Shown piece after piece: positions 1-60,000 of a stretch of DNA of 60,000 nt. Origin of the DNA: Bolinopsis microptera (Eukaryota > Ctenophora > Tentaculata > Lobata > Bolinopsidae); assembly GCF_026151205.1 (NCBI RefSeq), contig NC_087079.1:374001-434000 (forward strand). The letters run 5' to 3'. Position numbers and translations under genes: made by a program. A model generated the notes under the pieces. That model was not told where the DNA came from. It searched no databases and worked only from the letters and a program-made list of their open reading frames with translations. Every line of letters begins with the position of its first letter. Positions within the stretch are counted from its first letter, which is position 1.

Positions 1-159
1 GGGAGAGCTCCCATTGATGACGGTACTACAAATTGCAAAAGATAGATTTCAAGACAGGCATGAGGCATGATTATAAAAATAACTTTTCAAAACAAACATT
101 TTGTTAAATTACTCCAAATATAACTTAGCAGCAAGTTTTATTAGAGTTTGTTTTCAGCG

Positions 160-1011
160 ATGAACACAATTGAGGACTACAAAGTAAAAGGAAAAGAAAT
201 AATTGAGAAGCACTGCACATTCAAAGATAAAGCGATAATGTTGCCTCCTGCGCCCAAACAGACATACATAGATGTCTACCGAGACGAAGAAGTTGGATCG
301 AGCAGTCAGTTTGAGGGAGAAAAGCGTCTCCAGGTAAACTACGAGGCTGAAGTTAGAGTGTATCGTGTTTTGGAGGAGTTGCCGGAGGGGGTCACAGTTC
401 TCCATGGGTTTGAGTACACCCATCATCAGTATCGACTGTGCGATAAAACCCATGACAGAAGAAGCTGTGGTAAATGCAAAGGAAAAGCATCTGATAAATC
501 GGAATGCGACTTTGTAGTTGTCGGCAAGAACTATGTTGTGATAATTGAGGTGAAAAACATCCCCCAAACAACTGGAGCAGTAACGGAAGAGAAGAGGAAG
601 GAGCTACAGGGAACATTTAAAAACTCACTTAAACAACGAGAGAGAACAGAGTGTTTGGTAAAGGGTCTTGTGGACCAAGTGGTTGATGGAGTAAGCAAAG
701 AACAGTGCAAAATACTTACTTTCTCCGCGTTTCCCAGCACACATCGTGGCCAATTCCAGGACTTGAATGAAGCGCAAAAAACAAGAATATTATGTGAAGA
801 AGACTTACTCGATTTCAATAGGTGGTGGATTGCAAATGTAACAAGTATTGTATCTAGCGATGCAACTGAAGATGTTATCTCTAAACACGCTGTGGTAAAA
901 GAAGTACTGGTAGCCATGTGGTGTACTGATATAAACCAATGTGAAGGAAGGAATTGTAGTTTGCAGAAATGTATAATTGACATTGATGAGGAGTTAAGGA
1001 AAGGGGGATAA
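160..1011 (+). CDS. NERD-type PD-(D/E)XK nuclease domain, N-terminal half of a nuclease/helicase gene
   Basis: The ATG at 160 lies just after a good 3' splice acceptor (pyrimidine-rich, ttttcag ending at 157), so a 5' non-coding exon upstream is likely. The protein has a helix with a conserved-looking Glu (around residues 52-65), then Asp117 in ECDFVVVG and the strand VVIIEVKN with Glu130 and Lys132. This is the D...ExK core of PD-(D/E)XK nucleases of the NERD family. Four Cys (residues 94, 103, 106, 116) sit just before the core and could bind zinc. The frame stops at 1009-1011 after a run of five G (1003-1007). One more G would let the frame continue to about 1150 as coding-looking sequence ending in LTVEQHHAF, a helicase-entry type motif. 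I infer one gene with the helicase ORF downstream. The fold call rests on motifs only. Confidence 0.62.
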   Translation: MNTIEDYKVKGKEIIEKHCTFKDKAIMLPPAPKQTYIDVYRDEEVGSSSQFEGEKRLQVNYEAEVRVYRVLEELPEGVTVLHGFEYTHHQYRLCDKTHDRRSCGKCKGKASDKSECDFVVVGKNYVVIIEVKNIPQTTGAVTEEKRKELQGTFKNSLKQRERTECLVKGLVDQVVDGVSKEQCKILTFSAFPSTHRGQFQDLNEAQKTRILCEEDLLDFNRWWIANVTSIVSSDATEDVISKHAVVKEVLVAMWCTDINQCEGRNCSLQKCIIDIDEELRKGG

Positions 1012-1146
1012 CATTTCTTAGCAAAAAACGTCTTCCAAATCCAAATGTGATGAAAGTTACCGATATAAAAGATGCAAATATAGATCAGGATACCAACATC
1101 TTCAAAGATATTATAGGTGTAGAGAACTTGACAGTAGAACAGCACC

Positions 1147-2304
1147 ATGCTTTCAATAGGGATGGTACTAAATGGGCCACCAGGTTCAGGGAAAACTATC
1201 ATTCTGTTGGCTAAGATCATAACATTGATACGATCTAATCCCAAAAACAAGGTGGTATTGTTCTATTTCTCTATAAGCGACAAACACCATCAACTTTTTC
1301 AAGATATCTTTCAGAAAGCTAATATTAGCAACGATGTGTTAGAGGTGAAAGAACTTTCATCGGAGAGTGCAGACATGAAAGTACAGAAAATAGTAGACAG
1401 CAGAGAGAAAAACCAAGTAGTAATAGTGAAAATGGAGATTGTATTTGATAATTCAGACTTTGAAAATGCTCTTGGCTGCCTGTTAGGAACAGACACCCAC
1501 GTGTTTATAGACGATTGTCAGGCTAATTTGTATCTTGATGACATGGCTGCTGAGTTTATAGCAGACAGCTGTACCAAAATAGCAGGGACAAACCTGGCCT
1601 GGATTGCTTGTGATCTCACACAGAGAACACATTTGTGTCATTTAAAAGTTGGAAATAAAGCAGTGCACAAATTCATACAAGATATGCCTTCTGAAAATAT
1701 TGTAACCTTGTCTATGAATCTGAGAAATACCACTGATATAGCTGGTATTTTATCAAAGCTAAGAGATCAGTTGATATTATCAGTTCCTGGGGAGGAGACT
1801 GCAGACAATATAGACAATGTTTTACCAATAATGAAACCGGGCCATTTCATACATGGGCCACGCACCAGTATACATGTTGTTGAAAAGAAGATGGAAAAGA
1901 ACGATTTCAGTTTGATTGAGAAAATTTTGCATATGGAGTTGGATAAATTATGTATCTCTGGTTTGTCGAGTGGTTTTAAAATTGGTATAATAGTGGACAG
2001 CTATTATGATAGTCTCGAAAAGACAATTATAAAGACTATGGAGAGAATATCAGATAAAACTATAGAGTTGTTTGATGTCGACAGCTGTTATTCAGTAGAG
2101 TACCCCGCAGTTATTGTGGTACACGATCTTAATGATAAGGAAGGAATATTTTCTCTTTACCTAGAGATGTCAAGAGCAAGAGTTTATTGCGCTGTGATAT
2201 TATTTGCTGCACATTATTTTCAGTATGATTACTTATCAGAGTATCATCCAATTAGAGACTTATTGGATACACTTAAATATTTTGCCAGAATAATACGATA
2301 CTAA
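1147..2304 (+). CDS. SF1-helicase-like P-loop NTPase, C-terminal half of the nuclease/helicase gene
   Basis: The ORF shows, in order, Walker A GPPGSGKT (residues 10-17), a Walker B-like strand VFIDDC (119-124), LRN (192-194, like the LxxNYR motif of UvrD/Rep enzymes), SVEYPAVIVV (316-325, like motif V) and MSRARVY (341-347, like motif VI with its Arg finger). The order and spacing are those of superfamily 1 helicases. The ATG at 1147 is probably not the true start: the frame of the upstream nuclease, once shifted at the G run, runs into this region in a different frame, and a second one-base shift near 1155 is needed to join them. The two shifts compensate. This could be an old pseudogene, two sequence errors, or two separate genes. 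No intron is seen inside. An ATTAAA at 2311-2316 follows the stop. Confidence 0.68.
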   Translation: MLSIGMVLNGPPGSGKTIILLAKIITLIRSNPKNKVVLFYFSISDKHHQLFQDIFQKANISNDVLEVKELSSESADMKVQKIVDSREKNQVVIVKMEIVFDNSDFENALGCLLGTDTHVFIDDCQANLYLDDMAAEFIADSCTKIAGTNLAWIACDLTQRTHLCHLKVGNKAVHKFIQDMPSENIVTLSMNLRNTTDIAGILSKLRDQLILSVPGEETADNIDNVLPIMKPGHFIHGPRTSIHVVEKKMEKNDFSLIEKILHMELDKLCISGLSSGFKIGIIVDSYYDSLEKTIIKTMERISDKTIELFDVDSCYSVEYPAVIVVHDLNDKEGIFSLYLEMSRARVYCAVILFAAHYFQYDYLSEYHPIRDLLDTLKYFARIIRY

Positions 2305-2904
2305 AATCTAATTAAAACTCAACACTTTTGAAACGTCCAAAAAGATATTATCTTATTTTTCCCCCAAGGCCCCCACAAGGCCCCCCAAGGCCCCCCAAGG
2401 CCCCCACAAGGCCCCCACAGAACCCGCTATGTAGGAGGGTTTAATTGTTGGCCTTTTTTTCCCGAAAAAGCGTCCGATTTGGCAGTAAAATGTACCATAT
2501 CCCGGCCAACGTTTGGTCGATGAACAAAAATATTTGGGTACAAAAGGCTGTGGCGCTAAAAAGTAGAATGGGGGCGTATTATTTTTCTTTCTTTTTTTGA
2601 ACCAAAAAAAAAAGCTTTTCTAGGGGCGCCAGAAATTTTAAGGGGGGGGGGGGGGGGGGGGGGGGGGGGAGCCGGGAGGGGGCAAATAGCAACTTTACAC
2701 CACAGTCTCATTAATTGGTTATTCAGTAAAAATTCAGTAAAAACTGTAAAATTTCGATCAAAGAAACGGCAGAAAAGCTTCTATTCTGATGATTTTCGGT
2801 TTATCAAAGTTTTATTTGTTCATATCCAACTATTCAGTACCTCAATAGTGTCCCCTGCCATCAGCCATGACGGGAATTAGTTTTTGCCGATTAAAATCAC
2901 AAAG
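2305..2904. other. Intergenic, low-complexity
   Basis: I see no gene here. The stretch holds a C-rich short tandem repeat (2361-2420, units like aaggcccccac) and an uninterrupted run of G at 2642-2669. The part around 2455-2560 resembles sequence near 58280-58350 (both carry a ggtcgatg/ggtcgacg block followed by aatatttggatacaaaagg-like text), so it is probably a dispersed repeat. Confidence 0.6.
2642..2669. repeat. Poly-G tract
   Basis: An uninterrupted run of 28 G on the plus strand within AT-rich DNA. Such runs form G-quadruplexes and are hard to sequence, so the length may be approximate. Confidence 0.9.
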
Positions 2905-3030
2905 GGGTCGTTCACATATTACGTAATCAGCCGAGGGGGGGGGGGGGGGTTTTAAATGCTTACAGTTGATTACGGAGGGGGGTGGGGTAAAAATTGCCAA
3001 AATATTGATTACGTAATATGTGAACGACCC
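2905..3030. mobile_element. Short inverted-repeat MITE with 5-bp target duplication
   Basis: The ends are near-perfect inverted repeats of about 25 bp beginning GGGTCGTTCACATATTACG and ending with its complement. The flanks are CAAAG at 2900-2904 and CAAAG at 3031-3035, a candidate 5-bp target site duplication. The 126-bp body includes a G run and has no ORF, so it is a non-autonomous element. The superfamily is not certain from this alone. Confidence 0.8.
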
Positions 3031-3140
3031 CAAAGTAAGGATATTTGAGCATATTTTTCAAGCAAAATCTGCTTGTATTGCAGGCCCTAAATATGCATTT
3101 AAAATCGTATTATTTTAATCGTTCTTGAAACTGTGTTTGA

Positions 3141-3560
3141 AGGATGATGATTAATCACTCTACACTCGACTGTCACGTGACTTCTTCGACCCGTTGTCCA
3201 GCTGGCCCTGAACGACTATTCAAACCCCTAACCCTCTATAATCTGATCCCAACCCTAACCCTAACCCAATCCTTAACAAAAGCATATGCTGAAACCCTAA
3301 CCCTAACGAGAAATTAGACTAACTTCCTTATACCGATATACGGTCATATCACGTGAACGGGACAGTTTTTCGCCAATATCTCGCCAGGGGAGCATTTTAA
3401 CCCTGTTGCCTGTATAGTATCATGGGGGTTACTGGGCCGCGCTCACCCTGTCATTCCGCTATTATGAACATAATGGCCTGAGGTCCCCAGGTAACATGGG
3501 GGGTGATTCGGGATCAGCGCCCGAAAACATGTACATCGATCCAAGTTGGTTTTAAAGCTG
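3141..3560 (+). repeat. One arm of an inverted-repeat element with internal telomere-like motifs
   Basis: It starts GGATGATGATTAATCACTC and matches both arms of the element at 48439-49212. It contains several CCCTAA blocks (around 3246-3266 and 3293-3306). The opposite terminus is not seen here, so it is a solo arm or truncated copy. A 66-bp element sits inside it at 3429-3494. Confidence 0.7.
3429..3494 (+). mobile_element. 66-bp MITE with 8-bp target duplication (nested)
   Basis: The sequence begins TTACTGGGCC and ends CCAGGTAA, short imperfect inverted termini. CATGGGGG occurs on both sides. The related repeat at 48439-49212 has a single CATGGGGG followed by TGATTC at this place, which gives the empty site. 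An 8-bp duplication points to a hAT-like mobiliser. Two other copies are at 49320-49678 and 51875-51949. Confidence 0.8.
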
Positions 3561-3654
3561 ACCTGATCCTGAAGTTAACTGACAGAAAGCATGATATATG
3601 AAGTTTCAACCTACAGTTATATATGCGTCGTCTTCCAATTATATCGGTCCTGAT

Positions 3655-3975
3655 ATTTGAAATTGTATCGCCTTTCGGATTTGCTCTCGGATTCTATAGG
3701 ATTTGAGTATCCTATCGGGTCCGATAGCAAATCCTATCAGCACTCGGAATTGTTAAATCATATCTCCGCTAGGATTAGCGCTCGGATCCGATAGGTTTTT
3801 AATTTCCTATCGGGTCCGAGAGCAAATCCTATCGGCTCTCAGAACTTACACATCCTATCGGCGATGGGAATTCATCGGAGGTATCCTAGGGGAACCGGAT
3901 CGGCGTAAGGATTGATAAAATCCGAGATATCTCGGACGCGCTAGGATAAATCCTAGGGTAATCCTATCTGATTAA
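3655..3975. repeat. Cluster of CCTATCGG / CCGATAGG words
   Basis: The roughly 320-bp stretch is packed with ATCCTATCGG-like words in both orientations, for example CCTATCGGGTCCGATAG at about 3711-3727 and again near 3806. No ORF. It is probably the core of a dispersed repeat rich in small palindromes. Confidence 0.55.
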
Positions 3976-4775
3976 AATCGCAGAAATCGCCCTTCTGAAC
4001 GTAACAGCCGTGCATGGCAGCGCGCACATGTATGCACGTACGTACGCGCCATAATATTTAGCGCTTCTATACCAAGAAATTGTTTCATGGCGTGTTCCAG
4101 CTCTTATGATTTAAAGACCTTAAATTCATTCCTGCAGAAGAGGCATCCTCGGTTTTTGTGGCGCGGCCCACACCCTGCCCCCATCATGTAATTTGCCTAT
4201 TATTGCACTCCTACCAGTATTTACCTTATTCTTTGACAACTATTATCGAAATCCAACTTATTACAGAAAAGTATTGTCGGATATAAGTTATATTGAGCGT
4301 TAAGATGCTCGAAAAGGATTTACACGAAATTAAGATTTTTTGAGATCCGCCTGTTTGAATGGCCAATTTTGTTCATGGTAAATTAATTTGTTGTGTACAA
4401 TTATAAGAATACCAAAACCTAAGTATATAATTAAAGAATTTGAATAAATAGATATTGTTTTAAAATTCATGTCAAAATTACTTGATTTCATCCTGAATAT
4501 ATCTACCCTTATATATTCACCCTTTCCCTCCTTTATTAAAGTCGCTGATTCTTCAATAATCAGCAAGATTCATATTGTCAACATGCTCTACTTTTTAAAC
4601 ACAAAAATATATATAAAACAGTATCAAATGATTTTCAGTGTTTGAATAAAAATATTTTATCAAAATAAATCAATCAGCTTAAAGAAATTTGAATCAAAAA
4701 TTTTTCTTTCTCTCTCTATTTCCAGTTCTTGAGTTGAAAATTTAAATCTCAACAATTTATCCCAGTAATGAGCGA
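3976..4775. other. Intergenic, downstream of DDX20
   Basis: AT-rich DNA with no convincing ORF or repeat. It contains the 3' UTR and polyadenylation region of the minus-strand DDX20 gene, but I could not single out one convincing AATAAA. Confidence 0.5.
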
Positions 4776-7700
4776 CTATTTTTCCCAAGCTTTCTCCCAA
4801 GCGCTGTTCCACGATTCCCTGGTTGCACCCTGGTCACTGGTCGCACAATATCTAGGATCATTGAAGCTATTGGGAGTGTGCCTGTTGCTCTCTACAGACC
4901 CGAACTGTTTGTTACTTTCAGCTGAGCTAAAGTGCCTGCTGAAATCTGCGACGTTAAATTGAGGTGAGTTACAGTTGGAGCAGAATTGAGGTTGCTGGAC
5001 AGGTTGGTAACCACACATAGGAGGTGGCATGTAACCCCACCAATAATAGGGGGGTCCCTGTGGGGGGCCACAATTCGGTTGAGAGCCGAAATTCGGCAGA
5101 GGGCCACAATTCGGTTGAGGGCCACAATTTGGTTGAGGGCCACAGGATGGCGGGGGGCCACAAGCTGATTGAGGGCCACAAGCTGGTTGAGGGCCACAAG
5201 CTGGTTGAGGGCCACAAGCTGATTGAGGGCCACAAGCTGGTGGAGGACCACAACTTGGTGGTGTGCTACAAGTTGGAGGGGCACCGAAGGAAGCCGGAGC
5301 ACTGCAGTATGAAGGATACTGGTACGAGGAGGAGTAAAAGGAAATTCCTGAATCTTTGCTCTGTTCTCTGCAAAGATCGCCGGGGCGATGGTGACAATGG
5401 TGAGCATAAGGTTGACGTGACGCAGAATCAAAAGAAGAACTGGTAGATTGGCATCCTGCTCGTCCGGAGGAAGCTACAGAGTGCAACATGTTTCCAGGTA
5501 ACTCATCGTAAGTAGGGTCAGTGCTGCTGTAATAGGGCTTGTGCAGGAAACTCATATCCTCAGATGGCATCCTGGCGTAGCAAGGTTTAGGTGCAGGTGG
5601 TTCTTGTGGAGAGGTTCTCTTAATCATCAGGGGGTCGTGCTCCGAGTTAGCTACAAATCCTTGTGATACAAACCGAGCGAGGGGCTTCTTTGCGGGAACT
5701 TCGCAAACTGCAGTAGAAGAATTTTGAAGGATTTCAAACTTTGGCGGGAAGAAACCTCTGTAATCAGTATCGTAGCTCTTATCAGTAAACTCGTATTTAA
5801 GACACAGGTAGTTCTCGAGGAGGAACTTGACATTGATAGCCTTGGAGTGGATAATACACCCGGCAGAAGACACGGCTTCAGACCTCCACTTGGGGGTGTG
5901 TGGAGACAGGATATTACAGTTCGCAAACTCTGCTGCGGCAGACTGGGTTCTACGATTAGGCTGACCTTTGGGTGAAGCCATATTCAGGGATTTAGGGGGT
6001 TTCCTCGCTTTCTTCTCATTTTTAGACCTCCTTCTAGTTCTAGTTACATTCTCGTTACCAGTAGTATCGTTATCAGAGTGTGACTTTTGTGAGGGTGGTT
6101 TTTGTGAGCCACAAGTTGAGGGAGTTGAACTAGGAGCGTCCTCTTCAGCTTCAGGCATTAAACTCAAACTACCCAGCGCTTCTGTAAACAGGGACAAATC
6201 CTCCTGGTAGTGGTTTACGTCCTGACTACTAAAGTTGAACACTGACACATTCTCATCTGCAGAACCTGGCAGTTGAGCTGATTCCAGCGAGTCTGGGATT
6301 TTACCTAGGATATGAGTTCGAGATAAGAAAAGCAGTTTACCAAGAATATGAGTTTAAGATAAGATAAGGGTTTAACCTAGGATATGCGTTCGGGATAAGG
6401 AAGAAACAAGGGTTTATCTAAACGAAAGACAAAACACCCGTTAACAGTGCGTACGTTACCAACAGAACATTTGTTTTTAAAAGTGAGTTACAACATAATA
6501 CATAACGCTAATGCAGAATTCAGAGTATTAAACTTAAAGTTTTGTGTAATCTTTAGTAAGTACCATATGCTAACACCTCCGCTATTCCGACAAGGTTCCC
6601 AATATACAGAATCTTAACAAAAAGACACCTTACAGACCGGACATTTGTGCAACAAATAGACCATTACGCAATGCATTCCTCAACTCTAAGAATAGCCCGA
6701 AAAAAGAAGCTAAAAACCGGACCTGATCTAATAAGCCTAGAGAAGTTAATTTCTAAAAATAGATTGCAACTAACCCAGACTGCCGAGGCTACTGAGCGCC
6801 GTATCTCCATCTAACTCCTGTTTCCCGTCTGGTTCAACCTTTTCTGACATCTTAATCTTTCGGGGATCTGTTCCGCTGGATGAACCTCTAGACTGAAAAA
6901 TAATACTTCATTAACAACAGCTTACTTATCTTAGTATTTTATTAACAGATTTACGTATAACATAAAATAAAGGATTTACAAGTTCAGAGATAAGTACATT
7001 TCCGGTCTTCAACCAATAATAAAATATGACAGAAGTAAAACTAACCTTTTGAGTAACTTTGACGTTAGATCTGAGACTATTAAGATCAGTAACAGTGCCT
7101 GTCTCTGACTTGTTATTTGACCAGCCGTTGAAGACTGAGTCTGGAGTTGGGGCGCTTTTACTGCTCCGTTCACTCTTAACTTCAGACACACTTCCAGTTA
7201 AATCCTCGTTAGAGAAGTCGTGTGAACTACCTTTGGAGTCTGTGTGGGAGCTGTTACTCTCTGGGAGTGGCTCTTTCTCGGGGGTTGAGGGGAGGGCAGG
7301 TTCAGAGGATGGCCCCTTACTTCTTCTCAGGAGATCTGTTATTTGGTCGTAGGGTGGACCTTCTTTAACTTCTACCTACAAGACAAACAGTGTAAGAGGG
7401 TGATAAATCACACAGAGACACACTAGAGACACACACAAGAGACACACACTAGAAACACACACAAGAGACACACACTAGAGACACACACTAAAGCACTAGA
7501 GACACACACTAGAGACACACACTAGAGACACACACTAGAAACACACACTAGAGACACACACTAAAGCACTAGAGACACACACTAGAGACACACACTAGAA
7601 ACACACACAAGAGACACACACTAGAGACACACACTAAAGCACTAGAGACACACACAAGAGACACACACTAGAAACACACACAAGAGACACACACTAGAGA

Positions 7701-10700
7701 CACACACTAAAGTACTAGAGACACACACAAGAGACACACACTAGAGACACACACTAAAGCACTAGAGACACACACTAGAGACACACACTAAAGCACTAGA
7801 GACACACACTAAAGCACTAGAGACACACACTAGAGACACACACTAGAAACACACACAAGAGACACACACTAGAGACACACACTAAAGCACTAGAAACACA
7901 CACAAGAGACACACACTAGAGACACACACTAAAGCACTAGAGACACACACTAGAGACACACAGGAGACACACTGGACAGCGCAGTGTCCAGACACAAACT
8001 AGAAACACACTAGGCTAGACGGTGCAAACAATCTGATGAAAGGTCGTTAACACTTATCTTATACTTGACACAACTAGTTATAACAATAATGGTGCATACA
8101 TATGTATATCAGAGAAGGTATATTTTAATACTTTCATTTTAATACTTTCAACACTACTATATAACAAATAATTTGAGGAAACGATGTAACAGAGTCGATA
8201 TATTTTAATGTTGCCATGGGGTGGCAAGTCCCCATACATCGCAGTCCGGTAGTTTCATTGCGTCTTAATATATATTATTATAAAGAAAACCGTGCAGAAA
8301 TATACGACAATCGACATAAATGTAACATTCGGAAGGAAATACGACTAAGACTGTGAAAACGAAGAGATTGCGAATGAATATTATTCATAAAATATTTCAA
8401 ACTGGTCCTTGATAAAGCAAACAAACAAAAGTATAGCCGATTGAAAGTTGCCCTCCGAGAGGATTTCTAACAAGGTTACTAGAGATCATTATCTCATTTA
8501 CCCGTTAATATGTAGGCGGGGGAAAGCGGTGGATAAAGGAAGTGGAAGCGTGGGGCGGTGCATAATGCTGCTCACATAATAATTAACATAATTAACAGTG
8601 CAACACAGGTAACACAGGTAACAGAGGTAGAGAGAAAACTAACTCGCACCGTCACACGCACCATCATGACCTTCTCAGGACACGTAATATTATAACATCA
8701 GAACAACATGACATCCACTAGTTTTAAACTTGACGTCATGAAGGCCATTTGATGAGCCGTTCTATTTTTAGCGTATGTGATATTTGTGAGAATATTTGTG
8801 AGAAAGGAAACCTGATACTTCTCCCCCAGATCCTGTATGAACATGTGCTCCTTCTGGGAGGCGATGATGGAGATGGTTGAGCCGTACTTCCCAAACCTTC
8901 CTGCTCGACCTGGTTAGAGTGAAGTTAGAAGACGGATCAGACAAGGGCTGGGTACAGTTCAGGGTGAGTTCACTGGGTGAGCAGGGTGAGTTCACTGGGT
9001 GAGTTCACTGGGTGAGCGCATAACACATCCAACAAGGAGTGTAACACACCTAATAAGGAGTGTAACACATCCAATAAGGAGTGTAACACATCCAATAAGG
9101 ATCAGGAGTGTAACACACCTAATAAGGAGTGTAACACACCTAATAAGAAGTGTAACACACCTAATAAGGAGTGTAACACACCTAATAAGGAGTGTAACAC
9201 ACCTAATAAGGAGTGTAACACACCTAATAAGGAGTGTAACACACCTAATAAGGAGTGTAACACACCTAATAAGGAGTGTAACACACCTAATAAGGAGTGT
9301 AACACACCTAATAAGGAGTGTAACACACCTAATAAGGAGTGTAACACACCTAATAAGGAGTGTAACACACCTAATAAGGAGTGTAACACACCTAATAAGG
9401 AGTGTAACACACCTAATAAGGAGTGTAACACACCTAATAAGGAGTGTAACACACCTAATAAGGAGTGTAACACACCTAATAAGGAGTGTAACACACCCAA
9501 TAAGGAGTGTAACACACCCAATAAGGAGTGTAACACACCCAATAAGGAGTGTAACACACCCAATAAGGAGTGTAACACACCCAATAAGGAGTGTAACACA
9601 CCTAATAAGGAGTGTAACACACCTAATAAGGAGTGTAACACACCTAATAAGGAGTGTAACACACCTAATAAGGAGTGTAACACACCTAATAAGAAGTGTA
9701 ACACACCTAATAAGGAGTGTAACACACCTAATAAGGAGTGTAACACACCTAATAAGGAGTGTAACACACCTAATAAGGAGTGTAACACACCTAATAAGGA
9801 GTGTAACACACCTAATAAGGAGTGTAACACACCTAATAAGGAGTGTAACACACCTAATAAGGAGTGTAACACACCTAATAAGGAGTGTAACACACCAATA
9901 AGGAGTGTAACACACCTAATAAGGAGTGTAACACACCCAATAAGGAGTGTAACACACCTAATAAGGAGTGTAACACACCCAATAAGGAGTGTAACACACC
10001 TAATAAGGAGTGTAACACACCCAATAAGGAGTGTAACACACCTAATAAGGAGTGTAACACACCCAATAAGGAGTGTAACACACCTAATAAGGAGTGTAAC
10101 ACACCCAATAAGGAGTGTAACACACCTAATAAGGAGTGTAACACACCTAATAAGGAGTGTAACACACCAATAAGGAGTGTAACACACCTAATAAGGAGTG
10201 TAACACACCCAATAAGGAGTGTAACACACCTAATAAGGAGTGTAACACACCCAATAAGGAGTGTAACACACCTAATAAGAAGTGTAACACACCTAATAAG
10301 GAGTGTAACACACCTAATAAGAAGTGTAACACACCTAATAAGGAGTGTAACACACCTAATAAGGAGTGTAACACACCTAATAAGGAGTGTAACACACCTA
10401 ATAAGGAGTGTAACACACCTAATAAGGAGTGTAACACACCTAATAAGGAGTGTAACACACCTAATAAGGAGTGTAACACACCTAATAAGGAGTGTAACAC
10501 ACCCAATAAGGAGTGTAACACACCTAATAAGGAGTGTAACACACCCAATAAGGAGTGTAACACACCTAATAAGGAGTGTAACACACCCAATAAGGAGTGT
10601 AACACACCTAATAAGGAGTGTAACACACCTAATAAGGAGTGTAACACACCTAATAAGGAGTGTAACACACCTAATAAGGAGTGTAACACACCTAATAAGG

Positions 10701-13700
10701 AGTGTAACACACCTAATAAGGAGTGTAACACACCCAATAAGGAGTGTAACACACCTAATAAGGAGTGTAACACACCCAATAAGGAGTGTAACACACCTAA
10801 TAAGGAGTGTAACACACCTAATAAGGAGTGTAACACACCTAATAAGGAGTGTAACACACCTAATAAGGAGTGTAACACACCTAATAAGGAGTGTAACACA
10901 CCTAATAAGGAGTGTAACACACCTAATAAGGAGTGTAACACACCTAATAAGGAGTGTAACACACCTAATAAGGAGTGTAACACACCTAATAAGGAGTGTA
11001 ACACACCTAATAAGGAGTGTAACACACCTAATAAGGAGTGTAACACACCTAATAAGGAGTGTAACACACCTAATAAGGAGTGTAACACACCTAATAAGGA
11101 GTGTAACACACCTAATAAGGAGTGTAACACACCTAATAAGGAGTGTAACACACCTAATAAGGAGTGTAACACACCTAATAAGGAGTGTAACACACCTAAT
11201 AAGGAGTGTAACACACCTAATAAGGAGTGTAACACACCTAATAAGGAGTGTAACACACCTAATAAGGAGTGTAACACACCTAATAAGGAGTGTAACACAC
11301 CTAATAAGGAGTGTAACACACCTAATAAGGAGTGTAACACACCTAATAAGGAGTGTAACACACCTAATAAGGAGTGTAACACACCTAATAAGGAGTGTAA
11401 CACACCTAATAAGGAGTGTAACACACCTAATAAGGAGTGTAACACACCTAATAAGGAGTGTAACACACCTAATAAGGAGTGTAACACACCTAATAAGGAG
11501 TGTTACACACCTAATAAGGAGTGTAACACACCTAATAAGGAGTGTAACACACCTAATAAGGAGTGTAACACACCTAATAAGGAGTGTAACACACCTAATA
11601 AGGAGTGTAACACACCTAATAAGGAGTATTCCAGAACAGCGGTGTGGATGTGAGCTGACCTAGAAGAGAACTAGAGGGGAACTAGCTCTAAAAGAGCAGT
11701 GAAGTGTTTGAATATAGTGTTAAAAGTAAGTGACGTGTTGTGATACTTGATAGTTCACATTTAGTGCAGTTCACTTCGTTGAATATTAATGAGCATGCAC
11801 AACTGTTCTGATTGTATCATCATTTTACGTTTTATTAAATCATCATGGGAAATATAGTCACCAGGTACTGGTTGTGGGAAATATGTTAACAGATCTAACA
11901 TTAATGGGGGGTATCGTGATCGTAGTTCTCTCACGAGCTAGGCTCTGTGAAGGTAAGTGACCTTACTTACCAGCTATGTGAAGGTAAGTGACCTTACTGG
12001 CTTACTTACCAGTGAAGGTAAGTGACCATACTCACCAGCTATGTGAAGGTAAGTGACCTTACTTACCAGCTATGTGAAGGTAAGTGACCTTACTCACCAG
12101 CTCTGTGAAGGTAAGTGACCTTACTCACCAGCTATGTGAAGGTAAGTGACCTTACTTACCAGCTATGTGAAGGTAAGTGACCTTACTCACCAGCTCTGTG
12201 AAGGTAAGTGACCTTACTCACCAGCTATGTGAAGGTAAGTGACCTTACTGGCTTACTACCAGTGAAGGTTAGTGACCTTACTCACCAGCTATGTGAAGGT
12301 AAGTGACCTTACTCACCAGCTATGTGAAGGTAAGTGACCTTACTCACCAGCTATGTGAAGGTAAGTGACCTTACTTACCAGCTATGTGAAGGTAAGTGAC
12401 CTTACTTACCAGCTATGTGAAGGTAAGTGACCTTACTTACCAGCTATGTGAAGGTAAGTGACCTTACTCACCAGCTCTGTGAAGGTAAGTGACCTTACTT
12501 ACCAGCTATGTGAAGGTAAGTGACCTTACTTACCAGCTATGTGAAGGTAAGTGACCTTACTTACCAGCTATGTGAAGGTAAGTGACCTTACTTACCAGCT
12601 ATGTGAAGGTAAGTGACCTTACTTACCAGCTCTGTGAAGGTAAGTGACCTTACTTACCAGCTATGTGAAGGTAAGTGACCTTACTTACCAGCTATGTGAA
12701 GGTATGTGACCTTACTCACCAGCTCTGTGAAGGTATGTGTGAGGGTCGGGGTTCATAAGCGTGTTTACGGGGAGGTCCATGTTGATGACCAGGTCCACGT
12801 GCTCGTTATCTATACCACGTGCCGTGACGTCAGTGCTTATCAGTACACGAAATCTGCAATTAAATCTGATTAGAGGCATTGTTTTTAGGAAATATTCAAA
12901 TGTTAGGCTAGCAAGACTTTATTAAGATCTCTAATTAGGAGATGAGATAAAACACAAGATATATGATATAAGGCTGGACTACCTGCATTCCCTAAAATCA
13001 GCCATTGCTTGTGACCTATCTCTTTGAGCCATGTTTCCTGCTATTAGCTGTAAATAAGTTATTATTTGTACAACATTATCTAACAAAATACATTTAATTC
13101 GCTATTTGTCAAATAAATGAGTATTTAGCAGTAATCGCCGTGAAATCCCGGCGCCGGGGGAGCTATTTCTTCCCGGCCCCGGCCCCGGCCGATTTTCAAT
13201 TTTTGCCGGGAATTTGGCCGGGAATTTTTGATCGAAATCGGCCTAAAACTTTCATATAAATCTTAAAATGGATTTTCAATTTTGAAAGGATGATGTCCAG
13301 AGTGCCAACTTTTATTTACTGTTTCAGCTGAACAAAATTATTTTACCAAAATATATATGAAATCTAATTACCTTCTAAACTGTTCAATTGATACGAACAT
13401 TATATTGTCAAGTAAAAATAAGTTCAGATCCTAACTCCTGAAAAGTTCTAACTTGGCCGTGGATTTATTAAATTCACGGCCCCGGCCCCGGCCAAATTCC
13501 AGAACGGCCAATTCCCGGCCCCGGCAAAATTTGGACATTCCCGGCCCCGGCCCCGGCCCCGGCCAAATCCTACCCCCAGTCGTTTACTGGTATTTAGTGA
13601 TTACTCTTGATGCGTTTCAAATAATGTAGAGTTGAAGGAAGAAGTAACAAAATCTGTGACACTGTGGTGACACTATGACACTGTGACACTGGTGTGACAC

Positions 13701-16700
13701 TGTGACACTGGTGTGACACTGTGACACTGGTGTGACACTGTGACACTGGTGTGACACTGTGACACTGGTGTGACACTGTGACACTGGTGACCCAATCAAA
13801 TGTTGTGTGCTTTATAGCCACGATTCAAGTATCACAACAACTACTGTTGATTAGGTGGGATCAGCATGGTTACCATAGCAGCATGGTCAGCATGGTTCCC
13901 ATGGTTACCTGGTTAGAGAATCCCTCTCTGGTGAGACACAGACTGATCTCCTCAGCTCCTGTCTGATAGTTGGAGAATACCAAACATTGTTCAAATGTCA
14001 CGTTAGACAGGATCTCCACCAATCTAATGGGGTTAAATATTAAGTCACTGCTATTGGTTAAAAGATATTCTCACAAAAACCAGGTTAAAATGAACAATGA
14101 ACAATAGTTTAAAATATTTACGGTGGGATCTGCGTTAGACTACATACTAGTTACATCATCTTAAGCCATTGGCTATTCTGTTAACGTCTTCACGATCAAA
14201 ACACGATTACAACTTATACGGAACAACGAATGAACAAGTCACAATAAACTGCTCTCTATTTTAATTGAGCTAAAGAATATCCTACAAAGAAACCTATAAT
14301 TGAGCCAGAACTATTTCTGATTATACCTGGATATCTTGTTGCAGAATATCTGGTGTTTGACTTTGTCCGTTTTAACAGTGTAGTAAAAGTGGTGTATACC
14401 CTCCAGACCCATATTATCCGCACTTATCCGCACATAGTAGGGGTCCCTCATCAGCGTGTTGAACTTAGTGTCTATGTCCTGTAATAGCCACTAGTGAGCT
14501 AGTATAACTACTACTGCAACTGGTAGTGTAGCTATAAGTGTAACTGGTACAGTATATCACGAGCAGAAACGTGCACCACCGCGAAATTTAGACCCAGACC
14601 GCAGTCTTTGAGGTATTGGCCGTCAGATCAACAAATACAGCTGTTAATGATAAATTAGTTCTTCAATGTAGAGTGATATTAAGAAATCAATTCATATACA
14701 TCAGTTACACAACCAAATACCATCATGTACACAGTAGACGGCGGTTTGGATATCTAAAAGTCAGACCGCGGTCAGACCGCTGCCGCCGACCAACTTTGGC
14801 GTCCAGACCGCCGCCGCCTATTGCCTAAAAGTAACACGGTGCACATCTCTGATCACGAGTTAAGGTGAGACCGTATTAACGTTACTCATCATAATATTAT
14901 TACAAATAGAATTGACCTGAGATCAGATCACAACTAACTAAAAAGTATATATGAGTTCTAGTTAGTAATAGAGTATGAAGCGCGCTATATTCTTACTAAC
15001 CATTTATTAATATTTGTTATAACTAACCATATTATTAACGTATTATATAAGAAGACGATCAAGCAGCAAGTTATAATATATCGTATTGAGCTGTGTGAAT
15101 TGTAATTTGTGTTTGGTGAAAACAAATCGTCGGTTTCGAGACAGAACGATGTTCAGTACCACAAGTAACATTGAACTAACTACTAATACTTAATTAGCAC
15201 TTAGGAAATCAGTACTTATCTACTACTAGTAATGGTGCGGCATTGTTCTGATCTGCTTTACAGACAGGTAGTATGGATAGACTAGAGAGGTGTGTTATTA
15301 TCAATGGGTGCGGTTTGTAAGTGTTCTGTCACATATACTGAAATTGCTTTTTTTTAAATGGTGGGCGCCAGTATTAATAAAAACCTAGCGAAAGAAAGGA
15401 CAGTTTTAACTTCAATTTAAGATTTAATTACACAGACAGAGTCTGTTACCATAGCTACTAGGGAAATGTGATACTAACTGCACAATAGTGGTAGGTTATT
15501 ATTCAGTTGTACAAATACTGAATACTAGGTACAAACAGTTGGTAACAACTTTAATGCTAAAATAATTTAATTACTTCCAGTCCAGTCATTATCAAACCCA
15601 CATTTATTTATCAAAACTAATCATAGTAAGGAAATATTCTATTTTACATTTTTAAACTGTAATTTCTATACCTGTACTATACCTAAATAAAATCTCTTTA
15701 CACAGAGAAAACAACAACGGTGGCGAGAACCTAAAAAAAGGGCACACAATGATTATTAATTACATACCTCGATATAAATCCGTGGTATGCAAACTCGCGC
15801 CATTGAGAGTGAAAAGGAGAAAAGGGAGGGCTAAATATTTGGAGAAACAGGTTGGTAGAAGTTGTGCGTAGGGGTAACTTGATACACGAACTTGTGGTAC
15901 AAATAAGAAATACTATGCAGGAACCACACGTAGGAGTAACTTGATACACGAACTTGTGGTACAAATAAGAAATACTATGCAGGAACCACACGTAGGAGTA
16001 ACTTGATACACGAACTTGTGGTACAAATAAGAAATACTATGCAGGAACCACACGTAGGAGTAACTTGATACACGAACTTGTGGTACAAATAAGAAATACT
16101 ATGCAGGAACCACACGTAGGAGTAACTTGATACACGAACTTGTGGTACAAATAAGAAATACTATGCAGGAACCACACGTAGGAGTAACTTGATACACGAA
16201 CTTGTGGTACAAATAAGAAATACTATGCAGGAACCACACGTAGGAGTAACTTGATACACGAACTTGTGGTACAAATAAGAAATACTATGCAGGAACCACA
16301 CGTAGGAGTAACTTGATACACGAACTTGTGGTACAAATAAGAAATACTATGCAGGAACCACACGTAGGAGTAACTTGATACACGAACTTGTGGTACAAAT
16401 AAGAAATACTATGCAGGAACCACACGTAGGAGTAACTTGATACACGAACTTGTGGTACAAATAAGAAATACTATGCAGGAACCACACGTAGGAGTAACTT
16501 GATACACGAACTTGTGGTACAAATAAGAAATACTATGCAGGAACCACACGTAGGAGTAACTTGATACACGAACTTGTGGTACAAATAAGAAATACTATGC
16601 AGGAACCACACGTAGGAGTAACTTGATACACGAACTTGTGGTACAAATAAGAAATACTATGCAGGAACCACACGTAGGAGTAACTTGATACACGAACTTG

Positions 16701-19700
16701 TGGTACAAATAAGAAATACTATGCAGGAACCACACGTAGGGGTAACTTGATACACGAACTTGTGGTACAAATAAGAAATACTATGCAGGAACCACACGTA
16801 GGAGTAACTTGATACACGAACTTGTGGTACAAATAAGAAATACTATGCAGGAACCACACGTAGGAGTAACTTGATACACGAACTTGTGGTACAAATAAGA
16901 AATACTATGCAGGAACCACACGTAGGAGTAACTTGATACACGAACTTGTGGTACAAATAAGAAATACTATGCAGGAACCACACGTAGGAGTAACTTGATA
17001 CACGAACTTGTGGTACAAATAAGAAATACTATGCAGGAACCACACGTAGGAGTAACTTGATACACGAACTTGTGGTACAAATAAGAAATACTATGCAGGA
17101 ACCACACGTAGGAGTAACTTGATACACGAACTTGTGGTACAAATAAGAAATACTATGCAGGAACCACACGTAGGAGTAACTTGATACACGAACTTGTGGT
17201 ACAAATAAGAAATACTATGCAGGAACCACACGTAGGAGTAACTTGATACACGAACTTGTGGTACAAATAAGAAATACTATGCAGGAACCACACGTAGGAG
17301 TAACTTGATACACGAACTTGTGGTACAAATAAGAAATACTATGCAGGAACCACACGTAGGAGTAACTTGATACACGAACTTGTGGTACAAATAAGAAATA
17401 CTATGCAGGAACCACACGTAGGAGTAACTTGATACACGAACTTGTGGTACAAATAAGAAATACTATGCAGGAACCACACGTAGGAGTAACTTGATACACG
17501 AACTTGTGGTACAAATAAGAAATACTATGCAGGAACCACACGTAGGAGTAACTTGATACACGAACTTGTGGTACAAATAAGAAATACTATGCAGGAACCA
17601 CACGTAGGAGTAACTTGATACACGAACTTGTGGTACAAATAAGAAATACTATGCAGGAACCACACGTAGGAGTAACTTGATACACGAACTTGTGGTACAA
17701 ATAAGAAATACTATGCAGGAACCACACGTAGGAGTAACTTGATACACGAACTTGTGGTACAAATAAGAAATACTATGCAGGAACCACACGTAGGAGTAAC
17801 TTGATACACGAACTTGTGGTACAAATAAGAAATACTATGCAGGAACCACACGTAGGAGTAACTTGATACACGAACTTGTGGTACAAATAAGAAATACTAT
17901 GCAGGAACCACACGTAGGAGTAACTTGATACACGAACTTGTGGTACAAATAAGAAATACTATGCAGGAACCACACGTAGGAGTAACTTGATACACGAACT
18001 TGTGGTACAAATAAGAAATACTATGCAGGAACCACACGTAGGAGTAACTTGATACACGAACTTGTGGTACAAATAAGAAATACTATGCAGGAACCACACG
18101 TAGGAGTAACTTGATACACGAACTTGTGGTACAAATAAGAAATACTATGCAGGAACCACACGTAGGAGTAACTTGATACACGAACTTGTGGTACAAATAA
18201 GAAATACTATGCAGGAACCACACGTAGGAGTAACTTGATACACGAACTTGTGGTACAAATAAGAAATACTATGCAGGAACCACACGTAGGAGTAACTTGA
18301 TACACGAACTTGTGGTACAAATAAGAAATACTATGCAGGAACCACACGTAGGAGTAACTTGATACACGAACTTGTGGTACAAATAAGAAATACTATGCAG
18401 GAACCACACGTAGGAGTAACTTGATACACGAACTTGTGGTACAAATAAGAAATACTATGCAGGAACCACACGTAGGAGTAACTTGATACACGAACTTGTG
18501 GTACAAATAAGAAATACTATGCAGGAACCACACGTAGGAGTAACTTGATACACGAACTTGTGGTACAAATAAGAAATACTATGCAGGAACCACACGTAGG
18601 AGTAACTTGATACACGAACTTGTGGTACAAATAAGAAATACTATGCAGGAACCACACGTAGGAGTAACTTGATACACGAACTTGTGGTACAAATAAGAAA
18701 TACTATGCAGGAACCACACGTAGGAGTAACTTGATACACGAACTTGTGGTACAAATAAGAAATACTATGCAGGAACCACACGTAGGAGTAACTTGATACA
18801 CGAACTTGTGGTACAAATAAGAAATACTATGCAGGAACCACACGTAGGAGTAACTTGATACACGAACTTGTGGTACAAATAAGAAATACTATGCAGGAAC
18901 CACACGTAGGAGTAACTTGATACACGAACTTGTGGTACAAATAAGAAATACTATGCAGGAACCACACGTAGGAGTAACTTGATACACGAACTTGTGGTAC
19001 AAATAAGAAATACTATGCAGGAACCACACGTAGGAGTAACTTGATACACGAACTTGTGGTACAAATAAGAAATACTATGCAGGAACCACACGTAGGAGTA
19101 ACTTGATACACGAACTTGTGGTACAAATAAGAAATACTATGCAGGAACCACACGTAGGAGTAACTTGATACACGAACTTGTGGTACAAATAAGAAATACT
19201 ATGCAGGAACCACACGTAGGAGTAACTTGATACACGAACTTGTGGTACAAATAAGAAATACTATGCAGGAACCACACGTAGGAGTAACTTGATACACGAA
19301 CTTGTGGTACAAATAAGAAATACTATGCAGGAACCACACGTAGGAGTAACTTGATACACGAACTTGTGGTACAAATAAGAAATACTATGCAGGAACCACA
19401 CGTAGGAGTAACTTGATACACGAACTTGTGGTACAAATAAGAAATACTATGCAGGAACCACACGTAGGAGTAACTTGATACACGAACTTGTGGTACAAAT
19501 AAGAAATACTATGCAGGAACCACACGTAGGAGTAACTTGATACACGAACTTGTGGTACAAATAAGAAATACTATGCAGGAACCACACGTAGGAGTAACTT
19601 GATACACGAACTTGTGGTACAAATAAGAAATACTATGCAGGAACCACACGTAGGAGTAACTTGATACACGAACTTGTGGTACAAATAAGAAATACTATGC

Positions 19701-22700
19701 AGGAACCACACGTAGGAGTAACTTGATACACGAACTTGTGGTACAAATAAGAAATACTATGCAGGAACCACACGTAGGAGTAACTTGATACACGAACTTG
19801 TGGTACAAATAAGAAATACTATGCAGGAACCACACGTAGGAGTAACTTGATACACGAACTTGTGGTACAAATAAGAAATACTATGCAGGAACCACACGTA
19901 GGAGTAACTTGATACACGAACTTGTGGTACAAATAAGAAATACTATGCAGGAACCACACGTAGGAGTAACTTGATACACGAACTTGTGGTACAAATAAGA
20001 AATACTATGCAGGAACCACACGTAGGAGTAACTTGATACACGAACTTGTGGTACAAATAAGAAATACTATGCAGGAACCACACGTAGGAGTAACTTGATA
20101 CACGAACTTGTGGTACAAATAAGAAATACTATGCAGGAACCACACGTAGGAGTAACTTGATACACGAACTTGTGGTACAAATAAGAAATACTATGCAGGA
20201 ACCACACGTAGGAGTAACTTGATACACGAACTTGTGGTACAAATAAGAAATACTATGCAGGAACCACACGTAGGAGTAACTTGATACACGAACTTGTGGT
20301 ACAAATAAGAAATACTATGCAGGAACCACACGTAGGAGTAACTTGATACACGAACTTGTGGTACAAATAAGAAATACTATGCAGGAACCACACGTAGGAG
20401 TAACTTGATACACGAACTTGTGGTACAAATAAGAAATACTATGCAGGAACCACACGTAGGAGTAACTTGATACACGAACTTGTGGTACAAATAAGAAATA
20501 CTATGCAGGAACCACACGTAGGAGTAACTTGATACACGAACTTGTGGTACAAATAAGAAATACTATGCAGGAACCACACGTAGGAGTAACTTGATACACG
20601 AACTTGTGGTACAAATAAGAAATACTATGCAGGAACCACACGTAGGAGTAACTTGATACACGAACTTGTGGTACAAATAAGAAATACTATGCAGGAACCA
20701 CACGTAGGAGTAACTTGATACACGAACTTGTGGTACAAATAAGAAATACTATGCAGGAACCACACGTAGGAGTAACTTGATACACGAACTTGTGGTACAA
20801 ATAAGAAATACTATGCAGGAACCACACGTAGGAGTAACTTGATACACGAACTTGTGGTACAAATAAGAAATACTATGCAGGAACCACACGTAGGAGTAAC
20901 TTGATACACGAACTTGTGGTACAAATAAGAAATACTATGCAGGAACCACACGTAGGAGTAACTTGATACACGAACTTGTGGTACAAATAAGAAATACTAT
21001 GCAGGAACCACACGTAGGAGTAACTTGATACACGAACTTGTGGTACAAATAAGAAATACTATGCAGGAACCACACGTAGGAGTAACTTGATACACGAACT
21101 TGTGGTACAAATAAGAAATACTATGCAGGAACCACACGTAGGAGTAACTTGATACACGAACTTGTGGTACAAATAAGAAATACTATGCAGGAACCACACG
21201 TAGGAGTAACTTGATACACGAACTTGTGGTACAAATAAGAAATACTATGCAGGAACCACACGTAGGAGTAACTTGATACACGAACTTGTGGTACAAATAA
21301 GAAATACTATGCAGGAACCACACGTAGGAGTAACTTGATACACGAACTTGTGGTACAAATAAGAAATACTATGCAGGAACCACACGTAGGAGTAACTTGA
21401 TACACGAACTTGTGGTACAAATAAGAAATACTATGCAGGAACCACACGTAGGAGTAACTTGATACACGAACTTGTGGTACAAATAAGAAATACTATGCAG
21501 GAACCACACGTAGGAGTAACTTGATACACGAACTTGTGGTACAAATAAGAAATACTATGCAGGAACCACACGTAGGAGTAACTTGATACACGAACTTGTG
21601 GTACAAATAAGAAATACTATGCAGGAACCACACGTAGGAGTAACTTGATACACGAACTTGTGGTACAAATAAGAAATACTATGCAGGAACCACACGTAGG
21701 AGTAACTTGATACACGAACTTGTGGTACAAATAAGAAATACTATGCAGGAACCACACGTAGGAGTAACTTGATACACGAACTTGTGGTACAAATAAGAAA
21801 TACTATGCAGGAACCACACGTAGGAGTAACTTGATACACGAACTTGTGGTACAAATAAGAAATACTATGCAGGAACCACACGTAGGGGTAACTTGATACA
21901 CGAACTTGTGGTACAAATAAGAAATACTACGCAGGAACCACACGTAGGAGTAACTTGATACACGAACTTGTGGTACAAATAAGAAATACTATGCAGGAAC
22001 CACACGTAGGAGTAACTTGATACACGAACTTGTGGTACAAATAAGAAATACTATGCAGGAACCACACGTAGGAGTAACTTGATACACGAACTTGTGGTAC
22101 AAATAAGAAATACTATGCAGGAACCACACGTTGGAGTAACTTGATACACGAACTTGTGGTACAAATAAGAAATACTATGCAGGAACCACACGTAGGAGTA
22201 ACTTGATACACGAACTTGTGGTACAAATAAGAAATACTATGCAGGAACCACACGTAGGAGTAACTTGATACACGAACTTGTGGTACAAATAAGAAATACT
22301 ATGCAGGAACCACACGTAGGAGTAACTTGATACACGAACTTGTGGTACAAATAAGAAATACTATGCAGGAACCACACGTAGGAGTAACTTGATACACGAA
22401 CTTGTGGTACAAATAAGAAATACTATGCAGGAACCACACGTAGGGGTAACTTGATACACGAACTTGTGGTACAAATAAGAAATACTATGCAGGAACCACA
22501 CGTAGGAGTAACTTGATACACGAACTTGTGGTACAAATAAGAAATACTATGCAGGAACCACACGTAGGAGTAACTTGATACACGAACTTGTGGTACAAAT
22601 AAGAAATACTATGCAGGAACCACACGTAGGAGTAACTTGATACACGAACTTGTGGTAAAAATAAGAAATACTATGCAGGAACCCCACGTAGGAGTAACTT

Positions 22701-25700
22701 GATACACGAACTTGTGGTACAAATAAGAAATACTATGCAGGAACCACACGTAGGAGTAACTTGATACACGAACTTGTGGTACAAATAAGAAATACTATGC
22801 AGGAACCACACGTAGGAGTAACTTGATACACGAACTTGTGGTACAAATAAGAAATACTATGCAGGAACCACACGTAGGAGTAACTTGATACACGAACTTG
22901 TGGTACAAATAAGAAATACTATGCAGGAACCACACGTAGGAGTAACTTGATACACGAACTTGTGGTACAAATAAGAAATACTATGCAGGAACCACACGTA
23001 GGAGTAACTTGATACACGAACTTGTGGTACAAATAAGAAATACTATGCAGGAACCACACGTAGGAGTAACTTGATACACGAACTTGTGGTACAAATAAGA
23101 AATACTATGCAGGAACCACACGTAGGAGTAACTTGATACACGAACTTGTGGTACAAATAAGAAATACTATGCAGGAACCACACGTAGGAGTAACTTGATA
23201 CACGAACTTGTGGTACAAATAAGAAATACTATGCAGGAACCACACGTAGGAGTAACTTGATACACGAACTTGTGGTACAAATAAGAAATACTATGCAGGA
23301 ACCACACGTAGGAGTAACTTGATACACGAACTTGTGGTAAAAATAAGAAATACTATGCAGGAACCCCACGTAGGAGTAACTTGATACACGAACTTGTGGT
23401 ACAAATAAGAAATACTATGCAGGAACCACACGTAGATACAAAAAACAACGGTGAACTGCGAGCTAAATATATTAAACCAAGGAAAATAGCGTCGAATTCC
23501 AGATTTAATTCCAGATGGTTAAGTTAACTAATTGCTGGCCATGTTTCAGCAGCAATACCGTGTAATTACTTTTAATTGTTCAGATTTCTGTTGATTACCG
23601 GTGTTATATTTTAATATGCTTATATATGGCAGAATATGTTTAATTTTTATACCGCAATAACTTAATAAGGTTACAGGACAGGAAATATTTAATATGACCA
23701 GCGGTGTATTTTAGAGTTCCACGTTAATCAGCTGATAAAATATTGCACTACATTAGATTACTATACAAAAAGCTATGTATGTTTTGTATTATTCCGCCAT
23801 TTGGGATTTGAATGGCAAAAACTGAAATTGAAATAAGTTGGGTGAGTGTTAATATCGCCTCAAACCTTCCAATAAAAGTGGTATCTGTCCCACATCCCCA
23901 CATAACAAGGACCAGAAGTGCGAATATCACACTTTCCGAAGCCCTATTTCCAAGTGACCGATCTCAAATCGATTTTTAATCGATCAGCTTTTTAAAGCTT
24001 TAGTTACTTAGTAATAGTCCACCATACACGTACTACTCTCAGCTACTAGATACAAGTATTATGATAGTATTTAAAATTCTGCCTGTAGCTGTATTAAAAC
24101 GCTAAAACAGACAATATACTAATTGTTATGATATAGCCAAAGGCTAACGAAAACTAGACTTATAATACAACGTTTGATTAAATAATTGTGCTAGACCAGT
24201 GTTGATTATTGCAGTTGTTAAAATAGTAATAACGCTCAATATCCGTGTTAAAAGATTAAAAGTATACATTGGATATTGTATCAGTGAAGTGTAATCAATT
24301 TATAGACTACGATCTGAAGAGGTCTCATCTTGTAATCAAAACAGACAGTACTGTATGAAGTGATAACTGCGTGAAGTTGTACTTTCAGAACCATAACGTG
24401 GGTTACATAAAATTTTGGTTCGACTCCTGATCCTCGCTCAATTCAAGTTACAAGTACAGGCTTTACTGATAAACATGAGACTGCTTTTACATGTGATGAC
24501 TGGAGAGCTGGAGGTTTTTTAACAGGGAGATAAAAAGGATACATTTTCATGCCTCGGATTGGCTTTTACAGGCCTGCACCGGGTGAAGAGAGCTTATATC
24601 TGTTATTAATATTAGTGAATTTTGTTAAGTAAAAACTGTGATAGTATAACAGTAATAGCATCCTCGTAATATTATAATAATATAATACCATTTTAAACAC
24701 GCATTACGCCATTATGAAAATGGAGTAAAATTACAATAAACCGAACTGAGATCGAAGGGTTCCAGAAAACTGCACAATAACCACGCCACTCACTGGTCAA
24801 GCGAAGGTAATCAGGATGGATAATGTAAGCCCTCCTGTCCTCAGTCACCTAATAGTCAATGGAACAGCATGTGATCTAAAGTTGAATAGGTTTGAGGTCT
24901 GCCTTCTCAAGTTACTAGTTAATAAGTCTAATATGTAGTTGTTATAAGCTGCACCTCCCATTCAACTGTTTATTATTCGATGGTAGAGAAAATTTGTCGT
25001 GCGAGGTACAATCGCCGCGAAATTCTTGTTTATTAGTGGAAATAGCTTCCTCTCTGGTATGCAAACATGCATGTAAAGTATGGTGAACAACAACCACACT
25101 AAAACCAATATGTTGGCGTCACTTGGGACATAATATGCCATCTATGACTATATTCTATAAACCTCCTAAATTATAATATATAAATAATAATCCCAGTAAT
25201 ATACAAGTATAGAAGAATATTCCCAGCCCGAGTGTAGATTCCTGAGTGTCTAGGTATAGCGGGGAGGTGTGACGTCACGTGAATCCTCGGAGAAGGTGTG
25301 ACGTAGCGTGTATCCACGGAAAAAGAAGCCACAAAAAGAGGGAATAAGTGTCAGTACGGACGGACGGATGTGACAAAGTCCGCGGAATGCGGAGAATTTC
25401 TAGTACATTCTTAACGAGCTGGGCTTTAACAAAAGAGTACATGTACGTAGTTGAAAAGAATTGTGAAAAAATGCATCTTATGAATAAAATAGGGACAAAT
25501 CACGCGTTTCAAAATTTTAGGAGCTGAAACATAGTAACACTACGTCATAACAAAGAAGCAGACAGTTATTAGGAACTGTTTCTTATTTTCAAAAAGTTAT
25601 TTATATTGTGCGAAAATGCCTGTATTATGAGAACTAGTGTAGTAAGTTTAAATGTTTATGAACTATAAATTTAACAATATGTAGATGAGAATTGTCTAGA

Positions 25701-28700
25701 TTTGTCAATTAATTTCCTACCACCAACCAAGGACGAATCTACATAAAGTGGGTTGAAAAATGAACACCCAAACAATAATCACCTCCTCCTTCTCCTTCTC
25801 CTTCTCCTCCTCATCTTCCTCTTCGTCTGAAGAAGAGTAAAGTGAGTTGAGCAGCTCGTGCTCACTCAAATTGCTCATCATCTTCTTGGTCAGTATCTCT
25901 CTTAACATCCGGCCACTCATCCTGTCCTCTGGTGTTCAAATAAATATGTGAAAATGTACCTCAAAGTATGGATATTGATATCGGCTTAAAATGTAGCAAA
26001 ACATCTATCATCCTCGCAACAAGATGATTTTCAGAAGACCACTTCCAAAAGAAATGGCAAACTAAGACAAATAACGACAAGAAATGACAACGTAAGACAA
26101 AAAATGGAAATTAAAACAAGAAACGACAAACTAAGACAAGAAAAAATAACGTAAGACAGGAAACAATAACGTAAAACAAGAAACAATAACGTAAGACAAG
26201 AAACGATTTAAACGAAAAACAAGAAACAATAACGTAAAACAAGATACAATAACGTAAGACAAGAAATGACAAACTAAGACAAGAAACAATAACGTAAGAC
26301 AAGAAACAATAACGTAAAACAAGAAACAATAACGTAAGACAAGAAACGACAAACTAATACAAGAAACAATAACATAGAACAAGAAACAATAACGTAAAAC
26401 AAGAAACAATAACGTAAAACAAGATACAATAACGTAAAACAAGAAGCAATAACGTAAGAAAAGAAGCAATAACGTAAGAAAAGAAGGTAAGGAATGACAA
26501 CGTAAGCAAAGTGACGGATGTTCTCCCAAACGTTCAATTAGCACTGCATCGTTAGCAGGATCTTCTTTATTAACATCTCTGTTAAGTTATGTGAGCCGAC
26601 CATCGCAGGAATAACGTGGTATAACATGCTGCTATATCCTCCGGTATTGGATTGCAAAATCCCATAATTTCCCACAACAGCAAAGATTACCAACTATATG
26701 GGATATTGAGAGCATGTCACTCTGTTATGATGTTCTAATGTTGCAAACTCCCCGCTCTCAACAGCTCTGTAAGGTTTCTGCCAGGTACTTGTGAAGCAAC
26801 CTGACAGACTGACGTATACTCCACAATATTAAGAAGCTTGAGAAACTAATAATACGCCCTGCATTCTTACTCGGGGATAACGTTTCGAGTTTAGTTTAGA
26901 AGATTAGTGAGAGAACAAGGTGACAACTGATATTATAGCCCTGTAGGCCTGTATGTGACATACAAAGACACGCGTCTAGTCAATATACTCACCAGTTATT
27001 ATGCAGACGTAATTGTGTACTAATTTTAAGAATAAATACTAAATAGTGAAGCCATGTACTCGTACAGTGCAGTACAGGGCGGGATTTGGGTTCCAAAGGA
27101 GACTGAAAACCGGTCCGTTTTGACAACGTCTTGACATTTTGATATTTAGTGTAACTTCTAGAGGAGTCTTAAAGTGCCTCAATACAGAGGGGGGGGGGGG
27201 GCGGGGGGTCGAGGGGGTGGCCGGGGTGGTCGAGGGGAGGGGGGTCGAGGGGGGGGGGGGGGGTGGGTACGGTCAGGCTCTACAATTTCCATCACACAGA
27301 ACATTTTTATTTTGCATGTCTTTCTTGGTTTTGAAGCGGAAAGATTAATATAATTCGCTATGATACTAGTTATTGAAACCTCTCGCATTTTAAATGCTCT
27401 GGAGGATAAATAAACAAGAACAGTAAACCTACGTCAGATGGCTCACAACCAGAATTATGCATTTTCAAAGCGACGAATACAAACCTTCAAAATATTTAAT
27501 ACGGTAGTATAATCGAATTCAATGCAAAATTTATTTTTATACTTTATTATATTCACAAAATAACTTTCCACTTAGACCCCTTCAAACAAGTCCCCTCAAC
27601 GTTCAATAAAACAATGGACGTAAAATGTTGGTATGAAAAACATAAACTACGTACAATTTGGTACATCACTCGTTGATAGTGACGAGCAACAAAACTTTTA
27701 TTGTTTACTACAGGGTACGCTTCACGCTTGCCAGGGCCTCAATAATAACGCATTACAACATACAAGAGCAGACAGTTTACTACAGGGTGCACTTGCCAGG
27801 GCCTCATTAATAACGCATTACAACATACAAGAGCAGACTGTTTACTACAGGGTACGCTTGCCAGGGCCTCAATGATAACGCATTACAACATACAAGAGCA
27901 GACTGTTTACTACAGGGTACGCTTGCCAGGGCCTCAATGATAACGCATTACAACATACAAGAGCAGACTGTTTACTACAGGGTACGCTTGCCAGGGCCTC
28001 AATAATAATGCATTATAATATACAAGAGCAGACTGTTTACTACAGGGTACGCTTGCCAGGGCCTCAATAATAACGCAATGCAACATACAAGAGCAGACTG
28101 TTTACTACAGGGTACGCTTGCTAGGGCCTCAATAATAACGCATTACAACATACAAGAGCAGACAGTTTACTACAGGGTACGCTTGCCAGGGCCTCAATAA
28201 TAACGCATTACAACATACAAGAGCAGACTGTTTACTACAGGGTACGCTTGCCAGGGCCTCAATGATACCGCATTACAACTACAAGAGCAGACTGTTTACT
28301 ACAGGGTACGCTTGCCAGGGCCTCAATGATAACGCATTACAACATACAAGAGCAGACTGTTTACTACAGGGTACGCTTGCCAGGGCCTCAATAATAATGC
28401 ATTATAATATACAAGCGCAGACAGTTTACTACAGGGTACGCTTGCCAGGGCCTCAATAATAACGCATTACAACATACAAGAGCAGACAGTTTACTACAAT
28501 ACAGGGTACGCTTGCCAGGGCCTCAATAATAACGCATTACAACATACAAGAGCAGACTGTTTACTACAATACAGGGTACGCTTGCCAGGGCCTCAATAAT
28601 AACGCATTACAACATACAAGAGCAGACTGTTTACTACAGGGTACGCTTGCCAGGGCCTCAATGATAACGCATTACAACATACAAGAGCAGACTGTTTACT

Positions 28701-31530
28701 ACAGGGTACGCTTGCCAGGGCCTCAATGATAACGCATTACAACATACAAGAGCAGACTGTTTACTACAGGGTACGCTTGCCAGGGCCTCAATAATAACGC
28801 ATTACAACATACAAGAGCAGACTGTTTACTACAATACAGGGTATAATGACACTAAATTACGTAATGCTACATCACGTGATGTTCACTTCAAGCCATATAA
28901 CGTTATTATACCAAGATGGCATGAGCAGTCGTAGCTTGGAGTGCCGTTTGAAGGCTGGATTAATCTAAATTTTCTGATGTCATGAATAAACACTCTCCAG
29001 CTATTTTATTGTTCACTAATAAAGGTCAATTACACCGTGGTATACAGGTTAGTGATACATAATAATTATCATTATTTGGTGAAGACGTCGAAACATTCTG
29101 TAAGTATTGAACTATTGAAGATGATGTAATACTCAATACTCATTTAGTTTTAAGATATTTAACAGTATAATATGTAAGTTAAAGTATGTGACTAGAATAG
29201 AGTAGGAGCTATTCTTTACATATCAGTAAAATATATAGCAGTCTTCAAACTTAAGTAGAGGCCATACTAAGCTACCCAATTAATTAAGTAATAATTAATG
29301 GACAAGTTGACTGAACTTCCTATTTTGATCTGACAGGTACCACAAAGGTCATTTTATCAGCTTTCAGAAAGGAAAGATTACACTGCACAGAGCGAGGATA
29401 CGTAATGCGGAAAGAAAGGAACGCAAGAAAGGAACGCTAGCTAGAGGGAGAGTCTCCAAAACGCGTAGAAAAGTACAATTAGCTACTTCCCCTGTATTTT
29501 TAGTGTGTCCTGAGAGACGCAGAACGGGATATTCAATAATATTGAGATACTACCAGGCCACGTAACGACACTTTTAAATAATTTCTATAGTTACACTAAA
29601 TTTTAATCGTCTAATAACAATAATAAATTATATTGATTAATTATAGCAAACTAAGAATATAAACGAATACAACATCTTTGGAAAAAAGGCAGCATCGCGG
29701 AAGTTTCTAATTCTTCGGAAGATGAGTTTAAAAATGTGAAAATACATCCTCATTTCTGTGTTTGGCAGGAGGTATGAGGTATTTAGAGATAATCTCACTA
29801 CGTACCTTGTGGTATGTGGCGCTCATTGCTAGTACTTGTTTACTAGCCGGTAACTGGGATGCCAGGCATTTCACTTGAGTGTAGAAACTATCGTCAACTA
29901 GCTTATCTGCTTCGTCTAGCACCAGCGTCCTGAGGCAACATCGTGTCAGTTGGTCCGTCCGTTCGTTGGTCCGTTTGCGCCGTGCATACAACATACATGA
30001 ATACCTGCTTGAGTGCGGACACGAGTCTGTTCGTTTGTCCATTTTTTCGTTAGTCTTGTTTTGTTAAATTTAAATACGCCGTGAGTCAACCTATCAGAAG
30101 ACGTTTGAACATATAGTTCATGAGATTCTCAAACCTACTATCATAATCCTGATTTACATTGGTAATGTGCCAATAACCCTGGTTACAAATTAGATGCAAT
30201 ACAATGCTTGTAGTTGTCACACTAAAATACCTATACTTTAGCGCTATAAGGTTTTAGAGTTTACTGTTCAGTTATTATTTACAACTGTACCCGTCTTTTA
30301 GTCTTCAGTACAGAACTTAAGATTTAAACAGGTGACCTTATCACTATGTTAAGGTTTACTAACTCCACATTTCGCAATGACATAACTTCTTAATAGCTTA
30401 TAAAATCACAACGATTAACGATATAGGTAGCAATTACAAAGCAGCTGGGAGCATGAGCTGTTGCATTCCGTCATCCCAAACACACGTGTACGCGCGGTAT
30501 GCAGTCCAGTAACTCTAATACCTGAGTAAGTAGCTGACTCTACACAGCACAATATATTATTAACCAGGTATGTAATGTTAACTAACCTGACACACTCTGT
30601 ATCCAGCACACCATCTTCTATTAGATGTAGCAACCTCCCGGGGGTGCCTATTACAATGTGAGCTCCTAACACTGACTCCTGAACAGAACCAGGGTGAGGA
30701 GGAGGGAGGGGGAGGAAGGAGAAGAAAGGGGGGGGGGGGGGGGAGAGAGAGGAGGGGAAATACTTGATAATTTCTCAATTAACGAAAAGTAAAGTAGAGG
30801 TAAAGTTTAAGGGTTTTCATGAAAACTAACCTTATCTTCATTGACATCAGTTCCCCCAATAACAAGAGAACACTTGAGATGATTAATGTCACAAGATAGG
30901 ACTGACAAGACGGTTCGTATCTGTGCTGCTATCTCTCTAGTGGGAGCAACAACTACACACTGACACTGGGAGAGGCACTGTTACTTCACACAGTCAAACA
31001 ATCTAGTAATTATAATATAGTAATAAGTAATTAATTAATTATAACTTATTATTATTAAGTAGTCAGCCCGAACGTTGCATCCCCCGCCTGAACAAATACA
31101 AACCTTTTGAACTTTGATATTCATAGCCTCCAGTATAATAACTCCAAAGACGCAGGTTTTGCCTGTCCCAGATTTAGCCTGAGCAATGAGATCCAGTCCA
31201 ATGCGCCCGATTGGAATAGCTTTCAACTGTATCGGTGAGGGGCGCTCAAAACCTATACAACAAAATCATTATTACCGATATTTAGTTGGTAATTAGTCAT
31301 ATCACAAAGTACTGTATTAATAGCACAGAGAGTGATGGCGTTACTCTCAGTGATTTCAGACATCATGACTTATTTGTGGTAAAAAAGAGCTAACCTGAGT
31401 TCTTGAGACCATTGAGAACTGCAGGGGAGAGATGCAGGGCAGAGAAATCAACATTCTCTTCGGTGAAAACATCGTTAGTCCTCTTGACCGCGTCGATTTT
31501 GTGCGCTATTGGCTGAACGTAACGCGGCAT
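4776..31530 (-). CDS. DDX20: DDX20/Gemin3 DEAD-box RNA helicase, 13 coding exons
   Basis: Coding exons in transcript order: 31530-31395, 31252-31104, 30959-30831, 30678-30587, 29929-29806, 14478-14327, 14023-13909, 13047-12983, 12853-12720, 8909-8812, 7375-7046, 6892-6775, 6304-4776. All introns are GT-AG and all phases agree, giving 1056 codons (human DDX20 is 824). Motifs: Q motif FERPSPIQ (47-54), Walker A AKSGTGKT (71-78), PTREIA, TPGR, DEAD (174-177), SAT (205-207), [10 protein letters not shown] (327-336), and HRAGRAGRFG (363-372), with Ala for the usual Ile in motif VI. The start [18 protein letters not shown] and the [13 protein letters not shown]-type Walker region are typical of DDX20, a subunit of the SMN complex in snRNP assembly. 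The long C-terminus is Ser/Pro-rich, carries CGPQPx repeats (about 888-963) and ends in AWEKAWEK. An in-frame TGA precedes the ATG, which supports this start. Confidence 0.95.
5060..5288 (-). repeat. Coding 18-bp minisatellite (Cys-Gly-Pro hexapeptides) in DDX20
   Basis: About a dozen 18-bp units encode CGPQPx, CGPPPx and CGPQSx hexapeptides in the last DDX20 exon, followed by a [12 protein letters not shown] segment. The unit length is a multiple of three, so the frame survives. The other strand and frame also read open for that reason. Confidence 0.9.
7411..7972. repeat. Minisatellite of AGAGACACACACT-type units in a DDX20 intron
   Basis: Short units of about 13 bp (agagacacacact, agaaacacacaca, and ctaaagcact spacers) repeat about 40 times. 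They lie in the intron between DDX20 exons 10 and 11. They grow in higher-order blocks, since 'taaagcactagag' recurs at intervals. Confidence 0.9.
9020..11626. repeat. 21-bp minisatellite, about 124 copies, DDX20 intron between exons 9 and 10
   Basis: The unit GTGTAACACACCTAATAAGG plus A (21 bp) repeats with few variants (ctaat/ccaat, aagga/aagaa). Because 21 is divisible by three and units lack stops in some frames, long ORFs appear on both strands, but they are artefacts of the periodicity. Several neighbouring units alternate ccaat and ctaat, which shows two-unit higher-order duplication around 9930-10260. Confidence 0.95.
11940..12734 (-). repeat. 31-bp minisatellite spanning the exon 9 splice donor of DDX20
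   Basis: About 25 units of 31 bp. On the coding (minus) strand each reads CTTCACATAGCTG then GTAAGTAAGG or GTGAGTAAGG. The copy at 12720-12734 is the true end of exon 9 (CTTCACAGAGCTG, coding LHRA plus one base), so the repeat includes exon sequence and copies the 5' splice site in every unit. Inverted arms (GGTAAGT...ACTTACC) inside the unit could form hairpins. Confidence 0.92.
13141..13567. repeat. GC-rich CCGGCC repeat element in a DDX20 intron
   Basis: Blocks of CCCCGGCCCCGGCC flank an AT-rich centre (13141-13220 and 13455-13567), with GGCCGGGAATT/AATTCCCGGCC words in both orientations. It looks like a degenerate inverted-repeat element. It lies in the intron between exons 7 and 8 and has no ORF. 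Confidence 0.6.
13660..13790. repeat. 19-bp minisatellite in a DDX20 intron
   Basis: The unit GACACTGGTGTGACACTGT (19 bp) repeats about six or seven times in the intron between exons 7 and 8, about 120 bp from the exon 7 donor. It has no coding meaning. Confidence 0.85.
14564..14851. mobile_element. hAT-like MITE in DDX20 intron 5
   Basis: The element begins CAGAAACGTGCACC and ends GGTGCACATCTCTG, imperfect inverted termini of hAT style. It is flanked by perfect 8-bp duplications ATCACGAG at 14556-14563 and 14852-14859. The 288-bp body has no transposase. It sits about 85 bp from the acceptor of DDX20 exon 6. Confidence 0.85.
14860..15867. other. DDX20 intron 5, unique AT-rich DNA
   Basis: I see no exon, RNA gene or repeat of note between the hAT-like MITE and the 62-bp array. 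Confidence 0.5.
15868..23435. repeat. 62-bp satellite-like array, about 122 copies, in DDX20 intron 5
   Basis: The unit starts GTAGGAGTAACTTGATACAC and is 62 bp long. The 7.57-kb array is almost perfectly uniform. Rare variants include gtaggGgta at several units and a double variant (gtAaaaataag with acCccacg) found at 22651 and again at 23333, exactly 11 units apart. Stops occur in the unit, so it is not coding. It makes up half of the 15.3-kb intron between DDX20 exons 5 and 6. Confidence 0.96.
23436..25780. other. DDX20 intron 5, unique AT-rich DNA
   Basis: No convincing gene, RNA gene or tandem repeat was seen in this stretch. Confidence 0.5.
25783..25920 (-). CDS. Possible orphan first coding exon inside DDX20 intron 5
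   Basis: On the minus strand an acceptor-like CACCAGAGGACAG is followed one base later by an ATG with A at -3. The 46-residue reading (start [13 protein letters not shown], then a Ser/Asp/Glu stretch and a Lys-Glu run) ends at a good donor, AAGGAG|GTGATT, at 25782. The composition looks like a real exon, but I found no partner exon. Its start phase does not fit splicing between DDX20 exons 5 and 6. It may belong to a nested gene or be an alternative promoter exon. Confidence 0.3.
26040..26490. repeat. 20-bp AT-rich minisatellite in DDX20 intron 5
   Basis: Units of about 20 bp (CAAGAAACAATAACGTAAAA and variants) repeat some 20 times with decay towards both edges. Open frames on the minus strand here are Leu/Cys/Phe-rich artefacts of the repeat. 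Confidence 0.88.
27190..27268. repeat. G-rich tract in DDX20 intron 5
   Basis: Runs of G separated by tcga or tgg over about 80 bp, with quadruplex-forming potential on the plus strand. In the DDX20 transcript it is C-rich. Confidence 0.85.
27708..28845. repeat. 65-bp minisatellite, about 17 copies, DDX20 intron 5
   Basis: Units of 65 bp contain GGTACGCTTGCCAGGGCCTC and CATTACAACATACAAGAGC. Variants are aatAata/aatGata, cagactg/cagacag and an extra 'aatac' before the 'aggg' in some late units. They form blocks, which shows stepwise block duplication. Not coding. Confidence 0.93.
28846..29805. other. DDX20 intron 5, start-proximal part
   Basis: AT-rich DNA with no exon beyond DDX20 exon 5 (29929-29806). 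No tandem repeat of note. Confidence 0.5.
30728..30742. repeat. Poly-G / poly-C tract next to DDX20 exon 4
   Basis: A run of about 15 G (C in the transcript) flanked by purine-rich GGAGGGAGG and GAGAGAGAGG. It lies about 50 bp before the exon 4 acceptor and probably acts as a pyrimidine-rich stretch on the transcribed strand. Confidence 0.6.
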
Positions 31531-32824
31531 CTCTCACACCATCAGAGCTAATAAAGTTAGAAATTTATAATGTAAAGAGTGTGGGAAACTTAGAACTTTA
31601 TTTTCCTAAGAAGATTGAAACATGAATATCATTACAATGACAACACATTAGGCCAAGGCAAGATCAGTTTATAAAACCGTTACTGTTCTAATAACAACTT
31701 ACAATGATAAGACATGCCTGACAGAATGACCAGTTTTAAGAGAGATCGCAAAACCTCCCACTCAATTACCAGCTGTTTTGGAGCCAGCCAATAGCTCGGA
31801 CTTACATTTCCCTTTAATACCTTAGTTTCTAAACTTTCGACATATCTTTCCCACTTCGGCATTTAAAGATCTAACATCGTTGTCATTTTTAAAAACTATT
31901 GCTTGCTAAGCATCTGAGCTAAAACGTCAACAGGCAATGGTTAAATACGTTCTAAACATGTTCCACAGTGGTTACTGCGAATACTGTAAGTCGGTAATGG
32001 TGTTTCAATTGGACAGCTAGCTAGACAGATAGATAAGGTCAGAGCTGGCAGTTCAGCTGTTCATTTCATTAACTAGTTCATCCTGGCAAGTACAGGCTGG
32101 GAAATGGTGAGCTCACCTAATAGCATTCCCATTACATGCCCAAAACCTACAGTTCCCTGAATAATTAGGTTCCATGAACCCATTATGTTCATAACCATTT
32201 TGATCTTTTCAGTTCAAAAGTCTCAGACCAAAGGCCAGGATCCCAAGGTTAGGTATTCACACTGTAATAAGTGTTTAAAAGTTGCCAAACCATTGCCTAA
32301 TCACGAGAATTAGCAATGTGCGGAGCTGGGAAATTATGGTCGGATCAGTGACATAGGGGATAATGAGTACCACGTGCTAGACACGTGCTAGACACGTGGT
32401 GTGTCACGTGCTAAAGGCACAACCGTGAGATGGAGAGTTGCAACAAAAACCGTAACAGAGATTATCTTCTTATCTTTGCTACCTCTCATTCCTGTTTTTG
32501 TACAGCCGAATGTTTTATTGGGTTCTGTTTTGCAGGATATTTAACAGGTGGGTGTTTCCTTGTACTAAGGTTCAGCAGTGAAGTGATTTACTTAATTGTA
32601 GGAGGTTGTTAGTGCCTCCCAGCAGATGATGATTGCTCATTATCTTACATTTAGATAACACTCAGATCAACTCTCATATCGCCATTATTATATACGTGTA
32701 TTTCCCATCTCTCTGGTGGATTGTGTTTTTGATTATGTGATTGTGCAATGTGCAATGTTTGCCACCAACTATTTGGAGAAACCAACCGTTCTTTCAGTCT
32801 TCCCCTCGCCTCCCTCGGCTGCAG
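31531..32824. promoter_or_regulatory. Head-to-head intergenic region between DDX20 and the GPCR
   Basis: DDX20 starts leftwards at 31530 and the GPCR is transcribed rightwards, so promoters of both should lie here. On the minus strand an acceptor-like TTCTAACTTTATTAG ends about 18 bases before the DDX20 ATG, suggesting a 5' UTR intron. On the plus strand a strong acceptor ends at 32824. A minus-strand 60-codon ORF (31862-31680, starting MPKWERYVES) has an internal GTAAGT and may be an upstream exon or noise. Confidence 0.55.
32371..32410. promoter_or_regulatory. Cluster of four CACGTG E-boxes
   Basis: CACGTG occurs at 32371, 32382, 32393 and 32405, with spacings of 11, 11 and 12 bp, about one helical turn. 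This is the class of site bound by bHLH and bHLH-Zip factors such as Myc/Max, USF or CLOCK. It lies about 840 bp from the DDX20 ATG and 450 bp from the GPCR ATG. No other stretch in the window is as dense. Confidence 0.7.
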
Positions 32825-32826
32825 TG

Positions 32827-35800
32827 ATGAACATTTCAACAACTGAAGCGGAGACGTATATAGGGTTGGACCCCTACCATAATGACAGTGCACTCTTTAC
32901 AAAGTGCAGAGACCTGAGGTGGAGGCACTCAGCGGACATGATGGTCGGGGTATTCTACCTGGTCATCTCTATTGTGGGCATCAGTGAGAACTTATACGTC
33001 TTCTATCAGATGGTACAGACTGTGAAGTTCCGCATAAATCAGGTGAGAACTTGTTTATCAGTTAATTTGTTTATTAGTTAATTTGTTTATTAGTTAAGAT
33101 TATGATTCATTACGGAGTTTATATATTAAAGGATTATCATCCTTCAGTTCGATTAGAGTATTGTAATAAGCCGAGTAAAGTATTTAACTCAAAAAGTTTT
33201 TCATCAAATCCGAATAGAAAACCCCTCTCGATATATTGGTTTGTAACTTTGATTAAACTTTTTGATCGTACTAAAAAAATACGTTATTTTCAGGCCAGAT
33301 GCTCTTTCTTCATATTCGTTGGCAACCTGGCAATCGGAGACATCCTTATATTGACACTGCCAATATGGTTTACGATACACGGTCTTTTCAACGACAGAAC
33401 TATTACAAAAGAACCTGGAGATGCGTTAATAGGTATGTTATAGGAGAGGAGGAGGGGGTCCAATATAAGAGGAGAGGCGGGGTTCAATATCTCTATTAAT
33501 ATCTTTATCAATGTCTGTGGTCAAGGTCTTAGGCTTAAACTCTTAGAATTTAGAAAGTTGGAAGATAATGAATTCATAAGTAATGCATCTATGCATCGCC
33601 TTACTTCATCCCATAAGCTATTTATCCCTCTTCGGAACTCCATTTCATTAGTCAAATCTACCATTTTTCAGTGATGACAGTATTTATACACAGCTGCTGT
33701 GCACGCAGTTCCATCATATTCGTCATGTTCATAGCAGTGTTCAGGGTTATATCTGTGAAATACCCTCTTCACATTAGCAAGGTTAGTATATCTTAACTAG
33801 CAAGGTTAGTATATCTTAACTAACATCGTAAGTAAAATAAAGAATAAACCTTGAGTTAGACTAAGAAAGATAAAGAGCCTATTTTATTTGGTTTGATTAA
33901 AAAATACAACCTTGTTCAGGTAGAATGATGTTCCATTTAAATACTTAATTTCCTAATAATAATTTATTCATTAAATAACTGACACTATTAATAAATCTCC
34001 ACAGGTATTTTCGATAGTAAGATCGATTATAGTGGCGTTCTTATCTTGGGTGCTTGTCGTGGTCTTGTCTATCTATTCTTTTGACGGAACTACCAAAAAT
34101 GCTCTTTACAGTCGATCATCTGCTCTTTGCATGGTATAGTTAATATACCATATAAGTACTGATTTCAACGATATATTTTTCATCATGAACATTGAATAAA
34201 ACACTAGGAATAGCCAGAATTATATATACATTAAATTGTTCTCATTCATTACATTTCCTTAATATATAAACCGTAACAGGTTATGTTAAGAGAGAAAGAT
34301 AATGAGTCTATGTCCGTAGCAGGACAGATTTTAGCGCCCTTCTTAGTTCCCGGTATATTGACTTTCCTGGCTTTAATCTATTTGCTTATTTTCCTTTTGA
34401 GGGTGTATAACAGAAAGATGACAAAACTAAGAAACAACGATTCATCATACAGGTGTTCTGTTCAATCAAATAATACGTTTGAACTTTAATTTAATTTTAA
34501 ATCATGATATAACTAACGAAATTATAAGGATATTAAATATTATTTTAAAAGAATACTAGAACATGATAATAGTAGTCATGAAGTAACATGATTCTCTAAG
34601 ACCAGCAAGAGAGCGGGATTCCTTGATAATGACAGTGAAACTGACAGTTTGCTTTGTGGCCTTCTATACTCCATGGTACATTGATGGAATACTGGAGTTC
34701 AACAACACTTCAAGTGACCGAGCACAGAAGACCACCATGTTTAAAATCCACAACACTCTTACCTACACAACTTGTTTTGGCGGGTAAACACTTTACATTT
34801 CAATTAACTCTGTACATTTTAAATGGAGTTTTAGATAATGGATCATGAAGAACAAATAGTTCTAGCATCCAGGCATTACACAAATTATACTTTATCACAT
34901 AGTCAACATGTGTCTTGTTCTCAGGTATTTTTGGCACAATCTATGTCTGGGAGGGTTTTTATTCATTGGATCAGCAGCGAATCCGTTTCTTTACGGAAGG
35001 ACACTAGTTCACACATCGCAGCAGCTAGTTCATCGTGGTCTGGTGCAAACACTGTACACAGTTGTTACAGTGCACTACAGAGTGAGCAATGAATTATTAT
35101 ATCATTCTATTTATTATCCTTCTCAATAAGTAATATTCTTTATCTTTTAAATCTTAAGAATAATTTTGTTGATAACCAACTTTATTTTCAGTCTTTTCCT
35201 ATTTGCAATTATTATTCATTATGGGAGGATCATCCTACTTATCCTTGCATTTTAAAACTTTGTAATAATAAATAATATTTATCATATTTTAATAATAATA
35301 TAATGATGATTTAATCACATTTTAGAGGTTGAGAGGAGTGGTTGAAGATGAAGATGATCTTGAACAACAAGGTGTGGAAGTTATATCATCTGCCAATAAC
35401 AGCCAGATCATGCTGCAGCAAAGATCAAAATGTATGTAGTTAGAATCAGTTTTACACTCCAATTTCAAGAAAACCTATCAAAAATCTAGTAACATATCAA
35501 TATGTTCAAAAGGTAACCGAAACTTAGCATTTTATATTGTCAATTGGATAATAAATATAACCACTCTGTGGATCGAACAGTAATGCAAACTTTCTCAGCT
35601 CAACGGCACCACCCGCAGCACCATACGCAGCACCATGCACAGCACCTCCCGCAGCACCACCCACAGCCCTACCCACAGCCCTACCCACAACACCACCCAC
35701 AACAGGCCTATTCTGAAAAAGACAGCACTGAGTCCCAAGAGCTCAGCAAGCACTCACTCCTTAGTGACCATCAGTCAGGATCCACGGCCCAACTGGTAGC

Positions 35801-35939
35801 AAAGTCAGAAACAAAGAAGAAGGAGCTCTCAAGGCGGTCATTAAAATCATCAGCTCATCGGGTGGAACACAGAGAACGAACTGACAAAACAACTAAGGTA
35901 CGGGTTAAATACAGCAGCACGCGAGAGAAACGGGTTTAA
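32827..35939 (+). CDS. Class A (rhodopsin-like) GPCR, nine coding exons
   Basis: Coding exons: 32827-33042, 33294-33432, 33672-33781, 34005-34133, 34280-34452, 34610-34783, 34925-35081, 35326-35431, 35581-35939. The phases agree and give 520 codons. The ATG at 32827 follows a strong acceptor ending in ggctgcag. Seven membrane segments are readable: TM1 with Asn55, TM2 NLAIGD with Asp88, TM3 around residues 120-145, TM4 with Trp170, TM5 with Pro222, TM6 FYTPWYI with Pro277 and TM7 ending NPFLY (333-337). N-glycosylation sites NIS and NDS lie near the N-terminus. Oddities: the DRY site reads FRV (142-144), no Cys lies at the usual top of TM3 although extracellular loop 2 has Cys197, and the tail contains a His/Gln/Pro-rich run. 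The ligand is unknown; TM2 looks most like peptide receptors. The last two junctions are the least certain. Confidence 0.87.
33776..33821 (+). repeat. 23-bp tandem duplication spanning a GPCR splice donor
   Basis: AGCAAGGTTAGTATATCTTA plus ACT is present twice in a row. Each copy has AGCAAG|GTTAGT, the 5' splice site at the end of the third coding exon. Use of the second copy would add 23 nt and hit a TAA at once. Confidence 0.9.
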
Positions 35940-36614
35940 GATAGTTTACTCTTTGAACTAATTCCCCTTAGACAATCTTGGGTCCTATTGTTATGATTTG
36001 AAGGACTATTATCAGAATATGAATATAACATGGTTGAGGGTTTGAGTTTCAAAGATCAAACAATGCTGTAACCCCTCAAGAAGTAATATGTTCAGTCAAG
36101 ACATGATAAGTATCTGTACAGACAGAAATTAAAATCTTCAAATTGCATGTGTGGGAAGACTTATTGACTATTTGATAATTTCTTTATTTCATGTAGGTAT
36201 TTCCTTTTTATTCGTGGTTTTTTTAGTGACTTTATGTATCATTCTGTAACATGCTGTACAAGGAGATTAGAACCATAATTAATTTTGGCAGGTATTTTTT
36301 TGAGACTTAATTTATCAATTTTGTTTTAAAATTGTTTGTTAAATAAAATTGTACTTATGTTACTAAAAATTACAAATATTTATTCATATCTATAAAACTA
36401 AATGAATACAAAATATACTGTGTTTCCAGCAGTAGCGTAACAATGCCTTTCCAGTTTGAGGTTTCATCTTTTATTAGATTTATTAATTTGTGATTTCCAT
36501 CTGGATGTCAATGCAATAACAAAAAATATTCAACACTTACAAGGCAGTGAGAAACCTGAGGGAACCAAACTGATCCTGCACTGCCCCCAGAGAGATCAGA
36601 TCATGACATTTAAT
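35940..36614. other. GPCR 3' UTR and intergenic DNA
   Basis: AT-rich sequence with no convincing ORF before the MITE at 36615. Confidence 0.5.
36342..36347 (+). terminator. AATAAA polyadenylation signal, likely for the GPCR
   Basis: AATAAA follows the GPCR stop by about 400 bp in AT-rich DNA, with no other canonical signal noticed between them. Use is inferred from position. Confidence 0.45.
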
Positions 36615-36899
36615 CAGTGGTGTAACGAAGGGCCCCGCTTACCCCGCTGTGCAGGGGGGCGCCGTCTTAGGGGGGCGCCAAATCGACGTTTGAATGTGGG
36701 ACAATTTCGAAAACTTTATTTAAGTCCTAGGAAAACTGCGCGTTTTGCTCTAGATACACACTTTTTTAGAGATGTTACCGGCGTATCCTCTAAAATCACC
36801 TCATTTGTTCAATTTTAAGGATGGGCACCAAAAGGGGAGGGGGTGCCAACAGGGGTCGCCTTTTTGGCGGGGGCGCCAACAGGCAACGTTACGCCACTG
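36615..36899. mobile_element. hAT-like MITE, complete copy
   Basis: The ends are CAGTGGTGTAACG and its near complement CGTTACGCCACTG. Flanks CATTTAAT (36607-36614) and CATTCAAT (36900-36907) are an 8-bp duplication with one change. The 285-bp body contains GGGGGGCGCC words at both sides. A second copy, split by LINE DNA, is at 43652-48298. Confidence 0.88.
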
Positions 36900-37040
36900 C
36901 ATTCAATGTGATCCATGATCTTTCTGCTCCATTAGTGTATCTCTATAGGGATCGGGACTTTTGCTAAACAGGGGCTCTTGTATCAAGGGACTTGAGACGT
37001 AAGGCATGCAAGGGGAGTACCCGAGCCGATGAGGTGTTAA

Positions 37041-37870
37041 GGCCACAGGGGGGGGTCCGAGGTCGAAAAAAAGTTTTTTGCCAGTTGGCAGACCACGTAC
37101 TATCTGACGCTTGCACACCACCCTTAGCCCCCCAGAGCGCCTAGTTTGTCGTAAAATTGAGGTTAACTATTGCCTTTTTAATCAGTTAACCTCACAAATA
37201 ACCAGTTCTTAACATTTTGTTGCTCTCGTCACAAGTTAAACTTAATGGGTATCAATTGGCCATCCAATGTGAACAGAACTATTATATGTCCTTTATTTGT
37301 TGGAAAATTGAGGTTAACATATTTTCTCAGAATCATGGTCTTTTGACTCTCCTGAACAATTTATTTACCACCTCAAAAACCTATCTTCTCCTAGAGCTTT
37401 TATCCATTTCACCTCAAATTTGGAACTTATGTTCCTGAAATAAATTTAAAAGTTTGTTATGTAACGATTGTTGTAATTTTGCTCCTAACTCTTTTTATGA
37501 GGTTAACCATTTTAAATTTTGTAAATTTTGTAATTCTCACTCATGGTTAACCTCATATCTCAGCTTTGGAGCAAGATATCATAAATCGTTACATAACAAA
37601 AACTCAAAATACCTTTAAGAACATTGTTGGCAAGTTACAAGGTTCTAAGTCATAAACTAAAAAAGAAGATAGATTTTGAACACAATTGCATTTAAAGTTT
37701 TCATTTACAATAGAATTACAGGTAAACCTCAAAATTAAACGCGCGATATCTTCAAATAGGAAACTTTGTTTTCGGTAAGGACAAAAGCATTTGAAAATTT
37801 AGATCGAGCTCTACAACATATCTCAAAATCTCAAAATTGACCTCGGACCCCCCCCCCCCCCCCTGTGGCC
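37041..37870. mobile_element. TTAA-flanked inverted-repeat element (830 bp)
   Basis: GGCCACAGGGGGGGG...GACCTCGGACCC-type termini are inverted (left GGCCACAGG, right CCTGTGGCC) and the element sits between TTAA at 37037-37040 and TTAA at 37871-37874. TTAA duplication is typical of piggyBac and Kolobok families. The interior has no transposase but repeats GAGGTTAAC in both orientations at least five times. Confidence 0.75.
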
Positions 37871-38308
37871 TTAATACACAGCCTACATTTTAAGTATAAA
37901 TATTAGAAGATAGAAGAGTGAAAATCATGCACACCTTCTTGAAATTCATCACTGGTCCAAGAGTAACTCAACACTTAACATTTGCTAGATTCTGACAGAT
38001 ACATCTACATTATACATTAATAAAACATTTACCATTGGTTACTCGAATGTTACTACTTCTCTGGTGGTTTTTAGTTGTGCATAATTGGTTCTTAAAGTAA
38101 CGATATCCAGTTTCTCAGCACAATAAGACGCTTATGTCTGAGACAGTCTCTTCTTCGTGGCTGCACAAGCCACAAAGGAGAACTACTGGTGTTAGATTTT
38201 AAAAAGGTACGGATGATTATGTTCAGACCTTGTGATAAGGTGCACTGCAGTGCTGTATATGTCTGTTGTTAATACGTTGTCCTCAATAAGGCGTTTGATT
38301 AAGATAAA

Positions 38309-38665
38309 CACCCTACGCGCGTGGGGTGGACTCCTGGGGTGGACTTTTATTCAGCGCGTATTTTGTAGCCTGTTCAACTTGACGTTTTGATTCGTTACTA
38401 TCTCAATGTCACAGATACACAGAATGTGAGGTGATCATCTTAAAGAGAAACGTCTCAGCTTTCACCTGGTGTAAAGTTTATCTTTGTACTCAAAATATAG
38501 CTCGCTCAGTGTGCAATAGAAGTTGACAATACAATAACCACGTCTGCGACCGGTCGTCAGATACCGGAGTGTTGCACAAAATTGGGTCCCTAAATTAAAA
38601 TTCTATGACACAGTTACCATGCAGAAATGTCTGGAGTAACATTTGGTGAAAATTTGAAGGGTCTA
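38309..38665 (+). repeat. Left terminal inverted repeat
   Basis: Matches 42960-43317 in reverse orientation, with only scattered differences until about 38640. Contains the sub-repeat GGGGTGGACT twice near its outer end; a related GGGGTGGACTCTTGCGGC lies inward at about 38756. Confidence 0.85.
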
Positions 38666-39236
38666 CTGTAAATATTGCAAAAGTTATTGAAAACAAACTA
38701 GCTTAATCAGAAGTTTTTTGGGAAATTTCAAATTTTGTACGTAGTGGGGTCTACAGGGGTGGACTCTTGCGGCGCGCATCTGACGGAGTGGCTTTTTCAA
38801 CAGCCGTCAGTACGGCCAATATCAGAGCACAAATTATTGTGAGTAAGACCTTAATGATCAGCTATGAACCCCTCACTAGAGTAGTAACCGTATCTAAAAA
38901 CAAGGAAATGTTATTCCGTCAAAGCTCAAATTTTTTACTCTTCTCAGTGCAGTTAGTGTTACTATGAATGTACTAGCTAAGTATCGTTGATCGTAGCTGC
39001 ATTACACAGTAGAAAGTAACCAAGGAAGACTGCTGATTAACGAAGCAATTTCAACGTGAACAGTTCCAAAATACATAATCATGGCGACGATAGTTCAACT
39101 TGAACCTTTATAGTTTTTACAGTCTAAAATCACAATAAAATCACGTGAACTGCAAATCACAAAATCAAATCACTCAAATCTGATAGTCCCGTTACAGTAC
39201 GCTTTCGTGACAACCTCAACGCTTAAAAAATAAATA

Positions 39237-42032
<2,796 letters not shown>

Positions 42033-42731
42033 TACACCATAACTATCTGCTGTAACAGCAAAAATTAGAATTATGTCGGACATAATTCTAAAAAATTGGA
42101 ACATCGTAGTTAATCAGTGTGGTGCTAACAACAGAGAGCGATTTGAACGGTAGGCAATTTCATAAATTCCATTAACGCGATATAAGGATGATTGGAACAA
42201 GCTAAAATCTACTATGTAGCATTGATAACTGGCTATATCGCTGCATTAAACGATAAAAGTATTGCTAACTATGGATATTCTAAGTGATCTAGGCAGAGGG
42301 GAACCGGCACAGCCAGATTGCGTTGTCTTCAGTGACTAAGTTTCACGATAGTAAAATTGACCTTATTTATTTTTAAAAAGGATGCACAGTTCAAGCAATA
42401 AATCGATCAGCTGCTCATATGATATTTGCATTTAAAGGAGGGCCCAGTGCAGTGACAAGTAAGTCTGTTAAGGCAACATTTAGTTCTGAGATTAGCTGAG
42501 TCTTGACAAAGATAAGTTGAGTTTCGAGAAAGTGCACACGGATAAAGTTATCAAGTGAAAATGATAAGACTAAGTTAGGGTCCAGTCAACAGAATGGCAG
42601 CTGTAACAGAAACAGTTCATTGGATAGGAGAGTAGGGGATTATGACGGAGTGAAGTTTATATAGCAGGGCAAACAAAAAACAACTGACAGCACTGAGCAA
42701 GTGAACTGGAAAATTGAGGAAGGGAAATAAC

Positions 42732-42875
42732 TGTGGTTGTCAGCCCTTTCCGTAGCAATCAGGATTTCCCACGAGATCGATCAGGCAATCAGGATTTCCC
42801 ACGAGACTGCTCCATCCGATGCGCGCACTTTTGTCACGTGACGGCCACGTGACGCTCAAATCGTTGTCACGTGGT
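42732..42875. promoter_or_regulatory. Possible promoter of the element-borne gene
   Basis: A direct repeat of CAATCAGGATTTCCCACGAG (at about 42757 and 42786) is followed by three CACGTG boxes between 42836 and 42874. The ankyrin gene reads leftwards from about 42032 and its first coding exon follows an acceptor, so a 5' exon and promoter should lie to the right, here or in the right inverted repeat. Confidence 0.4.
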
Positions 42876-42959
42876 ACAGAAGGGAGGTTCCTAGAGCGTT
42901 GATCTCGACAAGAGGGAGTTTCTCACGGTTTATCTTCAATAACTATCGCTATTTTTATA

Positions 42960-43317
42960 GTAGAGAGTTGAAACTATCACCAAATGTTTCCCTAGACATT
43001 TCTGCATGGTAACTGTGTCATAGAATTTTAATTTAGGGACCCAATTTTGTGCAACACTCCGGTATCTGACGACCGGTCGCAGACGTGGTTATTGTATTGT
43101 CAACTTCTATTGCACACTGAGCGAGCTATATTTTGAGTACAAAGATAAACTTTACACCAGGTGAAAGCTGAGACGTTTCTCTTTAAGATGATCACCTCAC
43201 ATTCTGTGTATCTGTGACATTGAGATAGTAACGAATCAAAACGTCAAGTTGAACAGGCTACAAAATACGCGCTGAATAAAAGTCCACCCCAGGAGTCCAC
43301 CCCACGCGCGTAGGGTG
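42960..43317 (-). repeat. Right terminal inverted repeat
   Basis: Complement of the left arm at 38309-38665. Its inner part is AT-rich and slightly diverged. Confidence 0.85.
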
Positions 43318-44787
43318 ATAAAGGCATGGAACACTTCGAAGTGGATTGGCTGGTTGTGCCAAGCTTAGCCAGTTCCTTTGCTTTTTCGTTTCCTTACAAT
43401 CGATCCAATGTTTCCTGCTAGCTATCCATCGGATCTTCGAAGTGTTTGTGGATCCGAAAGCATAAAGAGAGTCATAACAGTTTCTTTTATTTTATTTTTG
43501 CAGTTTCTAGTCGTAAGTAGTTCTACTCCTCGTTATTAAGCAAGAGTGAAGAGGAGCTAGCTCGCTTGTATATATATAATAAAGGAGAGGCTTCATTCTG
43601 TAGACCAACAAATTTCCGACGAATTGGTGGCCCAGTACCTGGCAGGGCAGGCAGTGGCGTAACGAAGGGCCCCGCTGACCCCGCTGTGCAGGGGGGCGCC
43701 GTCTTAGGGGGGCGCCAAATCGTCGTTTGAATGTGGGACAATTTCGAAAACTTAACTAAAGTACTAGCAAAACTACGCGTTTTGCTCTAGATACACACTT
43801 TCTTAGAGATTTTACCGGCGTATTCTCTACTTAATAAGCTAGACAACTATGGAATACGTGGAAACGCCAATAGACTCATCACTAGTTATCTCTCTAATAG
43901 ATATCAATATGTCTCTGTACTGGGCGAAGAGTCTGACAAGCTGCCTGTTCTCTTTGGAGTTCCCCAAGGCTCTTGTCTCGGACCCCTGCTATTTATAATA
44001 TATGTTAACGACTTATTTAGAACAACTGATCTGGGCAAGTTCATACTTCAGAATGTAGAAAAAAACTGTATAAAAGAGCAAACGAAATTCTCCGTTTGTT
44101 ACACCAGTACATGAAATGCAACCTATTACATATAAATATAAAGAAATGCTGCTACATTCACTTCAAGCTGTCACGTACAGCTACTGATAATGAGGCAGAT
44201 AACGAATCAGAATATATACTAACTCTGAATAATACGGTAATAAAGCAAGTTCAAGAGACCAAGTTTTTAGGTGTTATTATTGACCAAAAGCTAAAATGGG
44301 ATGCTCAAATAAGAGCCCTCAACTCGAAACTTAGATGTGAGATCGGAAGACTCAGTAGAATACGACACGTTATCCCGAAAAAACACCACAAAGAATTGTA
44401 CCACACGTTATTTGAGTCACGCCTAAGATTTGGAATATCGGTATGGGGTGGGTCAAGTAACAATATGCTTCAACCCATCTTCATCACCCAGAAAAAATGT
44501 ATCAGAATACTATTTGGTGACCTTGAAGCATATCTAGATAAGTTTAGAACATGTGCCAGAACACGTTGTATAGATGAACAAATCCTAGGAAGGGAATTCT
44601 TTGTAAAAGAGCATACAAAGCCGTTGTTTAACAAGAACGGCCTTCTTACCGTCCACAACCTCTACAAATACACATGTCTATTAGAACTGTTCAAAATTGT
44701 CAGATTAGAATCTCCAATCTCACTCCTATCTTTACTCCACAGATCACCATCACAAAGACGTTCAGACCAGTTCATCACCCCGAACCC

Positions 44788-46763
44788 TCTCTCTCTCTCT
44801 GTTTTGGTCAACGGTTTCTGGCCTCCTAGTGAAGAGGGAGGCCTTCTCGCCGTGCCCACAGAGTGTGACTCCTGCTAGCCACACTCCAGGACTCCCTAAG
44901 TATATACAAAAACATAGAATAATAGATATCAACGCAACAGACCTCTGGAGTCTCGAAGCTGTTACTACCTTGCTCAGAGCAAACCCACTTCAGATGTTCT
45001 TCTTTGGCGGGCAGGCGAGGGACTTCCGAGCATGGTCCACACCTGAATATGTGTCACTATCTGGGATAGTCCTGTGTGGGTCTAGTGTATGATTGTTTAT
45101 GAACCTTGGTGTATGTCCTAGATGCTTATCCAAATAGATCCTCTCTGTCAAACCTTGTTGACTGTTCCACGAATTTGATAATGTGGTCGAGTTTACTATT
45201 GATGAGTTCCTCAATTGTTAGGATGGGTTTACCAAATATCCTCATTCTAGTTGTCATCAGCTGGATGCATTTACATAGGAAGTGTTGTGATGTTTCTGCT
45301 TCCCCTGGGCAGTGTTCACAGTCTTGTGTTTCGAAATTGGAGTTGTTTGCTACCGTCTGGAAGTATGCTAGTGGGCTGTGTCCTGATAGTAGCCATGTTA
45401 GCCATCTGATGTGAGTACCTGTGATGTTAATTTTCTTGTACCTGTTTTTGTTGAGGAAAAATGTTAGTGGGGTTTTTCCTTTATCACTGAGTGCCACCTG
45501 TTTATACTTCTTGATATGGAGATTGAAGAGGTAATCTTTTATTTGGGTGTTGATTATAGTTCTTTACCGTATACTCCTTCATGTCCTGGAACAAAGTTCT
45601 ACTCGATGCGAAAACCTAGCGAGTTGAGTTGGTCTGAAATGTTCAGAACGAACCTGGAGTTAAAATTGGTGCTGTTAAGGGCTTTAAATGCAGCCTGGGA
45701 ATCTGAGAGGAATTTATGATTGATTGAGATCCTAAGTTATCATTAGTCCAGAAACTTGCCATGTATAACGCAAATAGCGGGTACGATTTCCTCAATGAAC
45801 CTGAAGAAGGAATATCTGTCCTGAATTGATACCATGTAACGTCGAGCTTAAAAATGAATCAAAAGTTCGAGTAAATCGTTAAACGTTGTATGTCCTATTT
45901 GCATCCCCTAAGCATTGCATTGATGTTTATTCCTGGTCCGGTTAGCTTTGCGTTTCAGAAATAAAGAGGTCCACTATGCTTAAAGAGCTAAGCTGTCCAC
46001 CAGGGTACTGTAGATCTAAGGGTTCCCCGTGTAATGGGGCAGGCTGTGATAAAGCATCTCTGCAGGATGTCCGAGATGAACTGATTCGAGTGTTGAGAAC
46101 TTCCGCTGTAGAAACTGAATAGAACCAGTAAGGATGTCAGTCAAACTCTGCTGCTACTAGATGATTGTAGAGCGTCCAGTCACACTTCAATAAAGAGTGT
46201 GGCAAAGCTAACCCGGTCCCCTGAAAAGTGGTTACTGGAGGAAGAAGTTCCAGGAATTCTCGTTATCAGTGTGTTCTCGTAGTCAGAGTTGAAATCCCTA
46301 ATTTTGTCTTATCACGAGCCTGTGTCTAGCGTGTGTCAGCCCTTACGCATTAGCTGTCTTAACTGAAAAGACCTGAAAAGTGGTTACTGGAGGGAGGAAG
46401 TGCCAAGACTACTCATTATCAGTGTGTCCTTGTAGTCAGGATGAGCGAATTGGAATCCCTAGCTCTGTGGTGGGTGACTTCGATGGGACCTGAAAGCTGG
46501 AAGAGAATTTCCTGGTGATTTAATAGCTCTTAGAGCTAGGTATCTGTGTCTAACGTATCGTCATTTGTGTGTGTACTATCTTGTAACCTGATATCTGAAA
46601 GAGAAATTTCCTGGTGCTTGGTAGCTGTTATTGTTGACTTCCTGGTTCCCATGGGAACTTTGAGTTGGCAAGTCCCAACCTTAGTACTCAACAAGAGAGC
46701 ACACCACCCGTTAGTGCCAACCAGGCCACACCACGTGGAGGTTCGGAGAGGATTTCGTGACCC
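44788..46763 (-). mobile_element. Second LINE inserted in the first (minus strand, RNase H and zinc knuckle)
   Basis: TCACCCCGAACCC occurs at 44775-44787 and again at 46764-46776, a 13-bp target duplication. On the minus strand the insert encodes an RNase H piece (FLSDSQAAFKALNS, then VPGHEG, about 45735-45550) and a C-terminal part with the C-x2-C-x7-H-x4-C-type knuckle CEHCPGEAETSQHFLCKC (within 45497-45126). It ends at low coordinates in an (AG)n tail next to the duplication. Upstream, VPWWT near 46010 resembles the endonuclease-RT linker, so most of the RT is missing. It is an I/R1-like, deleted and inactive copy. Confidence 0.8.
46216..46475. repeat. Diverged ~90-bp duplication inside the second LINE
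   Basis: Two copies share CTGAAAAGTGGTTACTGGAG and ATCAGTGTGTCCTTGTAGTC-type text, at about 46216-46310 and 46376-46475. No meaning is known. Confidence 0.55.
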
Positions 46764-46969
46764 TCACCCCGAACCCATCCTCCTCTTTCATTTATCAATC
46801 AACAAAAATGTGGAACGACTGTCGAAAAATTGACAGTTTGATAAGCTTTACTAAGTCAACGAACTTAGTTAAAGTAACACTGAAAAGTGAGCTACTCAAG
46901 ATACAGTCCAGGTACGAAGAATTAGAATGGACAGAATTAAACTTCAATAAGAATGAGCTTGTGTTTTAA

Positions 46970-48186
46970 AAACAGAGTCCTTTGACTTTATTATTTTGAA
47001 ATTGAAGAAACGTTTGGCCATAACTCATTTTGTTCGCATTATAGATTCACATTCACTTTAACTTTCACTATCACGCACAGTACAGGGTCATACCTCAATA
47101 CCAAATTATTATAGGGCACAAGAACAGATTTGTTTACAATTGTCAAAATTTGTTGAGCCCAGCAGCTTACTTCCTTTCCTCTCTTCCCCCGTCGTCTGGA
47201 GTGTGTGACTTTTGTTGATGTCCGAGCTCTTATATTTATCTTTAGTTAATGGTTAACTTTCTGTGATTGGACTCGGTATTTTCGTCCCGACCGAGTGGGA
47301 CGATGCTTGCTCGCCAGTTAAGCCAGATAACACTAATTTCTACAAACCACAGAATATTAAATATAAAATGTGTCCAGTATGGCGCGAATGCATAATTTGA
47401 TAATTTCTTGACGCCGTCGTCGGGGTGAGAGTTATCTGAACCAACTGCATGCCCCTACGATTGCGTCACCACTGGTGAGCAAGCATTTGTTTGTTGTTTA
47501 GTTGTGTTGAAAGGGAACATTACTTGATTAATTCATCCATTCGGATTTTAATAACGATGAGCTATGATATACCGTTCATCTTAGATTATTGGATCAATTT
47601 TATTATATGATTAGATTTTATAAACGAACTTGGCACACAAAAGATTATAATGCGGAGGTTGGCTGGCTCTTCTATAATAAATACGACACTCCAATTTACA
47701 GAATGCTTGCTAGAGATAAAACAAAATATTATCAGACTGTACATGCAGCATGAGTAACTGGTGGATAAGCCTTCGGTAAAAACGGATCCGGAAAAGTCAA
47801 TGCGGCACTCGGGTCCTTGGTATTGTCGTCGGTATGTTGTCCATTATCTACGTTCTGCTTCCATAGTTTAAACAATAGTGAGTTCTAAATATACAGCTTT
47901 AAACCGATTAAGTATGAATGAATAAAATACCTGACAATCCGCACTCCTATAATTCAAAAGCATGAGTAACTCGTAGTGATGTATGATTTCTAGAAACTTT
48001 AAATTAAATTTGGCGCTCACAGGTCCTCGTGATCATGTGATCGCAGCATGAGGTTCTTCAAGCTTAAATTATTCACCTTACTGAGGCAGTCAACCAACGC
48101 GCGGCTTTATTTTTATGATATGATATGTTTTGATTGTTATTAATAAATACCAAAATTTAAATTTGTTTTCCTAAAATTTGTTTTCC
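46970..48186. other. LINE 3' region and unassigned DNA within the split MITE
   Basis: No gene seen. Just before the MITE resumes, TTTGTTTTCCTAAAA is present twice in tandem (about 48161-48190), which may mark the 3' edge of the insertion. Confidence 0.45.
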
Positions 48187-48438
48187 TAAAATCGCCTAAT
48201 ATGTTCAATTTTAGGGAGGGGCACCAAAAGGGGAGGGGGCGCCAACAGAGGGGCGCCTTTTCGGCGGAGGGGCGCCAACAGGCAACGTTACGCCACTGAG
48301 GGCAGGGTCAATGATGAAAAAAAGCAGTCAAGCTTCATGCATATTATGTTGAGCATTATTAACCAATAAATGTGGGAACTCCCACAATCCAAGATAAGAA
48401 CTCAATTTGATCAATTCTTGGAAGATACTTAATAAAAT

Positions 48439-49212
48439 GGATGATGATTAATCACTCTACACTCGACTGTCACGTGACTTTTTCAACCCGTTCTCTAGCT
48501 GGTCCTGAACGACTATTCGAAATCCTAACCCTCTAATCTGATCCCAACCCTAACCCTAATATATATAACCTAATCCTTAGCAAAAGCATGTGCTGAAACC
48601 CTAACCCTAACGAGAAAAACAATCTCGAAGATCGACTGTAGAGTGATTTAGCACGCTCGGTGAATTGACATCGTCAATTAATATTTGATAAATTATTACT
48701 TTTATATTTGATGGAGAAATAGTTACTGTATATTTTTCCATGTAGAGCGATGACACTTTGTAGAAATTAGTGATGATGTTATGTCATAATTTTTACTTTA
48801 CTTTACTTTATTGTTATTTGATTTTATTACGAGCGTGCTAAATCACTCTACTATACAGTCGATCTTCGAGATTGTTCTAAAAGGACCCCCAACAGTTGTA
48901 ATTAACTTCAATCGATGTATTTTCGGACGCTGATTCCGAATCACCCCCATGACATGCATAGGGGTAAAATGCTCCCCTGACGAGATATTGGCGAAAAACT
49001 GTCTCGATCACGTAATATGACCGTATAAGGAAGTTAGTCTAATTTCTCGTTAGGGTTAGGGTTTCAGCACATGCTTTTGCTAAGGATTGGGTTAGGGTTA
49101 GGGTTGGGATCAGATTAGAGGGTTACGATTTCGAATAGTCGTTCAGGACCAGCTAGAGAACGGGTTGAAAAAGTTAGGTGACAATCGAGTGTAGAGTGAT
49201 TAATCATCATCC
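48439..49212. mobile_element. Inverted-repeat element with telomere-like motifs in both arms
   Basis: Left end GGATGATGATTAATCACTC and right end its complement. The arms (about 180 bp left, 335 bp right) share blocks of CCCTAACCCTAA and the word CAAAAGCATGTGCTGAAACC. The left arm is shorter and stops where a second inverted-repeat unit (48618-48876) begins. A related solo arm is at 3141-3560 and a diverged piece at 52678-52860. Confidence 0.75.
48618..48876. mobile_element. Nested MITE with ~43-bp inverted ends
   Basis: AACAATCTCGAAGATCGACT at the left is matched by AGTCGATCTTCGAGATTGTT at the right, and the similarity extends through AGAGTGATTTAGCACGCTCG. The 259-bp unit occupies the centre of the 48439-49212 element. 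Confidence 0.75.
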
Positions 49213-49319
49213 TAAACGAACTACATGAATGTGTATATATAATTTTTATTAAAAGTGTTTTATTGCACACTTGATATGAAGGGAAATTATTAATTTGTTG
49301 TTTATAACCTTGCTCTAAG

Positions 49320-49678
49320 GTACTGGGCGGCGCTCAGCCGTACTGTCATTCCGCCGAATCTTTATTCGGGCTGAGTGAATTACGACCTCCATCGCCCTGA
49401 AAAAAGTGCGAATGCTCATTGGATGTCAGATCGCACGTGACTCGCATTCACGTGATCGTTCAAAACCAATTACAGCCGCGCAAAAGATCACGTGCACGCC
49501 AACTACCAATCAGAAAGAAGTGACGTATGCGCTAAAAGAGCCGCGCGCTGAGTTAAATTGTAAAATCTGATTATTTGTAAATTCGCATAAACGCGCCTAT
49601 TTGCGCGTTTTAGTGTTTAGAGGGTTCAATTACGCCAGGCTATGTTTATGAACATAATAGCCTGGGGTCCTCAGGTAA
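49320..49678 (+). mobile_element. Larger copy of the TTACTGGG MITE family
   Basis: Begins GTACTGGGCGGCGCTCAGCC and ends GGGGTCCTCAGGTAA, with flanks GCTCTAAG (49312-49319) and GCTTTAAG (49679-49686), an 8-bp duplication with one change. Relative to the 66-75 bp copies it has about 280 bp of extra middle sequence. Confidence 0.75.
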
Positions 49679-49686
49679 GCTTTAAG

Positions 49687-51874
49687 CAGCGCTCTCTCGC
49701 TTGCAGTTGCGCGCGCGACCGACAAGCGCACCACGCAGTACGCATACACTCATGGCTATGTTGTATCATGTTGTCATACGTTTTATGACTCGCCGCGCAC
49801 GAAGTGCGCGGCTCCCCTTGTATCGTCAGGACCTAGTGAAACGACCGTGGGTGTCACAACGTGATACAAGTATCATATATGTGAATTTATAATATAATTT
49901 ATATTTGAACTACATATTTCACTTCCTTTATTTTCCATTTGTTAATGAACTGACCCGGCGCACGCTACTTCAAAGCTTCGTGCCTCGAGTTTTAACATTC
50001 AAAGAAAAAAGCTCGGCGCGCGCTACTTCGAAGAAAGTTAGACGAGTATCACATAGCAGCCTTCAAATTTTTAAATAATTAACTTCAAATGCAAATGTGC
50101 AATATATTTTTACAAATAATGAATGAAAAGAATATTCAGTTAGGAGGATTCCGCCGCTTCGACGCGCCGCGCAAACTATAAGTATTCTTGCTTTGTATCG
50201 AAGCAAGATTGTTGACAAAATCGTTGACAAGATCGTTGACGAAATCGTTGACCATTGTTAATATGATCTGGCCCGGCGCGCGCTACTTTGTAGCACTTGC
50301 CATCGCGGGCCATTTCTAGAAGAAAGCGGCGCGGCGCGCGCTACTTTGAAGAAATTTTGATGAGTAACATCCTTCAACGAGATCGTTGACGAGATCACGT
50401 TCGCGTTGACGAGATCGTTGCTATGCTTCGCAAAGCAACGATCTGGAAGTGTTGACATCGTCAATCAATTCTAAGTTTGATTCATACAAAATAGTTTTAT
50501 AATTTTATTTTTTTATTTTTTAGTGTGTAAAGTGTAAGTTTTTAACTTTGAACTTACCAAAACGCGCCGAGTTGGAGCAACAATTTTATGATCAGTATCA
50601 CCCGCGGTAAATTCAAAAACGATATTGTCTAGTATTTACTATTTATAATACCTTCCGGGAATTATATCCACTAAACACTAAAACTCGTGGACACTGAGAG
50701 CTTATAATTTGCAGATATATCCCTCAAAGGAAGCGAATGTATTATCAGCATAGACTCAGACTGGCTGGCGGCAAGTTTCAAAACAAATAACAGTAACACT
50801 GGCGTTATATATATATTACACATTATATTGTCAATTGTATCATGCGCACGTATCACATTATATTATTACACCCCTTCCAATCGGAACCAGAATGTATCAT
50901 AAAATATAATACTAGGTAGTGCGCCATCGACAGTGAGCCGCGCGTGCCGACTGTAGGATGGTTTTTTAGCGCTAATTTCGGCCAGCACAATTTTCTTCAA
51001 ACAAATAGATATTAAGTATCCTTCCCGACCTCTGATTGCAACAAAAATTGATAAGCTTACTTATAGACTTACAAGGAAGGTGTCCGAAAAGTTTAAAGCA
51101 TATCCAACCATCAGACATTATGTTACAGCTAAAAGCAGCGTATTTTGCCCCATTTTTATCACTATATTAACTCCGATATCCATGTCCACCAAATTTTTCG
51201 GACAGTTGTGAAAGCCCTATTGGAAGGTCGTCGCCAATTTTCAGAATGATCTCATTCAAGGAACTGAAGATATATCCAAATAATACGACAAAAATCAACG
51301 AATTTGGTCAAATTTGATCAAATTACGCGACTTTTACAGCTAATTTTGCTCCAAAAGCCGCGCACCATCAAATATGGCACCCAGGCGAAACTCACTGATC
51401 TTTCCAAAAAGGTATGACAAATTTGGTATTGTGAAAATTCTCACAGTCTCTAGAAAACAATGGTACAAAAATTTTTAAAATCCGTTTTTTTCCGTATTTT
51501 TATGGTGCACCTCCTAATAATACCTTCGCTGTTTCGTGCCTTCGTACCTTCAGCACTCAGAATTAAGCGAAGGTATTATAGTATTATATTATAATTTTCG
51601 TGAAAAGTACGATGTAAATGGTTAAACAGTAGCTTTTGTTAAGGTTTAAAAAATAAGTTGTTCGTGAATAACGTAATCTCAAACGATTCCCCGTTCAATT
51701 TACGTTTTAACTTATATTAGCGTAGAATCTCAATTGACGATGTCAATCCTTCACATGAGTACTAGCTTGACGCGGCCCATACCAATAGTGCATCGCCATC
51801 ATGCTACAAGTACAATGCCAAATGCAGAATCAAGCAATTTAAATAAACATTTCATACATCATACATCATACGCG
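49687..51874. other. Intergenic, repeat-derived, with recurring CGGCGCGCGCTACTT words
   Basis: CGGCGC(G/A)CGCTACTT recurs near 49956, 50017, 50274 and 50333, and GTTGACGAGATC/GTTGACAAAATC words recur at 50205-50420. No gene seen. It is likely an old composite repeat. Confidence 0.5.
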
Positions 51875-51949
51875 CTTACCTGGGGACCTCAGGCTATCAT
51901 GTTCATTATAGAGATTCGGCGGAATGACAGGCTGAGCGCGGCCCAGTAA
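51875..51949 (-). mobile_element. 75-bp MITE of the TTACTGGG family
   Basis: Reverse-oriented copy (reads CTTACCTGGGGACC...GGCCCAGTAA on the plus strand) with flanks CATACGCG (51867-51874) and CATACGCA (51950-51957), an 8-bp duplication with one change. Confidence 0.78.
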
Positions 51950-51957
51950 CATACGCA

Positions 51958-53009
51958 CAAATTAAACATTAACACTAAATAAAAGAATTGATCATGTTTC
52001 AAGAACAAAAATGATTTTAAGCATTATACTTATAATTTTCATTACACATAAATTTAACGCCCTATAAATGTAAATAACAAACCTCAAGCTTTATGTAATT
52101 TAAATTATAAAAGCCGCTGATCTCGTCAGTGGTGTGAGTATATATAATTATATAACGTGTGAACGTGTCTTCATCGGTCAAAAGGTTAGTTGAAAATTAG
52201 GTTGGAAGACGATTAGAATACTTCATATTCAATTAATATATGCTTTGAATTATCTCCTCCGTTATATAATAATTGTTTAAAAAATGACTCTACGTGTACT
52301 TAGAGTTAGAGGAAAAACATGAATAGCGTCCAAATATAATACAGTATTGAGAAATTTGCTTCAGTATTGATACAGTTGACAGTATGCATATATGTACGTG
52401 ACATTATGAGTTGTATAGTATCAGAAATTAAGATCGTTAATAAACTATCGTCCTTTAGAAATATTAATCTTTTACGGTAACTTTAAAATATCAAACAAAT
52501 TAAATCTATAAAGCTTATTCAGCTTAGTTATGAAAAGAAAAACGTTATCAAACTGACTATAAGTATAATAACCGGTGATATGAAGATTAGAATAAAGAAT
52601 TGGACCTATCCGTGTAGCAGCATGTACGTTTATTTCTTGAGATAGGGCCCTGGCCCCTGAGGGTATGAACACAACCTAGATCGATGTATTTTACACGCTG
52701 ATTCCGAATCACCCCATGACATAGGGTGCTTCCCTGGGGAGTTATGAGCAAAAAATTGTTTTGGCCACGTGACATGCCAGTTAAACGCAAATTCGACTGT
52801 TTCACCGTTACGGACTACGGTTAGTGTTAGAGTTACGATAAGGGCTAGGGTTAAGGTACAACCGTTTGTACCTTGACCCTAACCGTAAAAAATCAACACA
52901 TATGAACCTACAGTTACACTGATAGGTCCAATTCTAATCGCCATCATAACAAGCGACCTGCGGCGATACAACTGATTAATGATTGAGTAAAATGATAAAT
53001 TAAATAAAA
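51958..53009. other. Intergenic, with a diverged telomere-motif element
   Basis: No gene seen. At 52678-52860, GATCGATGTATTTTACACGC, ATTCCGAATCACCCC and TTAGGG-like words match the arm of the 48439-49212 element at lower identity. Confidence 0.5.
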
Positions 53010-56000
53010 CTATCCTTCTTTCTCTTTCTCTGACTTTTCGGGTTCCCCCACTTTTTCACGCTCCTGATCCTCCTCCTCTGCAGGTGGTTCGGGGGAATTA
53101 TCTGGTGGTTCATAATCAATATCTCCAAATTCTTCTTCCATGCTGACACAGCACACTACCATGAACAGTCGAATGCAGCAAACTATCATAGCGTTTTTCA
53201 CCTGAATTACAAAAAAACTGATAAACTATTCTAAAAATGAGAGAAATTATATATAGTTGTACTGTACGCTTTAAAGAAATAATTAAAGAACATAATATTG
53301 TTACATAATATAACCTGTTCTTTGGCGTCGATTTTAACCGGATCACCCTCTTCTTTTTTGTTAATGTTCATGGTCGTGTCAGCTATGAATCTGAGATATT
53401 TTACTTTTAGTAATGTAATTTAAATAGGAAGGTAAGATATATACATTATACCTAGTGAAAGTGCTGGTGACGATGAGAAAGACCATAAACCAGGGATTCC
53501 TTCGGGAGCATGTAAGATTATATCCAAAGTTTGTTCGCCAATGGGGTGTGTCTGGGTGTCAAAGATCTTCAAGGTGGGTGCTACTTGTGATGAACTCTAG
53601 AAGGATGGGATGGTAATACTCGGTCTGGCCGTCTGGAAGCCCATAGAATTCCAGTTCAGAAACCGAGTAAGGAGGTGCGGCTACTGATGAGAAGCCTCCT
53701 TAAAGTTTATTTGGGTTAGAAACGACATCTGGGTCCCTACCCTCGCACAAGATTATTCTCAATTTTCTTGTTGTGTCCACAACTATACCGTTGATCAGAG
53801 TCACATCTGATGACTTCAGTGAAAGGGCTGATGACTTCAGTGAAAGAGCTGGTGACCTAGTGAAAGTGCTGGTGACGATGAGAAAGACCATAAACCAGGG
53901 ATTCCTTCGGGAGCATGTAAGATTATATCCAAAGTTTGTTCGCCAATGGGGTGTGTCTGGGTGTCAAAGATCTTCAAGGTGGGTGCTACTTGTGATGAAC
54001 TCTAGAAGGATGGGATGGTAATACTCGGTCTGGCCGTCTGGAAGCCCATAGAATTCCAGTTCAGAAACCGAGTAAGGAGGTGCGGCTACTGATGAGAAGC
54101 CTCCTTAAAGTTTATTTGGGTTAGAAACGACATCTGGGTCCCTACCCTCGCACAAGATTATTCTCAATTTTCTTGTTGTGTCCACAACTATACCGTTGAT
54201 CAGAGTCACATCTGATGACTTCAGTGAAAGGGCTGATGACTTCAGTGAAAGAGCTGGTGACCTAGTGAAAGTGCTGGTGACGATGAGAAAGACCATAAAC
54301 CAGGGATTCCTTCGGGAGCATGTAAGATTATATCCAAAGTTTGTTCGCCAATGGGGTGTGTCTGGGTGTCAAAGATCTTCAAGGTGGGTGCTACTTGTGA
54401 TGAACTCTAGAAGGATGGGATGGTAATACTCGGTCTGGCCGTCTGGAAGCCCATAGAATTCCAGTTCAGAAACCGAGTAAGGAGGTGCGGCTACTGATGA
54501 GAAGCCTCCTTAAAGTTTATTTGGGTTAGAAACGACATCTGGGTCCCTACCCTCGCACAAGATTATTCTCAATTTTCTTGTTGTGTCCACAACTATACCG
54601 TTGATCAGAGTCACATCTGATGACTTCAGTGAAAGGGCTGATGACTTCAGTGAAAGAGCTGGTGACCTAGTGAAAGTGCTGGTGACGATGAGAAAGACCA
54701 TAAACCAGGGATTCCTTCGGGAGCATGTAAGATTATATCCAAAGTTTGTTCGCCAATGGGGTGTGTCTGGGTGTCAAAGATCTTCAAGGTGGGTGCTACT
54801 TGTGATGAACTCTAGAAGGATGGGATGGTAATACTCGGTCTGGCCGTCTGGAAGCCCATAGAATTCCAGTTCAGAAACCGAGTAAGGAGGTGCGGCTACT
54901 GATGAGAAGCCTCCTTAAAGTTTATTTGGGTTAGAAACGACATCTGGGTCCCTACCCTCGCACAAGATTATTCTCAATTTTCTTGTTGTGTCCACAACTA
55001 TACCGTTGATCAGAGTCACATCTGATGACTTCAGTGAAAGGGCTGATGACTTCAGTGAAAGAGCTGGTGACCTAGTGAAAGTGCTGGTGACGATGAGAAA
55101 GACCATAAACCAGGGATTCCTTCGGGAGCATGTAAGATTATATCCAAAGTTTGTTCGCCAATGGGGTGTGTCTGGGTGTCAAAGATCTTCAAGGTGGGTG
55201 CTACTTGTGATGAACTCTAGAAGGATGGGATGGTAATACTCGGTCTGGCCGTCTGGAAGCCCATAGAATTCCAGTTCAGAAACCGAGTAAGGAGGTGCGG
55301 CTACTGATGAGAAGCCTCCTTAAAGTTTATTTGGGTTAGAAACGACATCTGGGTCCCTACCCTCGCACAAGATTATTCTCAATTTTCTTGTTGTGTCCAC
55401 AACTATACCGTTGATCAGAGTCACATCTGATGACTTCAGTGAAAGGGCTGATGACTTCAGTGAAAGAGCTGGTGACCTAGTGAAAGTGCTGGTGACGATG
55501 AGAAAGACCATAAACCAGGGATTCCTTCGGGAGCATGTAAGATTATATCCAAAGTTTGTTCGCCAATGGGGTGTGTCTGGGTGTCAAAGATCTTCAAGGT
55601 GGGTGCTACTTGTGATGAACTCTAGAAGGATGGGATGGTAATACTCGGTCTGGCCGTCTGGAAGCCCATAGAATTCCAGTTCAGAAACCGAGTAAGGAGG
55701 TGCGGCTACTGATGAGAAGCCTCCTTAAAGTTTATTTGGGTTAGAAACGACATCTGGGTCCCTACCCTCGCACAAGATTATTCTCAATTTTCTTGTTGTG
55801 TCCACAACTATACCGTTGATCAGAGTCACATCTGATGACTTCAGTGAAAGGGCTGATGACTTCAGTGAAAGAGCTGGTGACCTAGTGAAAGTGCTGGTGA
55901 CGATGAGAAAGACCATAAACCAGGGATTCCTTCGGGAGCATGTAAGATTATATCCAAAGTTTGTTCGCCAATGGGGTGTGTCTGGGTGTCAAAGATCTTC

Positions 56001-59000
56001 AAGGTGGGTGCTACTTGTGATGAACTCTAGAAGGATGGGATGGTAATACTCGGTCTGGCCGTCTGGAAGCCCATAGAATTCCAGTTCAGAAACCGAGTAA
56101 GGAGGTGCGGCTACTGATGAGAAGCCTCCTTAAAGTTTATTTGGGTTAGAAACGACATCTGGGTCCCTACCCTCGCACAAGATTATTCTCATTTTTCTTG
56201 TTGTGTCCACAACTATACTGCCACTGGTATTGATTCTCAGAGTTCGGACTAAAAAATGAATAAGTATAAAACGTTAAGTGGACTCAGGTTAAAACAAAGA
56301 AGGCTTAGTATTGAACAGCTTAAAACTAACCCAAAAGGCAAATTGAGGCTTTGCTGAAGAAAGTGCTCCAAGAACCCCCTCCTTTTTGATCCTTTTGTTC
56401 TGATTAGAATGAGTGTTTTTTGTCTGTTCATTTCTCTGACTCTGCAGTAACAGGTATTAGCGTTAGAACGAAAGATTTGTAATCAATAATATATTACAAT
56501 ACCTGTTTTAGTATTACAGATCATACCCTCTTTAATTTTCAATCTAACCAGACTCCGAATTAAATTCTGTTTCATGCAGGTTGAATGAAGAACTGTGATT
56601 CAAAAGTTTTAGAATAATTTACCTTATCGAATATAATTTTACCGGACATTCCGTGAACGGACAAAATTCTGACCGTAGTGGAATACTGATGGAATACTGA
56701 GAGTGGAAAACTTTTGGGACCAAAATTTAAACGAACTTTGACTTCATCTAAACGGACATAAATATGAACGCTAGGGCCTCCAGCGTCCACTTAATGTACG
56801 TTCCAATAAAGTCGGATAATGTAGAATAATATTTGCCTGATTTTGTTAAGGCAAACCCTCTTCCTAGGCAGGTTAGAGGGTATACACAGGATGTGACCGT
56901 CCTTCTCTGTCATCATCATCGGGGTGTAGATCTCGTTCAGCACCTGAATATTCATATTTCGTACATTACTAGCACCTGAATATTCATATTTCGTACATTA
57001 CTAGCACCTGAATATTCATATTTCGTACATTACTAGCACCTGAATATTCATATTTCGTACATTACTTTCTATTGTGTGGACTAACATCATCATCCCATTC
57101 TTATCCTACGAAGCCTATCAACAAAATTTAACTTCGCTGATTACACTTCAGATTGTGACGCTCATCTCACTAAGCAAACTATAAAGTAAAAAATTAACAA
57201 GTTTCAGTATTGACCTTGTGAGGATCTTCGTTTCCAATGTACTCCTCCCAGTGCTGTTTTAAGGTCTTATTAGTGTACGTCAGTATAGATCCCCGCTTAG
57301 AGGCCTTTCTCTCCGCTTTCTGAAAAGTTTATAAAGTAGTCGTCCTGTGTTTTATTTTGCAATTACTTTCCAACACTAGTTGGTTCTCCAAGATTACAGA
57401 TTATGAAAAACAGAAATTTTATTCGGCTTATAGCTGTATAATTTATTCTACGATCGAAGATCAAAAAGTGAACAATATGAATATGGTTAATCTATTGTCA
57501 ATTTAATGCGGACATTAATTGGTTAGATAATATTAATAAATGTCTGATATTTGTATCACAGAACTAAAAATAACAATAAATAAGGCTGGTTTACAAAAGT
57601 CTCACAGTCAGTCTCACTGTAAACAAAGTAGAGCAATAAATTGATCAACCCTAACCGGGCAAGGATTCCATATTTAAGTTTGGAGATAATAATGATGTTG
57701 TACCCGATTGTTGATACGCGCTCTTTTCGGAAGTGAACTTCTTTCAATTTGATGGGAATCATCGTAGATTTTTGCAATTGTTCTATCAATTTGATGGGTA
57801 ATAATTTTAGGTACCATCGACAACATAACAAGTACAACTGTACGACAACAGGCACGGCGCATAAATATTATTTAGCAGAGATTCGGCGTGTCATCAGGTG
57901 CTCAATAAACTGATTCGGAAAGTTGAGATCTGAAAGTGATGATTAGCACCTTTCTTCCGCTTTTAAGGCAACTTATTTTACCCCAATTTACTAATAATAA
58001 TATAAAGACGACCGCCCTCAATTATTAAACATCTGTTTATCAACCCAGAAGCGTTGGCTATTTAACCTTTATTAATTATCAATTTTATGTTTAATTTATA
58101 ATTATATCTATTACAAAGTTGTTAGAGTTTAGGGGGGCTTACATTTTGGATCAGACTGGGCGTCTTACTGGCTCCTATCTAAGGAAGTTATTTATGATTT
58201 GGAATGTACATGATAGGCTTCACCTCAGGGGTTGCATTTTCCGAATTTTAGGTATTTAGAAATAAAAAACGTTAAATTTGTGAATAATCCTGTCCAATTT
58301 AACGTTCGGTCGACGCGAAAACAATATTTGGATACAAAAGGCCCCGGGGGAGGGGGGCAAAAAAGAAAGCCTGATCTTTACTTAAGACATTAGAAAAATT
58401 TAAGGTGGGCGGCAAAAACAGATTCATTTTATATAAATATTAGCCAAACGTTGGGTTCTTCATTGGAGATAGAACACGATTGTTTAATATTAATTATTTA
58501 CTTTTGTACGCATAATACCAAACCATTTGAACATCTAAATGTCTTGGCCCCTTCTGTTGGTACAAAATTATGTCTACCGAGGATGTCTATACAAATTGCC
58601 CGGAAATTCTAATAATCAAAGCAAGCTCCTCCTTTACCGGCAACCTTACTTTCACCCTGCTTAATTAATACAAAAATCTCAGAGTGATTATTATTTTCAG
58701 TAAAATAATATATTAGCATATCATTCAAAGTTTTATTATGAGCAATTTTGTACACTCAATTGTCATTTGTCCAAAGTAACAACTTATAGTGGCAGGGCAG
58801 TAATGGAGCAGTGCTACAGGGGTAACGCCAGGCCCTGGCGGTCAGGGTGACATGGCAGTATGGGGGCAGTGACAACAGAGTGACACGGCAGTAATCAGTA
58901 TGGGGGTGGTGACACCAGGGACCAGGGTGACACGGCAGTATGGGGGTGGTGACACGGCAGTATGGGGGTGGTGTCACCAGGGTGACACGGCAGTGACATA

Positions 59001-59581
59001 ACAGTGACAGTGGGGTAGTGATGAAAGACCCTTATAATAGAAAATAGAAATACCAGCAATCTTTGTTAAATGGTAATCCAGATTAAACAGCCAAAATTGG
59101 CATGCAATCTTTTAAAATGCTCAAAAGGGCTCCAACTTTTACATGGTTTTTAGCCCAAACAAAGTATCGACCATAAAAAGAACACAAAAATACAAATAAA
59201 TTACGATTGAAAAGATTGAGAACCGAGATAGTATGACGATAACAAATACAAGCACCAGTAGTCTAGTGATAGGTCCCACACCATTTAAACAACATTTTAC
59301 TCTTTTAACAAAATATTTCATATCTGGCGCTGCAAATGCCAAATGGTCCACAACTGCAATATTTCCATCTCTTCTTGAAATTTACCGAGAAAATAAAACG
59401 GAACGCAACAAAAAACACGCGAATGACCACTAAGTCACTGAAAAGTACTCTCAAAGCACTCTCAAACCTCTTCAGGAGTACAAGGTGAGTCGGATGAAGA
59501 GTAATCCTCCGAGTCGGAATATGAAGGTTCTGACTCATCATCACCATTACTCATTATCTCAGTTACTTCCTCCACCTCCAT
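53010..59581 (-). CDS. Unrecognised multi-exon gene with an internal 405-bp tandem array
   Basis: First coding exon 59581-59468 (ATG; MEVEEVTEIMSNGDDESEPS, acidic/Ser-rich). Then 57319-57215 (KAERKASKRGSILTYTNKTL then KQHWEEYIGNEDPHK), 56943-56857 (VLNEIYTPMMMTEKDGHILC then IPSNLP), the repeat array, 53596-53445 (APTLKIFDTQTHPIGEQTLD then IILHAPEGIPGL), 53390-53315 (FIADTTMNINKKEEGDPVKI) and a last exon 53201-53010 (VKNAMIVCCIRLFMVVCC, possibly a membrane segment, then a Glu/Pro-rich acidic tail to TAG). Exons 1-3 join in phase 0, and 53445, 53390 and 53201 also join in phase. Between 56857 and 53596 the exon structure is uncertain; pieces at 56790-56620 and 56440-56330 may be exons. I do not recognise the family. 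Confidence 0.6.
53451..56214 (-). repeat. 405-bp tandem array, about 6.8 copies, containing exon-like blocks
   Basis: Six full units are virtually identical. Each minus-strand unit holds GIVVDTTRKLRIILCEG, a 42-nt intron-like stretch (GTAGGG...TTTAAG), PPYSVSELEFYGLPDGQTEY, a frame change, APTLKIFDTQTHPIGEQTLD and a short SPALSLKSS sub-repeat. The unit length is divisible by three. Plus-strand ORFs of 82 codons in each unit are shadows. Confidence 0.93.
56939..57066 (-). repeat. 32-bp repeat, four copies, spanning a splice acceptor
   Basis: On the minus strand each copy reads GTACGAAATATGAATATTCAG|GTGCT; the last copy is the real acceptor of exon 56943-56857, whose first five bases GTGCT belong to the unit. 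The acceptor is thus present four times in tandem. Confidence 0.92.
57320..59467. other. Long first intron of the minus-strand gene
   Basis: I could not place further exons with confidence. It includes a dispersed repeat near 58280-58400 related to 2455-2560 and a minisatellite at 58790-59020. Confidence 0.4.
58790..59020. repeat. Minisatellite of GTGACACGGCAGTATGGGGG units
   Basis: Imperfect units of about 20-40 bp repeat over 230 bp. The Pro/His/Cys-rich minus-strand frame here is an artefact. Confidence 0.75.
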
Positions 59582-60000
59582 ATTTCAATACTTTTAGCAG
59601 GAAAGCAAGATGTTTATTAAGAAGTATATAAATCTCAGCTGCAGGCTGGTATCGGATATTAACGAGAATTCCCAAGAACGGTAATAATGTCCACACATTA
59701 TCACACAATATTAACGTACTAAAGTAGAAAGTAAAGGAATCGTGTGAAGTTTTATTATCTATCATTACAAAATGATATGCACACTCTGAGCATTATGCTC
59801 CATGAGTGACAAAGTTGCGGATGCAAAACGTTTTAACCATCAGCTAAACGACACTGTTTCCATTGTAAAAGCTGTAAACGTTAGTCATCTTAATTAAGGT
59901 ACCTCCCTATTCTTATTTCTGTCAAGGGCCTTCGAATTATCCATCAATACTTATTGTCAAGATTATTTAACAAAAGCAATTTAGGCCCAAACAATTACAA
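59582..60000. other. Upstream region of the minus-strand gene
   Basis: No ORF or repeat of note. The promoter of the gene starting at 59581 should lie here or beyond the window. Confidence 0.4.

Follow-up and report, generated by a model that had tools for sequence, protein, structure and literature searches.

Tandem copies of a splice donor at an exon end of DDX20 in Bolinopsis microptera: a probable mirage-type minisatellite, with comparable arrays at further exon ends in the genome

A 60,000-nucleotide stretch of the genome of the ctenophore Bolinopsis microptera (contig NC_087079.1, positions 374,001 to 434,000; the whole stretch is called the window here, and positions are counted from its first letter) holds a tandem array of a 31-bp unit that spans an exon-intron junction of a gene identified by similarity as DDX20 (Gemin3). 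The array derives from that junction and carries a ladder of donors, all of which except the first lead to one common stop codon, and comparable arrays occur where several other exons of this genome end. By its structural features the array most likely belongs to a known kind, the mirage minisatellite, and we consider it probable that it is mostly inert, the first donor being mainly used and the array being removed with the intron. The recurrence of donor arrays in one genome is a more interesting point than the DDX20 array itself. Feature positions are collected in Table 1.

Table 1. The DDX20 exons, intron and repeats in the window (positions of the window), and four arrays elsewhere in the genome that abut an acceptor
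Feature	Position	Strand	Description
DDX20 coding exon	12720..12853	-	134 nt, end ...TYLHRA + G; Pfam Helicase_C 2.3e-7
Authentic 5' splice site GTGAGT	12714..12719	-	+1 at 12719; sole open-frame donor of 24
In-frame TAA	12712..12714	-	reached five nt into the intron if the first donor is skipped
Copy 0, authentic junction	12708..12738	-	ACATACCTTCACAGAGCTG (last 19 nt of exon) followed by GTGAGTAAGGTC (first 12 nt of intron)
Downstream copies	11942..12707	-	22 copies at 31 nt, single copies at 33 and 34 nt, then a 17-nt partial copy
DDX20 intron	8910..12719	-	3810 bp, of which 3442 bp tandem repeats
21-bp array, same intron	9021..11627	.	124 copies (TRF)
Small array	8960..9016	.	unit GGGTGAGTTCACT on + strand; ends 50 bp ahead of the acceptor of the downstream exon
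Downstream DDX20 exon	8812..8909	-	starts GT CGA GCA GGA (GRAGRFG); 3' end by eye
L039		other strand	acceptor-abutting; LMF1_C, Pfam 1.6e-23
L041		other strand	acceptor-abutting; methyltransferase, Pfam 7.6e-10; relative L057 also acceptor-abutting
L042		other strand	acceptor-abutting; copine, Pfam 1.1e-4, below cut-off
L056		other strand	acceptor-abutting; molybdopterin-binding, Pfam 3.7e-13

The gene was identified through its DEAD-motif exon, near 29.9 kb, whose best match among solved structures is DDX20 (2oxc; 3.1e-10, 43.3 bits), the next-best match reaching 1.1e-4 and 26.0 bits; the identity proposed in a preliminary description of the window is borne out by this result. The exon that ends in the array, numbered exon 9 in that description, encodes 44 residues, including the 5' part of motif VI. 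Splicing it in silico to the exon beginning at 8909 gave TYLHRAGRAGRFG, which reads LHRAGRAGRFG, helicase motif VI. The motif (HRxGRxGRFG) spans the junction once the exons are joined, so that the earlier statement that the junction cuts it (HRAGRAGRFG) holds, and the joined exons score 51.6 bits against Pfam Helicase_C, whereas the first exon by itself reaches 31.5 and a product truncated as ...LHRAGE 38.8. A genome search with the helicase query returned 17 matches and no second copy of DDX20: the 15 of 17 that lie beyond the two DDX20 exons each scored at most 43 bits, and neither a paralogue nor a second haplotype was found for a comparison of array length.

TRF places the array at 11942-12739, with a period of 31, 25.6 copies and 92% matches, in good agreement with the approximately 25 donor copies first counted. 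Cut into units beginning at the exon side, it gives 26 registers, and the unit comprises 19-20 nt of exonic and 11-12 nt of intronic sequence; the register of 19 nt of exon plus 12 nt of intron supports the proposed origin from the exon/intron junction. The unit had been correctly described as exon end plus donor, but its exonic part was drawn too short, as LHRA rather than TYLHRA+G. The end of the exon differs from the unit by 2 mismatches, and 0 of 200,000 random 19-mers came as close. Copy 0 and the 22 full-length downstream copies differ by 1-3 bases, nearly all at three sites. A genome search for the 31-mer that allowed as many as 3 mismatches gave at least 23 matches; those found were all inside the DDX20 array, on which ground a dispersed 31-bp repeat family was rejected. 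Tandem arrays are difficult to assemble and a single assembly was examined, and it might be asked whether the array or its copy number was misassembled. We regard this as highly improbable, since the copies vary at the three recurrent sites in mixed order and include two length variants, and since the genome is rich in arrays (tandem repeats cover 10.6% of 20 sampled 10-kb stretches, versus 30.0% of the window).

On its minus strand the array carries 24 GGTRAGT sites, of which 10 read GTGAGT and the other 14 GTAAGT, versus a mean of 0.08 after mononucleotide shuffling. The predicted U1 duplex has an energy of -10.8 kcal/mol at the authentic donor and of -10.7 to -11.1 kcal/mol across all 24, and the ladder of consensus donors that had been proposed is thus real. 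The consequences foreseen for the protein are a different matter. It had been suggested that one downstream donor in three would keep the frame and add residues inside motif VI, and that isoforms of variable length might result. When each donor was joined in silico to the exon at 8909, the frame was open from donor 0 only; all 23 downstream donors (23/23), as well as intron retention, run directly into GGT GAG TAA and end in ...LHRAGE*. In-frame insertions inside motif VI are therefore ruled out. Because GAG-TAA stands right behind the first donor, the array can give one truncated end and no length-variable proteins.

We propose that a 31-bp segment over the junction was tandemly duplicated and that the array then expanded into the intron, possibly via slippage or unequal exchange. 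The spliceosome would mainly pick the exon-proximal donor at 12719, and the whole array would leave with the intron. Use of a later donor would add GE and a stop, cutting the protein inside motif VI, and the mRNA would probably be directed to nonsense-mediated decay. The arginine codon of HRxG points to use of the first donor: it is AGA in the exon copy but has become ATA in 18 of the 22 downstream copies of full length, as would be expected if coding constraint acts on copy 0 alone.

As the later donors all give a stop, the ladder would be able only to lower the amount of productive mRNA, not to diversify the protein. This leaves room for a regulatory interpretation, in which competition among the 24 donors diverts pre-mRNA to a truncated, decaying form and the length of the array tunes the level of DDX20, with or without feedback from the supply of snRNPs. 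By predicted U1 pairing the decoys are on a par with the true donor, and their stop is identical in all 23 cases. Of 10 U1 genes found in a genome scan, 7 were inspected and 6 of these have the canonical 5' end ATACTTACCTG. According to the folding predictions, moreover, the true donor is less accessible with the array in place than without it in 5 of 6 comparisons. However, like arrays at other exons show that the arrangement is not specific to this gene, and the mirages of amphioxus are said, in the part of the source available, to leave regular splicing undisturbed (PMC3087553). We therefore judge such regulation unlikely, and feedback from snRNP supply is not needed to explain the DDX20 array, given the like arrays in other genes of the same genome. 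As a separate observation, one U1-like gene (L064, C3:16850264) has the 5' end ATACTAACCTG instead of ATACTTACCTG.

Could the RNA fold in a way that favors the first donor? Two downstream units folded singly are predicted to form a 7-bp hairpin between GGUAAGU and ACUUACC, with energies of -6.9 and -7.0 kcal/mol, versus -3.8 kcal/mol for unit 0. Each decoy might then be masked in its own hairpin, the ACUUACC arm lying six nt downstream, while the true donor, whose arm reads ACAUACC, stays open. The whole array is also predicted to fold better than 20 of 20 shuffles (z -8.9, a value inflated by the shuffling of a tandem repeat). In context, however, the accessibility of donor 0 is not higher than that of the decoys: for positions -3 to +6 it ranks 10, 17 and 16 of 24 under three window settings, for positions +1 to +6 it ranks 16, 17 and 14 of 24, and it lies below the decoy median in five of the six comparisons and about equal to it in one. 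Masking of the decoys is accordingly rejected as the reason for donor 0 winning, and a self-masking ladder seems to us a very remote prospect. Removal of the array in silico raised the accessibility of donor 0 in 5 of 6 comparisons, and the predicted structure could even weaken this donor. With near-equal U1 pairing and unremarkable accessibility, a preference for donor 0 is not explained by sequence alone.

Tandem repeats that lie over splice junctions have been observed before. For the mirage minisatellites of amphioxus, Canestro 2002 is among the references cited in PMC3087553. In amphioxus, tandem repeats extend over exon-intron boundaries in Adh3 and in the globins BflGb6 and BflGb9, with units of 10-72 bp in Adh3 and 150-160 bp in the globins, and the data are said to suggest that regular splicing is not interfered with (PMC3087553, in the portion available). 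The DDX20 array is like these mirages in that its unit spans the exon-intron boundary, with 19-20 nt of exon and 11-12 nt of intron, in that its units bear splice signals (the 24 donors), and in that its length of 31 bp falls inside the reported range (as given in the same portion of PMC3087553). It is unlike them in having approximately 25 units at the donor of a DEAD-box helicase and in being accompanied by several more such cases within a single genome.

The human IFI6 (6-16) minisatellite, described by Turri in 1995, likewise multiplies the splice donor with which an exon ends, and two of its downstream repeats are reported, in the available parts of the sources, to be used as donors, giving three mRNA species (PMC4526556, PMC2572611, PMC3618361). 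This case shows that downstream repeats are able to serve as donors, and it weighs against main use of the first donor in DDX20. Unlike IFI6, however, every downstream donor of DDX20 leads to a stop, and a full-length coding isoform from these donors is excluded by the TAA (23/23). In human duplicated genes, internal tandem repeats on exon-intron boundaries also have minisatellite units of about 30 bp and are able to change splicing; as far as the accessible text goes, they differ from the DDX20 array in having about 4 copies on average, in their association with primate segmental duplications and in their transcript support (PMC2812944). Tandem duplication across a boundary has further been described as a route of intron gain (PMC4974935, seen in part); the duplication crosses an exon-intron boundary in both cases, but a new intron appears there and an old intron grows here. 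In searches of the open-access literature that were aimed neither at DDX20 nor at the word "mirage", no genome-wide survey of such repeats was found, which is weak evidence of absence.

Donor-bearing arrays were sought throughout the B. microptera genome. Three GGTRAGT sites spaced 12-42 nt apart gave 8758 matches versus 989 for the reversed pattern; MAGGTRAGT gave 1462 versus 42, CAGGTAAGT (GTAAGT) 431 versus 0, and CAGGTGAGT (GTGAGT) 318 versus 7. With the T at +2 changed, the other three bases together gave 41 matches for CAGGTAAGT and 104 for CAGGTGAGT, and the reversals of these variants gave 33 and 88. The excess is not explained by word frequency, since in a 200-kb sample GGTRAGT as a single site is less frequent than its reversal (29 versus 42). 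The donor enrichment is large by number of matches, a measure dominated by big arrays, and smaller by number of arrays. At least 9 arrays are present among the first 100 of the 431 CAGGTAAGT matches, versus 4 for the three +2 variants together, and at least 7 among the first 100 of the 318 CAGGTGAGT matches, versus 9 for the +2 variants together (100 of 104). At the level of arrays, where the donor counts are lower bounds, the excess is clear for GTAAGT and weaker for GTGAGT. The reversed MAGGTRAGT control gave 6 arrays, but 3 of these themselves contain GGTGAGT. The acceptor word TTTTACAG gave 857 matches versus 119 for its control. In a local test on 200 kb plus the window, with 76 arrays and thus too small to decide on donor enrichment, GGTRAGT occurred in 2 arrays, each of them inside the window (rank 33 among 420 permutations, with ties). 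Among the matches listed there are at least 30 distinct donor-bearing arrays, 10 of which were seen on junctions.

We inspected the flanks of 22 arrays besides that of DDX20, taken from the listed matches (7/7 for GGTRAGT, 9 new of 10 for MAGGTRAGT and 6/9 for CAGGTAAGT); L041 and L057 belong to one repeat family, L045 and L046 to another. The sense donor of an apparent coding exon underlies 9 of the 22 by raw count (L037, L049, L050, L051, L066, L067, L069, L070 and L071). In seven of these nine the unit includes exon sequence: 26 nt in L037, 35 in L050, 23 in L051, 23 in L067, 27 in L069, 34 in L070 and 24 in L071. Units of the seven were chosen by eye, and homology with the exon tail has a shuffle p of about 5e-5 in each. 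No such homology was detected at L049 (p 0.10) or L066 (p 0.28), both of which start at the donor. The exon of L070 encodes a homeodomain (Pfam 2.7e-13) and that of L069 is of the WD40 type (1.7e-5, below the cut-off of the model), while Pfam support is weak for L037 (sushi, 0.021) and L066 (0.05). No Pfam support was obtained for the exons of L049, L050, L051, L067 and L071, which were recognized by eye from an open frame and splice signals. A search of the PDB sequences with the L050 and L037 exons gave no match at an E-value of 1 or below, and assignment of L050 to a DPH gene is thus left with no support. The frame past the first donor of L037 is open for 341 nt, and an immediate stop is therefore not a rule of this class of arrays. 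The unit lengths of the ten junction arrays, DDX20 included, are 31, 34, 25, 38, 23, 20, 41, 29, 35 and 32, none divisible by 3, for which the chance is (2/3)^10 = 0.017, a post hoc value.

Five of the 22 arrays, by raw count and by eye, adjoin an acceptor of a gene on the opposite strand (L039, L041, L042, L056 and L057). On the strand of the gene their units read ACTYACC, which we take to fit a branch-point-like CTYAC. L052 lies just beyond the donor of an opposite-strand CUB exon (3.8e-14), and some 60 nt separate L045 and L046 from the end of a presumably ABHD17-like exon, for which Pfam gave no match in the case of L045. The remaining five of the 22 are L044, the array at C1:4181600 (L047, L048, L065), L053, L055 and L068. 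In L068 (C8:7268823, plus strand) a 37-bp unit ends in TTATTTCAG followed directly by GTAAGT, an acceptor fused straight to a donor, in tandem; no exon was visible in the 201 bases inspected, and the array has the appearance of recursive splice sites in series.

The wider question is whether splice junctions favor tandem amplification or just tolerate it. It is conceivable, though we hold this tentatively, that junctions, and donors above all, are hot spots of tandem amplification in this genome through a process tied to the junction, which may be microhomology of splice sites, or transcription and splicing. If so, the DDX20 ladder would have dozens of counterparts, and some of the ladders may tune expression via poison donors. 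By itself the DDX20 array is a curiosity, although it makes a clear prediction, a single stop for all alternatives. Mirages were known from a few amphioxus genes (PMC3087553, as far as available), and donor ladders are seen here at the ends of ten exons in a single genome, among them a homeodomain and a WD40-type exon. These ten ladders are natural tests of how the spliceosome chooses among near-identical 5' splice sites, and they also bear on the wider question.

Several other repeats and reading frames were observed in the window. The 21-bp array in the DDX20 intron contains long open stretches in several frames, and a 62-bp array of 122 near-identical copies (15867-23435) lies between DDX20 exons. 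A long minus-strand open reading frame (4776-6353), in which an 18-bp repeat at 5065-5272 encodes a CGPQPA-like tract, had no match in Pfam and may be the C-terminal region of DDX20. A 405-bp unit is repeated 6.8 times at 53450-56218 with 99% matches. On the plus strand, the open reading frame at 145-1011 encodes a NERD nuclease-related domain (Pfam 7e-8), and the one beside it, at 1138-2304, has P-loop-type matches below the cut-off.
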